From Candidatus Celaenobacter antarcticus (GTDB taxonomy: Bacteria > Cloacimonadota > Cloacimonadia > JGIOTU-2): 49,385 nucleotides of DNA. The number at the start of each line of letters is the position of its first letter. Within the stretch, counting starts at the first letter, position 1. Positions 1 through 49,385 of this stretch are shown piece after piece. Position numbers and translations under genes: made by a program. The notes below the pieces were generated by a model. The model did no database searches and was not told the origin of the DNA. It saw only the letters and a list, made by a program, of their open reading frames with translations. The DNA lies in assembly GCA_030765865.1 (NCBI GenBank), contig JAVCDK010000164.1:1-49385 (forward strand). The letters run 5' to 3'.

Positions 1-1
1 A

Positions 2-376
2 AAAGGTGCTATCCATGCAGTTATGATGTCTTCGAGCTGCCGGGAGAAGGATTCGACCACATGGCTTTACAATCACTTTGCAGGAAAATTCTTCGGATGC
101 CGTAATGACCAGGATCTAAATGCTTTTAGAAAAGGGCTGCATGAAAATAAAAATTTCATTGGAGCTAAAATACAGCAAGTCACACATAGAGTAAAATTCT
201 ATATTGAAGATTTCGAAAAATATATGGCAGTGATCTGGATGATACTTCTCTATCCGAACGTGCACGATTATTCGTATGCTCAGAAAAAAGAGATCACCGA
301 GTATGTTTATGACAACTTCTATACACTCAAAAAGCCACTTATTCAGATGCAGGATTATCTTATCGTAAGCAGATGA
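2..376 (+). CDS. 3' end of an unrecognised protein gene (5' end outside window)
   Basis: The reading frame is open from the first complete codon at base 2 to a TGA at 374-376. The ATG at 23 has no ribosome binding site in view, so this is most likely the last 124 codons of a longer gene. The fragment is soluble-looking, with no membrane segment, and is rich in aromatic and basic residues. It contains a cysteine pair in SSSCREKDST and GKFFGCRND and ends in QDYLIVSR. I do not recognise the family and assign no function. The next open frame downstream is the decayed domain at 377-607. It is in the same frame, but the two look unrelated in composition. Confidence 0.55.
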   Translation, partial: KGAIHAVMMSSSCREKDSTTWLYNHFAGKFFGCRNDQDLNAFRKGLHENKNFIGAKIQQVTHRVKFYIEDFEKYMAVIWMILLYPNVHDYSYAQKKEITEYVYDNFYTLKKPLIQMQDYLIVSR

Positions 377-607
377 AAAGCACCAAATTTACTAAATTTT
401 TCTACAACTGCACGGCTTAAATTCAGTTTTAATAACCATAGGAGACAGCTTGTAAAATCGCTTTATTCAGGTGTTATATCCAAAAGCACTATCATGTGAG
501 ATGGAAAAGATAATGATGGAAATGATTTAGATTCTGGAGTGTTTTTTTATAATCTCATTGTTAACGGTAAAACTACTGAGACGAAGATATTAATAATAAT
601 GAAATAG
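377..607 (+). pseudogene. Remnant of a FlgD-like / type IX-type C-terminal sorting domain
   Basis: In one forward frame the translation begins APNLLNFSTTARLKFSF and continues RRQLVKSLYSG. A TGA stop at 497-499 is then followed directly by DGKDNDGNDLDSGVFFYN and NGKTTETKILIIMK with a final TAG at 605-607. Known members of the C-terminal FlgD Ig-like / Por-type sorting domain read PNPFNPSTT, then GQLVKTL, then WDGKDNNGN, SSGVYFYKL and KKMLLLK. The match is therefore nearly complete, with the usual Trp codon (TGG) replaced by TGA and PNPFNP eroded to PNLLNF. It has no start codon and is only the tail of a former secreted or surface protein. Bases 608-791 hold only AT-rich sequence and one small hairpin. 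Confidence 0.7.
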
Positions 608-727
608 AAAAATGAGAGAAAGAGTAGTGAAAAAATAATAATTTATGAATCAAAAGAACATTTATGTGTAATTATAAATTTTAAAAATTCTAATTTCAAA
701 AGTAATTGTTTACAAGATAATGCTGGA

Positions 728-744
728 CAGGATACTCAATCCTG
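728..744. other. Small hairpin upstream of the first sensor gene
   Basis: CAGGAT at 728-733 pairs with ATCCTG at 739-744 around a five-base loop. It lies about 50 bases before the ATG at 792. A TATAAT-like hexamer at 783-788 is too close to that ATG to leave a leader, and no good -35 box is visible. It may be a leader RNA hairpin or chance. Confidence 0.25.
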
Positions 745-791
745 GAGATACTTGTATTTTAAGTCAACCAAAAAGAGATAGGTATAATATT

Positions 792-3700
792 ATGAAAAAA
801 AGATTTTTACTTATTATTTTCTTGATTTTCTTCAGTGCTTTTTCGTTATCAGCAAAAGAAAAATTACATTTGAAGGTCGGAACTTATGAAAATTCTCCCA
901 AGATATTTACAAATGAGTATGGTGAAATAAAAGGATTCTGGGCAGATATTACAAAATATATCGCCCATCAAGAAGGTTGGAAAATCGAATGGATTCATGG
1001 AAGTTGGGATCAATGCTTGCGGAGGTTAGAAAATAATGAAATCGATATAATGGTTGATGTAGGTTTAACTCCATCACGGCAAGAAAGATTTGCATTTTCA
1101 AATGAAACAGTACATTTGAGCTGGACAAGAATATATACGAGCACGGGATCTGATATTCAAACTATTCTAGATCTTGAAGGAAAGAGAATAGCCGGATTAA
1201 AGGGAAGTTTTGACCTGGATGGACCTGGAGGATTAAAAGCAGTTACAAAAAAATTCGAAGTCGATTGTGAAATCATAGAAATGGAAGACTATTTAAAGAT
1301 TTTCCAAGCTTTAGAAAATAATGAAATTGATGCGGGAATTACAGATAAAGATTTTGGAAATATCAATGATATAAATTTTAATATTGAAAGAACTCCAATT
1401 ATATTCCAACCGGCTCATATGCAATTTGCATTCTCAAAAGATTCTGAACTTACACCGCATCTTATTGAAAGAATCGACTACCAAATAAATAAGTTAACGA
1501 ATGATAAAAATTCTATTTATTACAGGTCGATGGATGATTATTTGGTTGGATTTAAAAAGATTACTATTTTCCCTATTTGGCTAAAAATAACAATAGCGAT
1601 TATATTAGCATTTGCACTAATCTTCTTCATTTTTATATTGATTTTAAAAAAACAGGTAAACCAAAAAACGCGTGAGCTTAGACTAGACATCGCCAAGCGA
1701 AAAAGAGCAGAGGAGAGAATTGAACAACTTAATCTTGTGCTGTATTCTATACGTAATGTTAACCAGCTCATCACAAAAGAAAAAGATCGTACCAAACTCA
1801 TCAAAGGAGCATGTGAAAACCTTGTTGAAACCCGCGGTTTTTATAGTACATGGATTGTTTTATTGGACGAATCGGGTAAGTTTATCACAACTGCTGAAGC
1901 TGGAATAGGCAAAGATTTTTTACCTCTAATTGAGCTTATGAAAAGCGGTAAGATAACAGCTTGCGGGAAAAGTGCTTTAAAACAAAAAGATATAGTTGTA
2001 ACCGACAAACCGATAAACATATGCAAAGATTGTCCGATTTCTGGAAAATATGGAGAAAGAGGGGCAATGACAATCCGGCTGGAATATAAAGGGAAAATTT
2101 ACGGATTATTGTCTGTTTCAGTATCAAAAGTACTTATAAAAGATGAAGAAGAACAAAGCTTATTTAAGGAAATCGCAAGTGATATTGCATTTGCGCTGTA
2201 CAATATTGAAACTGAAGAGGAAAGTAAAAGGATTGTGGATGAACTGCGAGCAAGTGAGGAACGGTTCCGCGCTGTGGTGGAGCACTCCCACGATGGCATT
2301 TTCATTATAGGCAACGATTACAAGTTTATCTATGTAAACGATAGGTTTTGCGAAATATTGGGCTACACCCGCGAGGAAATCATTGGTCACGACTTCAGAA
2401 AGTTCCTGGATGAGGAGAGTAGAGAACTGGTTTCAGAGAGATATATTAAAAGGCAGAGAGGAGAGATTGTATCTTCCAGATATGAATTCGACATTGTCAG
2501 AAAAGACGGCGAAAAACGACATGTTGAAATAAGCTCCACTGTTGTTAAAGATTCAAAAGGAAACATAAAAACAATAGCTCAGATTCTCGACATAACCGAG
2601 CGCAAGCAAGCGGAGTTTGCCGTAAAAGAAAGATTAAAAGAGTTAAGCTGTCTTTATGGTATTTCTAAAATTATCGAAATTTCAGGTCTTTCTCTAGAAG
2701 AAATTTTCCGCAGAATTGTTATACTGGTTCCTGCCTCCTGGCAATATTCCGAAATTGCTGTATGCCGAATCATTGTAGATGAAGTAGAATACAAAGAACC
2801 AAACTTCAAGAAAACCGACTGGATGCAAAGCAAAAAGATCAAAGTTGCCGGCAAGAATGTAGGTATTATCGAAATCTATTATCTGGAAGAAATGCCTGAT
2901 CTTGACGAAGGACCTTTCCTGAAAGAAGAGAGATTGGTCCTTGATGCCGTAGCTGAGCGCATTGGAAGCATTTTTGAACGCATGCAGGCAGAAGAAGCGC
3001 TAAAACAAAGTGAAAAGAATTACAGAATTTTATTTGATAATATGAGTGAAGGGATTTTTGTTCTTGATGCTGAAACACAGAAAGTAGTACTTGCTAATAG
3101 GGCAATTGCACAAATCTATGGATTCGATTCTGATGCAGATACGGTTAATATAAATCCAATTGATTTCATTTTGCCGGAAGACAAGGAGGAAGTTTACAAG
3201 ATCATTGCTGAAGATATGTTTCAAAATGATTTACAGCAGATCAATGAATTCCGCTCGCTTACCAATGACGGAAGAGAAATATGGATAAGTGCGGTTGGTG
3301 TAAGGACAGACTATAAAGGAAGATTGGCAGGTTTAATTTCCGTCAGAGATATCACCGAACGCAAACAGGCAGAGGAGTTTATACGTACTCAGGCGGAAGT
3401 AGCCAAAAATATGGCAGAGGGATCTTACATTGTAGGAATGCATGACGTTATTATCCGCTGGGTAAGTCCAAAATTTGAAACTATATTTGGATATGAATCC
3501 GGCGAAATGACCGGCAAGCATGCTTCTATAGTGAATGCTCCCACTGATTTGACACCTGAAGCCAGAGCAGAAGAAATAATGACTGTGGTACGCAAGACGG
3601 GAGAATGGTATGGCGATGTGAATAACATAAAAAAGGATGGTACAACTTTCTGGTGTTATGTCAGTGTTTCTGTTTTTAATCATCCGAAGTTTGGAGAAGT

Positions 3701-4262
3701 TCTGCTGGCTGTCCATACAGACATCACGGAACGCAAGCAGATTGAAGAAGTTTTAAAAGATAATGAAGATAGATACAGACAGATCTATCAATTTTCACCT
3801 GATTCGGTTATTATCCATGATATGGATATGAATATCTTGGATGCCAATAATAAGGCAGTCGAAGAGTTTGGCTATTCAAAAGAAGAACTACTCAAAAAGA
3901 AGATATTTGATTTACATCCCGAGACAGAATTGAAACATTCCGCCCAAGTGTTGGATGCTATGAAGAAAAAAGAGATGATGACGGTAGAGACAGAGTTTGT
4001 GAGGAAAAACGGTTCTGTATTTTTATCCGAATCAACTCCATGCAAATATACGCTTGGAAGCAAACCGATAATTCATGTTGTTATTCGAAACATAACGGAG
4101 AAGAGAAAAATTGAAGAAGATATTAAAAAGAGAATGAATGAGCTTGAAATTTTTAATGATATTACTGTGGGAAGAGAATTAAAAATGCTTGAATTGAAAA
4201 AAGAAATTAATGAATTGCTCAAGAGAATGGGCAAAAAAGAAAAATATGAAATCGTGGAATGA
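792..4262 (+). CDS. Membrane sensor: periplasmic solute-binding domain, GAF and four PAS domains, no kinase domain
   Basis: I chose the ATG at 792 over an earlier in-frame ATG at 720. The later start gives a clean signal peptide (MKKRFLLIIFLIFF, cleavage after SLSA near residue 21). The 1156-residue product then has a family-3 periplasmic solute-binding domain (about 24-255), a membrane helix (262-286) and a GAF-type domain with a CKDCP cysteine motif (318-475). After these come a PAS (487-610), a degenerate GAF-like stretch (625-745), three more PAS domains (755-880, 885-1005, 1005-1120) and a charged coiled-coil tail starting TVGRELKMLELKKEINEL. Most PAS units end in DITERKQAE. No H-box or HATPase domain is present. 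Proteins of this class presumably bind a periplasmic ligand, such as an amino acid, and pass the signal to a separate kinase. The next gene but one (5483-8743) is a candidate partner. The tail looks native rather than truncated by the adjacent repeats. Confidence 0.88.
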   Translation: MKKRFLLIIFLIFFSAFSLSAKEKLHLKVGTYENSPKIFTNEYGEIKGFWADITKYIAHQEGWKIEWIHGSWDQCLRRLENNEIDIMVDVGLTPSRQERFAFSNETVHLSWTRIYTSTGSDIQTILDLEGKRIAGLKGSFDLDGPGGLKAVTKKFEVDCEIIEMEDYLKIFQALENNEIDAGITDKDFGNINDINFNIERTPIIFQPAHMQFAFSKDSELTPHLIERIDYQINKLTNDKNSIYYRSMDDYLVGFKKITIFPIWLKITIAIILAFALIFFIFILILKKQVNQKTRELRLDIAKRKRAEERIEQLNLVLYSIRNVNQLITKEKDRTKLIKGACENLVETRGFYSTWIVLLDESGKFITTAEAGIGKDFLPLIELMKSGKITACGKSALKQKDIVVTDKPINICKDCPISGKYGERGAMTIRLEYKGKIYGLLSVSVSKVLIKDEEEQSLFKEIASDIAFALYNIETEEESKRIVDELRASEERFRAVVEHSHDGIFIIGNDYKFIYVNDRFCEILGYTREEIIGHDFRKFLDEESRELVSERYIKRQRGEIVSSRYEFDIVRKDGEKRHVEISSTVVKDSKGNIKTIAQILDITERKQAEFAVKERLKELSCLYGISKIIEISGLSLEEIFRRIVILVPASWQYSEIAVCRIIVDEVEYKEPNFKKTDWMQSKKIKVAGKNVGIIEIYYLEEMPDLDEGPFLKEERLVLDAVAERIGSIFERMQAEEALKQSEKNYRILFDNMSEGIFVLDAETQKVVLANRAIAQIYGFDSDADTVNINPIDFILPEDKEEVYKIIAEDMFQNDLQQINEFRSLTNDGREIWISAVGVRTDYKGRLAGLISVRDITERKQAEEFIRTQAEVAKNMAEGSYIVGMHDVIIRWVSPKFETIFGYESGEMTGKHASIVNAPTDLTPEARAEEIMTVVRKTGEWYGDVNNIKKDGTTFWCYVSVSVFNHPKFGEVLLAVHTDITERKQIEEVLKDNEDRYRQIYQFSPDSVIIHDMDMNILDANNKAVEEFGYSKEELLKKKIFDLHPETELKHSAQVLDAMKKKEMMTVETEFVRKNGSVFLSESTPCKYTLGSKPIIHVVIRNITEKRKIEEDIKKRMNELEIFNDITVGRELKMLELKKEINELLKRMGKKEKYEIVE

Positions 4263-4263
4263 A

Positions 4264-4462
4264 GACTCGAGTTCACAAGAACAGGCGGATGCCTGTGAGG
4301 GTGGACTTGAGACGGAATGATGATAAATTTGTTCATTCTGAAGTCCAGTCAAGCCTGAACTCCAGTCTGAGACACTGGACTTGAGACGGCAAGTAATGTG
4401 GAATCGCATTCTGAACTCCACCCCGAATAAATTCGGATGTGAAGTCCAGTCTGCTGAAGAAA
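4264..4462. repeat. REP-like palindromic repeat block upstream of the RAYT gene
   Basis: Three hairpin modules occur in order. The first is ACAGGC(GGAT)GCCTGT at 4281-4296. The second is a CCAGT/ACTGG module at 4341-4382, where AAGTCCAGT at 4341-4349 can pair with ACTGGACTT at 4374-4382, or TCCAGT at 4361 with ACTGGA at 4374. The third is CCGAAT(AA)ATTCGG at 4423-4436. The same modules in the same order recur downstream of the transposase at 5063-5452. The block is non-coding and separates the preceding sensor gene from the transposase. Confidence 0.85.
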
Positions 4463-4471
4463 GAGTAAAAT

Positions 4472-5047
4472 ATGCGATGTAAAAAAGAAGAATTTTTAAA
4501 AGGAGAATACTTTCACATCTATAATCGCTCAATTGATAACACATTGCTTTTTATACTTGATGATGATTATTTATATTTTCTTGATAAATTCAAATCAAAA
4601 ATTAAAATTTATCAAGCTTCTGTTTTTGCTTATTGCTTAATGCCAAATCACTTTCATTTTTTTATAAGACAAAATGATGATAAACCAGTATATCAAATTT
4701 TTAATGATGTCAATAACTCTTACGTAAAACACTATAACAATAAATATTCAAGAAAAGGACATTTATACAAAGGTCAATTGCAACATAAAAGAATAAAAAA
4801 TGATGAATACATTGTTTCTCTTTGCCAGTATATTCATTATAATCCCAAGAAAGCGGGATTAGTTAATGAACTTTCGGATTGGAAATATTCTAATTATCTG
4901 GACTGGATAGGCAAAAGAAATGGAATTTTGTTTGATGATGAATTGCTGAAAATATATTTTGAAAATGCTGAAATATATAAACAGCAGATAAGATATTATG
5001 AAGATTATATTAATGACAAGGAGTTTGTTGAACTCCTCTTTGATTAA
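4472..5047 (+). CDS. REP-associated tyrosine transposase (RAYT, Y1/HUH family)
   Basis: A 191-residue single-domain protein of the IS200-like Y1 transposase family, REP-associated branch. Family marks visible in order are GEYFHIYNRS near the N terminus, the metal-binding HUH motif in CLMPNHFHFFI, GHLYKGQL, and the QYIHYNPKKAGLV segment that carries the probable nucleophilic tyrosine. Such enzymes cut and join single-stranded DNA at REP hairpins and are usually single-copy 'domesticated' genes rather than active insertion sequences. Here the gene is bracketed by palindromic repeats sharing three hairpin modules, as expected for a RAYT with its own REP substrates. No strong ribosome binding site precedes the ATG; a GAAAGAG tract lies a few bases upstream. 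The gene looks intact. Confidence 0.92.
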   Translation: MRCKKEEFLKGEYFHIYNRSIDNTLLFILDDDYLYFLDKFKSKIKIYQASVFAYCLMPNHFHFFIRQNDDKPVYQIFNDVNNSYVKHYNNKYSRKGHLYKGQLQHKRIKNDEYIVSLCQYIHYNPKKAGLVNELSDWKYSNYLDWIGKRNGILFDDELLKIYFENAEIYKQQIRYYEDYINDKEFVELLFD

Positions 5048-5062
5048 CACTCGAATTCTACG

Positions 5063-5452
5063 ACTCGGGTTCACAAGAACGGGCGGATGCCTGTGAGAGT
5101 GGACTTGAGACGGAAATATAATGTGGTGCATTCTGAAGTCCAGTCAAGCCTGAACTCCAGTCTGAGACACTGGACTTGAGACGACAATGTAAAATGTTTG
5201 ACTTGAGTTTGAAAGATATGTACATTCTGAACTCCACCCCGAATAAATTCGGATGTGAAGTCCAGTCTGATGCACTGTACTTGAGACGGAAATATAATGT
5301 GGTGCATTCTGAAGTCCAGTCAAGCCTGAAATCCAGTCTGGGACACTTGACTTGAGACGACAATGTAAAATGTTTGACTTGAGTTTGAAAGATATGTACA
5401 TTCTGAACTCCACCCCGAATAAATTCGGATGTGAAGTCCAGTCTGCACGGTT
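5063..5452. repeat. REP-like block downstream of RAYT: two tandem units of 176 bp
   Basis: The block opens with about 50 bases (5063-5114) that repeat 4264-4316 with a few changes, including the GGCGGATGCC hairpin. Two tandem units then follow with a period of 176 bases; TTGAGACGGAAATATAATG begins at 5105 and again at 5281. Each unit has the AAGTCCAGT / ACTGGACTT module, a spacer containing AATGTAAAATGTTTGACTTG and the CCGAAT-AA-ATTCGG hairpin. The upstream block carries a shorter spacer at the equivalent place. The reverse strand reads open through much of this block, but only because the repeat lacks stops. Confidence 0.87.
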
Positions 5453-5482
5453 TGCACAAAAGAAATAAGTACGAGGTATATA

Positions 5483-8400
5483 ATGAAGAGTGACGATAAA
5501 ACCAGAGAACAGCTATTAAAAGAAATAGATATTTTAAAAGCTAAAATTTCCAAACTGCAAAAACCTGGGATCGGTCCAAAGAAAGCAAAAAAGGCATTGT
5601 TAATAGAGAAACAACTCTCTGAAAACATTCTTGAAACCGCTAATGCGTTTATCCTTACTTTGGATATAAAAGCCGATATTACTCTTTTTAACAAATTCGC
5701 AGAAAAACTCACTGGTTATAAAAAGGAAGAAGTTCTGGGAAAGAACTGGTTCGACCTTTTCATTCCAAAACGTATTGGCTCTAAAATTCCCGAAGTTTTT
5801 TCCAATGTTTTAAAAAAAATGCCGGAATTCTCTTCCTATGAAAATCCTGTTTTATGTAAAAATGGTTCTGAGAGATTGATAAGATGGGAAAATACTGTTC
5901 TGAAAAACGAGAATGGAGAAATATCTGGAGTTCTCAGTATTGGTAATGACATCACCGATCGCGAAAAGATAGAATCAAAGCTTAAGCAGAATGAGAAAAT
6001 GCTGCGACAAATTATCAATACCTCACCTAACTGCATCTTCGTGAAGGATCGGAACGGAATGTACATAGTAGTAAATAATAGAATGGCAGAGTTGCATAAT
6101 ACAACACCTGAAGAACTCGTTGGAAAGTACGATTACGAAATCGCACAAGAATGGTTTGAAACAGTAGATTATAACAAATTCAGAAAAACTGAACAGGAAG
6201 TTATCGACAACAAAAAAACATTATTAATAGATGAAGAACCCTTCGTTTACCATGGCGGAACTGAGCGATGGTTCCATACTACGAAGATTCCGTTTGAACT
6301 GGAAAATAATAAAAATTGTCTTCTGACTATATCAACGGACATCACCAAGCGCAAGCTGGCGGAGAAAGCTCTAAAAGAAAGCCAAGAACATTTTCACTCA
6401 GCGGTAAAGCATTCAGGAATTATTTTTACCCAAGTAGATATTGATTTGCGCTATAAATGGATTTTTAATCCTCATCCAAATTTTAATCCAAATAATTTGC
6501 TCGGCAAACGGGATGTTGAAATTGAAGATAACGAAGGAACAAGGGCACTGATGCAATTAAAACAACGAGTCATAAAAAATGGTCAAAAATGTCGTAAGGA
6601 CATTGTTTTTCCGGTTTCAGATGGACCTCGCACATATGATATTATTGCTGAGCCAGTTAGGGATACCGCTGGTAAAATTGTAGGCGTCGAAACGCTTTCC
6701 TTAGACGTCACCGAGCGCAAGAAGGCAGAAGAAACTCTGCGGGATAGTGAAAAGAACTTCCGTGATCTGACCGATAACCTGATGGATGGCGTGGCTATTG
6801 CAGATGAAAACGGTTACTATATTTATACAAATCCCAAATTTTCAGAAATCACGGGTTACAGCAGGGATGAACTGCTTAAAATGACCGGATGGGATTTTAC
6901 CCGTCCAGAAGATAGAGCAAAACTTAAACAAAGAATGAAAGACCACATGTCAGGCAAACCAATCCAGACGCGCTATAAGCGTATCATTATTAGAAAAGAT
7001 GGAACGGAAGTACCTGTCGAAATGTCAACAACAACAACAATCTGGCAGTGGAAGAGGCGTCCAATGGCGATTATTCATGACATCACCAAACGCAAGCAGG
7101 CAGAAAAAGGTTTGAAAAAACATGAACAATTTCTGAATAGTATATTAGAAAGTGTTCAGGATGGTGTCAGTGTACTTGATCCGGATCTTACCATCCGCCA
7201 TGTGAATGGAGTAATGAATAAATGGTATAAAGAAATTCTTCCTTTAGAAGGGAAAAAGTGCTATGAAGTCTATTATAATGCAGATAAGCCGTGTAAACCT
7301 TGCCCAACTCTTCGTTGTTTGGAATCCGCTAAAACAGAATGGAATATAGTACCGGGACTCACGGGAAGTCCTGTAGAGTGGATTGAACTTTTCAGTTACC
7401 CTATAAAAGACCCGAATTCGGATAAAATAACAGGAGTAGTCGAATTTGTTCGTGACATCACCGCGCGTAAACAGGCAGAAGAAAAACTTAAAGAAAATTC
7501 TTTAGAATTAGAAAAATATTATGTAAAAAGTGAAAAACAAAGAGTTGCTACTTTATCTGTTTTATCTGATCTCAATGAAACCACAAAGGAATTACGCTTA
7601 GAAATAGCCGGGCGTAAACGATCCCAGGCAATACAAAAAACATTATTTAACATTTCCAGTGCACTTAATACAACTGGTAGCATGACCGAGCTTTTAAGTA
7701 AGATAAGAGAATACCTTGGAAGTGTAATTGATACTACAAATTTCTATGTTGCTCTATACGATGAAAAAACCGATATGATCTCCCTTCCTTATGATGTCGA
7801 TGAAAAAGATGATTATGAAATATTTCCTGCAGGTAAGACAATTACAAAATATGTCATTGAAACCAGCAAACCTCTTTTTGCTACAAAGGATGTAGTAAGA
7901 AAATTAATTAAAAAAGGATTAATTGAAACAATTGGTTCTCTTTCTGAAATCTGGCTTGGTGTACCCCTTAGAATTGAGAACAAAGTAATCGGGGTTATTG
8001 CTGTTCAAAGTTACGATGACCCCAATCTTTATTCTGAGAAAGATATTGAAATTTTAACATTTATTTCAGAAGAAATTGCTCTTGTCATCCAACATATTCA
8101 AGCGGATGAGCAGATCAGGAAAGAGCTGAAAGAAAAAGGAATATTGTTGAGGGAGGTGCACCACAGGGTAAAGAATAATTTACAGGTAATATCAGGTCTT
8201 CTTCAACTTCAGCAGAATGAAATAACAACAAAAGAAGATGCATTAAAGGGTTTTGCATCAAGCCAGGACAGAATACTGGCAATGGCAAAAGCGTATGAAT
8301 TATTGTTAGGTTCGGAATATATGTCTGAGGTGAGTGTAGGGAAATATATTACATCACTTGCAGAGCAACTTAAATATAATTATGATAACCATAATAAGGT

Positions 8401-8743
8401 AAATATAACCTATTCTCTTGATGAACTCACAATCAGTATTGAGATATTAGATAGACTGGGACTTATATTGAATGAGATCATAACGAATGCGATAAAATAT
8501 GCTTTTGAAGGAAGAAATTCCGGGAACATTTATATAGAATTGAAAGATGCTGAAGGCCACATGGAGATAAAGATATCAGATAATGGAATAGGCATTCCCC
8601 CAAAGATTAAATTTCATGAGCCGTCAACCCTTGGTCTATCAATTGTTGATATGCTTACCCAGCAGTTACGGGGAACCATGAAATTAGACAGGAAGAATGG
8701 AACGAGTTTTACGCTGGTAATGCCGAAGGAATTAAATAATTGA
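5483..8743 (+). CDS. Cytoplasmic multi-PAS/GAF sensor histidine kinase, HisKA_2 type
   Basis: The 1086-residue protein has no signal peptide or membrane helix. An N-terminal coil (LLKEIDILKAKISKLQK) is followed by five PAS domains (about 45-165, 170-295, 297-415, 420-540, 545-665), a coil, one GAF domain (708-872), a HisKA_2 dimerisation domain and an HATPase domain. The phosphoacceptor motif is EVHHRVKNNLQ with His893-His894. The N box is LNEIITNAIKYAF and the G box is DNGIGIP. HisKA_2 kinases often signal to stand-alone receivers; the REC-bearing next gene is the only receiver in view. PAS5 has a CKPCP cysteine cluster that could bind metal or sense redox, which is inference. The start at 5483 has GAGG nine bases upstream. 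Its GAF DNA is close to identical to that of the next kinase. Confidence 0.93.
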   Translation: MKSDDKTREQLLKEIDILKAKISKLQKPGIGPKKAKKALLIEKQLSENILETANAFILTLDIKADITLFNKFAEKLTGYKKEEVLGKNWFDLFIPKRIGSKIPEVFSNVLKKMPEFSSYENPVLCKNGSERLIRWENTVLKNENGEISGVLSIGNDITDREKIESKLKQNEKMLRQIINTSPNCIFVKDRNGMYIVVNNRMAELHNTTPEELVGKYDYEIAQEWFETVDYNKFRKTEQEVIDNKKTLLIDEEPFVYHGGTERWFHTTKIPFELENNKNCLLTISTDITKRKLAEKALKESQEHFHSAVKHSGIIFTQVDIDLRYKWIFNPHPNFNPNNLLGKRDVEIEDNEGTRALMQLKQRVIKNGQKCRKDIVFPVSDGPRTYDIIAEPVRDTAGKIVGVETLSLDVTERKKAEETLRDSEKNFRDLTDNLMDGVAIADENGYYIYTNPKFSEITGYSRDELLKMTGWDFTRPEDRAKLKQRMKDHMSGKPIQTRYKRIIIRKDGTEVPVEMSTTTTIWQWKRRPMAIIHDITKRKQAEKGLKKHEQFLNSILESVQDGVSVLDPDLTIRHVNGVMNKWYKEILPLEGKKCYEVYYNADKPCKPCPTLRCLESAKTEWNIVPGLTGSPVEWIELFSYPIKDPNSDKITGVVEFVRDITARKQAEEKLKENSLELEKYYVKSEKQRVATLSVLSDLNETTKELRLEIAGRKRSQAIQKTLFNISSALNTTGSMTELLSKIREYLGSVIDTTNFYVALYDEKTDMISLPYDVDEKDDYEIFPAGKTITKYVIETSKPLFATKDVVRKLIKKGLIETIGSLSEIWLGVPLRIENKVIGVIAVQSYDDPNLYSEKDIEILTFISEEIALVIQHIQADEQIRKELKEKGILLREVHHRVKNNLQVISGLLQLQQNEITTKEDALKGFASSQDRILAMAKAYELLLGSEYMSEVSVGKYITSLAEQLKYNYDNHNKVNITYSLDELTISIEILDRLGLILNEIITNAIKYAFEGRNSGNIYIELKDAEGHMEIKISDNGIGIPPKIKFHEPSTLGLSIVDMLTQQLRGTMKLDRKNGTSFTLVMPKELNN

Positions 8744-8761
8744 GAAAGGTAACATGTTAAT

Positions 8762-8795
8762 AGTTGCGAGTTACGAGTTGCAGGTTGCGAGTGGC
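8762..8795. repeat. Short degenerate tandem repeat (GTTGCGAG type)
   Basis: Three imperfect copies of a roughly ten-base GTTGCGAGT unit lie directly before the 120-bp tandem array. It has no coding content. Confidence 0.5.
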
Positions 8796-9154
8796 AAGAT
8801 GGATACAGCCACTAAGTCTCTAAGACTCAAAGGAAGATAATAATGAATAAATATAAAACCGAAACGGAACCAAAAGGTTAATAAATGAACTTAGAGTCTT
8901 TGTGCCTTTGTAGCAAGATAGATTCAGCCACTAAGTCTCTAAGACTCAAAGGAAGATAATAATGAATAAATATAAAACCGAAACGGAACCAAAAGGTTAA
9001 TAAAATGAACTTGGAGTTTTTGTGCCTTTGTGGCAAGATGGATTCAGCCACTAAGTCTCTAAGACTCAAAGGAAGATAATAATGAATAAATATCAAACCG
9101 AAAGGGAACCAAAAGGTTAATAAAATGAACTTGGAGTTTTTGTGCCTTTGTGGC
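8791..9154. repeat. Tandem repeat, about three copies of a 119-120 bp unit
   Basis: The unit recurs with periods of 119 and 120 bases: the CCACTAAGTCTCTAAGACTC segment recurs near 8809, 8928 and 9048. Copies differ by only a few substitutions and one indel. Within each unit CCTTTG pairs with CAAAGG, GTGGC with GCCAC, and AGTCT with AGACT, so each can fold as a nested hairpin. Related TTTGTGCCTTTGTGGC words are, to my knowledge, common in environmental genomes, so this may belong to a widespread repeat family. The array fills most of the gap between two sensor kinases. Confidence 0.9.
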
Positions 9155-9187
9155 TTTATTGTTACAAAATCCGATATTAGGAGCTAA
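8843..9187 (+). other. Chain of six mini reading frames inside the tandem repeat
   Basis: Reading the repeat in the direction of the genes gives alternating mini-ORFs: 8843-8881, 8885-8959, 8962-9000, 9005-9079, 9082-9120 and 9125-9187. The odd ones encode 12 residues (MNKYKTETEPKG, third copy MNKYQTEREPKG). The even ones encode 24, 24 and 20 residues beginning MNLE(S/F)LCLC. Each stop is two to four bases from the next ATG, and AAAGGAAG precedes each odd ATG. The last mini-ORF stops three bases before the ATG of the next kinase gene. Copies differ mostly by amino-acid-changing substitutions, which argues against selection on the peptides. Coding is therefore unproven; coupling of translation is a possibility. 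Confidence 0.3.
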
Positions 9188-9190
9188 TAA

Positions 9191-11596
9191 ATGAAAAAGA
9201 TCTTATTAATTGATGATGTTAAAGATAATTTGAGAGCAGCTAAAGAAGCGCTGGAGGATTTAATTCCCGATTGTCAAGTGATCACAACGCTATCAGGAAA
9301 AGAGGGGGTGAAATTAGCAAAAGAGGAACAGCCCGATACGATTATTTCGGATATCATTATGCCGGAAATGGATGGTATTGAAGTATGTAAGAGATTGAGG
9401 GAAGATGAAGCGACAAAATATATTCCCATAATCATACACACCGGAACGATAACTGATACAAAAACTCGCATACAATGTCTTGAAGCGGGTGCTGATGTAT
9501 TTCTGGCAAAACCAATCGATCCGGGGGAGCTTATTGCACAGATAAATGCGATGTTAAGGATAAAAGAAGCAGAAAATAAACTGCGAGCAGAAAGTGAAAT
9601 GTTAGATGAAGTTGTTAAAAAAAGAACGAAAGAAATTCAAAAAGTGAATAAGAAGTTAAGGCAAGACATTTCAGAGCGCAAGAAAGCAGAGAAATCCTTA
9701 GCTGAGAGCGAACAATTAAACAGGGCTGTGATCGAGCATTCTCCAATTGGAATCTCCATAAGGGATAAAAACGGCACATTTCTTTTATCCAATAATGCAT
9801 GGCAGAAACTTTGGGGATTATCTGATAATGAGGTTTCTGAATATCATAAACCAAGGAATAAACTCACTTTTGATGATAAGGATTCTTACCTTGGTGAGCA
9901 TTCGGATAATATTAATAAAGTATATAAGACTGGAGGAGAATATCATATACAGGACATAAAACTTATACGTGATGAAAAAGATAAAGCGGGATTTATATCA
10001 CAATATTTTTATGCTATTAAAGATGAAGAAAGAAATGTTCAAAGAGTGGTTATTTTGACAGAAGACATCACCGAGCGCAAGCAAGCGGAAGAAGCTCTGA
10101 AAGAAAGTGAAAGACAAATCCTCGCAATTTTTAATGATCCTAAAACATTTATAGGCATTTTGGAAACTGATGGTACCTTAAAAAGTGCAAATACTTCTGC
10201 TCTCACATTCATCGGAAAATCCATTTCTGATGTGAAGGGTGCTAAGTTCTGGGAAACACCCTGGTGGAATCATTCACCGGAACTTCAAAAAAAAGTAATA
10301 TCCGGTATTAGGAAAGCATCTGCAGGTGAAAGGGTGCACTTTGAGGCAGAACATATTGGAAAGAATAATGAAAGAATATTTGTTGATTTTTCAATCAGAC
10401 CTGTCAGAGACTCACATGGAAAGATTGAAAGTCTTATCGTAGAGGGAATTGACATCACCGAACGGAAGCGGGCGGAGAAAATACAAAAAACATTATATAA
10501 CATTTCCAATGCTTTGAATACAGTTGGTAATTTGCACGAACTCTTCATTAAAATAAGAGAATACCTGGGAAATGTAATTGATACGACCAATCTTTATGTT
10601 GCTTTATATGATGAAAAAACTGATTCTATCTCTCTTCCTTATAATGTTGATGAAAAAGATGATTATGAAACATTTCCTGCAGGTAAGACAATTACAAAAT
10701 ATGTCATTGAAACCGGCAAACCTCTTTTTGCTACAAAGGATGTAGTAAGAAAATTAATTAAAAAAGGATTAATTGAAACAATTGGTTCTCCTTCTGAAAT
10801 CTGGCTTGGTGTTCCCCTGAAAATTGAAAGCCAAATAATTGGTGTTATTGCGCTTCAAAGCTATGATGATCCAAATCTTTATTCTGAAAAAGATATTGAA
10901 ATTCTAACCTTTATTTCAGAAGAAATAGCACTTGCCATCCAACATAAACAGGCAGACGAAGAATTAAAGATAAATCGAGAGCGGCTTAAAACAGCGAATT
11001 CGATCTTACGTCATGACATAACAAATGACATTGTAGTAATAAAAAGTGCACTTGATATTTACCGTGATGAGAATGATGAAACAATGCTTGATGAGATCGA
11101 GAAACGAGTAGAGAAGAGTATAAATACGATTAATAAACAACGTGAACAAGAAAAATTCATAGATTCTCATTCAGATTTAGATGAATTCGAGATAGAAAAA
11201 GTAGTTCATGATATTATCCCTAATTTTCCTGACATAAAGATCAATGTTACCGGTAAAGGCACTGCTTATGCGGATAATGCAATTTATTCGGTGTTTGAGA
11301 ACATAATTGATAATGCAGTTAAACATGGCAAGACAACCAAGATGGATATTGATATTCGTTCAGACGAAGAGTATTGTGAGATCAGATTTGCAGATTATGG
11401 CACTGGCATACCAGATGACTTAAAATATAAGATATTCGATGAAGGTTTTTCTTATGGGAAAGCAGGGCATACCGGTATTGGATTGTATATTGTACAAAAA
11501 ACTATTGATGATTATGATGGATTCGTTCATGTTGAGGATAACAAACCGAATGGAGCAGTATTTGTAGTACGTTTGAGGAAAATTATTGAGAGATAG
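9191..11596 (+). CDS. Hybrid kinase: receiver, two PAS, GAF and HATPase domains
   Basis: The 801-residue protein begins with a CheY-like receiver (1-125). It has the acidic pair Asp8-Asp9, phosphoacceptor Asp54 in ISDIIMPEMDG, Thr84 and Lys107 in LAKP, so the receiver looks functional. A coil, two PAS domains (about 170-300 and 305-425), a GAF domain (430-592) and a kinase core follow. The H-box is atypical, LRHDITND with His608, rather than the usual HELRTPL. The N box is FENIIDNAVKHG, G1 is DYGTGIPDD and G2 is GHTGIGLYIV. With the receiver first, the protein probably takes phosphate from another kinase, plausibly the HisKA_2 kinase upstream, and relays through its own core. AGGAG sits seven bases before the ATG. 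Its GAF resembles that of the previous gene and its kinase core that of the next one. Confidence 0.93.
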   Translation: MKKILLIDDVKDNLRAAKEALEDLIPDCQVITTLSGKEGVKLAKEEQPDTIISDIIMPEMDGIEVCKRLREDEATKYIPIIIHTGTITDTKTRIQCLEAGADVFLAKPIDPGELIAQINAMLRIKEAENKLRAESEMLDEVVKKRTKEIQKVNKKLRQDISERKKAEKSLAESEQLNRAVIEHSPIGISIRDKNGTFLLSNNAWQKLWGLSDNEVSEYHKPRNKLTFDDKDSYLGEHSDNINKVYKTGGEYHIQDIKLIRDEKDKAGFISQYFYAIKDEERNVQRVVILTEDITERKQAEEALKESERQILAIFNDPKTFIGILETDGTLKSANTSALTFIGKSISDVKGAKFWETPWWNHSPELQKKVISGIRKASAGERVHFEAEHIGKNNERIFVDFSIRPVRDSHGKIESLIVEGIDITERKRAEKIQKTLYNISNALNTVGNLHELFIKIREYLGNVIDTTNLYVALYDEKTDSISLPYNVDEKDDYETFPAGKTITKYVIETGKPLFATKDVVRKLIKKGLIETIGSPSEIWLGVPLKIESQIIGVIALQSYDDPNLYSEKDIEILTFISEEIALAIQHKQADEELKINRERLKTANSILRHDITNDIVVIKSALDIYRDENDETMLDEIEKRVEKSINTINKQREQEKFIDSHSDLDEFEIEKVVHDIIPNFPDIKINVTGKGTAYADNAIYSVFENIIDNAVKHGKTTKMDIDIRSDEEYCEIRFADYGTGIPDDLKYKIFDEGFSYGKAGHTGIGLYIVQKTIDDYDGFVHVEDNKPNGAVFVVRLRKIIER

Positions 11597-11839
11597 AGGA
11601 GGAGGGTAGAGCGTGGAGAGAAATGGTGGTGGTAAATTAGGAAAGTTTAAATAATAGACTTAAGTTTCGAAGGAGTTGAAATTACTCAACAGTTAATCTT
11701 TTTATCTTTGCAATATTTCGTAACATAATTGATATTTATATATTTGCATATAAGTACAAGATTGGTTATTTAGGCTGCATTTTTATGGTTGACAAGGTTG
11801 TTTTGCATTTTATCGGCAGATACGAAAAAGCCAAATATG

Positions 11840-11864
11840 CTTTACCAAGCTGGGCTTGGTAAAG
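11840..11864. repeat. Perfect 11-bp hairpin, TTACCAAGC type
   Basis: CTTTACCAAGC at 11840-11850 pairs perfectly with GCTTGGTAAAG at 11854-11864 around a three-base loop (TGG). It shares its TTACCAAGC/GCTTGGTAA core with the hairpin at 20355-20382. No T tract follows it, so it is not an obvious terminator. Confidence 0.85.
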
Positions 11865-11910
11865 AGTTGGGTGCGGTTCTCTTTACCAATTCCATCTCTC
11901 TCCTCTTCCT

Positions 11911-11936
11911 CTTTACCAATTCCCCAATTGGTAAAG
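11911..11936. repeat. Perfect 11-bp hairpin, TTACCAATT type
   Basis: CTTTACCAATT at 11911-11921 pairs with AATTGGTAAAG at 11926-11936 around a CCCC loop. A single arm CTTTACCAATTCC also occurs 30 bases upstream at 11881. The shared CTTTACCAA arm marks it as a sibling of the hairpin at 11840. Confidence 0.85.
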
Positions 11937-12074
11937 CAATAACAGTGAAGTTAGAAAATTTTCATTACAACTGCGAAACTTAAATAATTAAATTTGACAA
12001 GCGGTTAGTATTAATATGAACTCTACTAAATAATAAGTATTGAGAAAAAGCCCACATTAAATAAGGAAAAGTGT

Positions 12075-15000
12075 ATGAAAAAGAAAACAAGTGAAGAACT
12101 TAATAATGAACTGAAGGGACTACCTAAGAAAATTGTTGATTACAAAAAGAAAGAGATTGAGAGTAGTGTAGTAGAACAAAACCTGAAAGAAAGTGAAAAA
12201 AAATATAGAACTTTAACAGAAAACCTGCGTGTAGGAGTTTTTAGAAGTACTGTCGGACTAAAGGGTAAGTTTATCGAAGTTAATTCTGCTTTTGTAAAAA
12301 TGTTTGGGTATAGGAGTAAAGAAGAAATTTATAAATTTAATGTATCAGATTTATATAATAATCCGGAAGATAGAAGAAAGTTCAACCGGACACTATTAGA
12401 AAAAGGGTTCCTAAAAAATGAAGTTTTAAATTTGAAAAAAAAGGATGGCACAAGCTTTGTTGCATTAGTTAATACGAATGCTGTTAAAGATGAAAAAGGA
12501 GAGGTAATTTATTTTGATGGAGTTATTAAGGACATCACCGAGCGCATGCAGGCGGAGGAGACACTCAAAAAATCTGAACAGAATTTGAGAGCTCTTTTTA
12601 TAGCGATGACTGATATAGTTCTGGAATTAGATCGGGAAGGAAGATATATCAATATAGCACCGACTTCACCTGACCTTCTTTATAAACCTGCATCTGAAAT
12701 TTTGGGAAAAACCTTACATGAAATCTTCCCACTTAAGGAAGCTGATAAATTTATGTCTGTGATTCATAAATCTCTGGATGAGGATAGAATTGTGAAGATA
12801 GAATATCCTTTAAAAATTAAAAATAAAATTATTTGGTTTGAAGGGAGAGCAACACCCAAAACATCAGATACGGTTCTTTTTATTGCTCATGATATCACCG
12901 AGCGCAAAAATGCAGATGAAAAGATTCGCGAGAGTGAAGAGAAACTACGAAGCTTTATGAATACAACAACTATTGGCGTCTGGTGCTTCAAACCTGAGTT
13001 CCCAATAGATATTACTCAACCTAGCGAAAAACAAATCGATGAATTCATGAAATCTGTTTGTATTGAATGTAATGAAACCTATGCTATAATGATGGGAATA
13101 ACCAAAGATAAAATCATTGGTATGATGCTTTCTGAAGTTCTGCCGGATTGTGAAGAAACCAGGGAATATTTCAGAGAGTTTATTAAAGGAGGATACAAAC
13201 TTGATGGTGGAGAAACTCACGAAATATCGAAAACTGGAGAAGAAAAATACTTCTCTAATTCCTTCTTTGCTACAATAATTGATAATATGCTGTTACAAGC
13301 GTGGGGAACTCAAACAGACATCACCGAACGAAAACAAGCTGAGGAAACTCAAAAAATTTTATATAATATTGCGCATGCAATCAATACTACTAAAACTCTC
13401 AACGAGCTTTACAAAACAGTTCATATACAACTTGGTAAAATTATTGATACGAAAAATTTCTATATTGCTTTATATGATAAAGAAAATGATACTATTTTAT
13501 TTCCCTATCATATTGATGAAAAATCAAAATTTATTTCATATCCAGCGAGAAAGACATTAACTGCTTATGTCATAAGGACAGGTAAACCACTTTTGGGTAC
13601 GGAACAAGTTATAGGGCAATTGATTGAAGCCGGAGAAGTAGGAAAAGGAAAAAAGGGAACTAGTTGCAAAATTTGGCTGGGTGTTCCCTTAACTGTTGAT
13701 AATGTAGTCATCGGTGCAATTGCAGTTCAAAGTTATACTGATGCTTCTATTTATTCGGAGAAAGATTTAGAAATTTTGGAATTTGTTTCAGATGAAATTG
13801 CACTTGCTATCAGAAATAAACAAGCAGAAGAATCCCTGCTGGAAAGCGAGGAGAAATTCAGATACCTTGTAAAGAATTCCAATGATGTATTTGTGAAAAT
13901 CGACGAGAATGGGAAAGAGACTTATGTAAGCGATTCTGTTGAACGTATTACGGGTTTTTCTCCAGCAGAAATAATATGGCATTCTGGTTTTGAATTCATA
14001 CACCCCGACGATATTGATCATATGTCGAAATCGCTCTCGAAATTACTCAAAATTCCAGGGGGAACTATACGGGATGAATACAGACACCAGCGAAAGGGTG
14101 GTGGCTGGGTTCATTTAGAAGCGATAGGAGAAAACTATCTGCATGAACCGTCAGTGCGCGGCATTGTACTTAATGTACGTGACATCACTGAGCGCAAGCA
14201 GGCAGAGCGGGTCCAATTAGTTATTTATAAAATTGCTAAAGCTGTAAATACCACTAAAAATATTGATGAACTATATAATACTATACATCAGCTTCTGAAT
14301 ACTGTTATTGATGTGAAAAATTTTTATATTGCACTTTATGATGAAGATGAAAACACCATATCTTTCCCATACTATATTGATGAAAAGGATACGAAACCTG
14401 AGCCTGTTCCCAAAGAACTATCAAAAGGTCTAACTGAGTATGTAATAAGGACTGGCAAGTCATTATTAGCTCCTAAGGAATATTATTTAAAACTCGCAAA
14501 GGAGGGTAAAATAGAGATTTCGGGATCTATATCTGAGGTATGGATCGGAATTCCCTTCCGGATTGAAAATAAAATTGTTGGTATCGTATCTGTACAAAGC
14601 TACAAAGATGCCTCTTTTTATAATAAAAAGGATTTAGAGATTTTAGAACTCATTTCATACGAGATTGCAATTGCTATAGAACACAAGAAGACAGAACAAA
14701 TTAATCTTCGTCTATCTGAAAGCATTCGTAATGCTCGAGATGGGATAATCCTTACAAATCCTGAAAGTCGAATAACTTATATTAATCCTGCTTTTGAAAA
14801 AATGAGTGGTTATACACAGGGCGAACTCCTGAACAAAGATCCGGCAGACCTTATTGTAACAGAAGATACAACTGCTATTGCCAATGAAATCCGCTCCGCT
14901 GTTAAGACAAAAGGTGAGTGGCAAGGAGAGCTGTATTGCAAACGCAAGAATGAAGATATCTATCCAATTGACACACGTGTATTTGCAATTAAAAATGAAA

Positions 15001-16583
15001 AAGGTGAAATTGTAGAAATAGCAGCCATCCAGCAGGACATAACTGAGCGTAAGCAGGCGGAAGAAAAGATCAGAGAAAGCGAGAAATCTTTTAAAGATAT
15101 ATTCAATAATGCAATTGATGCAATCTACATACAAAATATTGATGGCAAGTTCCTCGACGTAAATCAGGGAGCTGTTATTATGTATGGTTATACAAAAGAA
15201 GAAATGATTGGTAAAACGCCGGATATAATTGGTGCTCCTGGAAAAAACGATCTTGAAATGGTTGGAGAATGTATAAAAAAAGCATATAATGGTGAACCAC
15301 AACAATTTGAGTTTTGGGGGCAAAGAAAAAACGGAGAAGTCTTTCCAAAAATTGTTAGACTTTCAAGTGGCTACTATTTTGGTAAAAAAGCAATATTCGC
15401 TTTTGCTATTGATATCACCGATCGCAAGCAGACAGAGGAGATTTTAAATAAGGAACTTCGTAAGCGAAAAATACTCCAAGATGTGGCTTTGACTCTTCTT
15501 GAAACAGATTTAAACAAATCTATCAAAACTGCTTTAAAGGCAATCAGGATAGGACTAGATCTTCCAAAAGCAATGCTAAGAATAAGAGTTGATCCTAACA
15601 ATGATTGGCAAATTGTAGATTGTAGAGAAAATTTGCTCGGAATTGAATCATGTTTACCTACAAACAAAAGAGGGGAAGAGGCAATTCTGGCTTATGAAAA
15701 AAAAGAAATTTCCGTTGTTAATGATATTCGAAAAAAATATTGGTATGAAAAACATAAAGATATTTGGGAAAAAACAAAAACACTTGCTTATCTCAGCATA
15801 CCTTGTATAGATCATTCTGGTGATGTTAAGGGTATCCTTTACCTTCATGATGATAAAGTACGCATATGGAGTGATGATGACAAAAACATCGGGGAAGCAG
15901 TAGCAGCAGAATTAGCTTCAATCATCAATCGTAAGCATGCAGACGAAGAATTAAAGATAAATCGAGAGCGGCTTAAAACAGCAAATTCGATCTTACGTCA
16001 TGATATTACAAATGACATTGTAGTAATAAAAAGCGCACTTGATATTTACCGTGATGAGGATGATGAAACAATGCTTGATGAGATCGAGAAACGAGTTAAG
16101 AAAAGTTTAAATACGATAAATAAACAACGTGACCAGGAACGGTTCATTGATTCTCATTCAGATTTAGATGAATATCAAATGGAAAAAGTGGCTTATGATA
16201 GCATCAAAAATTTCCCTGACATAAAGATCAATGTTGCCGGTACAGGCACTGCTTATGCAGATAATGCAATTTATTCGGTGTTTGAGAATATAATTGATAA
16301 TGCAGTTAAACATGGCAAGACAACTAAGATGGATATTGATATTCATTCAGACGAAGTGTATTGTGAGATCAGATTTGTAGATTATGGCATTGGCATACCT
16401 GATGAATATAAACATAGAATATTCGATGAAGGTTTTTCTTATGGAAAAACAGGGCATACCGGTATTGGCTTGTATATTGTATGGCAGACAATTGAAGATT
16501 ATGATGGGGAAGTGTTTGTTGAGGATAATAAACCGCAAGGAGCAGTATTTATAGTACATTTGAGGAAAACTATTGAGAGATGA
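12075..16583 (+). CDS. Giant cytoplasmic sensor kinase: six PAS, three GAF, HATPase
   Basis: This 1502-residue protein has no membrane segment. Domain order by eye is N-terminal coil (1-35), PAS (40-155), PAS (158-280), PAS (283-420), GAF (422-585), PAS (590-712), GAF (713-880), PAS (883-1005), PAS (1008-1125), GAF (1130-1285) and kinase core (1285-1502). The H-box is LRHDITND with His1309, the N box FENIIDNAVKHG, G1 DYGIGIPDE and G2 GHTGIGLYIV. The GAF domains carry the same FYIALYD and EIWLGVPL-type segments as the neighbours. The kinase core is nearly identical in DNA and protein to that of the 9191-11596 gene, so the two probably arose by duplication and may share phosphotransfer partners. 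AAGGA precedes the ATG. No receiver is fused, and ligands are unknown. Confidence 0.93.
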   Translation: MKKKTSEELNNELKGLPKKIVDYKKKEIESSVVEQNLKESEKKYRTLTENLRVGVFRSTVGLKGKFIEVNSAFVKMFGYRSKEEIYKFNVSDLYNNPEDRRKFNRTLLEKGFLKNEVLNLKKKDGTSFVALVNTNAVKDEKGEVIYFDGVIKDITERMQAEETLKKSEQNLRALFIAMTDIVLELDREGRYINIAPTSPDLLYKPASEILGKTLHEIFPLKEADKFMSVIHKSLDEDRIVKIEYPLKIKNKIIWFEGRATPKTSDTVLFIAHDITERKNADEKIRESEEKLRSFMNTTTIGVWCFKPEFPIDITQPSEKQIDEFMKSVCIECNETYAIMMGITKDKIIGMMLSEVLPDCEETREYFREFIKGGYKLDGGETHEISKTGEEKYFSNSFFATIIDNMLLQAWGTQTDITERKQAEETQKILYNIAHAINTTKTLNELYKTVHIQLGKIIDTKNFYIALYDKENDTILFPYHIDEKSKFISYPARKTLTAYVIRTGKPLLGTEQVIGQLIEAGEVGKGKKGTSCKIWLGVPLTVDNVVIGAIAVQSYTDASIYSEKDLEILEFVSDEIALAIRNKQAEESLLESEEKFRYLVKNSNDVFVKIDENGKETYVSDSVERITGFSPAEIIWHSGFEFIHPDDIDHMSKSLSKLLKIPGGTIRDEYRHQRKGGGWVHLEAIGENYLHEPSVRGIVLNVRDITERKQAERVQLVIYKIAKAVNTTKNIDELYNTIHQLLNTVIDVKNFYIALYDEDENTISFPYYIDEKDTKPEPVPKELSKGLTEYVIRTGKSLLAPKEYYLKLAKEGKIEISGSISEVWIGIPFRIENKIVGIVSVQSYKDASFYNKKDLEILELISYEIAIAIEHKKTEQINLRLSESIRNARDGIILTNPESRITYINPAFEKMSGYTQGELLNKDPADLIVTEDTTAIANEIRSAVKTKGEWQGELYCKRKNEDIYPIDTRVFAIKNEKGEIVEIAAIQQDITERKQAEEKIRESEKSFKDIFNNAIDAIYIQNIDGKFLDVNQGAVIMYGYTKEEMIGKTPDIIGAPGKNDLEMVGECIKKAYNGEPQQFEFWGQRKNGEVFPKIVRLSSGYYFGKKAIFAFAIDITDRKQTEEILNKELRKRKILQDVALTLLETDLNKSIKTALKAIRIGLDLPKAMLRIRVDPNNDWQIVDCRENLLGIESCLPTNKRGEEAILAYEKKEISVVNDIRKKYWYEKHKDIWEKTKTLAYLSIPCIDHSGDVKGILYLHDDKVRIWSDDDKNIGEAVAAELASIINRKHADEELKINRERLKTANSILRHDITNDIVVIKSALDIYRDEDDETMLDEIEKRVKKSLNTINKQRDQERFIDSHSDLDEYQMEKVAYDSIKNFPDIKINVAGTGTAYADNAIYSVFENIIDNAVKHGKTTKMDIDIHSDEVYCEIRFVDYGIGIPDEYKHRIFDEGFSYGKTGHTGIGLYIVWQTIEDYDGEVFVEDNKPQGAVFIVHLRKTIER

Positions 16584-16814
16584 AAGGCGAGTGTTTTCAG
16601 TTGTCATTCTATCGGTCAAATTCTTTGCAATGCCCAGTATTTTGAATTTATCTGAAACAATTACGGATGATTCCTGTGTCATCCATTCACAAGTTTTTAA
16701 TATTTCCATTTCACAATCATGTTTTTATTGTTATACTTGACTTATAATTCTACACTCAAAAAATTCTACAAATTTTTCTAAAAAAATAATTTACGTATAT
16801 GAAAGGGTTTCCTC

Positions 16815-18698
16815 ATGAAGAAAAACTGGTTTAGAACAGCAATCATTATTGTTGTTTTCCTTGTAACTATCTACTATCTTTTACCACTCATTGCGAAAAA
16901 AGAATATGCTATCGTGAGCATTGATGCCTATGATCAGAACTCAAATCTGATCTACGAAATTAATGAGCATGAATATAAAATTGGAAGTAATCTATTCGGG
17001 CAGGAATTTGATGATCAGATAAAGATGACAGAGATACATGATTCCATTTACGTCACAGGAAAATTGCCTGACTACATGCTGAGAAACGTAGAGGGTGAGG
17101 TTGATTTTACTAAGGATCAAGTGATAAAAGCTGAGCTTGTAGAAAAGACCTCACGGGTAGAGCTTCCCTCCTGGTTCAGCAAAAAGGAACTTAAACTTGG
17201 TCTTGACCTGCAAGGTGGTATGCACCTCGTGCTTGAAGTTGACACAAAGGGACTTCCTGCCGAGACTGCAGAAAATGCTATAAAGAGTGCCCAGAAGATC
17301 ATCACAAACCGTATCGACCAGTTCGGTGTGGCTGAACCCACGATCCAGAAGATCGGTAATAAGAGAATTCTTGTGCAACTTCCCGGACTACGCGATGCAG
17401 GTAGGGCAAAAGACCTTATCGGAAAAACTGCACTACTTGAATTTAAGCTTGTTGCAAATACTCAAGATATTAGAAATACTGTTGAAGCTATTGATGAATA
17501 TCTCAAGAGCAACTATGATAAGTATGCCTATTTGAAAACCATAGAAGACGAGAAATCAACTGCAGTTGAGGAAGCACTTTTCGAAAGTGAAGAAGCAGAT
17601 TCTCTTGCAGATTCAACTGCCGCAGCTATCGAAGAAACTTCTCATGACCACCTTTTTTCAAGTCTCGTGGCTGTATATGGACAGCGCTTGATCGTACGTC
17701 CTGAAAATCTCGATCTGTTCAGAAAAGTCATAAATCTTCCCGAGATAAAAGAGGTCATGCCCGAAGGCGTGATCACCCTACTTGGAAAGCTTGATAAAGA
17801 TAATATTCAGGGAGCTCGTCCGGTTTATTTCCTCTATGATACCGTGGAACTCACAGGTACTCATCTTAAAACCGCAGATGTCCGTATAGGGCAGGGAATG
17901 GATCCCAAAATAGCAAACAAACCATACGTAAGTCTTCAGTTTGATAATGAAGGTTCGCGGATTTTCGCAAACGTAACTGGCAGCCATATTAATGAACAAC
18001 TTGCTATCGTCCTGGACGACATTGTGCATTCTGCTCCTGTGATTAATGATAAGATCAGGGATGGAAATGCGATGATAACAGGTATTGGTGTAATGGAAGA
18101 AGCAAAAGACCTCGCGATCGTGCTCAATGCAGGTAATCTTCCTGCACCGGTGAATATTGTCGAAGAGCGTACTGTAGGTCCAACACTTGGATCGGATTCC
18201 ATTAAAGCCGGTTTTAAAGCTGCTATTCTCGGTCTTGTGCTTGTCATGTTGTTCATGATCATTTATTATAAATTTTCAGGTGTGATAGCTAATATTGCAC
18301 TTATTGCAAATGTCCTTATTATTCTTGCTGTTCTTACTATGCTTGATGCGAGTTTGACCATGCCGGGTATAGCGGGTATCATCCTCACGATAGGTATGGC
18401 AGTCGATGCGAATGTGCTTATTTTTGAGAGAATTCGGGAAGAGCTGCGTGCTGGTAAAACGGTACGCACCGCAATTGATAACGGCTATAAACGCGCAGTT
18501 ATCACCATTGCTGATGCAAATATCACGACACTAATTACAGCGATCGTGCTCTACCAGTTCGGAACAGGTCCGATTCGGGGTTTTGCAGTTACACTGAGTA
18601 TTGGTATTCTTGCTTCCATGTTCACCGCGATTGTGGTAACCAAAGCTATTTTTGATGGCGTGATTACTCGCAAGCCCAGAAAAAGTCTTAGCATTTAA
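16815..18698 (+). CDS. secD: Protein translocase subunit SecD
   Basis: SecD works with SecF at the inner membrane to pull translocated proteins out of SecYEG using the proton gradient. The 627-residue product has an N-terminal membrane helix (about 9-28), the hallmark LGLDLQGG motif at the start of the periplasmic P1 region, and QLPGLRDAGRAKDLIG. The C-terminal RND-type helices include GIAGIILTIGMAVDANVLIFE. A Ser/Ala/Glu-rich low-complexity insert (about 240-280, DSLADSTAAA) makes it somewhat longer than minimal SecD proteins. GAAAGGG lies upstream of the ATG. secF follows after 12 bases, so the two are co-transcribed. The 231 bases before the gene show no clear promoter and nothing else I can name. 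Confidence 0.97.
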   Translation: MKKNWFRTAIIIVVFLVTIYYLLPLIAKKEYAIVSIDAYDQNSNLIYEINEHEYKIGSNLFGQEFDDQIKMTEIHDSIYVTGKLPDYMLRNVEGEVDFTKDQVIKAELVEKTSRVELPSWFSKKELKLGLDLQGGMHLVLEVDTKGLPAETAENAIKSAQKIITNRIDQFGVAEPTIQKIGNKRILVQLPGLRDAGRAKDLIGKTALLEFKLVANTQDIRNTVEAIDEYLKSNYDKYAYLKTIEDEKSTAVEEALFESEEADSLADSTAAAIEETSHDHLFSSLVAVYGQRLIVRPENLDLFRKVINLPEIKEVMPEGVITLLGKLDKDNIQGARPVYFLYDTVELTGTHLKTADVRIGQGMDPKIANKPYVSLQFDNEGSRIFANVTGSHINEQLAIVLDDIVHSAPVINDKIRDGNAMITGIGVMEEAKDLAIVLNAGNLPAPVNIVEERTVGPTLGSDSIKAGFKAAILGLVLVMLFMIIYYKFSGVIANIALIANVLIILAVLTMLDASLTMPGIAGIILTIGMAVDANVLIFERIREELRAGKTVRTAIDNGYKRAVITIADANITTLITAIVLYQFGTGPIRGFAVTLSIGILASMFTAIVVTKAIFDGVITRKPRKSLSI

Positions 18699-18710
18699 GA
18701 GGAGATCAAC

Positions 18711-19664
18711 ATGCAATTCTTATCAAATACACATATAGATTTCATAAGCAAACGCAAAATAGCGTTCGTTATTTCTGCTCTTTTGATCGTAGCAGGTATC
18801 GTGTCATTAGTCATTCATGGCGGACCTCAATATGGTATTGATTTCACAGGTGGAACCCTTTTTGAATTTGATTTCACACCCGATTCAATCGAAACTCCCC
18901 CTGTCGAGATACAGGCGATCCGTGAAATACTTAGTTCACAAGGATTCAGTGATGCTGTTATTCAGGAATTCGGAAATCCCAATATCATCCTGCTAAAGAT
19001 AAAAACAAGTGAAAACCCAAAAGAAGAAGAGGAAGCTCTGATGAGCATTCTTCGCACTAATTTCCCGAATTATGCAGCCAATAAAACTGAAGTTGATTTT
19101 CTGCGAAGAAGTGAGCATGTTGGCTCAAAAGTTGGTGAAGAACTACGCGGAAAAGCTATCATTGCAATTCTGATCGCCATGCTTGGCATCATTATATATA
19201 TATGGTGGAGATTTGAACTTACTTTTGGCTTTGCCGCAGTGCTCGCACTTTTCCATGATGTGCTTATTACTATTGGAATGTTATCGATTTTCAATATTGA
19301 GATTACAATCAGTGTTATTGCAGCGTTGCTGGCAATAGTGGGTTACTCTCTGAATGATACGATCGTGCTTTTCGTAAGAGTCCGAGAGGATCTGAAAATC
19401 TATCGAAAAGAAAACTATGAATCGATTATCAATCATAGTATAAATGAAGTACTCTCCCGAACTATTGTAACATCCTTCACGACACTTATTGTTGTTATGA
19501 TCCTGTTCTTCTTTGGTGGTGAGGGTATTAGAGCATTTGCAACCACGCTTCTCATGGGTATCCTAGTTGGTACATACTCATCCATCTTCATTGCAAGTCC
19601 TGTTCTTGTTGCTTATAGAAGTTGGAAGACCAAACATTCGGAGACTAAGCGCCGAAGAGTGTAA
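18711..19664 (+). CDS. secF: Protein translocase subunit SecF
   Basis: The 317-residue partner of SecD has one N-terminal helix (about 17-37), the conserved YGIDFTGGTLFEF segment, a periplasmic P4 domain and a five-helix C-terminal membrane bundle. That bundle includes ALFHDVLITIG and IVGYSLNDTIVLFVRVRE, which hold the conserved SecF residues of the proton path. AGGAG lies nine bases before the ATG. It is read with secD upstream and rsmD follows 18 bases later. Length and motifs are normal, and no fusion to SecD is present. Confidence 0.97.
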   Translation: MQFLSNTHIDFISKRKIAFVISALLIVAGIVSLVIHGGPQYGIDFTGGTLFEFDFTPDSIETPPVEIQAIREILSSQGFSDAVIQEFGNPNIILLKIKTSENPKEEEEALMSILRTNFPNYAANKTEVDFLRRSEHVGSKVGEELRGKAIIAILIAMLGIIIYIWWRFELTFGFAAVLALFHDVLITIGMLSIFNIEITISVIAALLAIVGYSLNDTIVLFVRVREDLKIYRKENYESIINHSINEVLSRTIVTSFTTLIVVMILFFFGGEGIRAFATTLLMGILVGTYSSIFIASPVLVAYRSWKTKHSETKRRRV

Positions 19665-19682
19665 TAAGCTCAAGATTGTATC

Positions 19683-20222
19683 GTGCATATCATAACAGGC
19701 ACACATAAAGGGAACAAAATTTGTGTTCCAAAGGGTGATGTTCGACCAACGATGGACAAGGTTCGGGAAGCAATTTTTGCAATTATCCGAAGTGAAGTAG
19801 CACATGCAAATGTTCTCGATCTTTTTGCAGGGAGTGGCAGTCTTGGATTGGAAGCACTCAGTGAAGGTGCAGAGCGATGTGATTTTGTAGAAAACTCATA
19901 CAAAGTTATTAAGATTCTCCAAAAAAATATCAATAATTTCACCTTTGAGAAATATGCCCATATACATAATTGTTCGGTCTTCAGCTTTCTAAATAATTGT
20001 GCAACAGTATATGACTTGATCTTTTTTGATCCTCCATATAAAGGAGAATTTGCATGCAGAATCATCAAAGCAATATATATGAATAATATTCTCTGTGACG
20101 AAGGAATAATTGTTGCAGAAACTGGAAAAAGCGAAGATCTTTCTGAATTTGAGAATTTTATTATCAAAGAAAAAATTTACGGTGAAACAAAGGTGACAAT
20201 CTTAAAGAAAGGGTTCTTTTGA
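19683..20222 (+). CDS. rsmD: 16S rRNA (guanine966-N2)-methyltransferase RsmD
   Basis: A 179-residue SAM-dependent methyltransferase that modifies G966 of 16S rRNA on the assembled small subunit. The SAM-binding motif I reads VLDLFAGSGSLGLEALSEGA (20 residues from about 54). The catalytic (D/N)PPY motif appears as FFDPPYKGEF near residue 116. The N terminus IITGTHKGNKICVP and RPTMDKVREAIF match the family. The best start is a GTG at 19683; no clear ribosome binding site precedes it, so translation may depend on coupling to secF. The gene is compact but complete. Confidence 0.92.
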   Translation: MHIITGTHKGNKICVPKGDVRPTMDKVREAIFAIIRSEVAHANVLDLFAGSGSLGLEALSEGAERCDFVENSYKVIKILQKNINNFTFEKYAHIHNCSVFSFLNNCATVYDLIFFDPPYKGEFACRIIKAIYMNNILCDEGIIVAETGKSEDLSEFENFIIKEKIYGETKVTILKKGFF

Positions 20223-20243
20223 GAATTGAGTGTGTAAGTTTTC

Positions 20244-20517
20244 GAATTTCCAATATCCAACACGGAATATCCAATGATGAAGGAAAAGAATAGAGAAAAT
20301 AAACAAAAGAAGTTCGATTTACAGGAACGTCTTGTTGATTATGCGATTAGATTCTGGTTACCAAGCCCCTGCTTGGTAACCAATACAAGAGATACATCAC
20401 CCGCTTCAAATTACGGAGAAGCTCAAAGTACTGAATCTAAGTTGGATTTTATTTATAAATTGAAAATAGCTCTACAAGATTTGAGAGAGACCGAAGTTAA
20501 ATGGATATTGGAAATTC
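20244..20517 (+). mobile_element. Four-helix-bundle (23S IVS-type) element with 16-bp terminal inverted repeats
   Basis: GAATTTCCAATATCCA at 20244-20259 is the exact reverse complement of TGGATATTGGAAATTC at 20502-20517. Between them lies the broken four-helix-bundle gene. Similar CCAATATCCAA leaders in front of four-helix-bundle genes recur in many environmental bacteria, as I recall, which suggests a mobile or spreading unit. It fills most of the 358-base gap between rsmD and cysS. No target-site duplication is obvious. Confidence 0.6.
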
Positions 20518-20600
20518 AGATTCTTTTATTTCAATATATCAACCCAATTATAATTAAGAAGAACCAAAGAAAGGAACAGTATGAGTCTGAAATTGTATAA
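20274..20600 (+). pseudogene. Broken four-helix-bundle protein (23S rRNA intervening-sequence protein family)
   Basis: The open frame gives 108 codons. Family features remain at both ends: KKFDLQERLVDYAIRF for helix 1, and TSPASNYGEAQSTESKLDF followed by YKLKIALQDLRETEV for helices 2 and 3. In intact relatives about 25 residues of the type ALPNTRAGNHIAGQLVRSG join these parts. Here they are missing and replaced by WLPSPCLVTN, which is the translation of a perfect TTACCAAGC hairpin. The last codons run out of the element into the cysS leader and overlap the cysS start by 20 bases. I judge it a degraded gene, not a functional product. Confidence 0.7.
20355..20382. repeat. Perfect 12-bp hairpin, TTACCAAGC type, inside the four-helix-bundle remnant
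   Basis: TGGTTACCAAGC at 20355-20366 pairs with GCTTGGTAACCA at 20371-20382 around CCCT. It shares its core with the hairpin at 11840-11864, more than 8 kb away, so it belongs to a dispersed family. Confidence 0.87.
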
Positions 20601-22002
20601 TACATTAACTCGTAAAAAAGAAGAATTTAAACCCATCAGAAAAGATGAAGTTGGGCTTTATACATGTGGACTTACTGTTTATAATTATGCTCATATCGGG
20701 AATCTGCGCACCTATATTTTTGAGGATGTTCTCAAACGAGTGCTTATATATGATGGATACAAAGTTACCCATGTGATGAATATTACTGACATTGGACATC
20801 TTACTTCTGATGCAGATTCCGGCGAAGACAAGATGGTCAGAGAAGCGAAAAAAGAAGGTAAGACAGTTTGGGAAATTGCCGATCATTACACAAAAGCATT
20901 CGAAGACGATCTTAAGCAGCTTAATATTATTCCACCTGATTATCATGTTAAAGCCACTGCACATATTCAGCAAATGATTGACCTTATAAAACGATTGGAA
21001 GAAAAGGGATTCACTTATATCGCAGACGGGAATGTGTATTTTGATATTTCAAAATTTCCCGAATATGGAAAATTGGGAAGAATAAATATCAAGAGTTTGA
21101 AGCCTGGCGCACGCATTGAGGTTGATTCGGCAAAAAAGAATCCTCTAGATTTTGTGCTATGGTTTACAAAATCCAAATTCGATGATCAGGAAATGAAATG
21201 GGACAGCCCTTGGGGTAGAGGATATCCCGGCTGGCATGTTGAATGTTCGGCAATATCTATGAATTATCTCGGGGAAACATTTGATATTCATTGCGGAGGG
21301 ATCGACCATATTCCTGTTCATCATACAAATGAGATCGCACAAAGTGAGGCAGCAACTGGCAAAAAATTTGTCAATTACTGGCTTCATGCTGAATTCCTCA
21401 TTATGAATGAAGAAAAGATGAGCAAGTCTAAAGGTGGATTTCTTACATTGACAAAACTTAAAGAAATGGGCTATTCACCGATGGTGTATAGATATTTTTG
21501 CCTTGGCGCACATTACAAGCAGCCACTTACTTTCAGTGATGAAGCAATAGAAACTGCAAAATATGCGTATAATCGGTTGATAAATATATTAATCGAAATG
21601 AAGAAGAATCGTACAGAGAGTAAACCCAACCTTGAATACGTTAAAAAAATCAAACGGGATTTCAGTAAAAAAATTAATAATGACCTGAATATGCCGGAAG
21701 CACTGGCAGTGATGTGGCAGGTGCTGCGCACGAACGAAATCGGTAATTTGGAAAAGTATGATCTTGTATTTGAATTTGATCGGATATTCGGTCTGAATCT
21801 TGATAGGGCAGAGCAGGTTCTTGAAGAAGAAGCTCGACAAAAGGTTGATGTTCAACTTGTAGAACAGCTTATCAAGGAACGGGAGGATGCGAGAAAGAGT
21901 AAAGATTGGGCTAAATCTGACGAAATAAGAAACAGGTTGAGCGGTATGGGAGTGGAGGTTCGTGATAGTGCAGAAGGCACATTCTGGCGAATGAGATCAT
22001 AA
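20581..22002 (+). CDS. cysS: Cysteinyl-tRNA synthetase
   Basis: A class I aminoacyl-tRNA synthetase that attaches cysteine to tRNA-Cys. The 473 residues include the HIGH-type signature HIGNLRTY after YTCGLTVYNYA, the zinc and active-site residues in WHVECSAIS and HCGGIDHIPVHHTNEIAQSEA, and the second signature KMSKSKGG. The C-terminal DALR and anticodon region ends in GTFWRMRS. Length is typical. The ATG at 20581 has AAAGGA about seven bases upstream and fits the conserved N terminus MSLKLYNTLTRKKEEF. It stands alone, bounded by a mobile-element remnant and by the tRNA cluster. Confidence 0.97.
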   Translation: MSLKLYNTLTRKKEEFKPIRKDEVGLYTCGLTVYNYAHIGNLRTYIFEDVLKRVLIYDGYKVTHVMNITDIGHLTSDADSGEDKMVREAKKEGKTVWEIADHYTKAFEDDLKQLNIIPPDYHVKATAHIQQMIDLIKRLEEKGFTYIADGNVYFDISKFPEYGKLGRINIKSLKPGARIEVDSAKKNPLDFVLWFTKSKFDDQEMKWDSPWGRGYPGWHVECSAISMNYLGETFDIHCGGIDHIPVHHTNEIAQSEAATGKKFVNYWLHAEFLIMNEEKMSKSKGGFLTLTKLKEMGYSPMVYRYFCLGAHYKQPLTFSDEAIETAKYAYNRLINILIEMKKNRTESKPNLEYVKKIKRDFSKKINNDLNMPEALAVMWQVLRTNEIGNLEKYDLVFEFDRIFGLNLDRAEQVLEEEARQKVDVQLVEQLIKEREDARKSKDWAKSDEIRNRLSGMGVEVRDSAEGTFWRMRS

Positions 22003-22159
22003 CGCATATTTTTTATTATATTTCATGTAATCCATGATATTTTTACTAAATTATTAAATTCATATAAAAAAGCATAAAAAATTTGACAGTATTTTTGCAA
22101 TTTCGGCAATCTGTATTTTCTAACTATATAAGTGGTATAAATGTGTATAAAATATAGTA
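22003..22159 (+). promoter_or_regulatory. AT-rich leader, probable promoter region of the tRNA-tuf operon
   Basis: The 157 bases between cysS and the first tRNA are very AT-rich. They contain a perfect TTGACA at 22083-22088 and several TATA-like words (CTATATAA near 22124, GGTATAAAT near 22135). None sits at the standard 17-base spacing, so the exact promoter is not resolved. A weak TCATG-TAATC-CATGA hairpin near 22025 could belong to the end of cysS. Confidence 0.3.
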
Positions 22160-22234
22160 GCCACCATAGCTCAGGGGTAGAGCAGGGGTTTTGTAAACCT
22201 CTGGTCGGGGGTTCAAATCCCTCTGGTGGCTCCA
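22160..22234 (+). tRNA. tRNA-Thr (anticodon UGU)
   Basis: A 75-base cloverleaf with acceptor stem GCCACCA/TGGTGGC, D arm GCTCAGGGGTAGAGC, anticodon loop TTTGTAA (TGT at positions 34-36), T arm with GGTTCAAATC, and an encoded CCA end. It is the first of four tandem tRNA genes before tuf. Confidence 0.97.
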
Positions 22235-22248
22235 GAATTATTTTAAAT

Positions 22249-22333
22249 GGGGAGATACCCTAGTGGTCAAAGGGAGCAGACTGTAAATCTGCCGGCGAAG
22301 CCTTCGGAGGTTCAAATCCTTCTCTCCCCACCA
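22249..22333 (+). tRNA. tRNA-Tyr (anticodon GUA)
   Basis: An 85-base class II tRNA with acceptor GGGGAGA/TCTCCCC and anticodon stem-loop GCAGA-CTGTAAA-TCTGC (GTA). It has the long variable arm expected for bacterial tRNA-Tyr (CGGCGAAGCCTTCG) and an encoded CCA. Confidence 0.97.
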
Positions 22334-22339
22334 TAAATT

Positions 22340-22416
22340 GCGGGAATAGCTCAGCTGGCTAGAGCATTAGCCTTCCAAGCTAAGGGTCGCGGGTTCGAAC
22401 CCCGTTTCCCGCTCCA
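22340..22416 (+). tRNA. tRNA-Gly (anticodon UCC)
   Basis: A 77-base cloverleaf with acceptor GCGGGAA/TTCCCGC and anticodon stem-loop TTAGC-CTTCCAA-GCTAA (TCC). The T arm is CGGGGTTCGAACCCCG-like and CCA is encoded. Confidence 0.97.
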
Positions 22417-22417
22417 T

Positions 22418-22493
22418 GCTCATGTAGCTCAGTCGGTAGAGCACATCCTTGGTAAGGATGAGGTCACCGGTTCAATCCCGGTCATGAGCTCCA
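22418..22493 (+). tRNA. tRNA-Thr (anticodon GGU)
   Basis: A 76-base cloverleaf with acceptor GCTCATG/CATGAGC, anticodon stem-loop CATCC-TTGGTAA-GGATG (GGT) and an encoded CCA. It ends 27 bases before the tuf start, so the tRNAs and tuf are very probably one transcript. Confidence 0.97.
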
Positions 22494-22520
22494 ATGAAAT
22501 GTATAATAATAGGAGGATAC

Positions 22521-23711
22521 ATGGCAAAGGAAACTTATAAGAGAACAAAACCGCATGTTAATGTTGGTACTATCGGTCATATCGATCATGGTAAGACCAC
22601 ATTAACCGCTGCAATGACGCTTGTTCTTTCTAAAAAGGGGCAGGCAGATTATGTCTCTTTCGATCAGATCGATAATGCCCCGGAAGAGAAAGAACGTGGT
22701 ATCACTATTGCAACTGCTCATGTTGAGTATGAGAGTGCAAATCGACACTACGCGCACGTAGATTGTCCGGGTCACGCTGACTATATCAAGAACATGATCA
22801 CCGGCGCAGCCCAGATGGACGGCACGATCTTAGTCGTGAGTGCTGCTGATGGTGTTATGCCGCAGACAAGAGAACATATTCTTCTTGCAAAGCAAGTGAA
22901 TGTACCTTACGTTGTGGTATTCTTGAACAAGACTGATATGGTCGATGATCCTGAACTCATTGAATTAGTAGAACTGGAAGTTCGTGATCTTCTCAATGAT
23001 TATGAATTCCCCGGCGACGATGTCCCGATCGTAAAGGGCAGTGCTCTTGAAGCATTGAATAATCCTGATGATCCTGAAAAAACAAAATGTATTCATGAAC
23101 TTATTGATGCGATCGATGAATACATTCCAATTCCCGATAGAAAAACAGATATGCCTTTCTTAATGCCTATTGAAGATATCTTCAGTATTCCGGGACGTGG
23201 AACTGTTTCTACAGGAAGAATTGAACGTGGTGTTGTTAAAGTTGGAGACAAAGTTGAGCGTGTTGGAATCAGAGAAACCCGTGAAATCGTTGTGACTGGC
23301 GTTGAAATGTTCAGAAAAATTTTGGAGCGTGGTGAAGCTGGTGATAACGTTGGTGTGCTAATTCGTGGTATTGCAAAAGATGATGTCGAACGCGGCATGG
23401 TTCTTGCCAAGCCAGGCAGTATTACCCCTCACAAGAAATTCAAAGGCGAAACCTATATTCTTACCAAAGATGAAGGTGGAAGACATAAACCTTTCTTCTC
23501 AGGTTACAGACCTCAGTTCTACTTCAGAACCACTGACGTGACTGGTACCTTATCACTCCCTGAAGGAACAGATATGGTAATGCCCGGTGATAGAGTGATC
23601 ATGGAAATTGAACTTCTTACACCTATCGCTATGGAAAAAGGTCTTCGTTTCGCTATTCGTGAAGGTGGACGTACAGTCGGTGCTGGAGTTGTCACAGAGA
23701 TAATCGAATAA
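22521..23711 (+). CDS. tuf: Elongation factor Tu
   Basis: The GTPase that delivers aminoacyl-tRNA to the ribosome. From the ATG at 22521, which has a strong AGGAGG five bases upstream, the product has 396 residues. An in-frame ATG at 22494 lies just after the tRNA CCA and is not the likely start. The G1 motif is GHIDHGKTT, the switch region [12 protein letters not shown]3 DCPGHADY and G4 NKTD. Domains 2 and 3 follow, ending VVTEII. Residues after G4 include the short insert [15 protein letters not shown]. It sits between the tRNA cluster and rpmG. No second tuf copy follows fusA in this window. Confidence 0.98.
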
Positions 23712-23721
23712 GGACAATATA

Positions 23722-23871
23722 ATGAGAATTTATATTAAACTTTCCTGCTCTGAGTGCAAATCACATAATTATGTGACCACGAAGAACAAGCAGACTCATC
23801 CCAATAAATTGGAATTTAAAAAATATTGTCCGAAATGTAGAAAGCATACACTTCACAAAGAAATTAAATAA
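23722..23871 (+). CDS. rpmG: Ribosomal protein L33 (bL33)
   Basis: The 49-residue product starts [17 protein letters not shown] and ends [10 protein letters not shown]. Two CxxC pairs (CSEC at 9-12 and CPKC at 36-39) form the zinc ribbon of the C+ type L33. It is too short for a 60-codon cutoff but has the normal size and context (tuf - rpmG - tRNA-Trp - secE). AAGGA lies before the ATG, ten bases after the tuf stop. L33 binds near the E site of the large subunit. Confidence 0.95.
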
Positions 23872-23881
23872 TTCATTGTGT

Positions 23882-23957
23882 AGGGCTGTAGCTTAATTGG
23901 CAAAGCGGCGGTCTCCAAAACCGAAGAGTGCGGGTTCAATTCCTGCCAGCCCTGCCA
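23882..23957 (+). tRNA. tRNA-Trp (anticodon CCA)
   Basis: A 76-base cloverleaf with acceptor AGGGCTG/CAGCCCT, discriminator G and encoded CCA. The anticodon loop CTCCAAA carries CCA and the T arm contains GGTTCAATTC. The tRNA-Trp position between rpmG and secE is common in bacteria and supports the identification. Confidence 0.96.
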
Positions 23958-23978
23958 TTATTTTCTGGATAGAAATTT

Positions 23979-24167
23979 ATGTTTAAAAAAATAGCAAAGT
24001 TCTTAAAAGAAGTTCGCCAGGAACTACGTAATGTTGTCTGGCCAACAAAAGCAGACCTCAAAGAAGGCACAACTGTGGTTATTGCTTTCTCTGTAATTCT
24101 AGGTATCTTTATCTGGATCGTTGATAATATTTTCACACAAGTTGTGAATCTGGTGTTGTTTAGATAA
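23979..24167 (+). CDS. secE: Preprotein translocase subunit SecE
   Basis: A 62-residue, single-helix SecE that clamps SecY. The amphipathic segment KFLKEVRQELRNVVWPTK with the conserved WP dipeptide is followed by one membrane helix (about 32-55, VVIAFSVILGIFIWIVDNIF). It is the short form typical outside enterobacteria. Its TAA overlaps the nusG ATG by one base. The usual secE-nusG pair leads into the ribosomal L11 operon. Confidence 0.95.
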   Translation: MFKKIAKFLKEVRQELRNVVWPTKADLKEGTTVVIAFSVILGIFIWIVDNIFTQVVNLVLFR

Positions 24168-24697
24168 TGGAAAAAAAATGGTACGTGCTTCACACATATG
24201 TGGGCAAAGAGAAAAAAGTTAAAGAAGCGATCGAGAAGTTTCTTGAAGATAGCGATCTTAAAGAATACTTTGGTGAGATCATTATACCTTCTCATAAGAC
24301 CTTTATTATCAGAGATGGTAAAAAGATCGTTAAAGAGAAGAAGATCTTTCCAAATTATATTCTTATGGAAATGAAAATGACTCCTGAAACCTATCAGTTC
24401 GTACTTCGGCTTCCTGCTACTACGAAATTTTTGGGTAGCGACAAAACTCCTAAACCATTATCGGAAAAAGAAGTAAATAGAATTCTCGGAGTGAAGAGAG
24501 ATAAAGACTCTGTATCCAGCGAAATGAAATTCATTGTTGGCGACCGCATAAAGATCATAGACGGTCCCTTTGATGATTTTGAGGGTGGAATAGAGAGAAT
24601 TATCGAAGACAAGGAAAAACTTGTTGTGAACGTGACCGTTTTTGGTCGTATAACACCGGTCGAGATCGGTTTCAGTCAAGTAGAAAAGCTCGATTAA
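24167..24697 (+). CDS. nusG: Transcription termination/antitermination factor NusG
   Basis: A 176-residue NusG. The N-terminal NGN domain begins [15 protein letters not shown] and contains [13 protein letters not shown]. The C-terminal KOW domain contains [16 protein letters not shown] and ends [12 protein letters not shown]. NusG binds the RNA polymerase clamp, where it affects pausing and Rho, and it can tether the ribosome through S10. The ATG overlaps the secE stop, so translation is coupled. No inserted domain is present. rplK starts 14 bases later. Confidence 0.97.
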
Positions 24698-24711
24698 AGG
24701 TTACTAATAAT

Positions 24712-25137
24712 ATGGCAAAAAAAATTTTAGCAAAAATTAAGATACAATTGGCTGCAGGTCAGGCTACTCCTGCACCTCCGGTTGGTCCAGCTTTGGGACA
24801 GCACGGGGTGAATATTGGGGAGTTCTGCAAGCAGTTCAATGATAAGACAAAAGATCAGCCGGGAATGATAATTCCTGCTTTGATCACTGTCTGGGCTGAT
24901 AGAACATTCAGTTTTATTACAAAAACACCGCCTGCTGCAGTTCTGATAAAAAAGGAAGCTGGTTTGGCAAAAGGTTCCGGTGTGCCCAATATAGAAAAGA
25001 TCGGCTCGATCACAGAAGAACAGGTCGAAAAGATCGCGAAGATCAAAATGGAAGATTTGAATGCTGCAGACATCGAAGCTGCGAAAAAAATGGTCGCAGG
25101 TACCGCCCGTAGCATGGGTATCACCATTCAGCATTAA
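24712..25137 (+). CDS. rplK: Ribosomal protein L11 (uL11)
   Basis: The 141-residue protein has the signature [20 protein letters not shown] in its N-terminal domain, including the proline-rich face contacted by release factors and the thiostrepton class. Its C-terminal rRNA-binding domain ends [12 protein letters not shown]. It forms the GTPase-associated centre together with L10 and L12, encoded just downstream. AAAGG lies a short way before the ATG. Length is standard. Confidence 0.98.
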
Positions 25138-25159
25138 GTGAAATATAGGAGCATACTTC

Positions 25160-25867
25160 ATGAAAAGAGGTAAGAAATATAATCAGGGTTTTGAAAAGCT
25201 TGAAGCAGAAAAAGCATATGGACTTGCTGAATCTCTGGACCTGCTGAAAGAAATTGCAAATAAAAATTTCGATGAAACCGTTGAGCTTCACATTCGTCTG
25301 AGTGTTGATCCTAAAAAAGCAAACCAGATGGTTCGTGGGACAGTGGTGCTTCCTCATGGAACCGGTAAGGATGTGAAAGTACTTGTCTTTGCAGAAGGTG
25401 ATAAGGTTGATGAAGCAAAAAATGCCGGCGCAGACTTTATTGGTATGGATGATCTCGCAGAAAAGATCCAGGGTGGTTGGACAGATTTCGATGTTGCAAT
25501 TGCGACCCCCAATATGATGGGTAAGGTTGGTAAACTAGCTCGTATCCTTGGACCCAGAAGGTTGATGCCCAATCCTAAAGCCGGCACTATTACCAATGAT
25601 GTTGAAAAAGCAGTTAAAGAAGCAAAAGCAGGCAAGGTAGAGTATCGTATTGACAAATTTGCAAACATTCATGTCCCCGTTGGAAAAGTATCATTTGAAA
25701 ATGAAAAACTATCGGAAAATTCAGAAGTATTAATGCGAGCAATACTTCGTGACAGACCAGCATCAGCCAAAGGTCGATATGTGAAAAATATTACCCTGTG
25801 CTCAACAATGAGTCCGGGTATCAAAATAGATTCAGTTGGTTACATTAAAGAAATTCAAGCGAAATAA
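25160..25867 (+). CDS. rplA: Ribosomal protein L1 (uL1)
   Basis: The 235-residue L1 of the mobile stalk at the E site contains [18 protein letters not shown] and [14 protein letters not shown], both characteristic. L1 often represses its own L11-L1 operon by binding the leader mRNA; no such target was identified here. TAGGAG precedes the ATG. It sits 22 bases after rplK and 12 before rplJ. Confidence 0.98.
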
Positions 25868-25879
25868 ATAGGAAATTAT

Positions 25880-26422
25880 ATGGAACAGAAAGCTATAAAT
25901 CCAAAAAACATTGAAAATGTTCATCGGTTAAAAGAGCGTTTGGGTGAAGCAAAAGCCATAGTGCTTGTTGATTATAAAGGAATATCTGTTCAGGAAGATA
26001 CAGATTTGAGATGCAAATTTAGAGATAATAATGTTGATTACTTTGTTGCAAAAAATACACTGTTAAAATTAGCTGCAAAAGACTTATCACTCGAAGGTCT
26101 TGATGAATATCTTGTTGGTCCCACTGCTGTAGCAGTATCAAAGGAAGATGAAATAATTCCTTCGAAATTAATTTCGGATTTTATGAAGAGTCTTCCGGAC
26201 GAAAAAGATTTTTTCAAATTTAAAGTCGGGATAATTGATAATCAGCTAATGGATGTTCAGGAACTTGAAAAAATAGTGAAACTTCCATCCAGACAGGAAT
26301 TACTTGCGCAAGTCGTCAGAGGTTTAAATTCGCCTATCTTTGGATTGGTTTACACCCTTAACAGTATTTTACGAAAGTTGGTTCTTGTGCTCAATGAGAT
26401 CAAGAACAAACAGCAATCATAA
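25880..26422 (+). CDS. rplJ: Ribosomal protein L10 (uL10)
   Basis: The 180-residue base of the L12 stalk. The N-terminal rRNA-binding domain includes AIVLVDYKGISVQEDT and YFVAKNTLLKLAAK. The C-terminal helical region (LNSPIFGLVYTLNSILRKLV, about 146-165) is where L12 dimers bind. The rRNA-binding Arg/Lys pattern and length are normal. The 72-base gap before rplL is the longest in this operon and is AT-rich. It has no hairpin I trust. Confidence 0.97.
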   Translation: MEQKAINPKNIENVHRLKERLGEAKAIVLVDYKGISVQEDTDLRCKFRDNNVDYFVAKNTLLKLAAKDLSLEGLDEYLVGPTAVAVSKEDEIIPSKLISDFMKSLPDEKDFFKFKVGIIDNQLMDVQELEKIVKLPSRQELLAQVVRGLNSPIFGLVYTLNSILRKLVLVLNEIKNKQQS

Positions 26423-26494
26423 ACGTATTTAACTGCATTTGAATAATAGATATAATAAAATAAATGATAATATGCTTAATTATAGGAGGATATA

Positions 26495-26881
26495 ATGGCA
26501 GAAAGCAGCAAGAAAGATAAGATTATTGAGCTCGTAAAAGAACTCAATGTAATGGAATTAGCAGAATTAGTAAAAGCTTTAGAAGAAGAATTTGGTGTAT
26601 CAGCTGCTGCACCAGTCGCTGCGGTTGCAGGTCCTGCTGCAGGTGAAGCCGCAAAAGAAGAAGAAGAGCAAACGGAGTTTGACGTCATCTTAACAAGTTC
26701 TGGAGCAAAGAAGATCCAGGTCATTAAAGTTGTCCGTCAGATTACAAAATTAGGATTAAAAGAATCCAAAGCCCTAGTTGATGAAGCACCAAAACCAGTA
26801 GCAGAAGGTGTTTCAAAAGATGAAGCGCAGTCAATTAAAGAGAAGATCGAAGCTGAAGGTGGCTCTGTAGAGATTAAGTAG
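26495..26881 (+). CDS. rplL: Ribosomal protein L7/L12 (bL12)
   Basis: The 128-residue stalk protein is present in several copies per ribosome and recruits translational GTPases. The N-terminal dimerisation domain has [19 protein letters not shown]. An alanine-rich hinge ([17 protein letters not shown]) follows, then the C-terminal domain [20 protein letters not shown] with [14 protein letters not shown] perfect AGGAGG precedes the ATG, as it does before tuf, which suits the high copy need of L12. Confidence 0.98.
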
Positions 26882-26972
26882 ATAATGACGTGTTATATAG
26901 CACATTTCATTCAAACATTAATAGACTCTTCATTCACTCGCATGAAGATGTCTTTTGCTAAATAAGGAGCAC

Positions 26973-29900
26973 ATGAAGGAAAGAAAGAGTTTTTCCAAAA
27001 TGGCTGAACATCTTCATGGGTTTGAACTACCTGATGTAGAGATACCCAATCTGCTCACTATGCAGAAGGGCTCTTATGCTAAGTTTCTACAAAAGGACGT
27101 TCTACCTGAAAAGAGAGAAGATATCGGCTTGCAGGAAGTATTTAATAATCACTTCCCTGTAGAGGATACGCAAGGGCAATTCTTGCTGGAATTCATTCAA
27201 TATACAATTCTCAAGGAGAAATATACTCCTGATGAATGTATTGAACGAAACCTGACCTATAGTTCTCCATTGAAAGTTAAATTCCGTTTAACAACCTTTG
27301 AGAAAACTGTTGAGGGTGAGCAGCAGAGGATTAAAAGCGTAAAAGAAAAAGACCTTTTCCTGGGTGAGATTCCAATGATTACCGATAGGGGTACCTTCAT
27401 CATTAATGGTGAGGAGCGCGTGATAATCAGTCAGCTCCACCGTTCACCAGGTATCACTTTTACCAGTGATACTCATGGAAGCGGCAAGGTTCTCTATAAC
27501 GCAAAGGTCATTCCGGTTCAGGGCTCATGGTTCCAATTTCTTACAGACACTTCGGATGTTATCTATGTTCTTATTGATAAACGCCACAAAGTACCTGTGA
27601 CAACAATTCTACGATGTCAGGGGCTTTCCGATAATAATTCAATAAGAAAAACTTTTTATACTCCTCAGGAACTCGATCTTACAAAAGATGAATTTCTTGA
27701 GAGACTCCTTTTTGAAGATATTATCGATAAAAAGAGTGGTGAGGTAATTGCAGAAGGCGGTGCACTTCTTACAGAAGGTCTTGTTGATAAGATATTAAAA
27801 GCTAAATTCAAGAAGGTCAAGGTCATCCACGAAAGTCAGGACGACGAAAGAAGGATCGTGGAAAGCACTCTTGCAAAGGATCCCACAGCTTCTGAAGAAG
27901 AAGCACTAAAATTTATTTATAATATTATCCGTCCCGGAGAAGAGCCTCCAATTGATACCGCAAGAGAACTTATTAATAGGATATTCTTCAATCCAAAGAG
28001 ATACAGTCTCGGTGAAGTTGGAAGGTATAAGCTGAACAGGCGTCTTCATCTTGAAATCCCAATTGAAACACAAATACTGACGAAGGATGATTTCATCGCA
28101 ATTATTGATGAAATGGTTCGTTTATACAAAGGGATCAGTACGACAGATGATATTGATCATCTCAGCAATAGACGTGTCAGTGGTGTAGGTGAACTTGTAG
28201 CTAACCAGTTTTCAATTGGACTTTCCCGAGTAGCAAGAATTGCGCGTGAAAGAATGACCCTCAGTTCCAGCGATGATTCATCAGTACTTGGTTTAGTGAA
28301 CACTAATGCATTGATGGCTGTAGTGAATTCCTTCTTTCTTACCGGTGAACTTTCCCAGTTCATGGAGCAAACCAATCCACTTGCAGCTATCACTCATATG
28401 CGACGTTTAAGCGCTTTGGGTCCAGGTGGATTAACGAGAGAGCGAGCGGGTTTTGAAGTGCGCGATGTTCACTACTCACATTATGGAAGAATATGCCCTA
28501 TCGAAACCCCTGAAGGACCGAATATTGGTCTATTAACTTCACCGGCTATCTATGCCCGTGTGAATAGATTTGGTTTTTTGGAAACTCCTTATATCAAGGT
28601 GGAAAACGGAAGAGTTACCCATCAGGTCGATTATCTCGATCCTACCCAGGAAGAGAATATGAAGATCGCACAAGCAGGCATTGAAGTTGATAAAACAGGT
28701 AACATTATAAAAGAACGTGTCTTCTGTCTGTCGGGCGGTGACTTTGTACTCGTTCCAAAAGAAGAAGTTGATTATATCGACTCCTCAAGACAGCAGATCG
28801 TTAGCGTTTCTGCTGGTCTTGTACCTTTCCTTGATCATGATGATGCAAATAGAGCATTAATGGGATCCAACATGCAGCGGCAAGCTGTGCCTCTCATAAA
28901 ACCATGTCCGCCAATTGTCGCCACCGGAATTGAAAAATTAGTTGCTCAAGATTCGGAACTTGCAATAAAAGCTCCATTCGATGGTGAAGTCGAAAAAGTT
29001 TCATCGGATGAGATTATATTGAAAAGAATTCTTAAAGATGATGAAAAAGAATCAATTTCGGCTCTGGAGGATAAAAGAGTTTTTAAACTAAAGAAATTCC
29101 AGCGAACCAATCAGGAAACCTGTATTAACCAGCATCCTGAAGTTGTGGTCGGACAGAAAATCAAAAAAGGTGAATTGATCACTGACGGTCCTGCAATTAA
29201 GAATGGTGAGCTTGCTCTTGGTACTAATATGCTTGTGGCATTCATGCCATGGTACGGATACAACTATGAAGATGCGATTATTATAAGCGAAAAAGTTGCC
29301 CGTGAAGATGAGCTGACATCCATTTATATTGAAGAACTAGAAGTGCTCGTTCGTAGTACTCGAGAAGGAGATGAAGAACTCACTGATGATATTCCGAATG
29401 TGCCGAAATTTGCATTAAGAAATCTTGACACAACAGGGGTTGTTCGCGTTGGCTCTCATGTTAAATCCGGCGACATATTAGTTGGTAAGATCACTCCAAA
29501 ATCTTCAAATGTTGATTTGTCGCCTGAAGAAAAATTGATGAGGGCATTATTTGGAGAACGTGCTGGTGATTTCTCTGATACCTCGTTAAAAGCAAAACCT
29601 GGTATGGAAGGTATGGTCGTAGATGTAAAAGTCTTCTCAAAAGCAGAAAGCGACGAACTCTCCGAGCAGGAAAAAGAAGAGAAAATATCAAAGCTGAAAA
29701 ATAAATTTGATACGGAAAACAAAAAAATCTATAAATTTCTCAAAACTAAATTAACAGACTTGTTACATGGCGAAACTGCATATAGAATTAATGAAGAAAA
29801 AACAGGGCGTTTTTTTATTCCGCCTAATAAAAAAATAACTGATGAAGAACTGAAGAAAATCTCTTATAAAAAATTGAATTTGGAAAATAAACTTACCGAC

Positions 29901-30791
29901 AATGAGAAGAAGAATGAGCAGATCTATGAAGATGTTATCGTAGATGTTAAAAATGCTCTTGATGAAAATGACAACAATTATAAAAAGCACAAAGACCGTG
30001 TTAAATATGGTGATGAACTTCCTTCCGGTGTATTGAAAATGGTGAAGATCTTTATCGCAAAGAAACGACAGATTGAAGTAGGTGATAAAATGGCTGGACG
30101 TCATGGTAATAAAGGTGTGATCGCAAAGATTGCTCCTATCCAGGATATGCCTTTTATTGAAGATGGTACTTCTGTTGATATTATTCTAAATCCTCTTGGT
30201 GTTCCTTCACGTATGAATATAGGACAAATACTTGAAACTCACCTTGGTTGGGCTGCCAAAGCTCTAGGGTACGAAGTAGAAACCCCGGTTTTTGACAGTG
30301 CAACGATTCAGGAAATCACAGATGAGCTTAAAAAAGCGAATCTTACAGAAGACGGAAAAGTAGTGCTTTATGACGGCAAAACCGGTGAAGCAATGCATGA
30401 ACGTGTCACAGTCGGTGTAATATATATGATGAAGTTGAACCACCTTGTTGTTGATAAAATGCATGCCCGTTCTACTGGACCTTATTCACTTGTCACTCAG
30501 CAACCTCTCGGAGGTAAAGCGCAACATGGCGGGCAGCGACTCGGTGAAATGGAAGTCTGGGCTTTAGAAGCTTATGGAGCATCTCGCCTGCTTCAGGAAA
30601 TGCTCACAGTAAAATCTGATGATGTTGATGGTAGAAATAAAACATACGAAGCTATTACAAAAGGTAAGGAATTACCGGCTCCCGGTATTCCCGAATCATT
30701 TAATGTGCTTGCAAGCGAGCTGAAGAGTCTTTGTTTGGATTTCGATCTGCTGTCAAACAAATCTGAAAGCTCAACCGGTAATAATGAGTAA
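26973..30791 (+). CDS. rpoB: RNA polymerase beta subunit
   Basis: From the ATG at 26973, with AAGGAG just upstream, the product has 1272 residues; an in-frame TTG at 26955 is unlikely. Together with beta prime it forms the catalytic core of RNA polymerase. The rifampicin pocket reads FMEQTNPLAAITHMRRLSAL. Other signatures are GPGGLTRERAGFEVRDVH, ETPEGPNIGL, GYNYEDAIIISE and GDKMAGRHGNKGVIAK. A lysine/glutamate-rich helical insert (about 890-1000) before the last motif matches the long-insert forms of Proteobacteria and the FCB group. Compared with E. coli, Asp516 is replaced by Glu (residue 465) and Ser522 by Ala (residue 471). The 91-base leader after rplL may separate expression of rpoBC from the ribosomal genes, but no site is clear. 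Confidence 0.98.
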   Translation: MKERKSFSKMAEHLHGFELPDVEIPNLLTMQKGSYAKFLQKDVLPEKREDIGLQEVFNNHFPVEDTQGQFLLEFIQYTILKEKYTPDECIERNLTYSSPLKVKFRLTTFEKTVEGEQQRIKSVKEKDLFLGEIPMITDRGTFIINGEERVIISQLHRSPGITFTSDTHGSGKVLYNAKVIPVQGSWFQFLTDTSDVIYVLIDKRHKVPVTTILRCQGLSDNNSIRKTFYTPQELDLTKDEFLERLLFEDIIDKKSGEVIAEGGALLTEGLVDKILKAKFKKVKVIHESQDDERRIVESTLAKDPTASEEEALKFIYNIIRPGEEPPIDTARELINRIFFNPKRYSLGEVGRYKLNRRLHLEIPIETQILTKDDFIAIIDEMVRLYKGISTTDDIDHLSNRRVSGVGELVANQFSIGLSRVARIARERMTLSSSDDSSVLGLVNTNALMAVVNSFFLTGELSQFMEQTNPLAAITHMRRLSALGPGGLTRERAGFEVRDVHYSHYGRICPIETPEGPNIGLLTSPAIYARVNRFGFLETPYIKVENGRVTHQVDYLDPTQEENMKIAQAGIEVDKTGNIIKERVFCLSGGDFVLVPKEEVDYIDSSRQQIVSVSAGLVPFLDHDDANRALMGSNMQRQAVPLIKPCPPIVATGIEKLVAQDSELAIKAPFDGEVEKVSSDEIILKRILKDDEKESISALEDKRVFKLKKFQRTNQETCINQHPEVVVGQKIKKGELITDGPAIKNGELALGTNMLVAFMPWYGYNYEDAIIISEKVAREDELTSIYIEELEVLVRSTREGDEELTDDIPNVPKFALRNLDTTGVVRVGSHVKSGDILVGKITPKSSNVDLSPEEKLMRALFGERAGDFSDTSLKAKPGMEGMVVDVKVFSKAESDELSEQEKEEKISKLKNKFDTENKKIYKFLKTKLTDLLHGETAYRINEEKTGRFFIPPNKKITDEELKKISYKKLNLENKLTDNEKKNEQIYEDVIVDVKNALDENDNNYKKHKDRVKYGDELPSGVLKMVKIFIAKKRQIEVGDKMAGRHGNKGVIAKIAPIQDMPFIEDGTSVDIILNPLGVPSRMNIGQILETHLGWAAKALGYEVETPVFDSATIQEITDELKKANLTEDGKVVLYDGKTGEAMHERVTVGVIYMMKLNHLVVDKMHARSTGPYSLVTQQPLGGKAQHGGQRLGEMEVWALEAYGASRLLQEMLTVKSDDVDGRNKTYEAITKGKELPAPGIPESFNVLASELKSLCLDFDLLSNKSESSTGNNE

Positions 30792-30815
30792 CACCCCAAA
30801 CTATGAGGGTCATAC

Positions 30816-33800
30816 ATGATTAGAGAATTAAAAAGAGACAGGGTCGTAAAAAATTACGATTATGTAAGCATAAAGATTGCTTCTCCTGAGAAGATCCGTG
30901 ACTGGTCTTACGGAGAGGTGACCAGACCTGAAACGATAAACTACAGAACACTCAAGCCAGAAAAGGATGGACTGTTCTGCGAAAGGATATTCGGACCTGA
31001 AAAAGACTATGAATGTTCATGCGGCAAGTATAAGAAATATCGTTTTAAGGGCTTGATCTGTGACCGTTGCGGTGTAGAAGTTACCTCCTCAAAAGTTCGT
31101 CGCCAGAGAATGGGACATATTGAACTCGCAGTACCTGTTGCTCACATCTGGTTTGTGAAGCAAATACCCAGTTCGATTCAGCTACTACTCGATCTGAAAT
31201 CAAAAGAATTAGATCGAGTTCTTTATTATGAATCTTATATTGTGCTCAATCCTGGTGCATCTGAATATAATGTCGGTGATGTTATTGATGAAGAGTCCTA
31301 TCAGCAGGCAAAAGAGAAATATCCCACAGGCTTTGAGGCAGAAATGGGAGCTGAGCCAATCAGACGGCTCCTTTCTGAGATTGATCTTAATGATGAGGTT
31401 GATAAACTCCGAACTTCGATAAAATTTGAAACCAAACAAGCAAAAACCAAGCTAATTAAAAAACTGAAAATTGTTGATGCATTTTTAAATTCAGGTAACC
31501 ATCCTGAATGGATGATACTTGAAACTATACCAGTCATGCCACCCGATCTGAGACCACTTGTATATCTTGAAGGTGGAAGTTTTGCAACTGCCGATTTCAA
31601 CGATCTCTACAGAAGGGTTATTACAAGAAATAACCGTCTGAAAGCACTCATTGATGGACATGCTCCTGAAGTTATCCTGCGTAATGAAAAGAGAATTCTT
31701 CAGGAAGCAGTTGACGCACTTCTGGATAACAGCAGAAAATCAAGACCTGTGAAGGGGAGAGGAAATAGACCTCTCAAATCATTGAGCGATCAGCTTAAAG
31801 GGAAAAAAGGTCGATTTAGACAGAATCTTCTTGGAAAACGTGTTGATTATTCCGGACGCTCTGTTATTGTTATTGGTCCTGATTTAAAGCTTAATCAGTG
31901 TGGACTACCCAAGAAGATGGCTCTTGAACTTTTTAAACCTTATATTATAGAAAGAATTGAGAAGTTTGAAGGTATAAGCACAACCAAACAGGCAAAACGC
32001 CTTATGGAAGAGAAGAAACCCGAAGTCTGGAAGATCCTCGAAGAAGTAATAAAGGACTATCCTATTCTTTTAAACAGAGCTCCTACTCTTCATCGGCTGA
32101 GTATGCAAGCATTTATACCTGTGCTTATTGAAGAAAAAGCCATACAGCTTCATCCACTCCTTTGTTACCCATTCAATGCTGACTTTGATGGTGACCAGAT
32201 GGCTGTGCATATTCCTCTTTCAGGGGAAGCACAAATGGAAGCTCGTGCGCTCATGACTCCTGTGAACAATATTCTTTCTCCTGCGAATGGGAAACCTGTG
32301 CTTATGGCAAGTCAGGATATTGTACTTGGAGTATATTTCCTCACTACCGCAACTTCAGAAGAACCCGATGACCCAAAAGATCTTCCCAAATTCAATTCTA
32401 CCGAAGAAGTGCTTATGGTTTATGAACTGCATGGCAATAAGTCCTATCAAAAGTATGAAAAATCAGAAGAGGATACAGGGTTGCACATCCATTCATGGAT
32501 CGAGTATAAATGCTCGCGTTTAGGGAAGCGAATAATTACCACAATTGGACGTGTCATCTTTAATCAAATAATCCCTAAAGATATTAGTTTTAAGAATTAT
32601 AATTTTGATAAAGGTAAAATCAACCAACTCACTTATGAAGTATATGAAAAGTACGGTGCGGAACGTACTGCATATTATCTCGATGACTTGAAAAATATTG
32701 GCTTTCAATATGCAACAAAATCAGGTACGACATTCGGTATGGTTGATGTTATCGTTCCCAAAGAAAAAGCGAGTATTCTAGCTGTTTCAGAAAATGAGGT
32801 TGTAGAAATTCAAGAAGAATATGATACCGGTATTATTACAGAAAGTGAACGCTATGACCGTTTGATCGATCAGTGGAAGATCGCAACGGAAGAGATCACT
32901 GATAAGATGATGGAAGAACTTAAGTTGGACAGGCATGGATTCAATCCTATCTGGATCATGGCGGTATCCGGCGCCCGGGGCGGGAGAGATCAGATCAAAC
33001 AGCTCGGTGCAATGAGGGGTTTGATGGAAAAGCCCGCTCGTAAACTTACCGGTGAAATAGGCGAGATCATTGAAAACCCGATCAAGTCAAACTTCAAAGA
33101 AGGTTTGACCATCTTGGAATACTTCATATCCACACACGGTGCCAGAAAAGGATTGGCTGATACTGCACTGAAAACTGCTGATGCCGGCTATCTGACCCGT
33201 CGTTTGGTCGATGTTGCCCAATCAGTTGTTATCTCCACACACGATTGTGGAACCATGCAGGGTGTAGATATGACTTCACTCAAAGAGGGCAATAAAACAA
33301 TCGAACCTTTGAGTGATCGAATTAAAGGTCGTACTGCTGTTGAAGAAGTTGTTGATCCTGTAAGTGGGGAGATCATTGTAGAAGCCGGCGAGACTATTTC
33401 TGATGAAAAAGCAAATCTTATTCAAAAACACGGTATCAGGGTGGTTCGAATTCGTTCTGTGCTGACCTGTGAAGCCGATAAGGGTATTTGTGCTAAATGT
33501 TATGGAAGAAATCTATCCACAGGAAAACCCGCAACGATAGGGGAACCTGTCGGGGTGATCGCAGCCCAAAGTATTGGTGAGCCCGGAACACAGCTTACGC
33601 TTCGTACATTCCACATTGGTGGAGCAGCAAGTACTCTGGTGGAAGAAGCGGAAGTTAATGCGGAAAAAGATGGTATTGTTAAATATGACAGATTAGATTA
33701 TGTGGTAAACAGGGATGATCAGAGGATCGCCTCAAGTTACCAGGGAAAAATACGAATTATTGATCCTGAATCGAAAGAAGAACTCAGCCATTATAGTGTT

Positions 33801-34988
33801 GAGTATGGTGCAACTATCTTTGTGGCAGAAGACCAGAAAGTTGTGAAAGATACTCTTTTGTTCAGCTGGGACAACTATAATACACCATTGATTTCCACTG
33901 CAAAAGGAACTGTTCATTATGATGATTTTATTACAGATGAAACCTATAAAACAGAATTCAACGAACTGACCGGTCGTACTGAGATCACAATTCTTGAATC
34001 GAGAGATGTCGGCAAACAGGCAACACTCATCATTGAAACTGATAAAAAGAAGAAAATTAGAGTTCCATTACCAGCCGGACTTAATCTTGAAACCGAAGAA
34101 GGAGCACGAATATTCCCAGGAGAAATTCTGGGTAAAACTTCCCGTGTGACAGTGAAACAGCGAGACATCACCGGTGGTCTTCCTCGTGTTGTAGAACTCT
34201 TTGAAGCTCGCTCTCCTTCAAGTAAAGCGATTATTACTGAAATTGATGGTGTGGTAAAAATAGGCAAGCTGACACGCCTTGGAAGAAAAGTTACTATCTT
34301 TTCTGAAGCATCAGGAATTGATAAGAACTATACAATTCCTTATGGAAGAAGAATCATTGTCCATGAAGGTGATGTTATTAAGGCAGGTGATCAACTGTCA
34401 GATGGACCAATCGATCCGCATGATATTATTTCTGCAAGAAGTGTGATTCAAACTCAGGAATTTATCACAAATGAAATTCTTGAAATATATCGAAAGCAGG
34501 GTGTGGATATCAATGACAAGCACATTCGTGTGATAGTTCGCCAGATGATGCAGAAAGTAAAAATACTCGATCCGGGTGATACAATTTTCCTTGAAGGCGA
34601 GATCGTTGATAAACTTCATGTGAAGAAAGTGAATATCCAGGCTGAACAGGATGGCGGCAAGGTCGCTACATTTGAGCAGCTTCTCATGGGTATCACAAAA
34701 TCTGCGTTGATAACTGACAGCTTTATCTCTGCAGCTTCATTCCAGAATACAACAAAAGTGCTGACTGAAGCAGCAGTATATGGGAAAGTGGATACCCTAG
34801 AAGGACTCAAGGAAAGTGTGATCATTGGTCACAGAATTCCTGCAGGAACCGGCACAAAATATTGGCGTAAGATGGTAAAAGATACTATTGATGAAGAGTT
34901 GAGTTTAAAGAAAACAGTAGAAAAATTACTTCCTGAAGAAAACCTACGTATTCAGGAAAAACATTTTGAAAACAATATACAAGAATAG
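30816..34988 (+). CDS. rpoC: RNA polymerase beta prime subunit
   Basis: The 1390-residue beta prime subunit. The catalytic magnesium loop [12 protein letters not shown] places the three aspartates at 456, 458 and 460. The N-terminal zinc finger has [20 protein letters not shown]. The second zinc site uses a cysteine in [10 protein letters not shown] and [13 protein letters not shown]. The bridge and trigger region includes [20 protein letters not shown] and [16 protein letters not shown]. The start at 30816 has GAGGG upstream, 24 bases after rpoB. The subunits are not fused or split. Confidence 0.98.
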
Positions 34989-34997
34989 GAGGCGTAA

Positions 34998-35378
34998 GTG
35001 CCTACAATTTCACAGCTTATAAGAAAGGGCAGAAAGAAACAGAAGAAGGCCAAAAAGAATAAGGCCTTACAGGGTTGTCCTCAAAAAAGAGGTGTGTGCA
35101 CAAGAGTGTATACCACAACTCCAAAAAAACCTAACTCTGCATTGCGTAAAGTTGCACGTGTGCGTCTTTCAAATGGAATTGAAGTAACATGCTACATTCC
35201 AGGTGAGGGACACAACCTGCAGGAACACTCCATTGTGCTGATTCGGGGAGGTCGAGTAAAAGACTTACCTGGCGTACGTTACCATGTTATTCGCGGAACT
35301 CTTGATGCAAGCGGAGTGGATAGTAGAAAGAAAAGCCGTTCCAAGTATGGAACAAAGAAAACCAAGAAATTAGGATAG
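34998..35378 (+). CDS. rpsL: Ribosomal protein S12 (uS12)
   Basis: The 126-residue decoding-centre protein includes [20 protein letters not shown] and [16 protein letters not shown]. These are the segments where streptomycin-resistance changes and the aspartate methylthiolation occur in other bacteria. The start codon is GTG at 34998, with AGGAGG starting in the rpoC stop region. It begins the str group, nine bases after rpoC, so rpoBC and str are probably one transcription unit. Confidence 0.98.
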
Positions 35379-35387
35379 TGGGTTTAA

Positions 35388-35858
35388 ATGTCTAGAAGAA
35401 AAAAAGCTCAAAAAAGACAGATACTTCCTGATCCAAAGTATGGTGATATCATTGTTGCGAAATTTATAAACCAGATGATGGTGCGCGGGAAAAAGAGTCT
35501 TGCTGAACGTAAATTTTATCATGCATTAGATATCATACAGAATAGGACACAGGAAGATCCTATCAAAGTTTTCAAGCAGGCGCTTGAGAACGTGAAGCCG
35601 AAAGTTGAAGTGAAAACTCGTAGAATCGGTGGTGCGAACTACCAGGTTCCAATAGAAGTCAACAGGGAAAGACAGCAAACACTTGCTTTCAGATGGATCG
35701 TTAATTTTTCGCGTAAACGCCATGAAAAGACCATTGATGAAAAATTGGCTGGTGAACTTATCGCTGCATACAAGAACGAAGGTTCATCGATCAAGAAGCG
35801 TGAAGAGGTCTGGAGAATGGCAGAAGCGAACAAAGCATTTGCACATTTTAGAATCTAA
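35388..35858 (+). CDS. rpsG: Ribosomal protein S7 (uS7)
   Basis: The 156-residue primary 16S rRNA-binding protein of the small-subunit head. It contains [31 protein letters not shown] and [10 protein letters not shown], all typical. In E. coli S7 represses the str operon; no comparable site was sought successfully here. It starts nine bases after rpsL and its stop is two bases before fusA. Confidence 0.97.
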
Positions 35859-35860
35859 CA

Positions 35861-37975
35861 ATGTATCAAAAACACTATGACCTGGAAAATATCCGCAATA
35901 TCGGGCTTATCGCTCATATTGATGCGGGAAAGACGACCGTTACTGAGCGGATCCTTTTCTATACAGGCATAGTGCACCAAATGGGAGAAGTACACGAAGG
36001 TACAGCAACAATGGATTGGATGGTTCAGGAAAAAGAACGCGGTATAACAATTACTTCTGCAGCAATAACTTGTTTCTGGAAGAATAATAGGATCAATATT
36101 ATCGATACTCCGGGGCATGTTGATTTTACTGTTGAAGTGGAGCGTTCATTACGTGTTCTTGACGGCGCTGTGGTAATTTTCTGCGGTGTTGGAGGTGTGG
36201 AACCTCAATCTGAAACAGTGTGGCATCAAGCAGACCGATATCATGTTCCCAGAATTGCTTTCATTAACAAGCTGGATAGGATCGGTGCCGATTTTGATTA
36301 TGCAGTGAAAACCATCAGAACAAAACTTCAACCAAATGCAGTTCCTGTACAACTTCCCATCATATATAATGATGAATTCATTGGCATTGTAAGTCTGGTT
36401 AATCAGAATGCTTACATCTATGATAAGGATGAAGAGGGTTTGGAGTTTTCTACAACATCACTTGATGATGAAAGAATTTCTCCTGAACTGATCGAAAATA
36501 TTGTGGATAGCAGGGCAAAACTCATTGAAAAATTAGCTGAATTCGATGAAGTGCTTCTTCAAAAGTACATTGATGAAGAAACAATTACTGAAGGGGATAT
36601 CGACGCATCATTAAGAAAAGTAACATTAACATCAGAATTCATGCCGATCCTCTGTGGAGCTGCGCTTAGGAATAGAGGAATTCAACCACTGATTGATGCA
36701 ATTGTAAAATATCTTCCTTCACCAATAGACGTTCCCGAGATCGATGCTATTGATCCGAGAACAGGCGAGGAAATGAAGATCAAAGTTGATGAGTCATTAC
36801 CCTTTTCTTCCCTGGCTTTCAAGATACAGGTGAATCCCTATGTGGGTAAGCTGACTTATCTTAGGGCATATTCCGGGAAGATCAACAAGGGCGACCATGT
36901 GCTGAATGTCAATACGGGTAAAAAGGAAAGAATTACACGTATCATGCACATGCATGCTAATAAATCAGTGAACGTAGACAGCATTTTTGCGGGTGAAATT
37001 TCCGCAGTGGCTGGTTTGAATGAAACAGTTTCTGGTGATAGTATTACTGCAATACAAAATCCTGTATTGCTTGAACGCATCAATTTCGCCGATCCCGTTA
37101 TGTCAGTTGCAATAGAACCGAAGACAAAAGCCGATCAGGAAAATGTTAAGGATACATTGCCACGTCTTCTTGAAGAAGATCCCACCTATATAATTATTGA
37201 GGATAAAGATACCGGACAGACCCTCATTTACGGAATGGGGGAACTGCACCTGGATATCCTTGTTGATAGATTAAAGCGTGAATTCAAGATCAACGTAAAC
37301 GTAGGTAAACCTCGAGTGAATTATAAAGAAACTATTATCAGTGAAGCTGATGGAATAGCAAAGCTCGAAAGAAACATTGGCGGTCATGGTCAATTTGCAG
37401 AAGTAAAATTGCATCTTGAACCTTATCGCAGCGAATTTGGAGAAGCAAGGAAAAAAATACTGATCGAGAATGATTCATCCGAAGAAGAAATTCCAAAAGA
37501 TTTTATTCAAGCAGTAGAAAGCGGCATTCTGGAATCCGCATTAAGTGGTCCCCTAACCGGGAACAGGATGGAAAATATCAAAGTGCTCATATCAGGTGGT
37601 TCATTCAGCCCTGTTGACTCATCAGAAATTGCATTCAAGATTGCTGGTTCAATGGCGTTTTCAAAAGCACTTCAGCATGCAAAATATGCATTGCTTGAGC
37701 CAATTATGAACATCACTATTATCACCCCTGAAGAGTATATGGGCAATGTGATAAATGACCTTAACAGCCGTCGAGGCAAGATCTTAGAAGTTAAAGATAA
37801 AGATTCAATAAAAATATTAAGTGGCTTGGTTCCATTAAGCGAAACTTTTGGATATACAACTGCTCTACGTTCAGCATCTCAAGGAAGAGCATCCTATTCA
37901 ATGGAATTCAAAGAGTATGAAATGGTTCCAGAAAATATTTCAAATCAAATTATAAACAAAATGCGCGGTTATTAG
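35861..37975 (+). CDS. fusA: Elongation factor G
   Basis: The 704-residue translocation GTPase. G1 is AHIDAGKTT, switch I has [17 protein letters not shown]3 is DTPGHVDF and G4 is NKLD. Domain II follows ([20 protein letters not shown]), then domain III, domain IV ([13 protein letters not shown]) and domain V ([19 protein letters not shown]). G4 with Leu ([10 protein letters not shown]) rather than the common NKMD recalls mitochondrial-type and 'spd'-type EF-G, which is an inference from one motif. No own ribosome binding site is visible two bases after rpsG, so translation is probably coupled. tuf does not follow it here. Confidence 0.97.
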
Positions 37976-37987
37976 AATTGAGGAGAT

Positions 37988-38290
37988 ATGAATAAGATAA
38001 GAATCAAATTAAAAGCGTATGATCATTTTCTGTTGGATAAGTCTGTTGTGGACATCATAAGAAACACAAAAGGAACAGGTGCAAAGATCGTCGGTCCTAT
38101 TCCATTACCTACCAGACGCAGATTGTACACAGTATTGCGATCACCCCATGTTGATAAAAAGTCTCGCGAGCAGTTCGAAATGAAAATTTATAAGAGAATT
38201 ATTGACATTGAAAACCCAACTCCAAAAACAACGGACGCGATCAAAAATTTGAACATACCTGCCGGTGTTCATATAGAGATAAAAACCTAA
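37988..38290 (+). CDS. rpsJ: Ribosomal protein S10 (uS10)
   Basis: The 100-residue S10 heads the S10 cluster. It contains [36 protein letters not shown] and the RREQFE-like [13 protein letters not shown] segment. S10 also acts as NusE in antitermination and contacts NusG, encoded 13 kb upstream. GAGGAG precedes the ATG. The gap to fusA is only 12 bases, so there is no room for a separate S10 promoter of the E. coli kind. Confidence 0.97.
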
Positions 38291-38323
38291 ACTATATCTA
38301 AATATAAATTTTTAGGAGAAAAA

Positions 38324-38953
38324 ATGTTAGGCTTAATTGGTAAAAAGATTGGAATGACTCGATTATTCACAGAAAATGGTGACTCTGTTGCTGTGACACT
38401 TATTGAAGCGGGTCCCTGTACTGTTACCAGTCATAAAACCAAAGAGAAAGATAATTATTCTGCACTTCAGCTTGGATTTCAGGAAGTTCCTGAGAAAAAA
38501 CTCACTAAACCTCTGGTGGGACATTTCAAGAAAAATAATGTCGCACTTTTCAAGATCATGAAAGAGTTTAGAGTAAATGAAGATGTGATGAATGATTATT
38601 CTCCTGGTGCAGAAATGAAAGTGGATATTTTCAAATTAAGAGATAAAATTCATGTGACTGGAATATCAAAAGGAAAAGGATTTTCTGGTGTGATAAAACG
38701 CCATAACTTCCATGGGAAAAGTGCCACTCATGGTACTCACGAGAGCTTTCGTGGAACGGGTTCTGTGGGCATGTGTGCATCACCTTCAAAAATTCAACGT
38801 GGCAAAAAAATGCCCGGTCAATATGGCAATGGTCAGGTTACAGTTCGCAACCTCACTGTGTATAAGATCGATGAAGAGAGAAATCTCCTCATGGTAAGAG
38901 GAGCGATTCCAGGTCATAGAAACAGTATTGTAATGATTCAAAAAACTAAGTAA
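38324..38953 (+). CDS. rplC: Ribosomal protein L3 (uL3)
   Basis: The 209-residue L3 reaches towards the peptidyl transferase centre. It starts LGLIGKKIGMTRLFTENG and carries the signature GISKGKGFSGVIKRHNFHG with the Gln/His-rich loop GKKMPGQYGNGQ. TAGGAG lies before the ATG. Length is as expected. Confidence 0.98.
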   Translation: MLGLIGKKIGMTRLFTENGDSVAVTLIEAGPCTVTSHKTKEKDNYSALQLGFQEVPEKKLTKPLVGHFKKNNVALFKIMKEFRVNEDVMNDYSPGAEMKVDIFKLRDKIHVTGISKGKGFSGVIKRHNFHGKSATHGTHESFRGTGSVGMCASPSKIQRGKKMPGQYGNGQVTVRNLTVYKIDEERNLLMVRGAIPGHRNSIVMIQKTK

Positions 38954-38964
38954 AAGGTTTTGTT

Positions 38965-39582
38965 ATGGAAGCAATAAAGTATTCAAAAACAGGTGAAGAA
39001 ATTGGAAAAGTTACTTTACCGGAACATCTCTTTGATACAGAAGTAAACCAGGCTGTTCTTCATGAAGTGATAACATTTCTCAGACAGAATCGGCGTTTGG
39101 GAACAGCATGTGTCAAAGGGCGCTCTGATGTCAGAGGTTCCACGCGAAAATTATATCGCCAAAAGGGAACAGGCAGAGCAAGAGCAGGTAGTAAAAAAAG
39201 CCCGATAAGAGTCGGCGGTGGTGTCGCATTCGGACCTCGTCCAAAGGACTGGCATACAACCATTCCTAAGAAGAAAAAGAGAATTGCATTAAAATCAGCA
39301 CTTAGCAGCAGAAAAGAACATGTTGCAGTCATTGAAGATGTCATGATGGAGAATCCCAGTGCAAAAGCTGCTAAGGATATTCTGAACGCAACTAAGATAG
39401 CTTTTACACGCTGCTTGTTCGTGATGTCAGACAACGAACCCAATTTGGTCCGCTCACTGAGGAATATCAAGAATGTTTCCAGTATTCGTGCCGAGGACCT
39501 CAATGCCTATGAAATCCTTCATGCGAGCGATATGATCATAACTGAAAAGGCATTGGAGAAAATGGAAGAGGTGTTCAAATGA
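38965..39582 (+). CDS. rplD: Ribosomal protein L4 (uL4)
   Basis: The 205-residue L4 lines the peptide exit tunnel. The extended loop reads RRLGTACVKGRSDVRGSTRK, then YRQKGTGRARAGSKKSPI and GGGVAFGPRPKDW. L4 is the S10-operon repressor in E. coli. Its last four bases overlap the rplW start (ATGA), which implies coupled translation. Confidence 0.97.
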   Translation: MEAIKYSKTGEEIGKVTLPEHLFDTEVNQAVLHEVITFLRQNRRLGTACVKGRSDVRGSTRKLYRQKGTGRARAGSKKSPIRVGGGVAFGPRPKDWHTTIPKKKKRIALKSALSSRKEHVAVIEDVMMENPSAKAAKDILNATKIAFTRCLFVMSDNEPNLVRSLRNIKNVSSIRAEDLNAYEILHASDMIITEKALEKMEEVFK

Positions 39583-39875
39583 ACAAGGATCCAAGACAAA
39601 TTATTATTCACCCCATCATAACTGAAAAAGGAACTCATATTCAAGAAGAAGCCGGTGGTTATGTATTCAAAGTACAGCTTGGCTCTAATAAAATAGAAAT
39701 TCGAAACGCTGTACAGGAAATTTTTAAGGTTAATGTTCGCAAAGTTAACACCATAAATTGCAAGGGTAAACCAAAGAATCTTGGACGCTATCAGGGCAGA
39801 AGATCAAACTGGAAAAAAGCCATTGTATACCTCGCAAAAGGTGAATCTATAAGCGAATTTGAAGTGATGCAGTAA
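39579..39875 (+). CDS. rplW: Ribosomal protein L23 (uL23)
   Basis: The 98-residue protein sits at the tunnel exit, where trigger factor, SRP and the translocon dock. It contains IIHPIITEKGTHIQEE, VRKVNTINCKGKPKNLGRYQ and GRRSNWKKAIVYLAKGE. It overlaps rplD by four bases. The 87-base gap that follows is unusually long for this cluster. Confidence 0.96.
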   Translation: MNKDPRQIIIHPIITEKGTHIQEEAGGYVFKVQLGSNKIEIRNAVQEIFKVNVRKVNTINCKGKPKNLGRYQGRRSNWKKAIVYLAKGESISEFEVMQ

Positions 39876-39962
39876 AAAATGTTTAGAGCTTCTTATTTTA
39901 ATTGACATAAAATATTAACGGTTAGGTTTTTAACACCTATCCCTAAAATGGAGATGTAGTTC
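39876..39962 (+). promoter_or_regulatory. rplW-rplB gap with a hairpin and a TTGACA-like box
   Basis: GGTTAGGT (about 39920-39927) can pair with ACCTATCC (about 39935-39942) with one mismatch around TTTTAAC. TTGACA occurs upstream near 39902, but a matching -10 box is not convincing. It could be an internal promoter, an RNA processing or repressor site, or neutral sequence. Confidence 0.3.
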
Positions 39963-40793
39963 ATGGCATTAAAAAAATATAAGCCTATAACACCAGCTAG
40001 ACGGTATTATACGGGTTACTCCTTTGATGAGATCACAAAGGATAAACCAGAGAAATCTTTGATCGTTCCAGCAAAGAAAACAGCTGGAAGAAACAATCAA
40101 GGAAGGATCACTATCCGTCATCGTGGTGGAGGTCATAAACGTTTTTATAGAATTATAGATTTTAAGAGACATGATAAGAAAGGGATCGAAGCCAGAGTGC
40201 ACTCAATTGAATATGATCCCAACCGTTCAGCTCGAATTGCATTGCTTTACTATGCTGATGGTGAAAAACGTTACATTATTGCACCTGATAAACTACAGGT
40301 AAATGATGTGATCATGATAGGTGAAAATGTTGAGATCAAACCCGGGAACGCTCTTCCAATAAAGAAGATCCCGATCGGTACAATGATCCATAATATTGAG
40401 TTCAAACCAGGTCGCGGTGCCCAGATAGCACGCAGTGCAGGTGTCGACGCCGAAATTGTTGCTAAAGAAGGCGGCTATGTTCATGTAAAAATGCCTTCCG
40501 GTACTATTCAGCTTCTTCGCTGGAACTGCTATGCAACAATAGGACAGGTCAGCAATATTGATCATTCCAAGATTTCTTATGGTAAGGCAGGTAGAAAACG
40601 CTGGCTTGGACGCCGTCCTCGAGTAAGAGGTGTTGCCATGAATCCTGTTGATCATCCAATGGGTGGTGGTGAAGGTAAATCATCTGGTGGTCGTCATCCT
40701 GTTTCTCCATGGGGTACACCCGCAAAGGGATTCAAAACCAGAAAGAAAAAAAAATATTCTGATCCCTACGTGATTAAGAAGAAACGCAAATAA
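39963..40793 (+). CDS. rplB: Ribosomal protein L2 (uL2)
   Basis: The 276-residue L2 is a core protein near the peptidyl transferase centre. It has [20 protein letters not shown], the C-terminal signature [20 protein letters not shown] with the conserved histidine, and [14 protein letters not shown]. Length and sequence are typical. The product is followed by S19, as in other bacteria. Confidence 0.98.
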
Positions 40794-40808
40794 GCGGAGG
40801 ATTTTTTA

Positions 40809-41096
40809 ATGGCAAGATCACTCAAAAAAGGACCCTTTTACGATGAGCATCTTATGCTTAAAGTAGAAAAGTTAAATGAACTGAACAAGAAACAGGTCAT
40901 CAAAACCTGGTCCCGCCGTTCTACAGTTATGCCCGAATTTGTTGGTCATACATTTGCAGTTCATAATGGCAAAAGATTCGTACCCGTCTTTGTAACAGAA
41001 TCAATGGTGGGGCATAAGCTTGGAGAATTCTCTCCTACTAGGACGTTCCGTGGTCATAAGGACAAGAAAGAAAAACTTGCAAGGAAACGTGTTTAA
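40809..41096 (+). CDS. rpsS: Ribosomal protein S19 (uS19)
   Basis: The 95-residue protein of the 30S head contains [15 protein letters not shown], the [20 protein letters not shown] segment and [23 protein letters not shown] precedes the ATG by nine bases. It is two bases from rplV, which has no separate ribosome binding site in view. Confidence 0.98.
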
Positions 41097-41098
41097 TT

Positions 41099-41443
41099 AT
41101 GGAAGCGATCGCGAGAATTAAAAATCAAAAAGGTTCACCAAGAAAAGTACGTCTTGTAGCAGATTTGATTCGTAATAAACGGGTTGACGCTGCAAGAGAT
41201 ATTCTAAATTTCTCAAAAAAGCGTGCTGCACGCAGTATCCTTAAAATACTCGATTCTGCTGTAGCAAATGCTGCAACCAAATCAGGTAAAGTCGAAATTG
41301 ATAAATTATATATAAATAAGATCACCGTGGATGAGGGCATCACAATGAAACGCTGGCGTTCTCGTGCGATGGGTCGAGCTGATATGATCTTCAAAAGAAC
41401 TCATCATATTGCTTTATCCGTAACAGATGAAATGGAAGATTAG
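41099..41443 (+). CDS. rplV: Ribosomal protein L22 (uL22)
   Basis: The 114-residue tunnel protein has SPRKVRLVADLIRNKRVDAA at the N terminus and the tunnel loop region GITMKRWRSRAMGRADMIFK near the C terminus. That loop includes residues linked to macrolide response in other bacteria. Its start lies two bases after the rpsS stop. The stop overlaps the AGGAGG that serves rpsC. Confidence 0.97.
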   Translation: MEAIARIKNQKGSPRKVRLVADLIRNKRVDAARDILNFSKKRAARSILKILDSAVANAATKSGKVEIDKLYINKITVDEGITMKRWRSRAMGRADMIFKRTHHIALSVTDEMED

Positions 41444-41451
41444 GAGGCACA

Positions 41452-42123
41452 TTGGGTCAAAAAACTAATCCCGTTGGTTTTCGAATAGGTTTTAATAAAG
41501 ACTGGGAATCTATTTGGTTCGCTAATACTCGCAAAGAGTATGTTGAAACATTCTATGAAGATTTGCGAATCAAAGATTATCTGACTAAAAGATTGTCAGA
41601 TGCAATGGTCTCAAAAATAGAAATTTACCGTAAAAGTAATAAATTAACAGTTGTGATACATACTGCGCGTCCGGGTATTGTGATCGGCAGAAAAGGTGTC
41701 GAGATAGAAAAGGTAAAGCAAGAACTCATAACTTTTTTAGACATGAATACCAAGGATGACTATTCCCGGCTTGCTATTGATGTACAGGAAGTGAAAAGAC
41801 CTGAACTCAATGCTCGTCTTGTCGGTATGGATATCGCACGTCAGATAGAAAATAGAATTTCCTATCGTAGAGCAATGAAAAGAGCTATTGAACGCACAAT
41901 GGCTGCTGGTGCCGAAGGTATAAAGATAAAAACCAGCGGACGGCTTCACGGCGCTGAAATTGCTCGAAGTGAAGAATATAAAGATGGTCGAACACCCCTT
42001 CATACCCTTCGTTCCGATATTGATTATGCAATTTCGGAAGCTCATACCCGCTACGGAATAATCGGAATTAAAGTTTGGATCTGTAAGGGTGAACTGACTA
42101 AAAAAGAGTTTTATCAATCATAA
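41452..42123 (+). CDS. rpsC: Ribosomal protein S3 (uS3), TTG start
   Basis: The 223-residue S3 has a KH domain at the mRNA entry channel, with GIVIGRKGVEIEKVKQEL as the GxxG loop. The C-terminal domain has GAEGIKIKTSGRLHGAEIAR and GIIGIKVWICKGE. The conserved start MGQKTNPVGFRIG can only begin at the TTG at 41452, preceded by AGGAGG at good spacing. It is the only TTG start I accept in the ribosomal cluster. Confidence 0.97.
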   Translation: MGQKTNPVGFRIGFNKDWESIWFANTRKEYVETFYEDLRIKDYLTKRLSDAMVSKIEIYRKSNKLTVVIHTARPGIVIGRKGVEIEKVKQELITFLDMNTKDDYSRLAIDVQEVKRPELNARLVGMDIARQIENRISYRRAMKRAIERTMAAGAEGIKIKTSGRLHGAEIARSEEYKDGRTPLHTLRSDIDYAISEAHTRYGIIGIKVWICKGELTKKEFYQS

Positions 42124-42140
42124 AATAAGGTATTTGATAT

Positions 42141-42560
42141 ATGTTACAGCCAAAGAAAGTTAAACATCGTAAACAGCAGCGCGGAAGAAGACGCGGAAAA
42201 GCATATGCAGGATCCAATCTTGATTTTGGTCAGTACGGTCTTGTTACTCTTGATACTGCTTGGATTACTGCGCGCCAGATCGAGGCAGCTCGTGTGGCAA
42301 TAACTCACTTCATGAAAAGGGTGGGAAAAGTCTGGATAAGAATATTCCCGGACAAACCCATCACACTTAAACCTGCAGAAACTCGTATGGGAAAAGGCAA
42401 AGGCGCTCCAGAATATTGGGTCGCTGTTGTAAAACCTGGGCGCGTACTTTTTGAACTTGAAGGTGTTGATGAAACCACTGCAAAAAGAGCGTTGGAGCTC
42501 GGAGGACATAAGCTCCCTGTAAAAACCAAATTCATAACTCGTGATGAGGTGAGAGGTTAA
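42141..42560 (+). CDS. rplP: Ribosomal protein L16 (uL16)
   Basis: The 139-residue L16 contacts the A-site tRNA elbow. It starts [20 protein letters not shown] and carries [20 protein letters not shown] and [20 protein letters not shown]. The arginine hydroxylated in some bacteria lies in this last region. One base separates its stop from the rpmC ATG. Confidence 0.98.
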
Positions 42561-42561
42561 T

Positions 42562-42771
42562 ATGCTGAAACCAAATGAGATCAGAGAAATGAATCTTGTT
42601 GAACTTAATATGAAAGAGCAGGACCTTCAGGAAGAATTTTTCAACCTTCGTCTCCAAAAAGTGACGAACAGATTGGAAAATCCCTGGAAGCTTCACGAAA
42701 TTCGCAAAGATATTGCACGAGTAAAGACAATTATTCGTGAAAAACAACAAATGGATAATAAAGAAGAGTAG
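42562..42771 (+). CDS. rpmC: Ribosomal protein L29 (uL29)
   Basis: A 69-residue two-helix protein next to L23 at the tunnel exit. The N-terminal segment is EIREMNLVELNMKEQDLQEE, then FFNLRLQKVTNRLENPWKLH and the typical EIRKDIARVKTIIREK end. It lies one base after rplP, inferred to be translationally coupled. Confidence 0.95.
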   Translation: MLKPNEIREMNLVELNMKEQDLQEEFFNLRLQKVTNRLENPWKLHEIRKDIARVKTIIREKQQMDNKEE

Positions 42772-42780
42772 TAGGTTTCA

Positions 42781-43050
42781 ATGAATAAGGAAAAAGTGTC
42801 AGTCCGTCATAAGCCCACGAGATTCGGTATTGTGGTAAGCGATAAAATGGATAAAACAGTAGTGGTCCGTGTTGAGCGAAAATATAAACACCCACTCTAT
42901 GGAAAATATATTAGAAAACATAAAAAATTTCATGTCCACGATGAGAATAATGAAGCACATATCGGCGATAAAGTGAAAATTGAAGAATTCCAACCCGTTA
43001 GTAAAACTAAAAGCTGGAAACTCGTCGAGATCATTGAAAGAAGCAAGTAG
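42781..43050 (+). CDS. rpsQ: Ribosomal protein S17 (uS17)
   Basis: The 89-residue OB-fold protein binds 16S rRNA early. It contains [39 protein letters not shown] and [28 protein letters not shown] lies just before the ATG. The gap from rpmC is nine bases. Confidence 0.97.
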
Positions 43051-43059
43051 GAAGTTCTA

Positions 43060-43428
43060 ATGATACAACAGGAGTCAGTTCTTAAAGTCGCAGATAATTC
43101 CGGTGCCAAAGTGGTGAAATGCATAAAGGTCTTGGGTGGTTCACGCCGCCGATATGCTAGTCTTGGTGATGTGATCGTACTTTCTGTTAAATCTGCTATC
43201 CCTCACAGCGAAGTGAAAAAAGGCAGCTTGCACAGGGGAGTGATCGTGCGTACAAAAAAAGCAGTACGCCGTTCGGATGGTTCTTATGTCCGTTTTGGTG
43301 ATAATGCAGTTGTGCTTATCGACGAAGTTATGGAGCCAAAAGGAACCCGTATTTTCGGTCCGGTTGCACGTGAATTAAGAGAGAAAAAGTTCATGAAAAT
43401 ACTTTCTCTTGCTCCAGAGGTCGTGTAG
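43060..43428 (+). CDS. rplN: Ribosomal protein L14 (uL14)
   Basis: The 122-residue L14 forms part of the subunit interface and is the first gene of the spc order. It starts [20 protein letters not shown] and has [19 protein letters not shown]-like [15 protein letters not shown] and [20 protein letters not shown]. There is no promoter-sized gap before it (nine bases), so S10 and spc groups are joined. Confidence 0.98.
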
Positions 43429-43437
43429 GAGTTTTAT

Positions 43438-43746
43438 ATGAAAATCAAAAAAGATGATAAAGTAAAAGTTATTTCCGGCGAATATATAGGTGTCGAAGGA
43501 CATGTGTTGAAATCCTTCCCCAAAACGAACAAGATAATTGTAGAAAAGGTTAACTTCATGAAGAAGCATCAGCGTCCTACTCAGCAGAATCCTTCTGGTG
43601 GCGTCATTGAGATGGAAGCACCTATCCATGTATCCAATATTCAGTTCATTTGCCCGAAATGTGGAAAACCTTCTAAAGTCAAAATGAAAGTTTTAGATGA
43701 TAAAAGTAGAATTCGATACTGCACCAAGTGCGGTGATATGGTCTAA
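43438..43746 (+). CDS. rplX: Ribosomal protein L24 (uL24), with zinc-ribbon tail
   Basis: The 102-residue L24 has the N-terminal KOW motif (DDKVKVISGEYIGVEGHV) that helps start large-subunit assembly. Its C-terminal half carries two CxxC pairs, CPKCGKPSKV and YCTKCGDMV, which should form a zinc ribbon as in many non-enterobacterial L24 proteins. TAGGAG precedes the ATG. Confidence 0.97.
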   Translation: MKIKKDDKVKVISGEYIGVEGHVLKSFPKTNKIIVEKVNFMKKHQRPTQQNPSGGVIEMEAPIHVSNIQFICPKCGKPSKVKMKVLDDKSRIRYCTKCGDMV

Positions 43747-43755
43747 CGAGGAACA

Positions 43756-44298
43756 ATGAGTAGATTACAAGAAAAGTTCAAAAAGTATATCGTACCCGAA
43801 CTGACGAAAAAGCTTGAGTTTACCAATGTGATGGACGTCCCCAAGCTGAAAAAAATAACAGTTAATATAGGTGTGGGTGAAGCAACTGAGAATAGAGCGT
43901 CACTGGATAATGCGCGTAAGGAAATTGAGACGATCACAGGACAGCATGCAGTGATTACTCATGCAAAGAAATCTATATCAAATTTTAAATTACGTAAAGG
44001 TATGCCTATCGGTACGATGACAACCTTGCACGGCGAAATGATGTATGAGTTCGCCGATAAATTGATCAGTATTGTGCTTCCGCGTATCCGTGACTTTAAT
44101 GGCGTTTCGCCACATGGATTTGACGGACGCGGTAATTATACATTGGGTATCAAAGAGCAGACAGTGTTTCCTGAAATTGATTATGATAAAGTGGATAAAA
44201 TTCGTGGTTTAAATATCACATTTGTGACAACAGCAAAGACTGATGAAGAGGGTTTCAATCTTCTGAAAGCTCTTGGCATGCCCTTTGCTCAGAAATAA
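43756..44298 (+). CDS. rplE: Ribosomal protein L5 (uL5)
   Basis: The 180-residue 5S rRNA-binding protein of the central protuberance contains [37 protein letters not shown] and the C-terminal [27 protein letters not shown] lies before the ATG, nine bases after rplX. Confidence 0.98.
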
Positions 44299-44315
44299 AA
44301 ATATTAAGGAATTGT

Positions 44316-44501
44316 ATGGCACGTAAAGCATTAATTGTCAAATCAAAAAGAGAAAAAAAATTCAAAGTTCGAAATTATAATAGATGTGAACTTTGCGGAA
44401 GACCTCGTGCATATTTACGAGATTTTGGAATTTGCAGATTATGTTTCAGGAAGCTCGCACTGGAAGGTAAAATACCCGGTGTGAAAAAGGCTAGCTGGTA
44501 G
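44316..44501 (+). CDS. rpsN: Ribosomal protein S14 (uS14), zinc-binding short form
   Basis: The 61-residue type Z S14 has the zinc pattern [20 protein letters not shown] (two CxxC pairs), followed by [18 protein letters not shown]. The short, cysteine-containing form contrasts with the 100-residue zinc-free form of many Proteobacteria. It needs zinc, so a zinc-free paralogue elsewhere is possible. Confidence 0.97.
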
Positions 44502-44512
44502 TCGGGGGATAT

Positions 44513-44926
44513 ATGGCAAATTTTGATCCAATCGCACAAATGCTCACAGTTATACGTAATGGAATTCAGGCAAAGAAGAAATTCGTTATTATCGGTTCTT
44601 CAAATTTGAAAAAAGATATTATACGAATCCTTCACGAGGAGAATTTTATCACTAAATATTTTATCCTCGAGCCCTCTGAAAAAGAAAATCGTAAGTTCGA
44701 AGAGATAAAGATATATATTCGCTATGTGAATGATTTTGAGTCAGTTATCAAGGGTTTGCAAAAAATCAGCAAGCCCAGTAAACGTGTGTATGTAGATTCG
44801 AAGAACATTCCCGTTGTGTTAAATCATATAGGAATTGCAATTCTTTCCACCAACAAAGGTGTCCTCATTGATAGAGATGCCAGAAAATATAATGTTGGCG
44901 GCGAATATATCTGTAAAATTTGGTAA
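44513..44926 (+). CDS. rpsH: Ribosomal protein S8 (uS8)
   Basis: The 137-residue S8 starts ANFDPIAQMLTVIRNGIQAK. The C-terminal part has GLQKISKPSKRVYVDSKNIP and AILSTNKGVLIDRDARKYNV followed by GGEYICKIW. S8 represses the spc operon in E. coli. The stop overlaps an in-frame ATG of the next frame, but rplF really begins 11 bases downstream. Confidence 0.97.
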   Translation: MANFDPIAQMLTVIRNGIQAKKKFVIIGSSNLKKDIIRILHEENFITKYFILEPSEKENRKFEEIKIYIRYVNDFESVIKGLQKISKPSKRVYVDSKNIPVVLNHIGIAILSTNKGVLIDRDARKYNVGGEYICKIW

Positions 44927-44937
44927 AGGGGTATTCA

Positions 44938-45522
44938 ATGTCCAGAGTAGGAAAAGATCCAATTGTTATTCCTGAGAAGGTTACAGTCGATGTGAAGGGA
45001 CAACATATTAAAGTAACAGGTCCCTTAGGAACATTGGAACGCGATCTCAATGATGGAATTTCTATTAAAATTAAAGATAATCAGGTACTTGTTTCACGTA
45101 AAGATGATGAAAAGCAGACACGAAGTCTCCATGGCTTGAACCGATCACTTATAGCCAATATGGTCGAGGGTGTTTCGAAAGGTTACATGAAAAAGCTTAT
45201 GATCGTTGGAACCGGTTACAAGGCAGAGTTCAAGGGTAAATGGCTTGTATTCAGTCTTGGATTTTCTCATGATGTGTATTTTGAAATTCCGAAAGAAGTG
45301 AAGATTGAAATTGAAAAGATCGGTCGTGCAGAAGCAAGCAGTATTCCCGGCTTGCAAACGGTCATTGATTTTCGCAGTCATGATAAAGAGATGCTTGGCG
45401 CAGTCTGCGCTGCCGTTCGAGATATCAAACCTCCGGAATGTTATAAAGGAAAAGGTATTCGTTATGCTGAAGAGCATATCCGTATTAAACCTGGTAAAGT
45501 TGCTGGTGGAGCAGGTGCCTAA
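44938..45522 (+). CDS. rplF: Ribosomal protein L6 (uL6)
   Basis: I place the start at the ATG at 44938, which gives the conserved MSRVGKDPIVIPEKV and a 194-residue product. An upstream ATG at 44920 would add six residues inside the rpsH end. Two similar domains are present. The second has the signature PPECYKGKGIRYAEEHI, usually PEPYKGKGIRY, then KPGKVAGGAGA. L6 lies near the factor-binding site and the sarcin-ricin loop. Confidence 0.97.
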   Translation: MSRVGKDPIVIPEKVTVDVKGQHIKVTGPLGTLERDLNDGISIKIKDNQVLVSRKDDEKQTRSLHGLNRSLIANMVEGVSKGYMKKLMIVGTGYKAEFKGKWLVFSLGFSHDVYFEIPKEVKIEIEKIGRAEASSIPGLQTVIDFRSHDKEMLGAVCAAVRDIKPPECYKGKGIRYAEEHIRIKPGKVAGGAGA

Positions 45523-45531
45523 GGAGCAGGT

Positions 45532-45909
45532 ATGTTAAAGAAAAGGGTAAGAAGAAATATATTATTAAGAAATCGTCGAAAAGTTGCTATCCGAAATAAG
45601 ATTTCAGGAACAGCAGAAAAACCGCGCCTCAGTGTGTATAGAAGTTTGAAGCATATCTATGCTCAGATCATTGATGATGATAAAGGTGTGACACTTTGTG
45701 CTATTTCAAGTCTCAGTCCTGAGTATAAAGAGAAGGAAAAAGACGACATGAAACCCGTTGCAAAAGCAGGTCTTATTGGCGAGCTTTTCGGTAAGAAATG
45801 TCTTAAGAAAAAGATAAAAAAAGTTTGTTTTGATAGAAATGGTTTTAAATACCATGGTCGTGTAAAAGCCCTCGCAGAAGGTGCTCGCAAAGCCGGTCTG
45901 GAATTCTAG
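45532..45909 (+). CDS. rplR: Ribosomal protein L18 (uL18)
   Basis: The 125-residue 5S rRNA-binding protein has [20 protein letters not shown] and [20 protein letters not shown], and ends [20 protein letters not shown] followed by KAGLEF. AAGGAGCAGG lies before the ATG. The length is slightly above the minimum because of a lysine/glutamate-rich middle ([11 protein letters not shown]). Confidence 0.97.
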
Positions 45910-45920
45910 GAGTATAATAA

Positions 45921-46427
45921 ATGGAACGTGAAAGAAAACGTGATGAAAATGAATTAATATACGAGCAAGTCGTTGATACCAATCGTGTATCCAAAGTCAT
46001 TAAAGGTGGAAGACACTTCAGCTTTAATGCCACTGTTGTTGTTGGTGATAAAAATGGAAAAATCGGTGTCGGTATGGGAAAAGCCAATGAAATTATTTCA
46101 GCTATAAATAAAGCCAAGGATAAAGCAAGAAAATCTCTCTTCGGGTTCCCGATTCGTAATGGTACGATACCACACATGATCGTTGGTAAATTCAGAGGCA
46201 GTAAAGTTCTTCTCAAGCCAGCCGCACCCGGTACAGGTGTTATCGCTGGTGGACCTATTCGTGCAATTTTTGAAGCTGCAGGTGTGGAAAATGTCCTGAC
46301 TAAATCATTGGGATCCAGCACAAAACACAATATGGTGAAAGCTACAGTTCGTGCCCTTCAAGCTCTCCGATCCCATGAAGAAGTCGCAAAACTTCGTGGA
46401 AAAACTATAGCAGAACTGGTATCATAA
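45921..46427 (+). CDS. rpsE: Ribosomal protein S5 (uS5)
   Basis: The 168-residue S5 acts at the mRNA entry with S3 and S4 and influences accuracy. It contains RVSKVIKGGRHFSFNATVVV, GVGMGKANEIISAI and RGSKVLLKPAAPGTGVIAGG, then VLTKSLGSSTKHNMVKATVR. TAGGAG lies upstream of the ATG. Confidence 0.98.
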   Translation: MERERKRDENELIYEQVVDTNRVSKVIKGGRHFSFNATVVVGDKNGKIGVGMGKANEIISAINKAKDKARKSLFGFPIRNGTIPHMIVGKFRGSKVLLKPAAPGTGVIAGGPIRAIFEAAGVENVLTKSLGSSTKHNMVKATVRALQALRSHEEVAKLRGKTIAELVS

Positions 46428-46445
46428 ATAAAGGTTGATCAAGAA

Positions 46446-46640
46446 ATGAAACTTAAAATTACATTAGTAAGAAGCCCAATAGGACAGAAGCCCAATACCA
46501 GAAAAACTGTTGAAGCATTGGGACTTCGCAAGCTCCACCATTTTGTTATTCAGAAAGATACACCTCCCATTTTGGGAATGATCAAAACGGTCGCACATTT
46601 AGTGGAAGTTGAAGAAATCAAAGGTAGAGGTTCCAAATGA
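46446..46640 (+). CDS. rpmD: Ribosomal protein L30 (uL30)
   Basis: The 64-residue short bacterial L30 begins MKLKITLVRSPIGQKPNTRK and continues TVEALGLRKLHHFVIQKDTP. It overlaps rplO by four bases (ATGA). Confidence 0.96.
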   Translation: MKLKITLVRSPIGQKPNTRKTVEALGLRKLHHFVIQKDTPPILGMIKTVAHLVEVEEIKGRGSK

Positions 46641-47092
46641 AATTAAATGAGTTAAAGCCTCCTAAAAATTCTCGTAAGAAGAAATTCCGCCTTGGCAAAG
46701 GTGATGGCTCTGGAAAAGGTAAAACCAGCGGTCACGGTATGAATGGGCAAAAGTGTAGAAGCGGTGCCAGTATTCCTAATTGGTTTGAAGGCGGGCAGAT
46801 GCCTATACATCGCAGATTGCCTATTAAGGGTTTTAATAATAGTAAATTTTCAAAGAAATATAGAATAACCTCCTTGAATGCACTTGCAGAACTGGATGAA
46901 GGTATTATTGATATCGAGCTCATGGAAAAACATGGCTTGATAGATACTCAGAATCACAAAATTCGAATGGTGAAAGTCCTGGCAAACAAGGAAAATAAAT
47001 TTGATAAAAAGAAAGTAATCAAAGCCAACAGTTTTAGTAAAACTGCAATTGAAATTATTCAAAAAGTTGGCGGAAAAGCAGAGGTTGTATAG
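46637..47092 (+). CDS. rplO: Ribosomal protein L15 (uL15)
   Basis: The 151-residue L15 has a glycine-rich basic extension (RLGKGDGSGKGKTSGHGMNG, QKCRSG) and the family region GGQMPIHRRLPIKGFNN, ending VIKANSFSKTAIEIIQKVGG. The stop TAG shares one base with the GTG of secY. Confidence 0.97.
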   Translation: MKLNELKPPKNSRKKKFRLGKGDGSGKGKTSGHGMNGQKCRSGASIPNWFEGGQMPIHRRLPIKGFNNSKFSKKYRITSLNALAELDEGIIDIELMEKHGLIDTQNHKIRMVKVLANKENKFDKKKVIKANSFSKTAIEIIQKVGGKAEVV

Positions 47093-48405
47093 TGCTAAAA
47101 TCACTATTTAACGTCTTTAAAGTTCCTGAACTCAAGAAGAAAGTTCTCTTTACTCTTGGAATTCTTATTGTTTATCGTCTAGGTAGCCATATTCCCACTC
47201 CGGGGATCAATACCGCAGCGCTTGGAGAATTTTTTGCAACACAGGGTAATACCATTTTCGGTATGATCGACCTTTTTGTGGGTGGAAACCTGAGCAAGGC
47301 AACCATCTTTGCACTGGGTATCATGCCGTACATTACTGCTTCTATTGTGATGCAACTTCTCGGCGGGGTAATTCCTTATTTCGAAAAGCTTAAAAAAGAA
47401 GGTCCGGAAGGTCAGAAAAAAATTACTCAGTATACTCGTTACGGAACGCTCGTTATCGGTATCTTCAACGCATTCTGGATAACTACTTTCCTTGAGAGTA
47501 TCACGACTCCTACCGGCGCAGCAGCTGTTCCATTTCCAGGTTTGATGTTCAAATTTGTAACTATACTCACACTTGTAACCGGTACAATACTTATAATGTG
47601 GCTTGGTGAACAGATCACGGAAAGAGGTATTGGCAACGGTATTTCTCTTATCATCTTTATTGGCATTATTGCTCGGTATCCAAACGGATTTATAAATATG
47701 TTCAAGATGGTTGCATCAGGTACCCTTTCTATTATACTTGCTATTGGGGTAATGGTATTTATGGTGCTGATCACTGCTGCAGTTATTTTTATTACAGAGG
47801 CGACCAGAAAGATCCCGGTGCAATATGCAAAGCGCGTCATAGGCAGGAAGATCTATGGCGGACAGGCGACTCATATTCCACTCAAAGTAAACTCCGCTGG
47901 TGTTATTCCAATTATTTTTGCGCAGTCTGTGCTCATGTTCCCTCAAACGATCACGACCTTTTTTAAGAATAGTGATTTCATGCATACACTTTCAAGCTGG
48001 CTATCTCCCGGAGCATTTCTGCATACGACACTTTACGTGATCATGATCGTGTTCTTTGCATATTTCTATACTGCTATTGTACTCAACCCAACAGAGATTG
48101 CAGAAAATATGAAAAAATATGGCGGCTTTATTCCCGGACGTAAACCCGGAAAGAGAACTGCCGATTATATAAACAGTGTGATTGTTCGTATCACCTTACC
48201 CGGTGCAATTTTCTTTGCTTTCATCGCAGTTATACCGACATTCCTCATCAAATATGCCAGACTTCCATTCTATTTTGGGGGTACAGGTTTGATCATTATT
48301 GTCGGTGTGGCGCTCGATACCTTGAAGCAGATAGAATCTCACCTTGTTATGCGTCATTATGACGGATTTATGAAAAAAGGTAAATTACGGGGTAGATCAA
48401 GATGA
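47092..48405 (+). CDS. secY: Preprotein translocase subunit SecY
   Basis: The 437-residue channel protein of the Sec translocon has ten predicted membrane helices. Marks include FTLGILIVYRLGSHIPTPGI, the plug region IFGMIDLFVGGNLSKATIFA, ALGIMPYITASIVMQLL and the cytosolic loops that contact SecA and ribosome (ARKIPVQYAKR-type RKIPVQYAKRVIGRKIYGGQ). It partners with SecE (23979) and SecDF (16815-19664), all encoded here. It starts with GTG, overlapping rplO by one base, and overlaps adk by four. Confidence 0.98.
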   Translation: MLKSLFNVFKVPELKKKVLFTLGILIVYRLGSHIPTPGINTAALGEFFATQGNTIFGMIDLFVGGNLSKATIFALGIMPYITASIVMQLLGGVIPYFEKLKKEGPEGQKKITQYTRYGTLVIGIFNAFWITTFLESITTPTGAAAVPFPGLMFKFVTILTLVTGTILIMWLGEQITERGIGNGISLIIFIGIIARYPNGFINMFKMVASGTLSIILAIGVMVFMVLITAAVIFITEATRKIPVQYAKRVIGRKIYGGQATHIPLKVNSAGVIPIIFAQSVLMFPQTITTFFKNSDFMHTLSSWLSPGAFLHTTLYVIMIVFFAYFYTAIVLNPTEIAENMKKYGGFIPGRKPGKRTADYINSVIVRITLPGAIFFAFIAVIPTFLIKYARLPFYFGGTGLIIIVGVALDTLKQIESHLVMRHYDGFMKKGKLRGRSR

Positions 48406-49073
48406 TCGACACGAAAAAACGCATAGTTGTGTTATTAGGTCCTCCCGGAGCAGGAAAGGGCACACAGGCAGCTTATATCAAAGAGAGATTTCATATTCCT
48501 CATATCTCTACCGGAGAAATACTGCGTGATAATATCGATAAAGGTACACCTCTTGGTATTGAAGCAAACAAATTCATGCACAAAGGCGATCTCGTTCCTG
48601 ATGATTTGGTTTTCGATATGTTAAAAGATCGGGTTCAGCAAAATGATTGTGCTCATGGCGCTTTGTTAGATGGATTTCCCAGAAATGATGACCAAGCAGA
48701 AATGTTCTTTAATATGGAATATGTTTCCACAAATGCAAAAGTCAGTGCGATTCTCATCGATATTCCTGATGAGGAGGTCATTAAGCGGTTGTCAAATAGA
48801 CGCTATTGCCCGAGCTGTAAAAGCATTTATAACCTGATTCATAAAGTACCTAAGAAAAAAGTCGGAAATGCCTTCATCTGTGATAATTGTGGAACAGAGC
48901 TTATTATTCGTGACGACGATAAAGTCGAGACAATAAAGAATCGATTGAAGGTTTTTCATAATACTGCCGGACCACTTATTGATTATTTCAATAAGAAGAA
49001 TGTTCTCTACAAAGTGAGCGGTATGACATCTCTTGAAGATGTCTTCAAGCAGATCGTTAAAATACTCGAATAA
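48402..49073 (+). CDS. adk: Adenylate kinase, zinc-lid type
   Basis: The 223-residue enzyme interconverts ATP + AMP and two ADP. The P-loop is LLGPPGAGKGTQ (about 11-22). The AMP-binding part has HISTGEILRDNI and LLDGFPRN. The LID domain carries a probable zinc site from two CxxC pairs (RRYCPSCKSIYN and FICDNCGTE). The long-LID form matches its length. The start overlaps the secY stop (ATGA), the usual secY-adk-map order. Confidence 0.98.
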   Translation: MIDTKKRIVVLLGPPGAGKGTQAAYIKERFHIPHISTGEILRDNIDKGTPLGIEANKFMHKGDLVPDDLVFDMLKDRVQQNDCAHGALLDGFPRNDDQAEMFFNMEYVSTNAKVSAILIDIPDEEVIKRLSNRRYCPSCKSIYNLIHKVPKKKVGNAFICDNCGTELIIRDDDKVETIKNRLKVFHNTAGPLIDYFNKKNVLYKVSGMTSLEDVFKQIVKILE

Positions 49074-49075
49074 GC

Positions 49076-49385
49076 ATGATCACGATAAAGAATGCCCGGG
49101 AAATCAAACTCATGAGGGAGAGTAATGCTCTTGTTGCCCTCATACTTGATGAGTTGCATGATATGATCAAACCTGGCGTGAGTGCTTTCGCTTTGAATGC
49201 CAGAGCAGAAGAGATCATACGTGAGCATGATGCTGTATCTGCCTTCAAAGGTTATGAGATGGACGATCTTGATCCTTATGAATATTCGATCTGTTCATCA
49301 GTAAACAGTGAGATCGTTCATGGGTATTCGACCAAAGATAAAGTATTACAGAATGGTGATATAATCGGTATAGATGTGGGTGTTA
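49076..49385 (+). CDS. map: Methionine aminopeptidase, 5' part (runs off the window)
   Basis: The ATG at 49076, two bases after the adk stop, opens a frame that continues to the end of the window (103 codons). It reads MITIKNAREIKLMRESNALV, then PGVSAFALNARAEEIIREH and SICSSVNSEIVHGYSTK. The end NGDIIGIDVGV reaches the first metal-binding aspartate. The enzyme removes initiator methionine from nascent proteins. Compared with typical type I enzymes, AFKGY is followed by EMDDLDPYEYSICSS, a slightly longer loop. The remaining metal ligands lie outside. Confidence 0.95.
   Translation, partial: MITIKNAREIKLMRESNALVALILDELHDMIKPGVSAFALNARAEEIIREHDAVSAFKGYEMDDLDPYEYSICSSVNSEIVHGYSTKDKVLQNGDIIGIDVGV

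Follow-up and report, generated by a model that had tools for sequence, protein, structure and literature searches.

The modular build of sensor kinases is well established, but the way in which a module is cleanly exchanged can rarely be seen. In bacterial two-component systems sensor modules reassort between kinases, a process known as one of domain architecture (for example, PMC4603909); at the locus described here the break-point is a short DNA seam with a codon signature. Modular polyketide synthases likewise consist of repeated modular genes that swap modules at a conserved stretch through recombination and gene conversion (PMC10661043), but their hot spot lies in the long homologous KS domain, whereas here it spans 27 bp between modules that otherwise lack DNA similarity. 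The protein side of the seam corresponds to the DIT motif, a widespread C-terminal PAS/LOV peptide believed to link the domain with the helix behind it (PMC3183031, PMC9098866). That motif has been described as a peptide, whereas we report a nucleotide-level pattern and a break-point role. Neither turned up in the literature searched, which covered few subscription papers and therefore speaks only weakly for novelty.

We analysed a contig of 49,385 nucleotides (the window, about 49 kb) from the Cloacimonadota bacterium Candidatus Celaenobacter antarcticus, whose genome is a 2.7 Mb draft in 175 contigs (91% complete, 5% contamination). The window carries rpoBC and fusA, and four PAS genes occupy its positions 0.7–16.6 kb (Table 1). 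PAS, GAF and HATPase_c domains, as expected of PAS multi-sensor histidine kinases, are present in the second to fourth genes, with HisKA_2 in the second. Domain matching found PAS and GAF domains and no kinase core in the first gene. The kinase cores of two adjacent genes (10936-11594 and 15923-16581) are 89% identical, as though the output end had recently been copied onto differing sensor arrays.

Repeats lie beside these genes. At 4264-5447, repeats of up to ~190 bp (copies 79-98% identical) with the motif CTCCAGTCTGAGACACTGGACTTGAGACG are found on both sides of a 191-residue open reading frame (4472-5047) that matches the IS200-like Y1 transposase family, an arrangement that recalls a REP-associated transposase and the repeats around it. 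Intergenic 120-bp tandem repeats (window 8736-9154, L128 17715-19259 and L130 1415-1532) follow the PAS kinase and recur downstream of kinases on C25 and C145.

Table 1. PAS genes, exchanged modules and seams in the window
Feature	Position	Strand	Basis
PAS-kinase-like gene: SBP_bac_3 sensor, GAF, 4 PAS modules	720..4262	+	domain matches
Seam; left edge of swapped block	2589..2615	+	seam list + block alignments
789-bp module common to C153 kinase gene, 91.6% identical	2589..3377	+	seam to seam, unrelated flanks
Seam; right edge of blocks common to C153 and C25	3348..3374	+	seam list + block alignments
Seam; left edge of block common to C65	3720..3746	+	seam list + block alignments
377-bp PAS module common to C65 kinase gene, 88% identical	3720..4096	+	seam to seam-like end
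PAS histidine kinase: PAS modules, GAF, HisKA_2, HATPase_c	5483..8743	+	domain matches
Seam variant DITDREKIE; first codons likewise GC-rich	5948..5974	+	sequence
Seam	6338..6364	+	sequence
Seam	6704..6730	+	sequence
Seam; left edge of block common to G096 (other family)	7079..7105	+	seam list + alignment
Seam; right edge of G096-shared block	7454..7480	+	seam list + alignment
Response regulator-PAS-PAS-GAF-HATPase kinase	9191..11596	+	domain matches
Seam-like DISERKKAE at response regulator/PAS junction	9665..9691	+	sequence
Seam	10064..10090	+	sequence
Seam; left edge of GAF block found in several kinases	10451..10477	+	block alignments
PAS/GAF multi-sensor kinase, 6 canonical seams	12075..16583	+	domain matches + seam list
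Seam	12531..12557	+	sequence
Seam	12891..12917	+	sequence
Seam; left edge of shared GAF block	13317..13343	+	block alignments
Seam; left edge of GAF+PAS block common to same-genus G001	14181..14207	+	seam list + alignment
Seam; right edge of G001-shared GAF+PAS block	15036..15062	+	seam list + alignment
Seam; left edge of block common to G002	15411..15437	+	seam list + alignment

A codon signature at the ends of PAS modules

Each PAS module closes with a 27-base seam encoding DIT-E-R-K-Q-A-E. The four genes contain 16 canonical seams, with the peptide DIT-x-R-K-x-A-E or close variants, together with the variant at 5948, and the genome as a whole contains 43. D, I and T are each conserved at 0.98 identity across these 43 modules, a value that is partly by construction because the modules were picked by the motif. 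A search with GACATCACCGAGCGCAAGCA allowing up to 3 mismatches returns 15 matches in the window, all on the forward strand and all inside PAS genes, with 0 expected from shuffling. The more diverged sites are 9665 (GACATTTCAGAGCGCAAGAAAGCAGAG) and 5948 (GACATCACCGATCGCGAAAAGATAGAA).

Third codon positions of the seam differ sharply from those around it. GC3 at the D-I-T-x-R-K codons is 0.62-0.81, compared with 0.29 gene-wide, and the edges are abrupt (0.25 at codon -1, 0.81 at the Asp codon 0 and 0.25 at codon 9). Across the 43 seams, 251 codons end in G or C, against 103.9 expected from synonymous usage in the same genes (z=17), and the codons used are minority choices in these PAS genes. Background codons are used at further well-conserved positions of the PAS domain (N 0.81, G 0.78, E 0.77 and G 0.72 identity), which rejects a general codon constraint at conserved peptides. 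Translational optimisation is also rejected, as the highly expressed genes rpoB, rpoC, fusA and tuf lack the seam codons. A control motif, HELRTPL, is absent from this genome. Mean pairwise identity between seams is 0.735, where peptide and codon usage predict 0.701 (sd 0.006). The anomaly lies mainly in its direction, an inverted codon preference, and less in extreme uniformity.

A first-pass annotation of this DNA had reported about 17 recurrences of a GC-richer seam whose codons are held far more constant than the peptide requires. The recurrences are borne out, with all positions other than 9665 and 5948 matching within ~10 bp, as is the GC enrichment, and codon bias does not explain the seam codons. 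The constancy was overstated, the rise in identity being real and modest.

The signature varies among genomes. The present genome has a GC3 excess at the seam of +0.39, compared with +0.17 for the rest of its family and +0.24 for a second family pooled with further members of the class; the GC-rich seam is missing from same-genus G003, from G038 and from the PAS genes on C4 and C9. In a scan of 84,980 genomes, with selection on AT-rich flanks and unconditioned on seam codons, AT-rich genomes of other phyla have seams at background (+0.04, not significant), so a universal DNA signal is rejected. GC-rich genomes of the Desulfobacterota type carry the same seam word, built from their common codons. 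All 33 near-copies of the seam word in the present genome fall on five PAS-kinase contigs; there are no copies outside them, and a general DNA signal of the Chi kind is rejected. Many PAS seams of Planktothrix G138 (for example C1:3296311-3296337) read GATATTAGCGATCGCAAACAAGC, which contains GCGATCGC, the HIP1 palindrome, and is another DNA word on the same PAS seam.

Exchange of PAS modules between genes

PAS genes of this genome have blocks of DNA in common, with otherwise unrelated flanks. In addition to the blocks in Table 1, C25 and C65 share one that runs seam to seam at 93% identity, and a GAF block begins at the seam in several kinases whose upstream PAS modules differ. The block at 14181-15036 matches a gene of same-genus G001 seam to seam, and the neighbouring modules differ. 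Identity at the seam jumps from ~0.25-0.35 to ~0.9 when measured in 30-bp steps over 13 junctions.

Of 43 informative block ends, 18 are located within the seam of both genes compared (null mean 0.13, maximum 4, over 2000 shifts). Among 28 genomes of the phylum, the corresponding counts are 48 of 130 within genomes (null 0.6) and 179 of 587 between genomes (null 1.2), the junctions being partly non-independent. Start-type block ends pile up on the seam, and the rest of the linker holds only ~5. Module break-points are thus concentrated in a conserved stretch, as at the polyketide synthase hot spot. Taken together, the alignments strongly support PAS module swapping at the seam.

Seam-bounded modules are also common to different genera and families. 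Between families the modules are 84-98% identical, whereas fusA aligns only partly, at ~73%. Module transfer between families is therefore likely, although misbinning may inflate it, because these are metagenome data and most cross-family partners are on contigs of <7 kb; in 3 pairs (84-87% identity) both contigs are at least 14 kb.

The seam itself is less similar between partners than the module that it bounds. At junctions, third bases of the seam are no more alike than in seams paired at random, apart from a slight increase on the side of the block, whereas the adjoining block stands at 0.75-0.9; over non-redundant junctions, identity is 0.786 in the seam and 0.864 in the block (P=2e-4). 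Among 122 seams with homology on one or both sides, there are 117 junctions, and both sides are shared in only 5. In these 5, third positions are identical at 18 of 34 sites, compared with 136 of 184 in the flanks (P=0.02), so that the seam is the more diverged. Judged by these comparisons, the seam in this phylum is reshuffled, and ordinary purifying selection does not maintain it. A mixed set drawn mostly from other phyla shows no such difference between seam (0.776) and flank (0.785). Because seam bases do not follow the modules on either side, crossovers fall within the seam, with no special conservation by descent. Site-specific recombination at a fixed point, of the attC, shufflon or dif type, is rejected, as the bases of the seam show little linkage to the module on either side.

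Crossing over at the seam and alternative readings

We propose that the seam is probably where crossovers occur in a form of domain shuffling that works without a dedicated enzyme. Because the C-terminal end of a PAS module encodes the DIT motif and the start of the linker helix, modules all end in nearly the same 27 bp, with unrelated DNA around it. The break-points show that whole PAS or PAS+GAF cassettes are exchanged in frame at a position that leaves both domains whole; general recombination between these short islands, within the genome and with incoming DNA, would carry out the exchange. Each exchange cuts within the seam or at its border, as the block alignments show, modules travelling as blocks and seam bases reassorting among genes, and the seams thereby behave as a shared recombining pool. 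The weakest step is the last: modules whose seam lies near the pool consensus may recombine most, keeping a GC-rich consensus despite AT pressure. The word may stay GC-rich because seams that match propagate preferentially, or because it is brought in from GC-rich donors.

The 27-bp island may serve as homology for general recombination or for annealing. The number of identical base pairs that bacterial RecA needs (MEPS) is put at 30 at most, and a block of identity between heterologous flanks recombines comparatively well (PMC8918686). The present seam pairs speak against such a role: their exact runs have a median of 8 bp, with 8 of 990 pairs reaching at least 21 bp and one reaching 33. Since seam pairs rarely attain RecA-length identity, either another form of annealing would be used or seams would diverge after the event.

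Selection at the level of domains might suffice, with breaks falling anywhere, survivors being those cut near a domain boundary, and the codons an unrelated oddity. We consider this unlikely. Domain shuffling in sensor kinases is known, the seam sits at a natural domain end and selection for intact domains favours cuts close to that end just as a crossover zone would; some seam-bounded blocks are likewise present where the GC-rich seam is lacking, with 7 of 23 ends in G133 and 4 of 31 in same-genus G003. Yet block starts cluster on the 27-bp seam and hardly touch other linker that is equally suitable, and seam-bounded ends are far fewer where seam codons are ordinary. With a slightly wider motif, which raises the count here from 18 to 21 of 43 ends, the comparison is with 14 of 100 in three genomes that lack the signature, one of them a complete Planktothrix chromosome (P=3e-5; P=0.001 for the same-genus relative alone), and is limited by the greater age of the comparator blocks (median identity 70-72% versus 81%), whose break-points are harder to date. 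Because GC-rich seams track seam-bounded swaps and break-points hit the seam and not other linker, we infer that seam DNA may itself cause or guide recombination. The first-pass suggestion of a recombination site through which modules are swapped and homogenised thus holds for the swapping, with block ends in the seam far above chance, and is conditional for guidance by the DNA. Homogenisation is apparent only as the modest gain in uniformity, the seams being scrambled between genes and not inherited with the module.

GC-biased gene conversion at recombining repeats, raising GC at all synonymous seam sites without any role for a specific sequence, would account for a sharp-edged excess tied to the recombining stretch. 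It is rather improbable as the sole cause, because C and G are not interchangeable: ACC outnumbers ACG by 27 to 4 (P=4e-4), CGC outnumbers CGG by 29 to 2 (P=4e-6) and GCG outnumbers GCC by 14 to 1 (P=1e-3), against near-even background choice. It may contribute to maintaining GC.

Very little probability attaches to selection on the codons themselves, whereby minority GC-ending codons slow the ribosome so that one PAS module folds before the next. The seam codons of this genome are indeed in the minority and lie exactly at the domain end, but Desulfobacterota-type genomes use common codons there, AT-rich genomes of other phyla follow background, same-genus G003 and the C4 and C9 genes lack the signature, and seams shared on both sides are more diverged than their flanks, not less.

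That an assembler or binning step joined modules of different genes or strains at short seam repeats is scarcely credible: every Cloacimonadota dataset analysed is a draft metagenome assembly and some contigs stop at seams (G008:C29:4-30, G094:C139:8-34), but the exact runs between seams are mostly short, block copies differ by ~10% and so are both real, the pattern repeats in independent assemblies, and the window contig is 49 kb long and includes rpoBC and fusA. Those two contigs, and G002:C12 near its end, break off no more than ~10 bp from the seam, which is what one would expect had the assembler met alternative modules.

Returning to the crossover zone, a bolder form of it is possible, although we lean against it: the seam would be a self-perpetuating recombination handle, a DNA word in a protein linker that spreads through recombining matches and sustains a phylum-wide exchange pool of PAS kinases for new sensor combinations. 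The present analysis places the joint of PAS module exchange within 27 bp. Its codon signature is a mark of genomes in which recent swaps are frequent, and chimeric PAS sensors could be cut and joined at the seam as a natural boundary.
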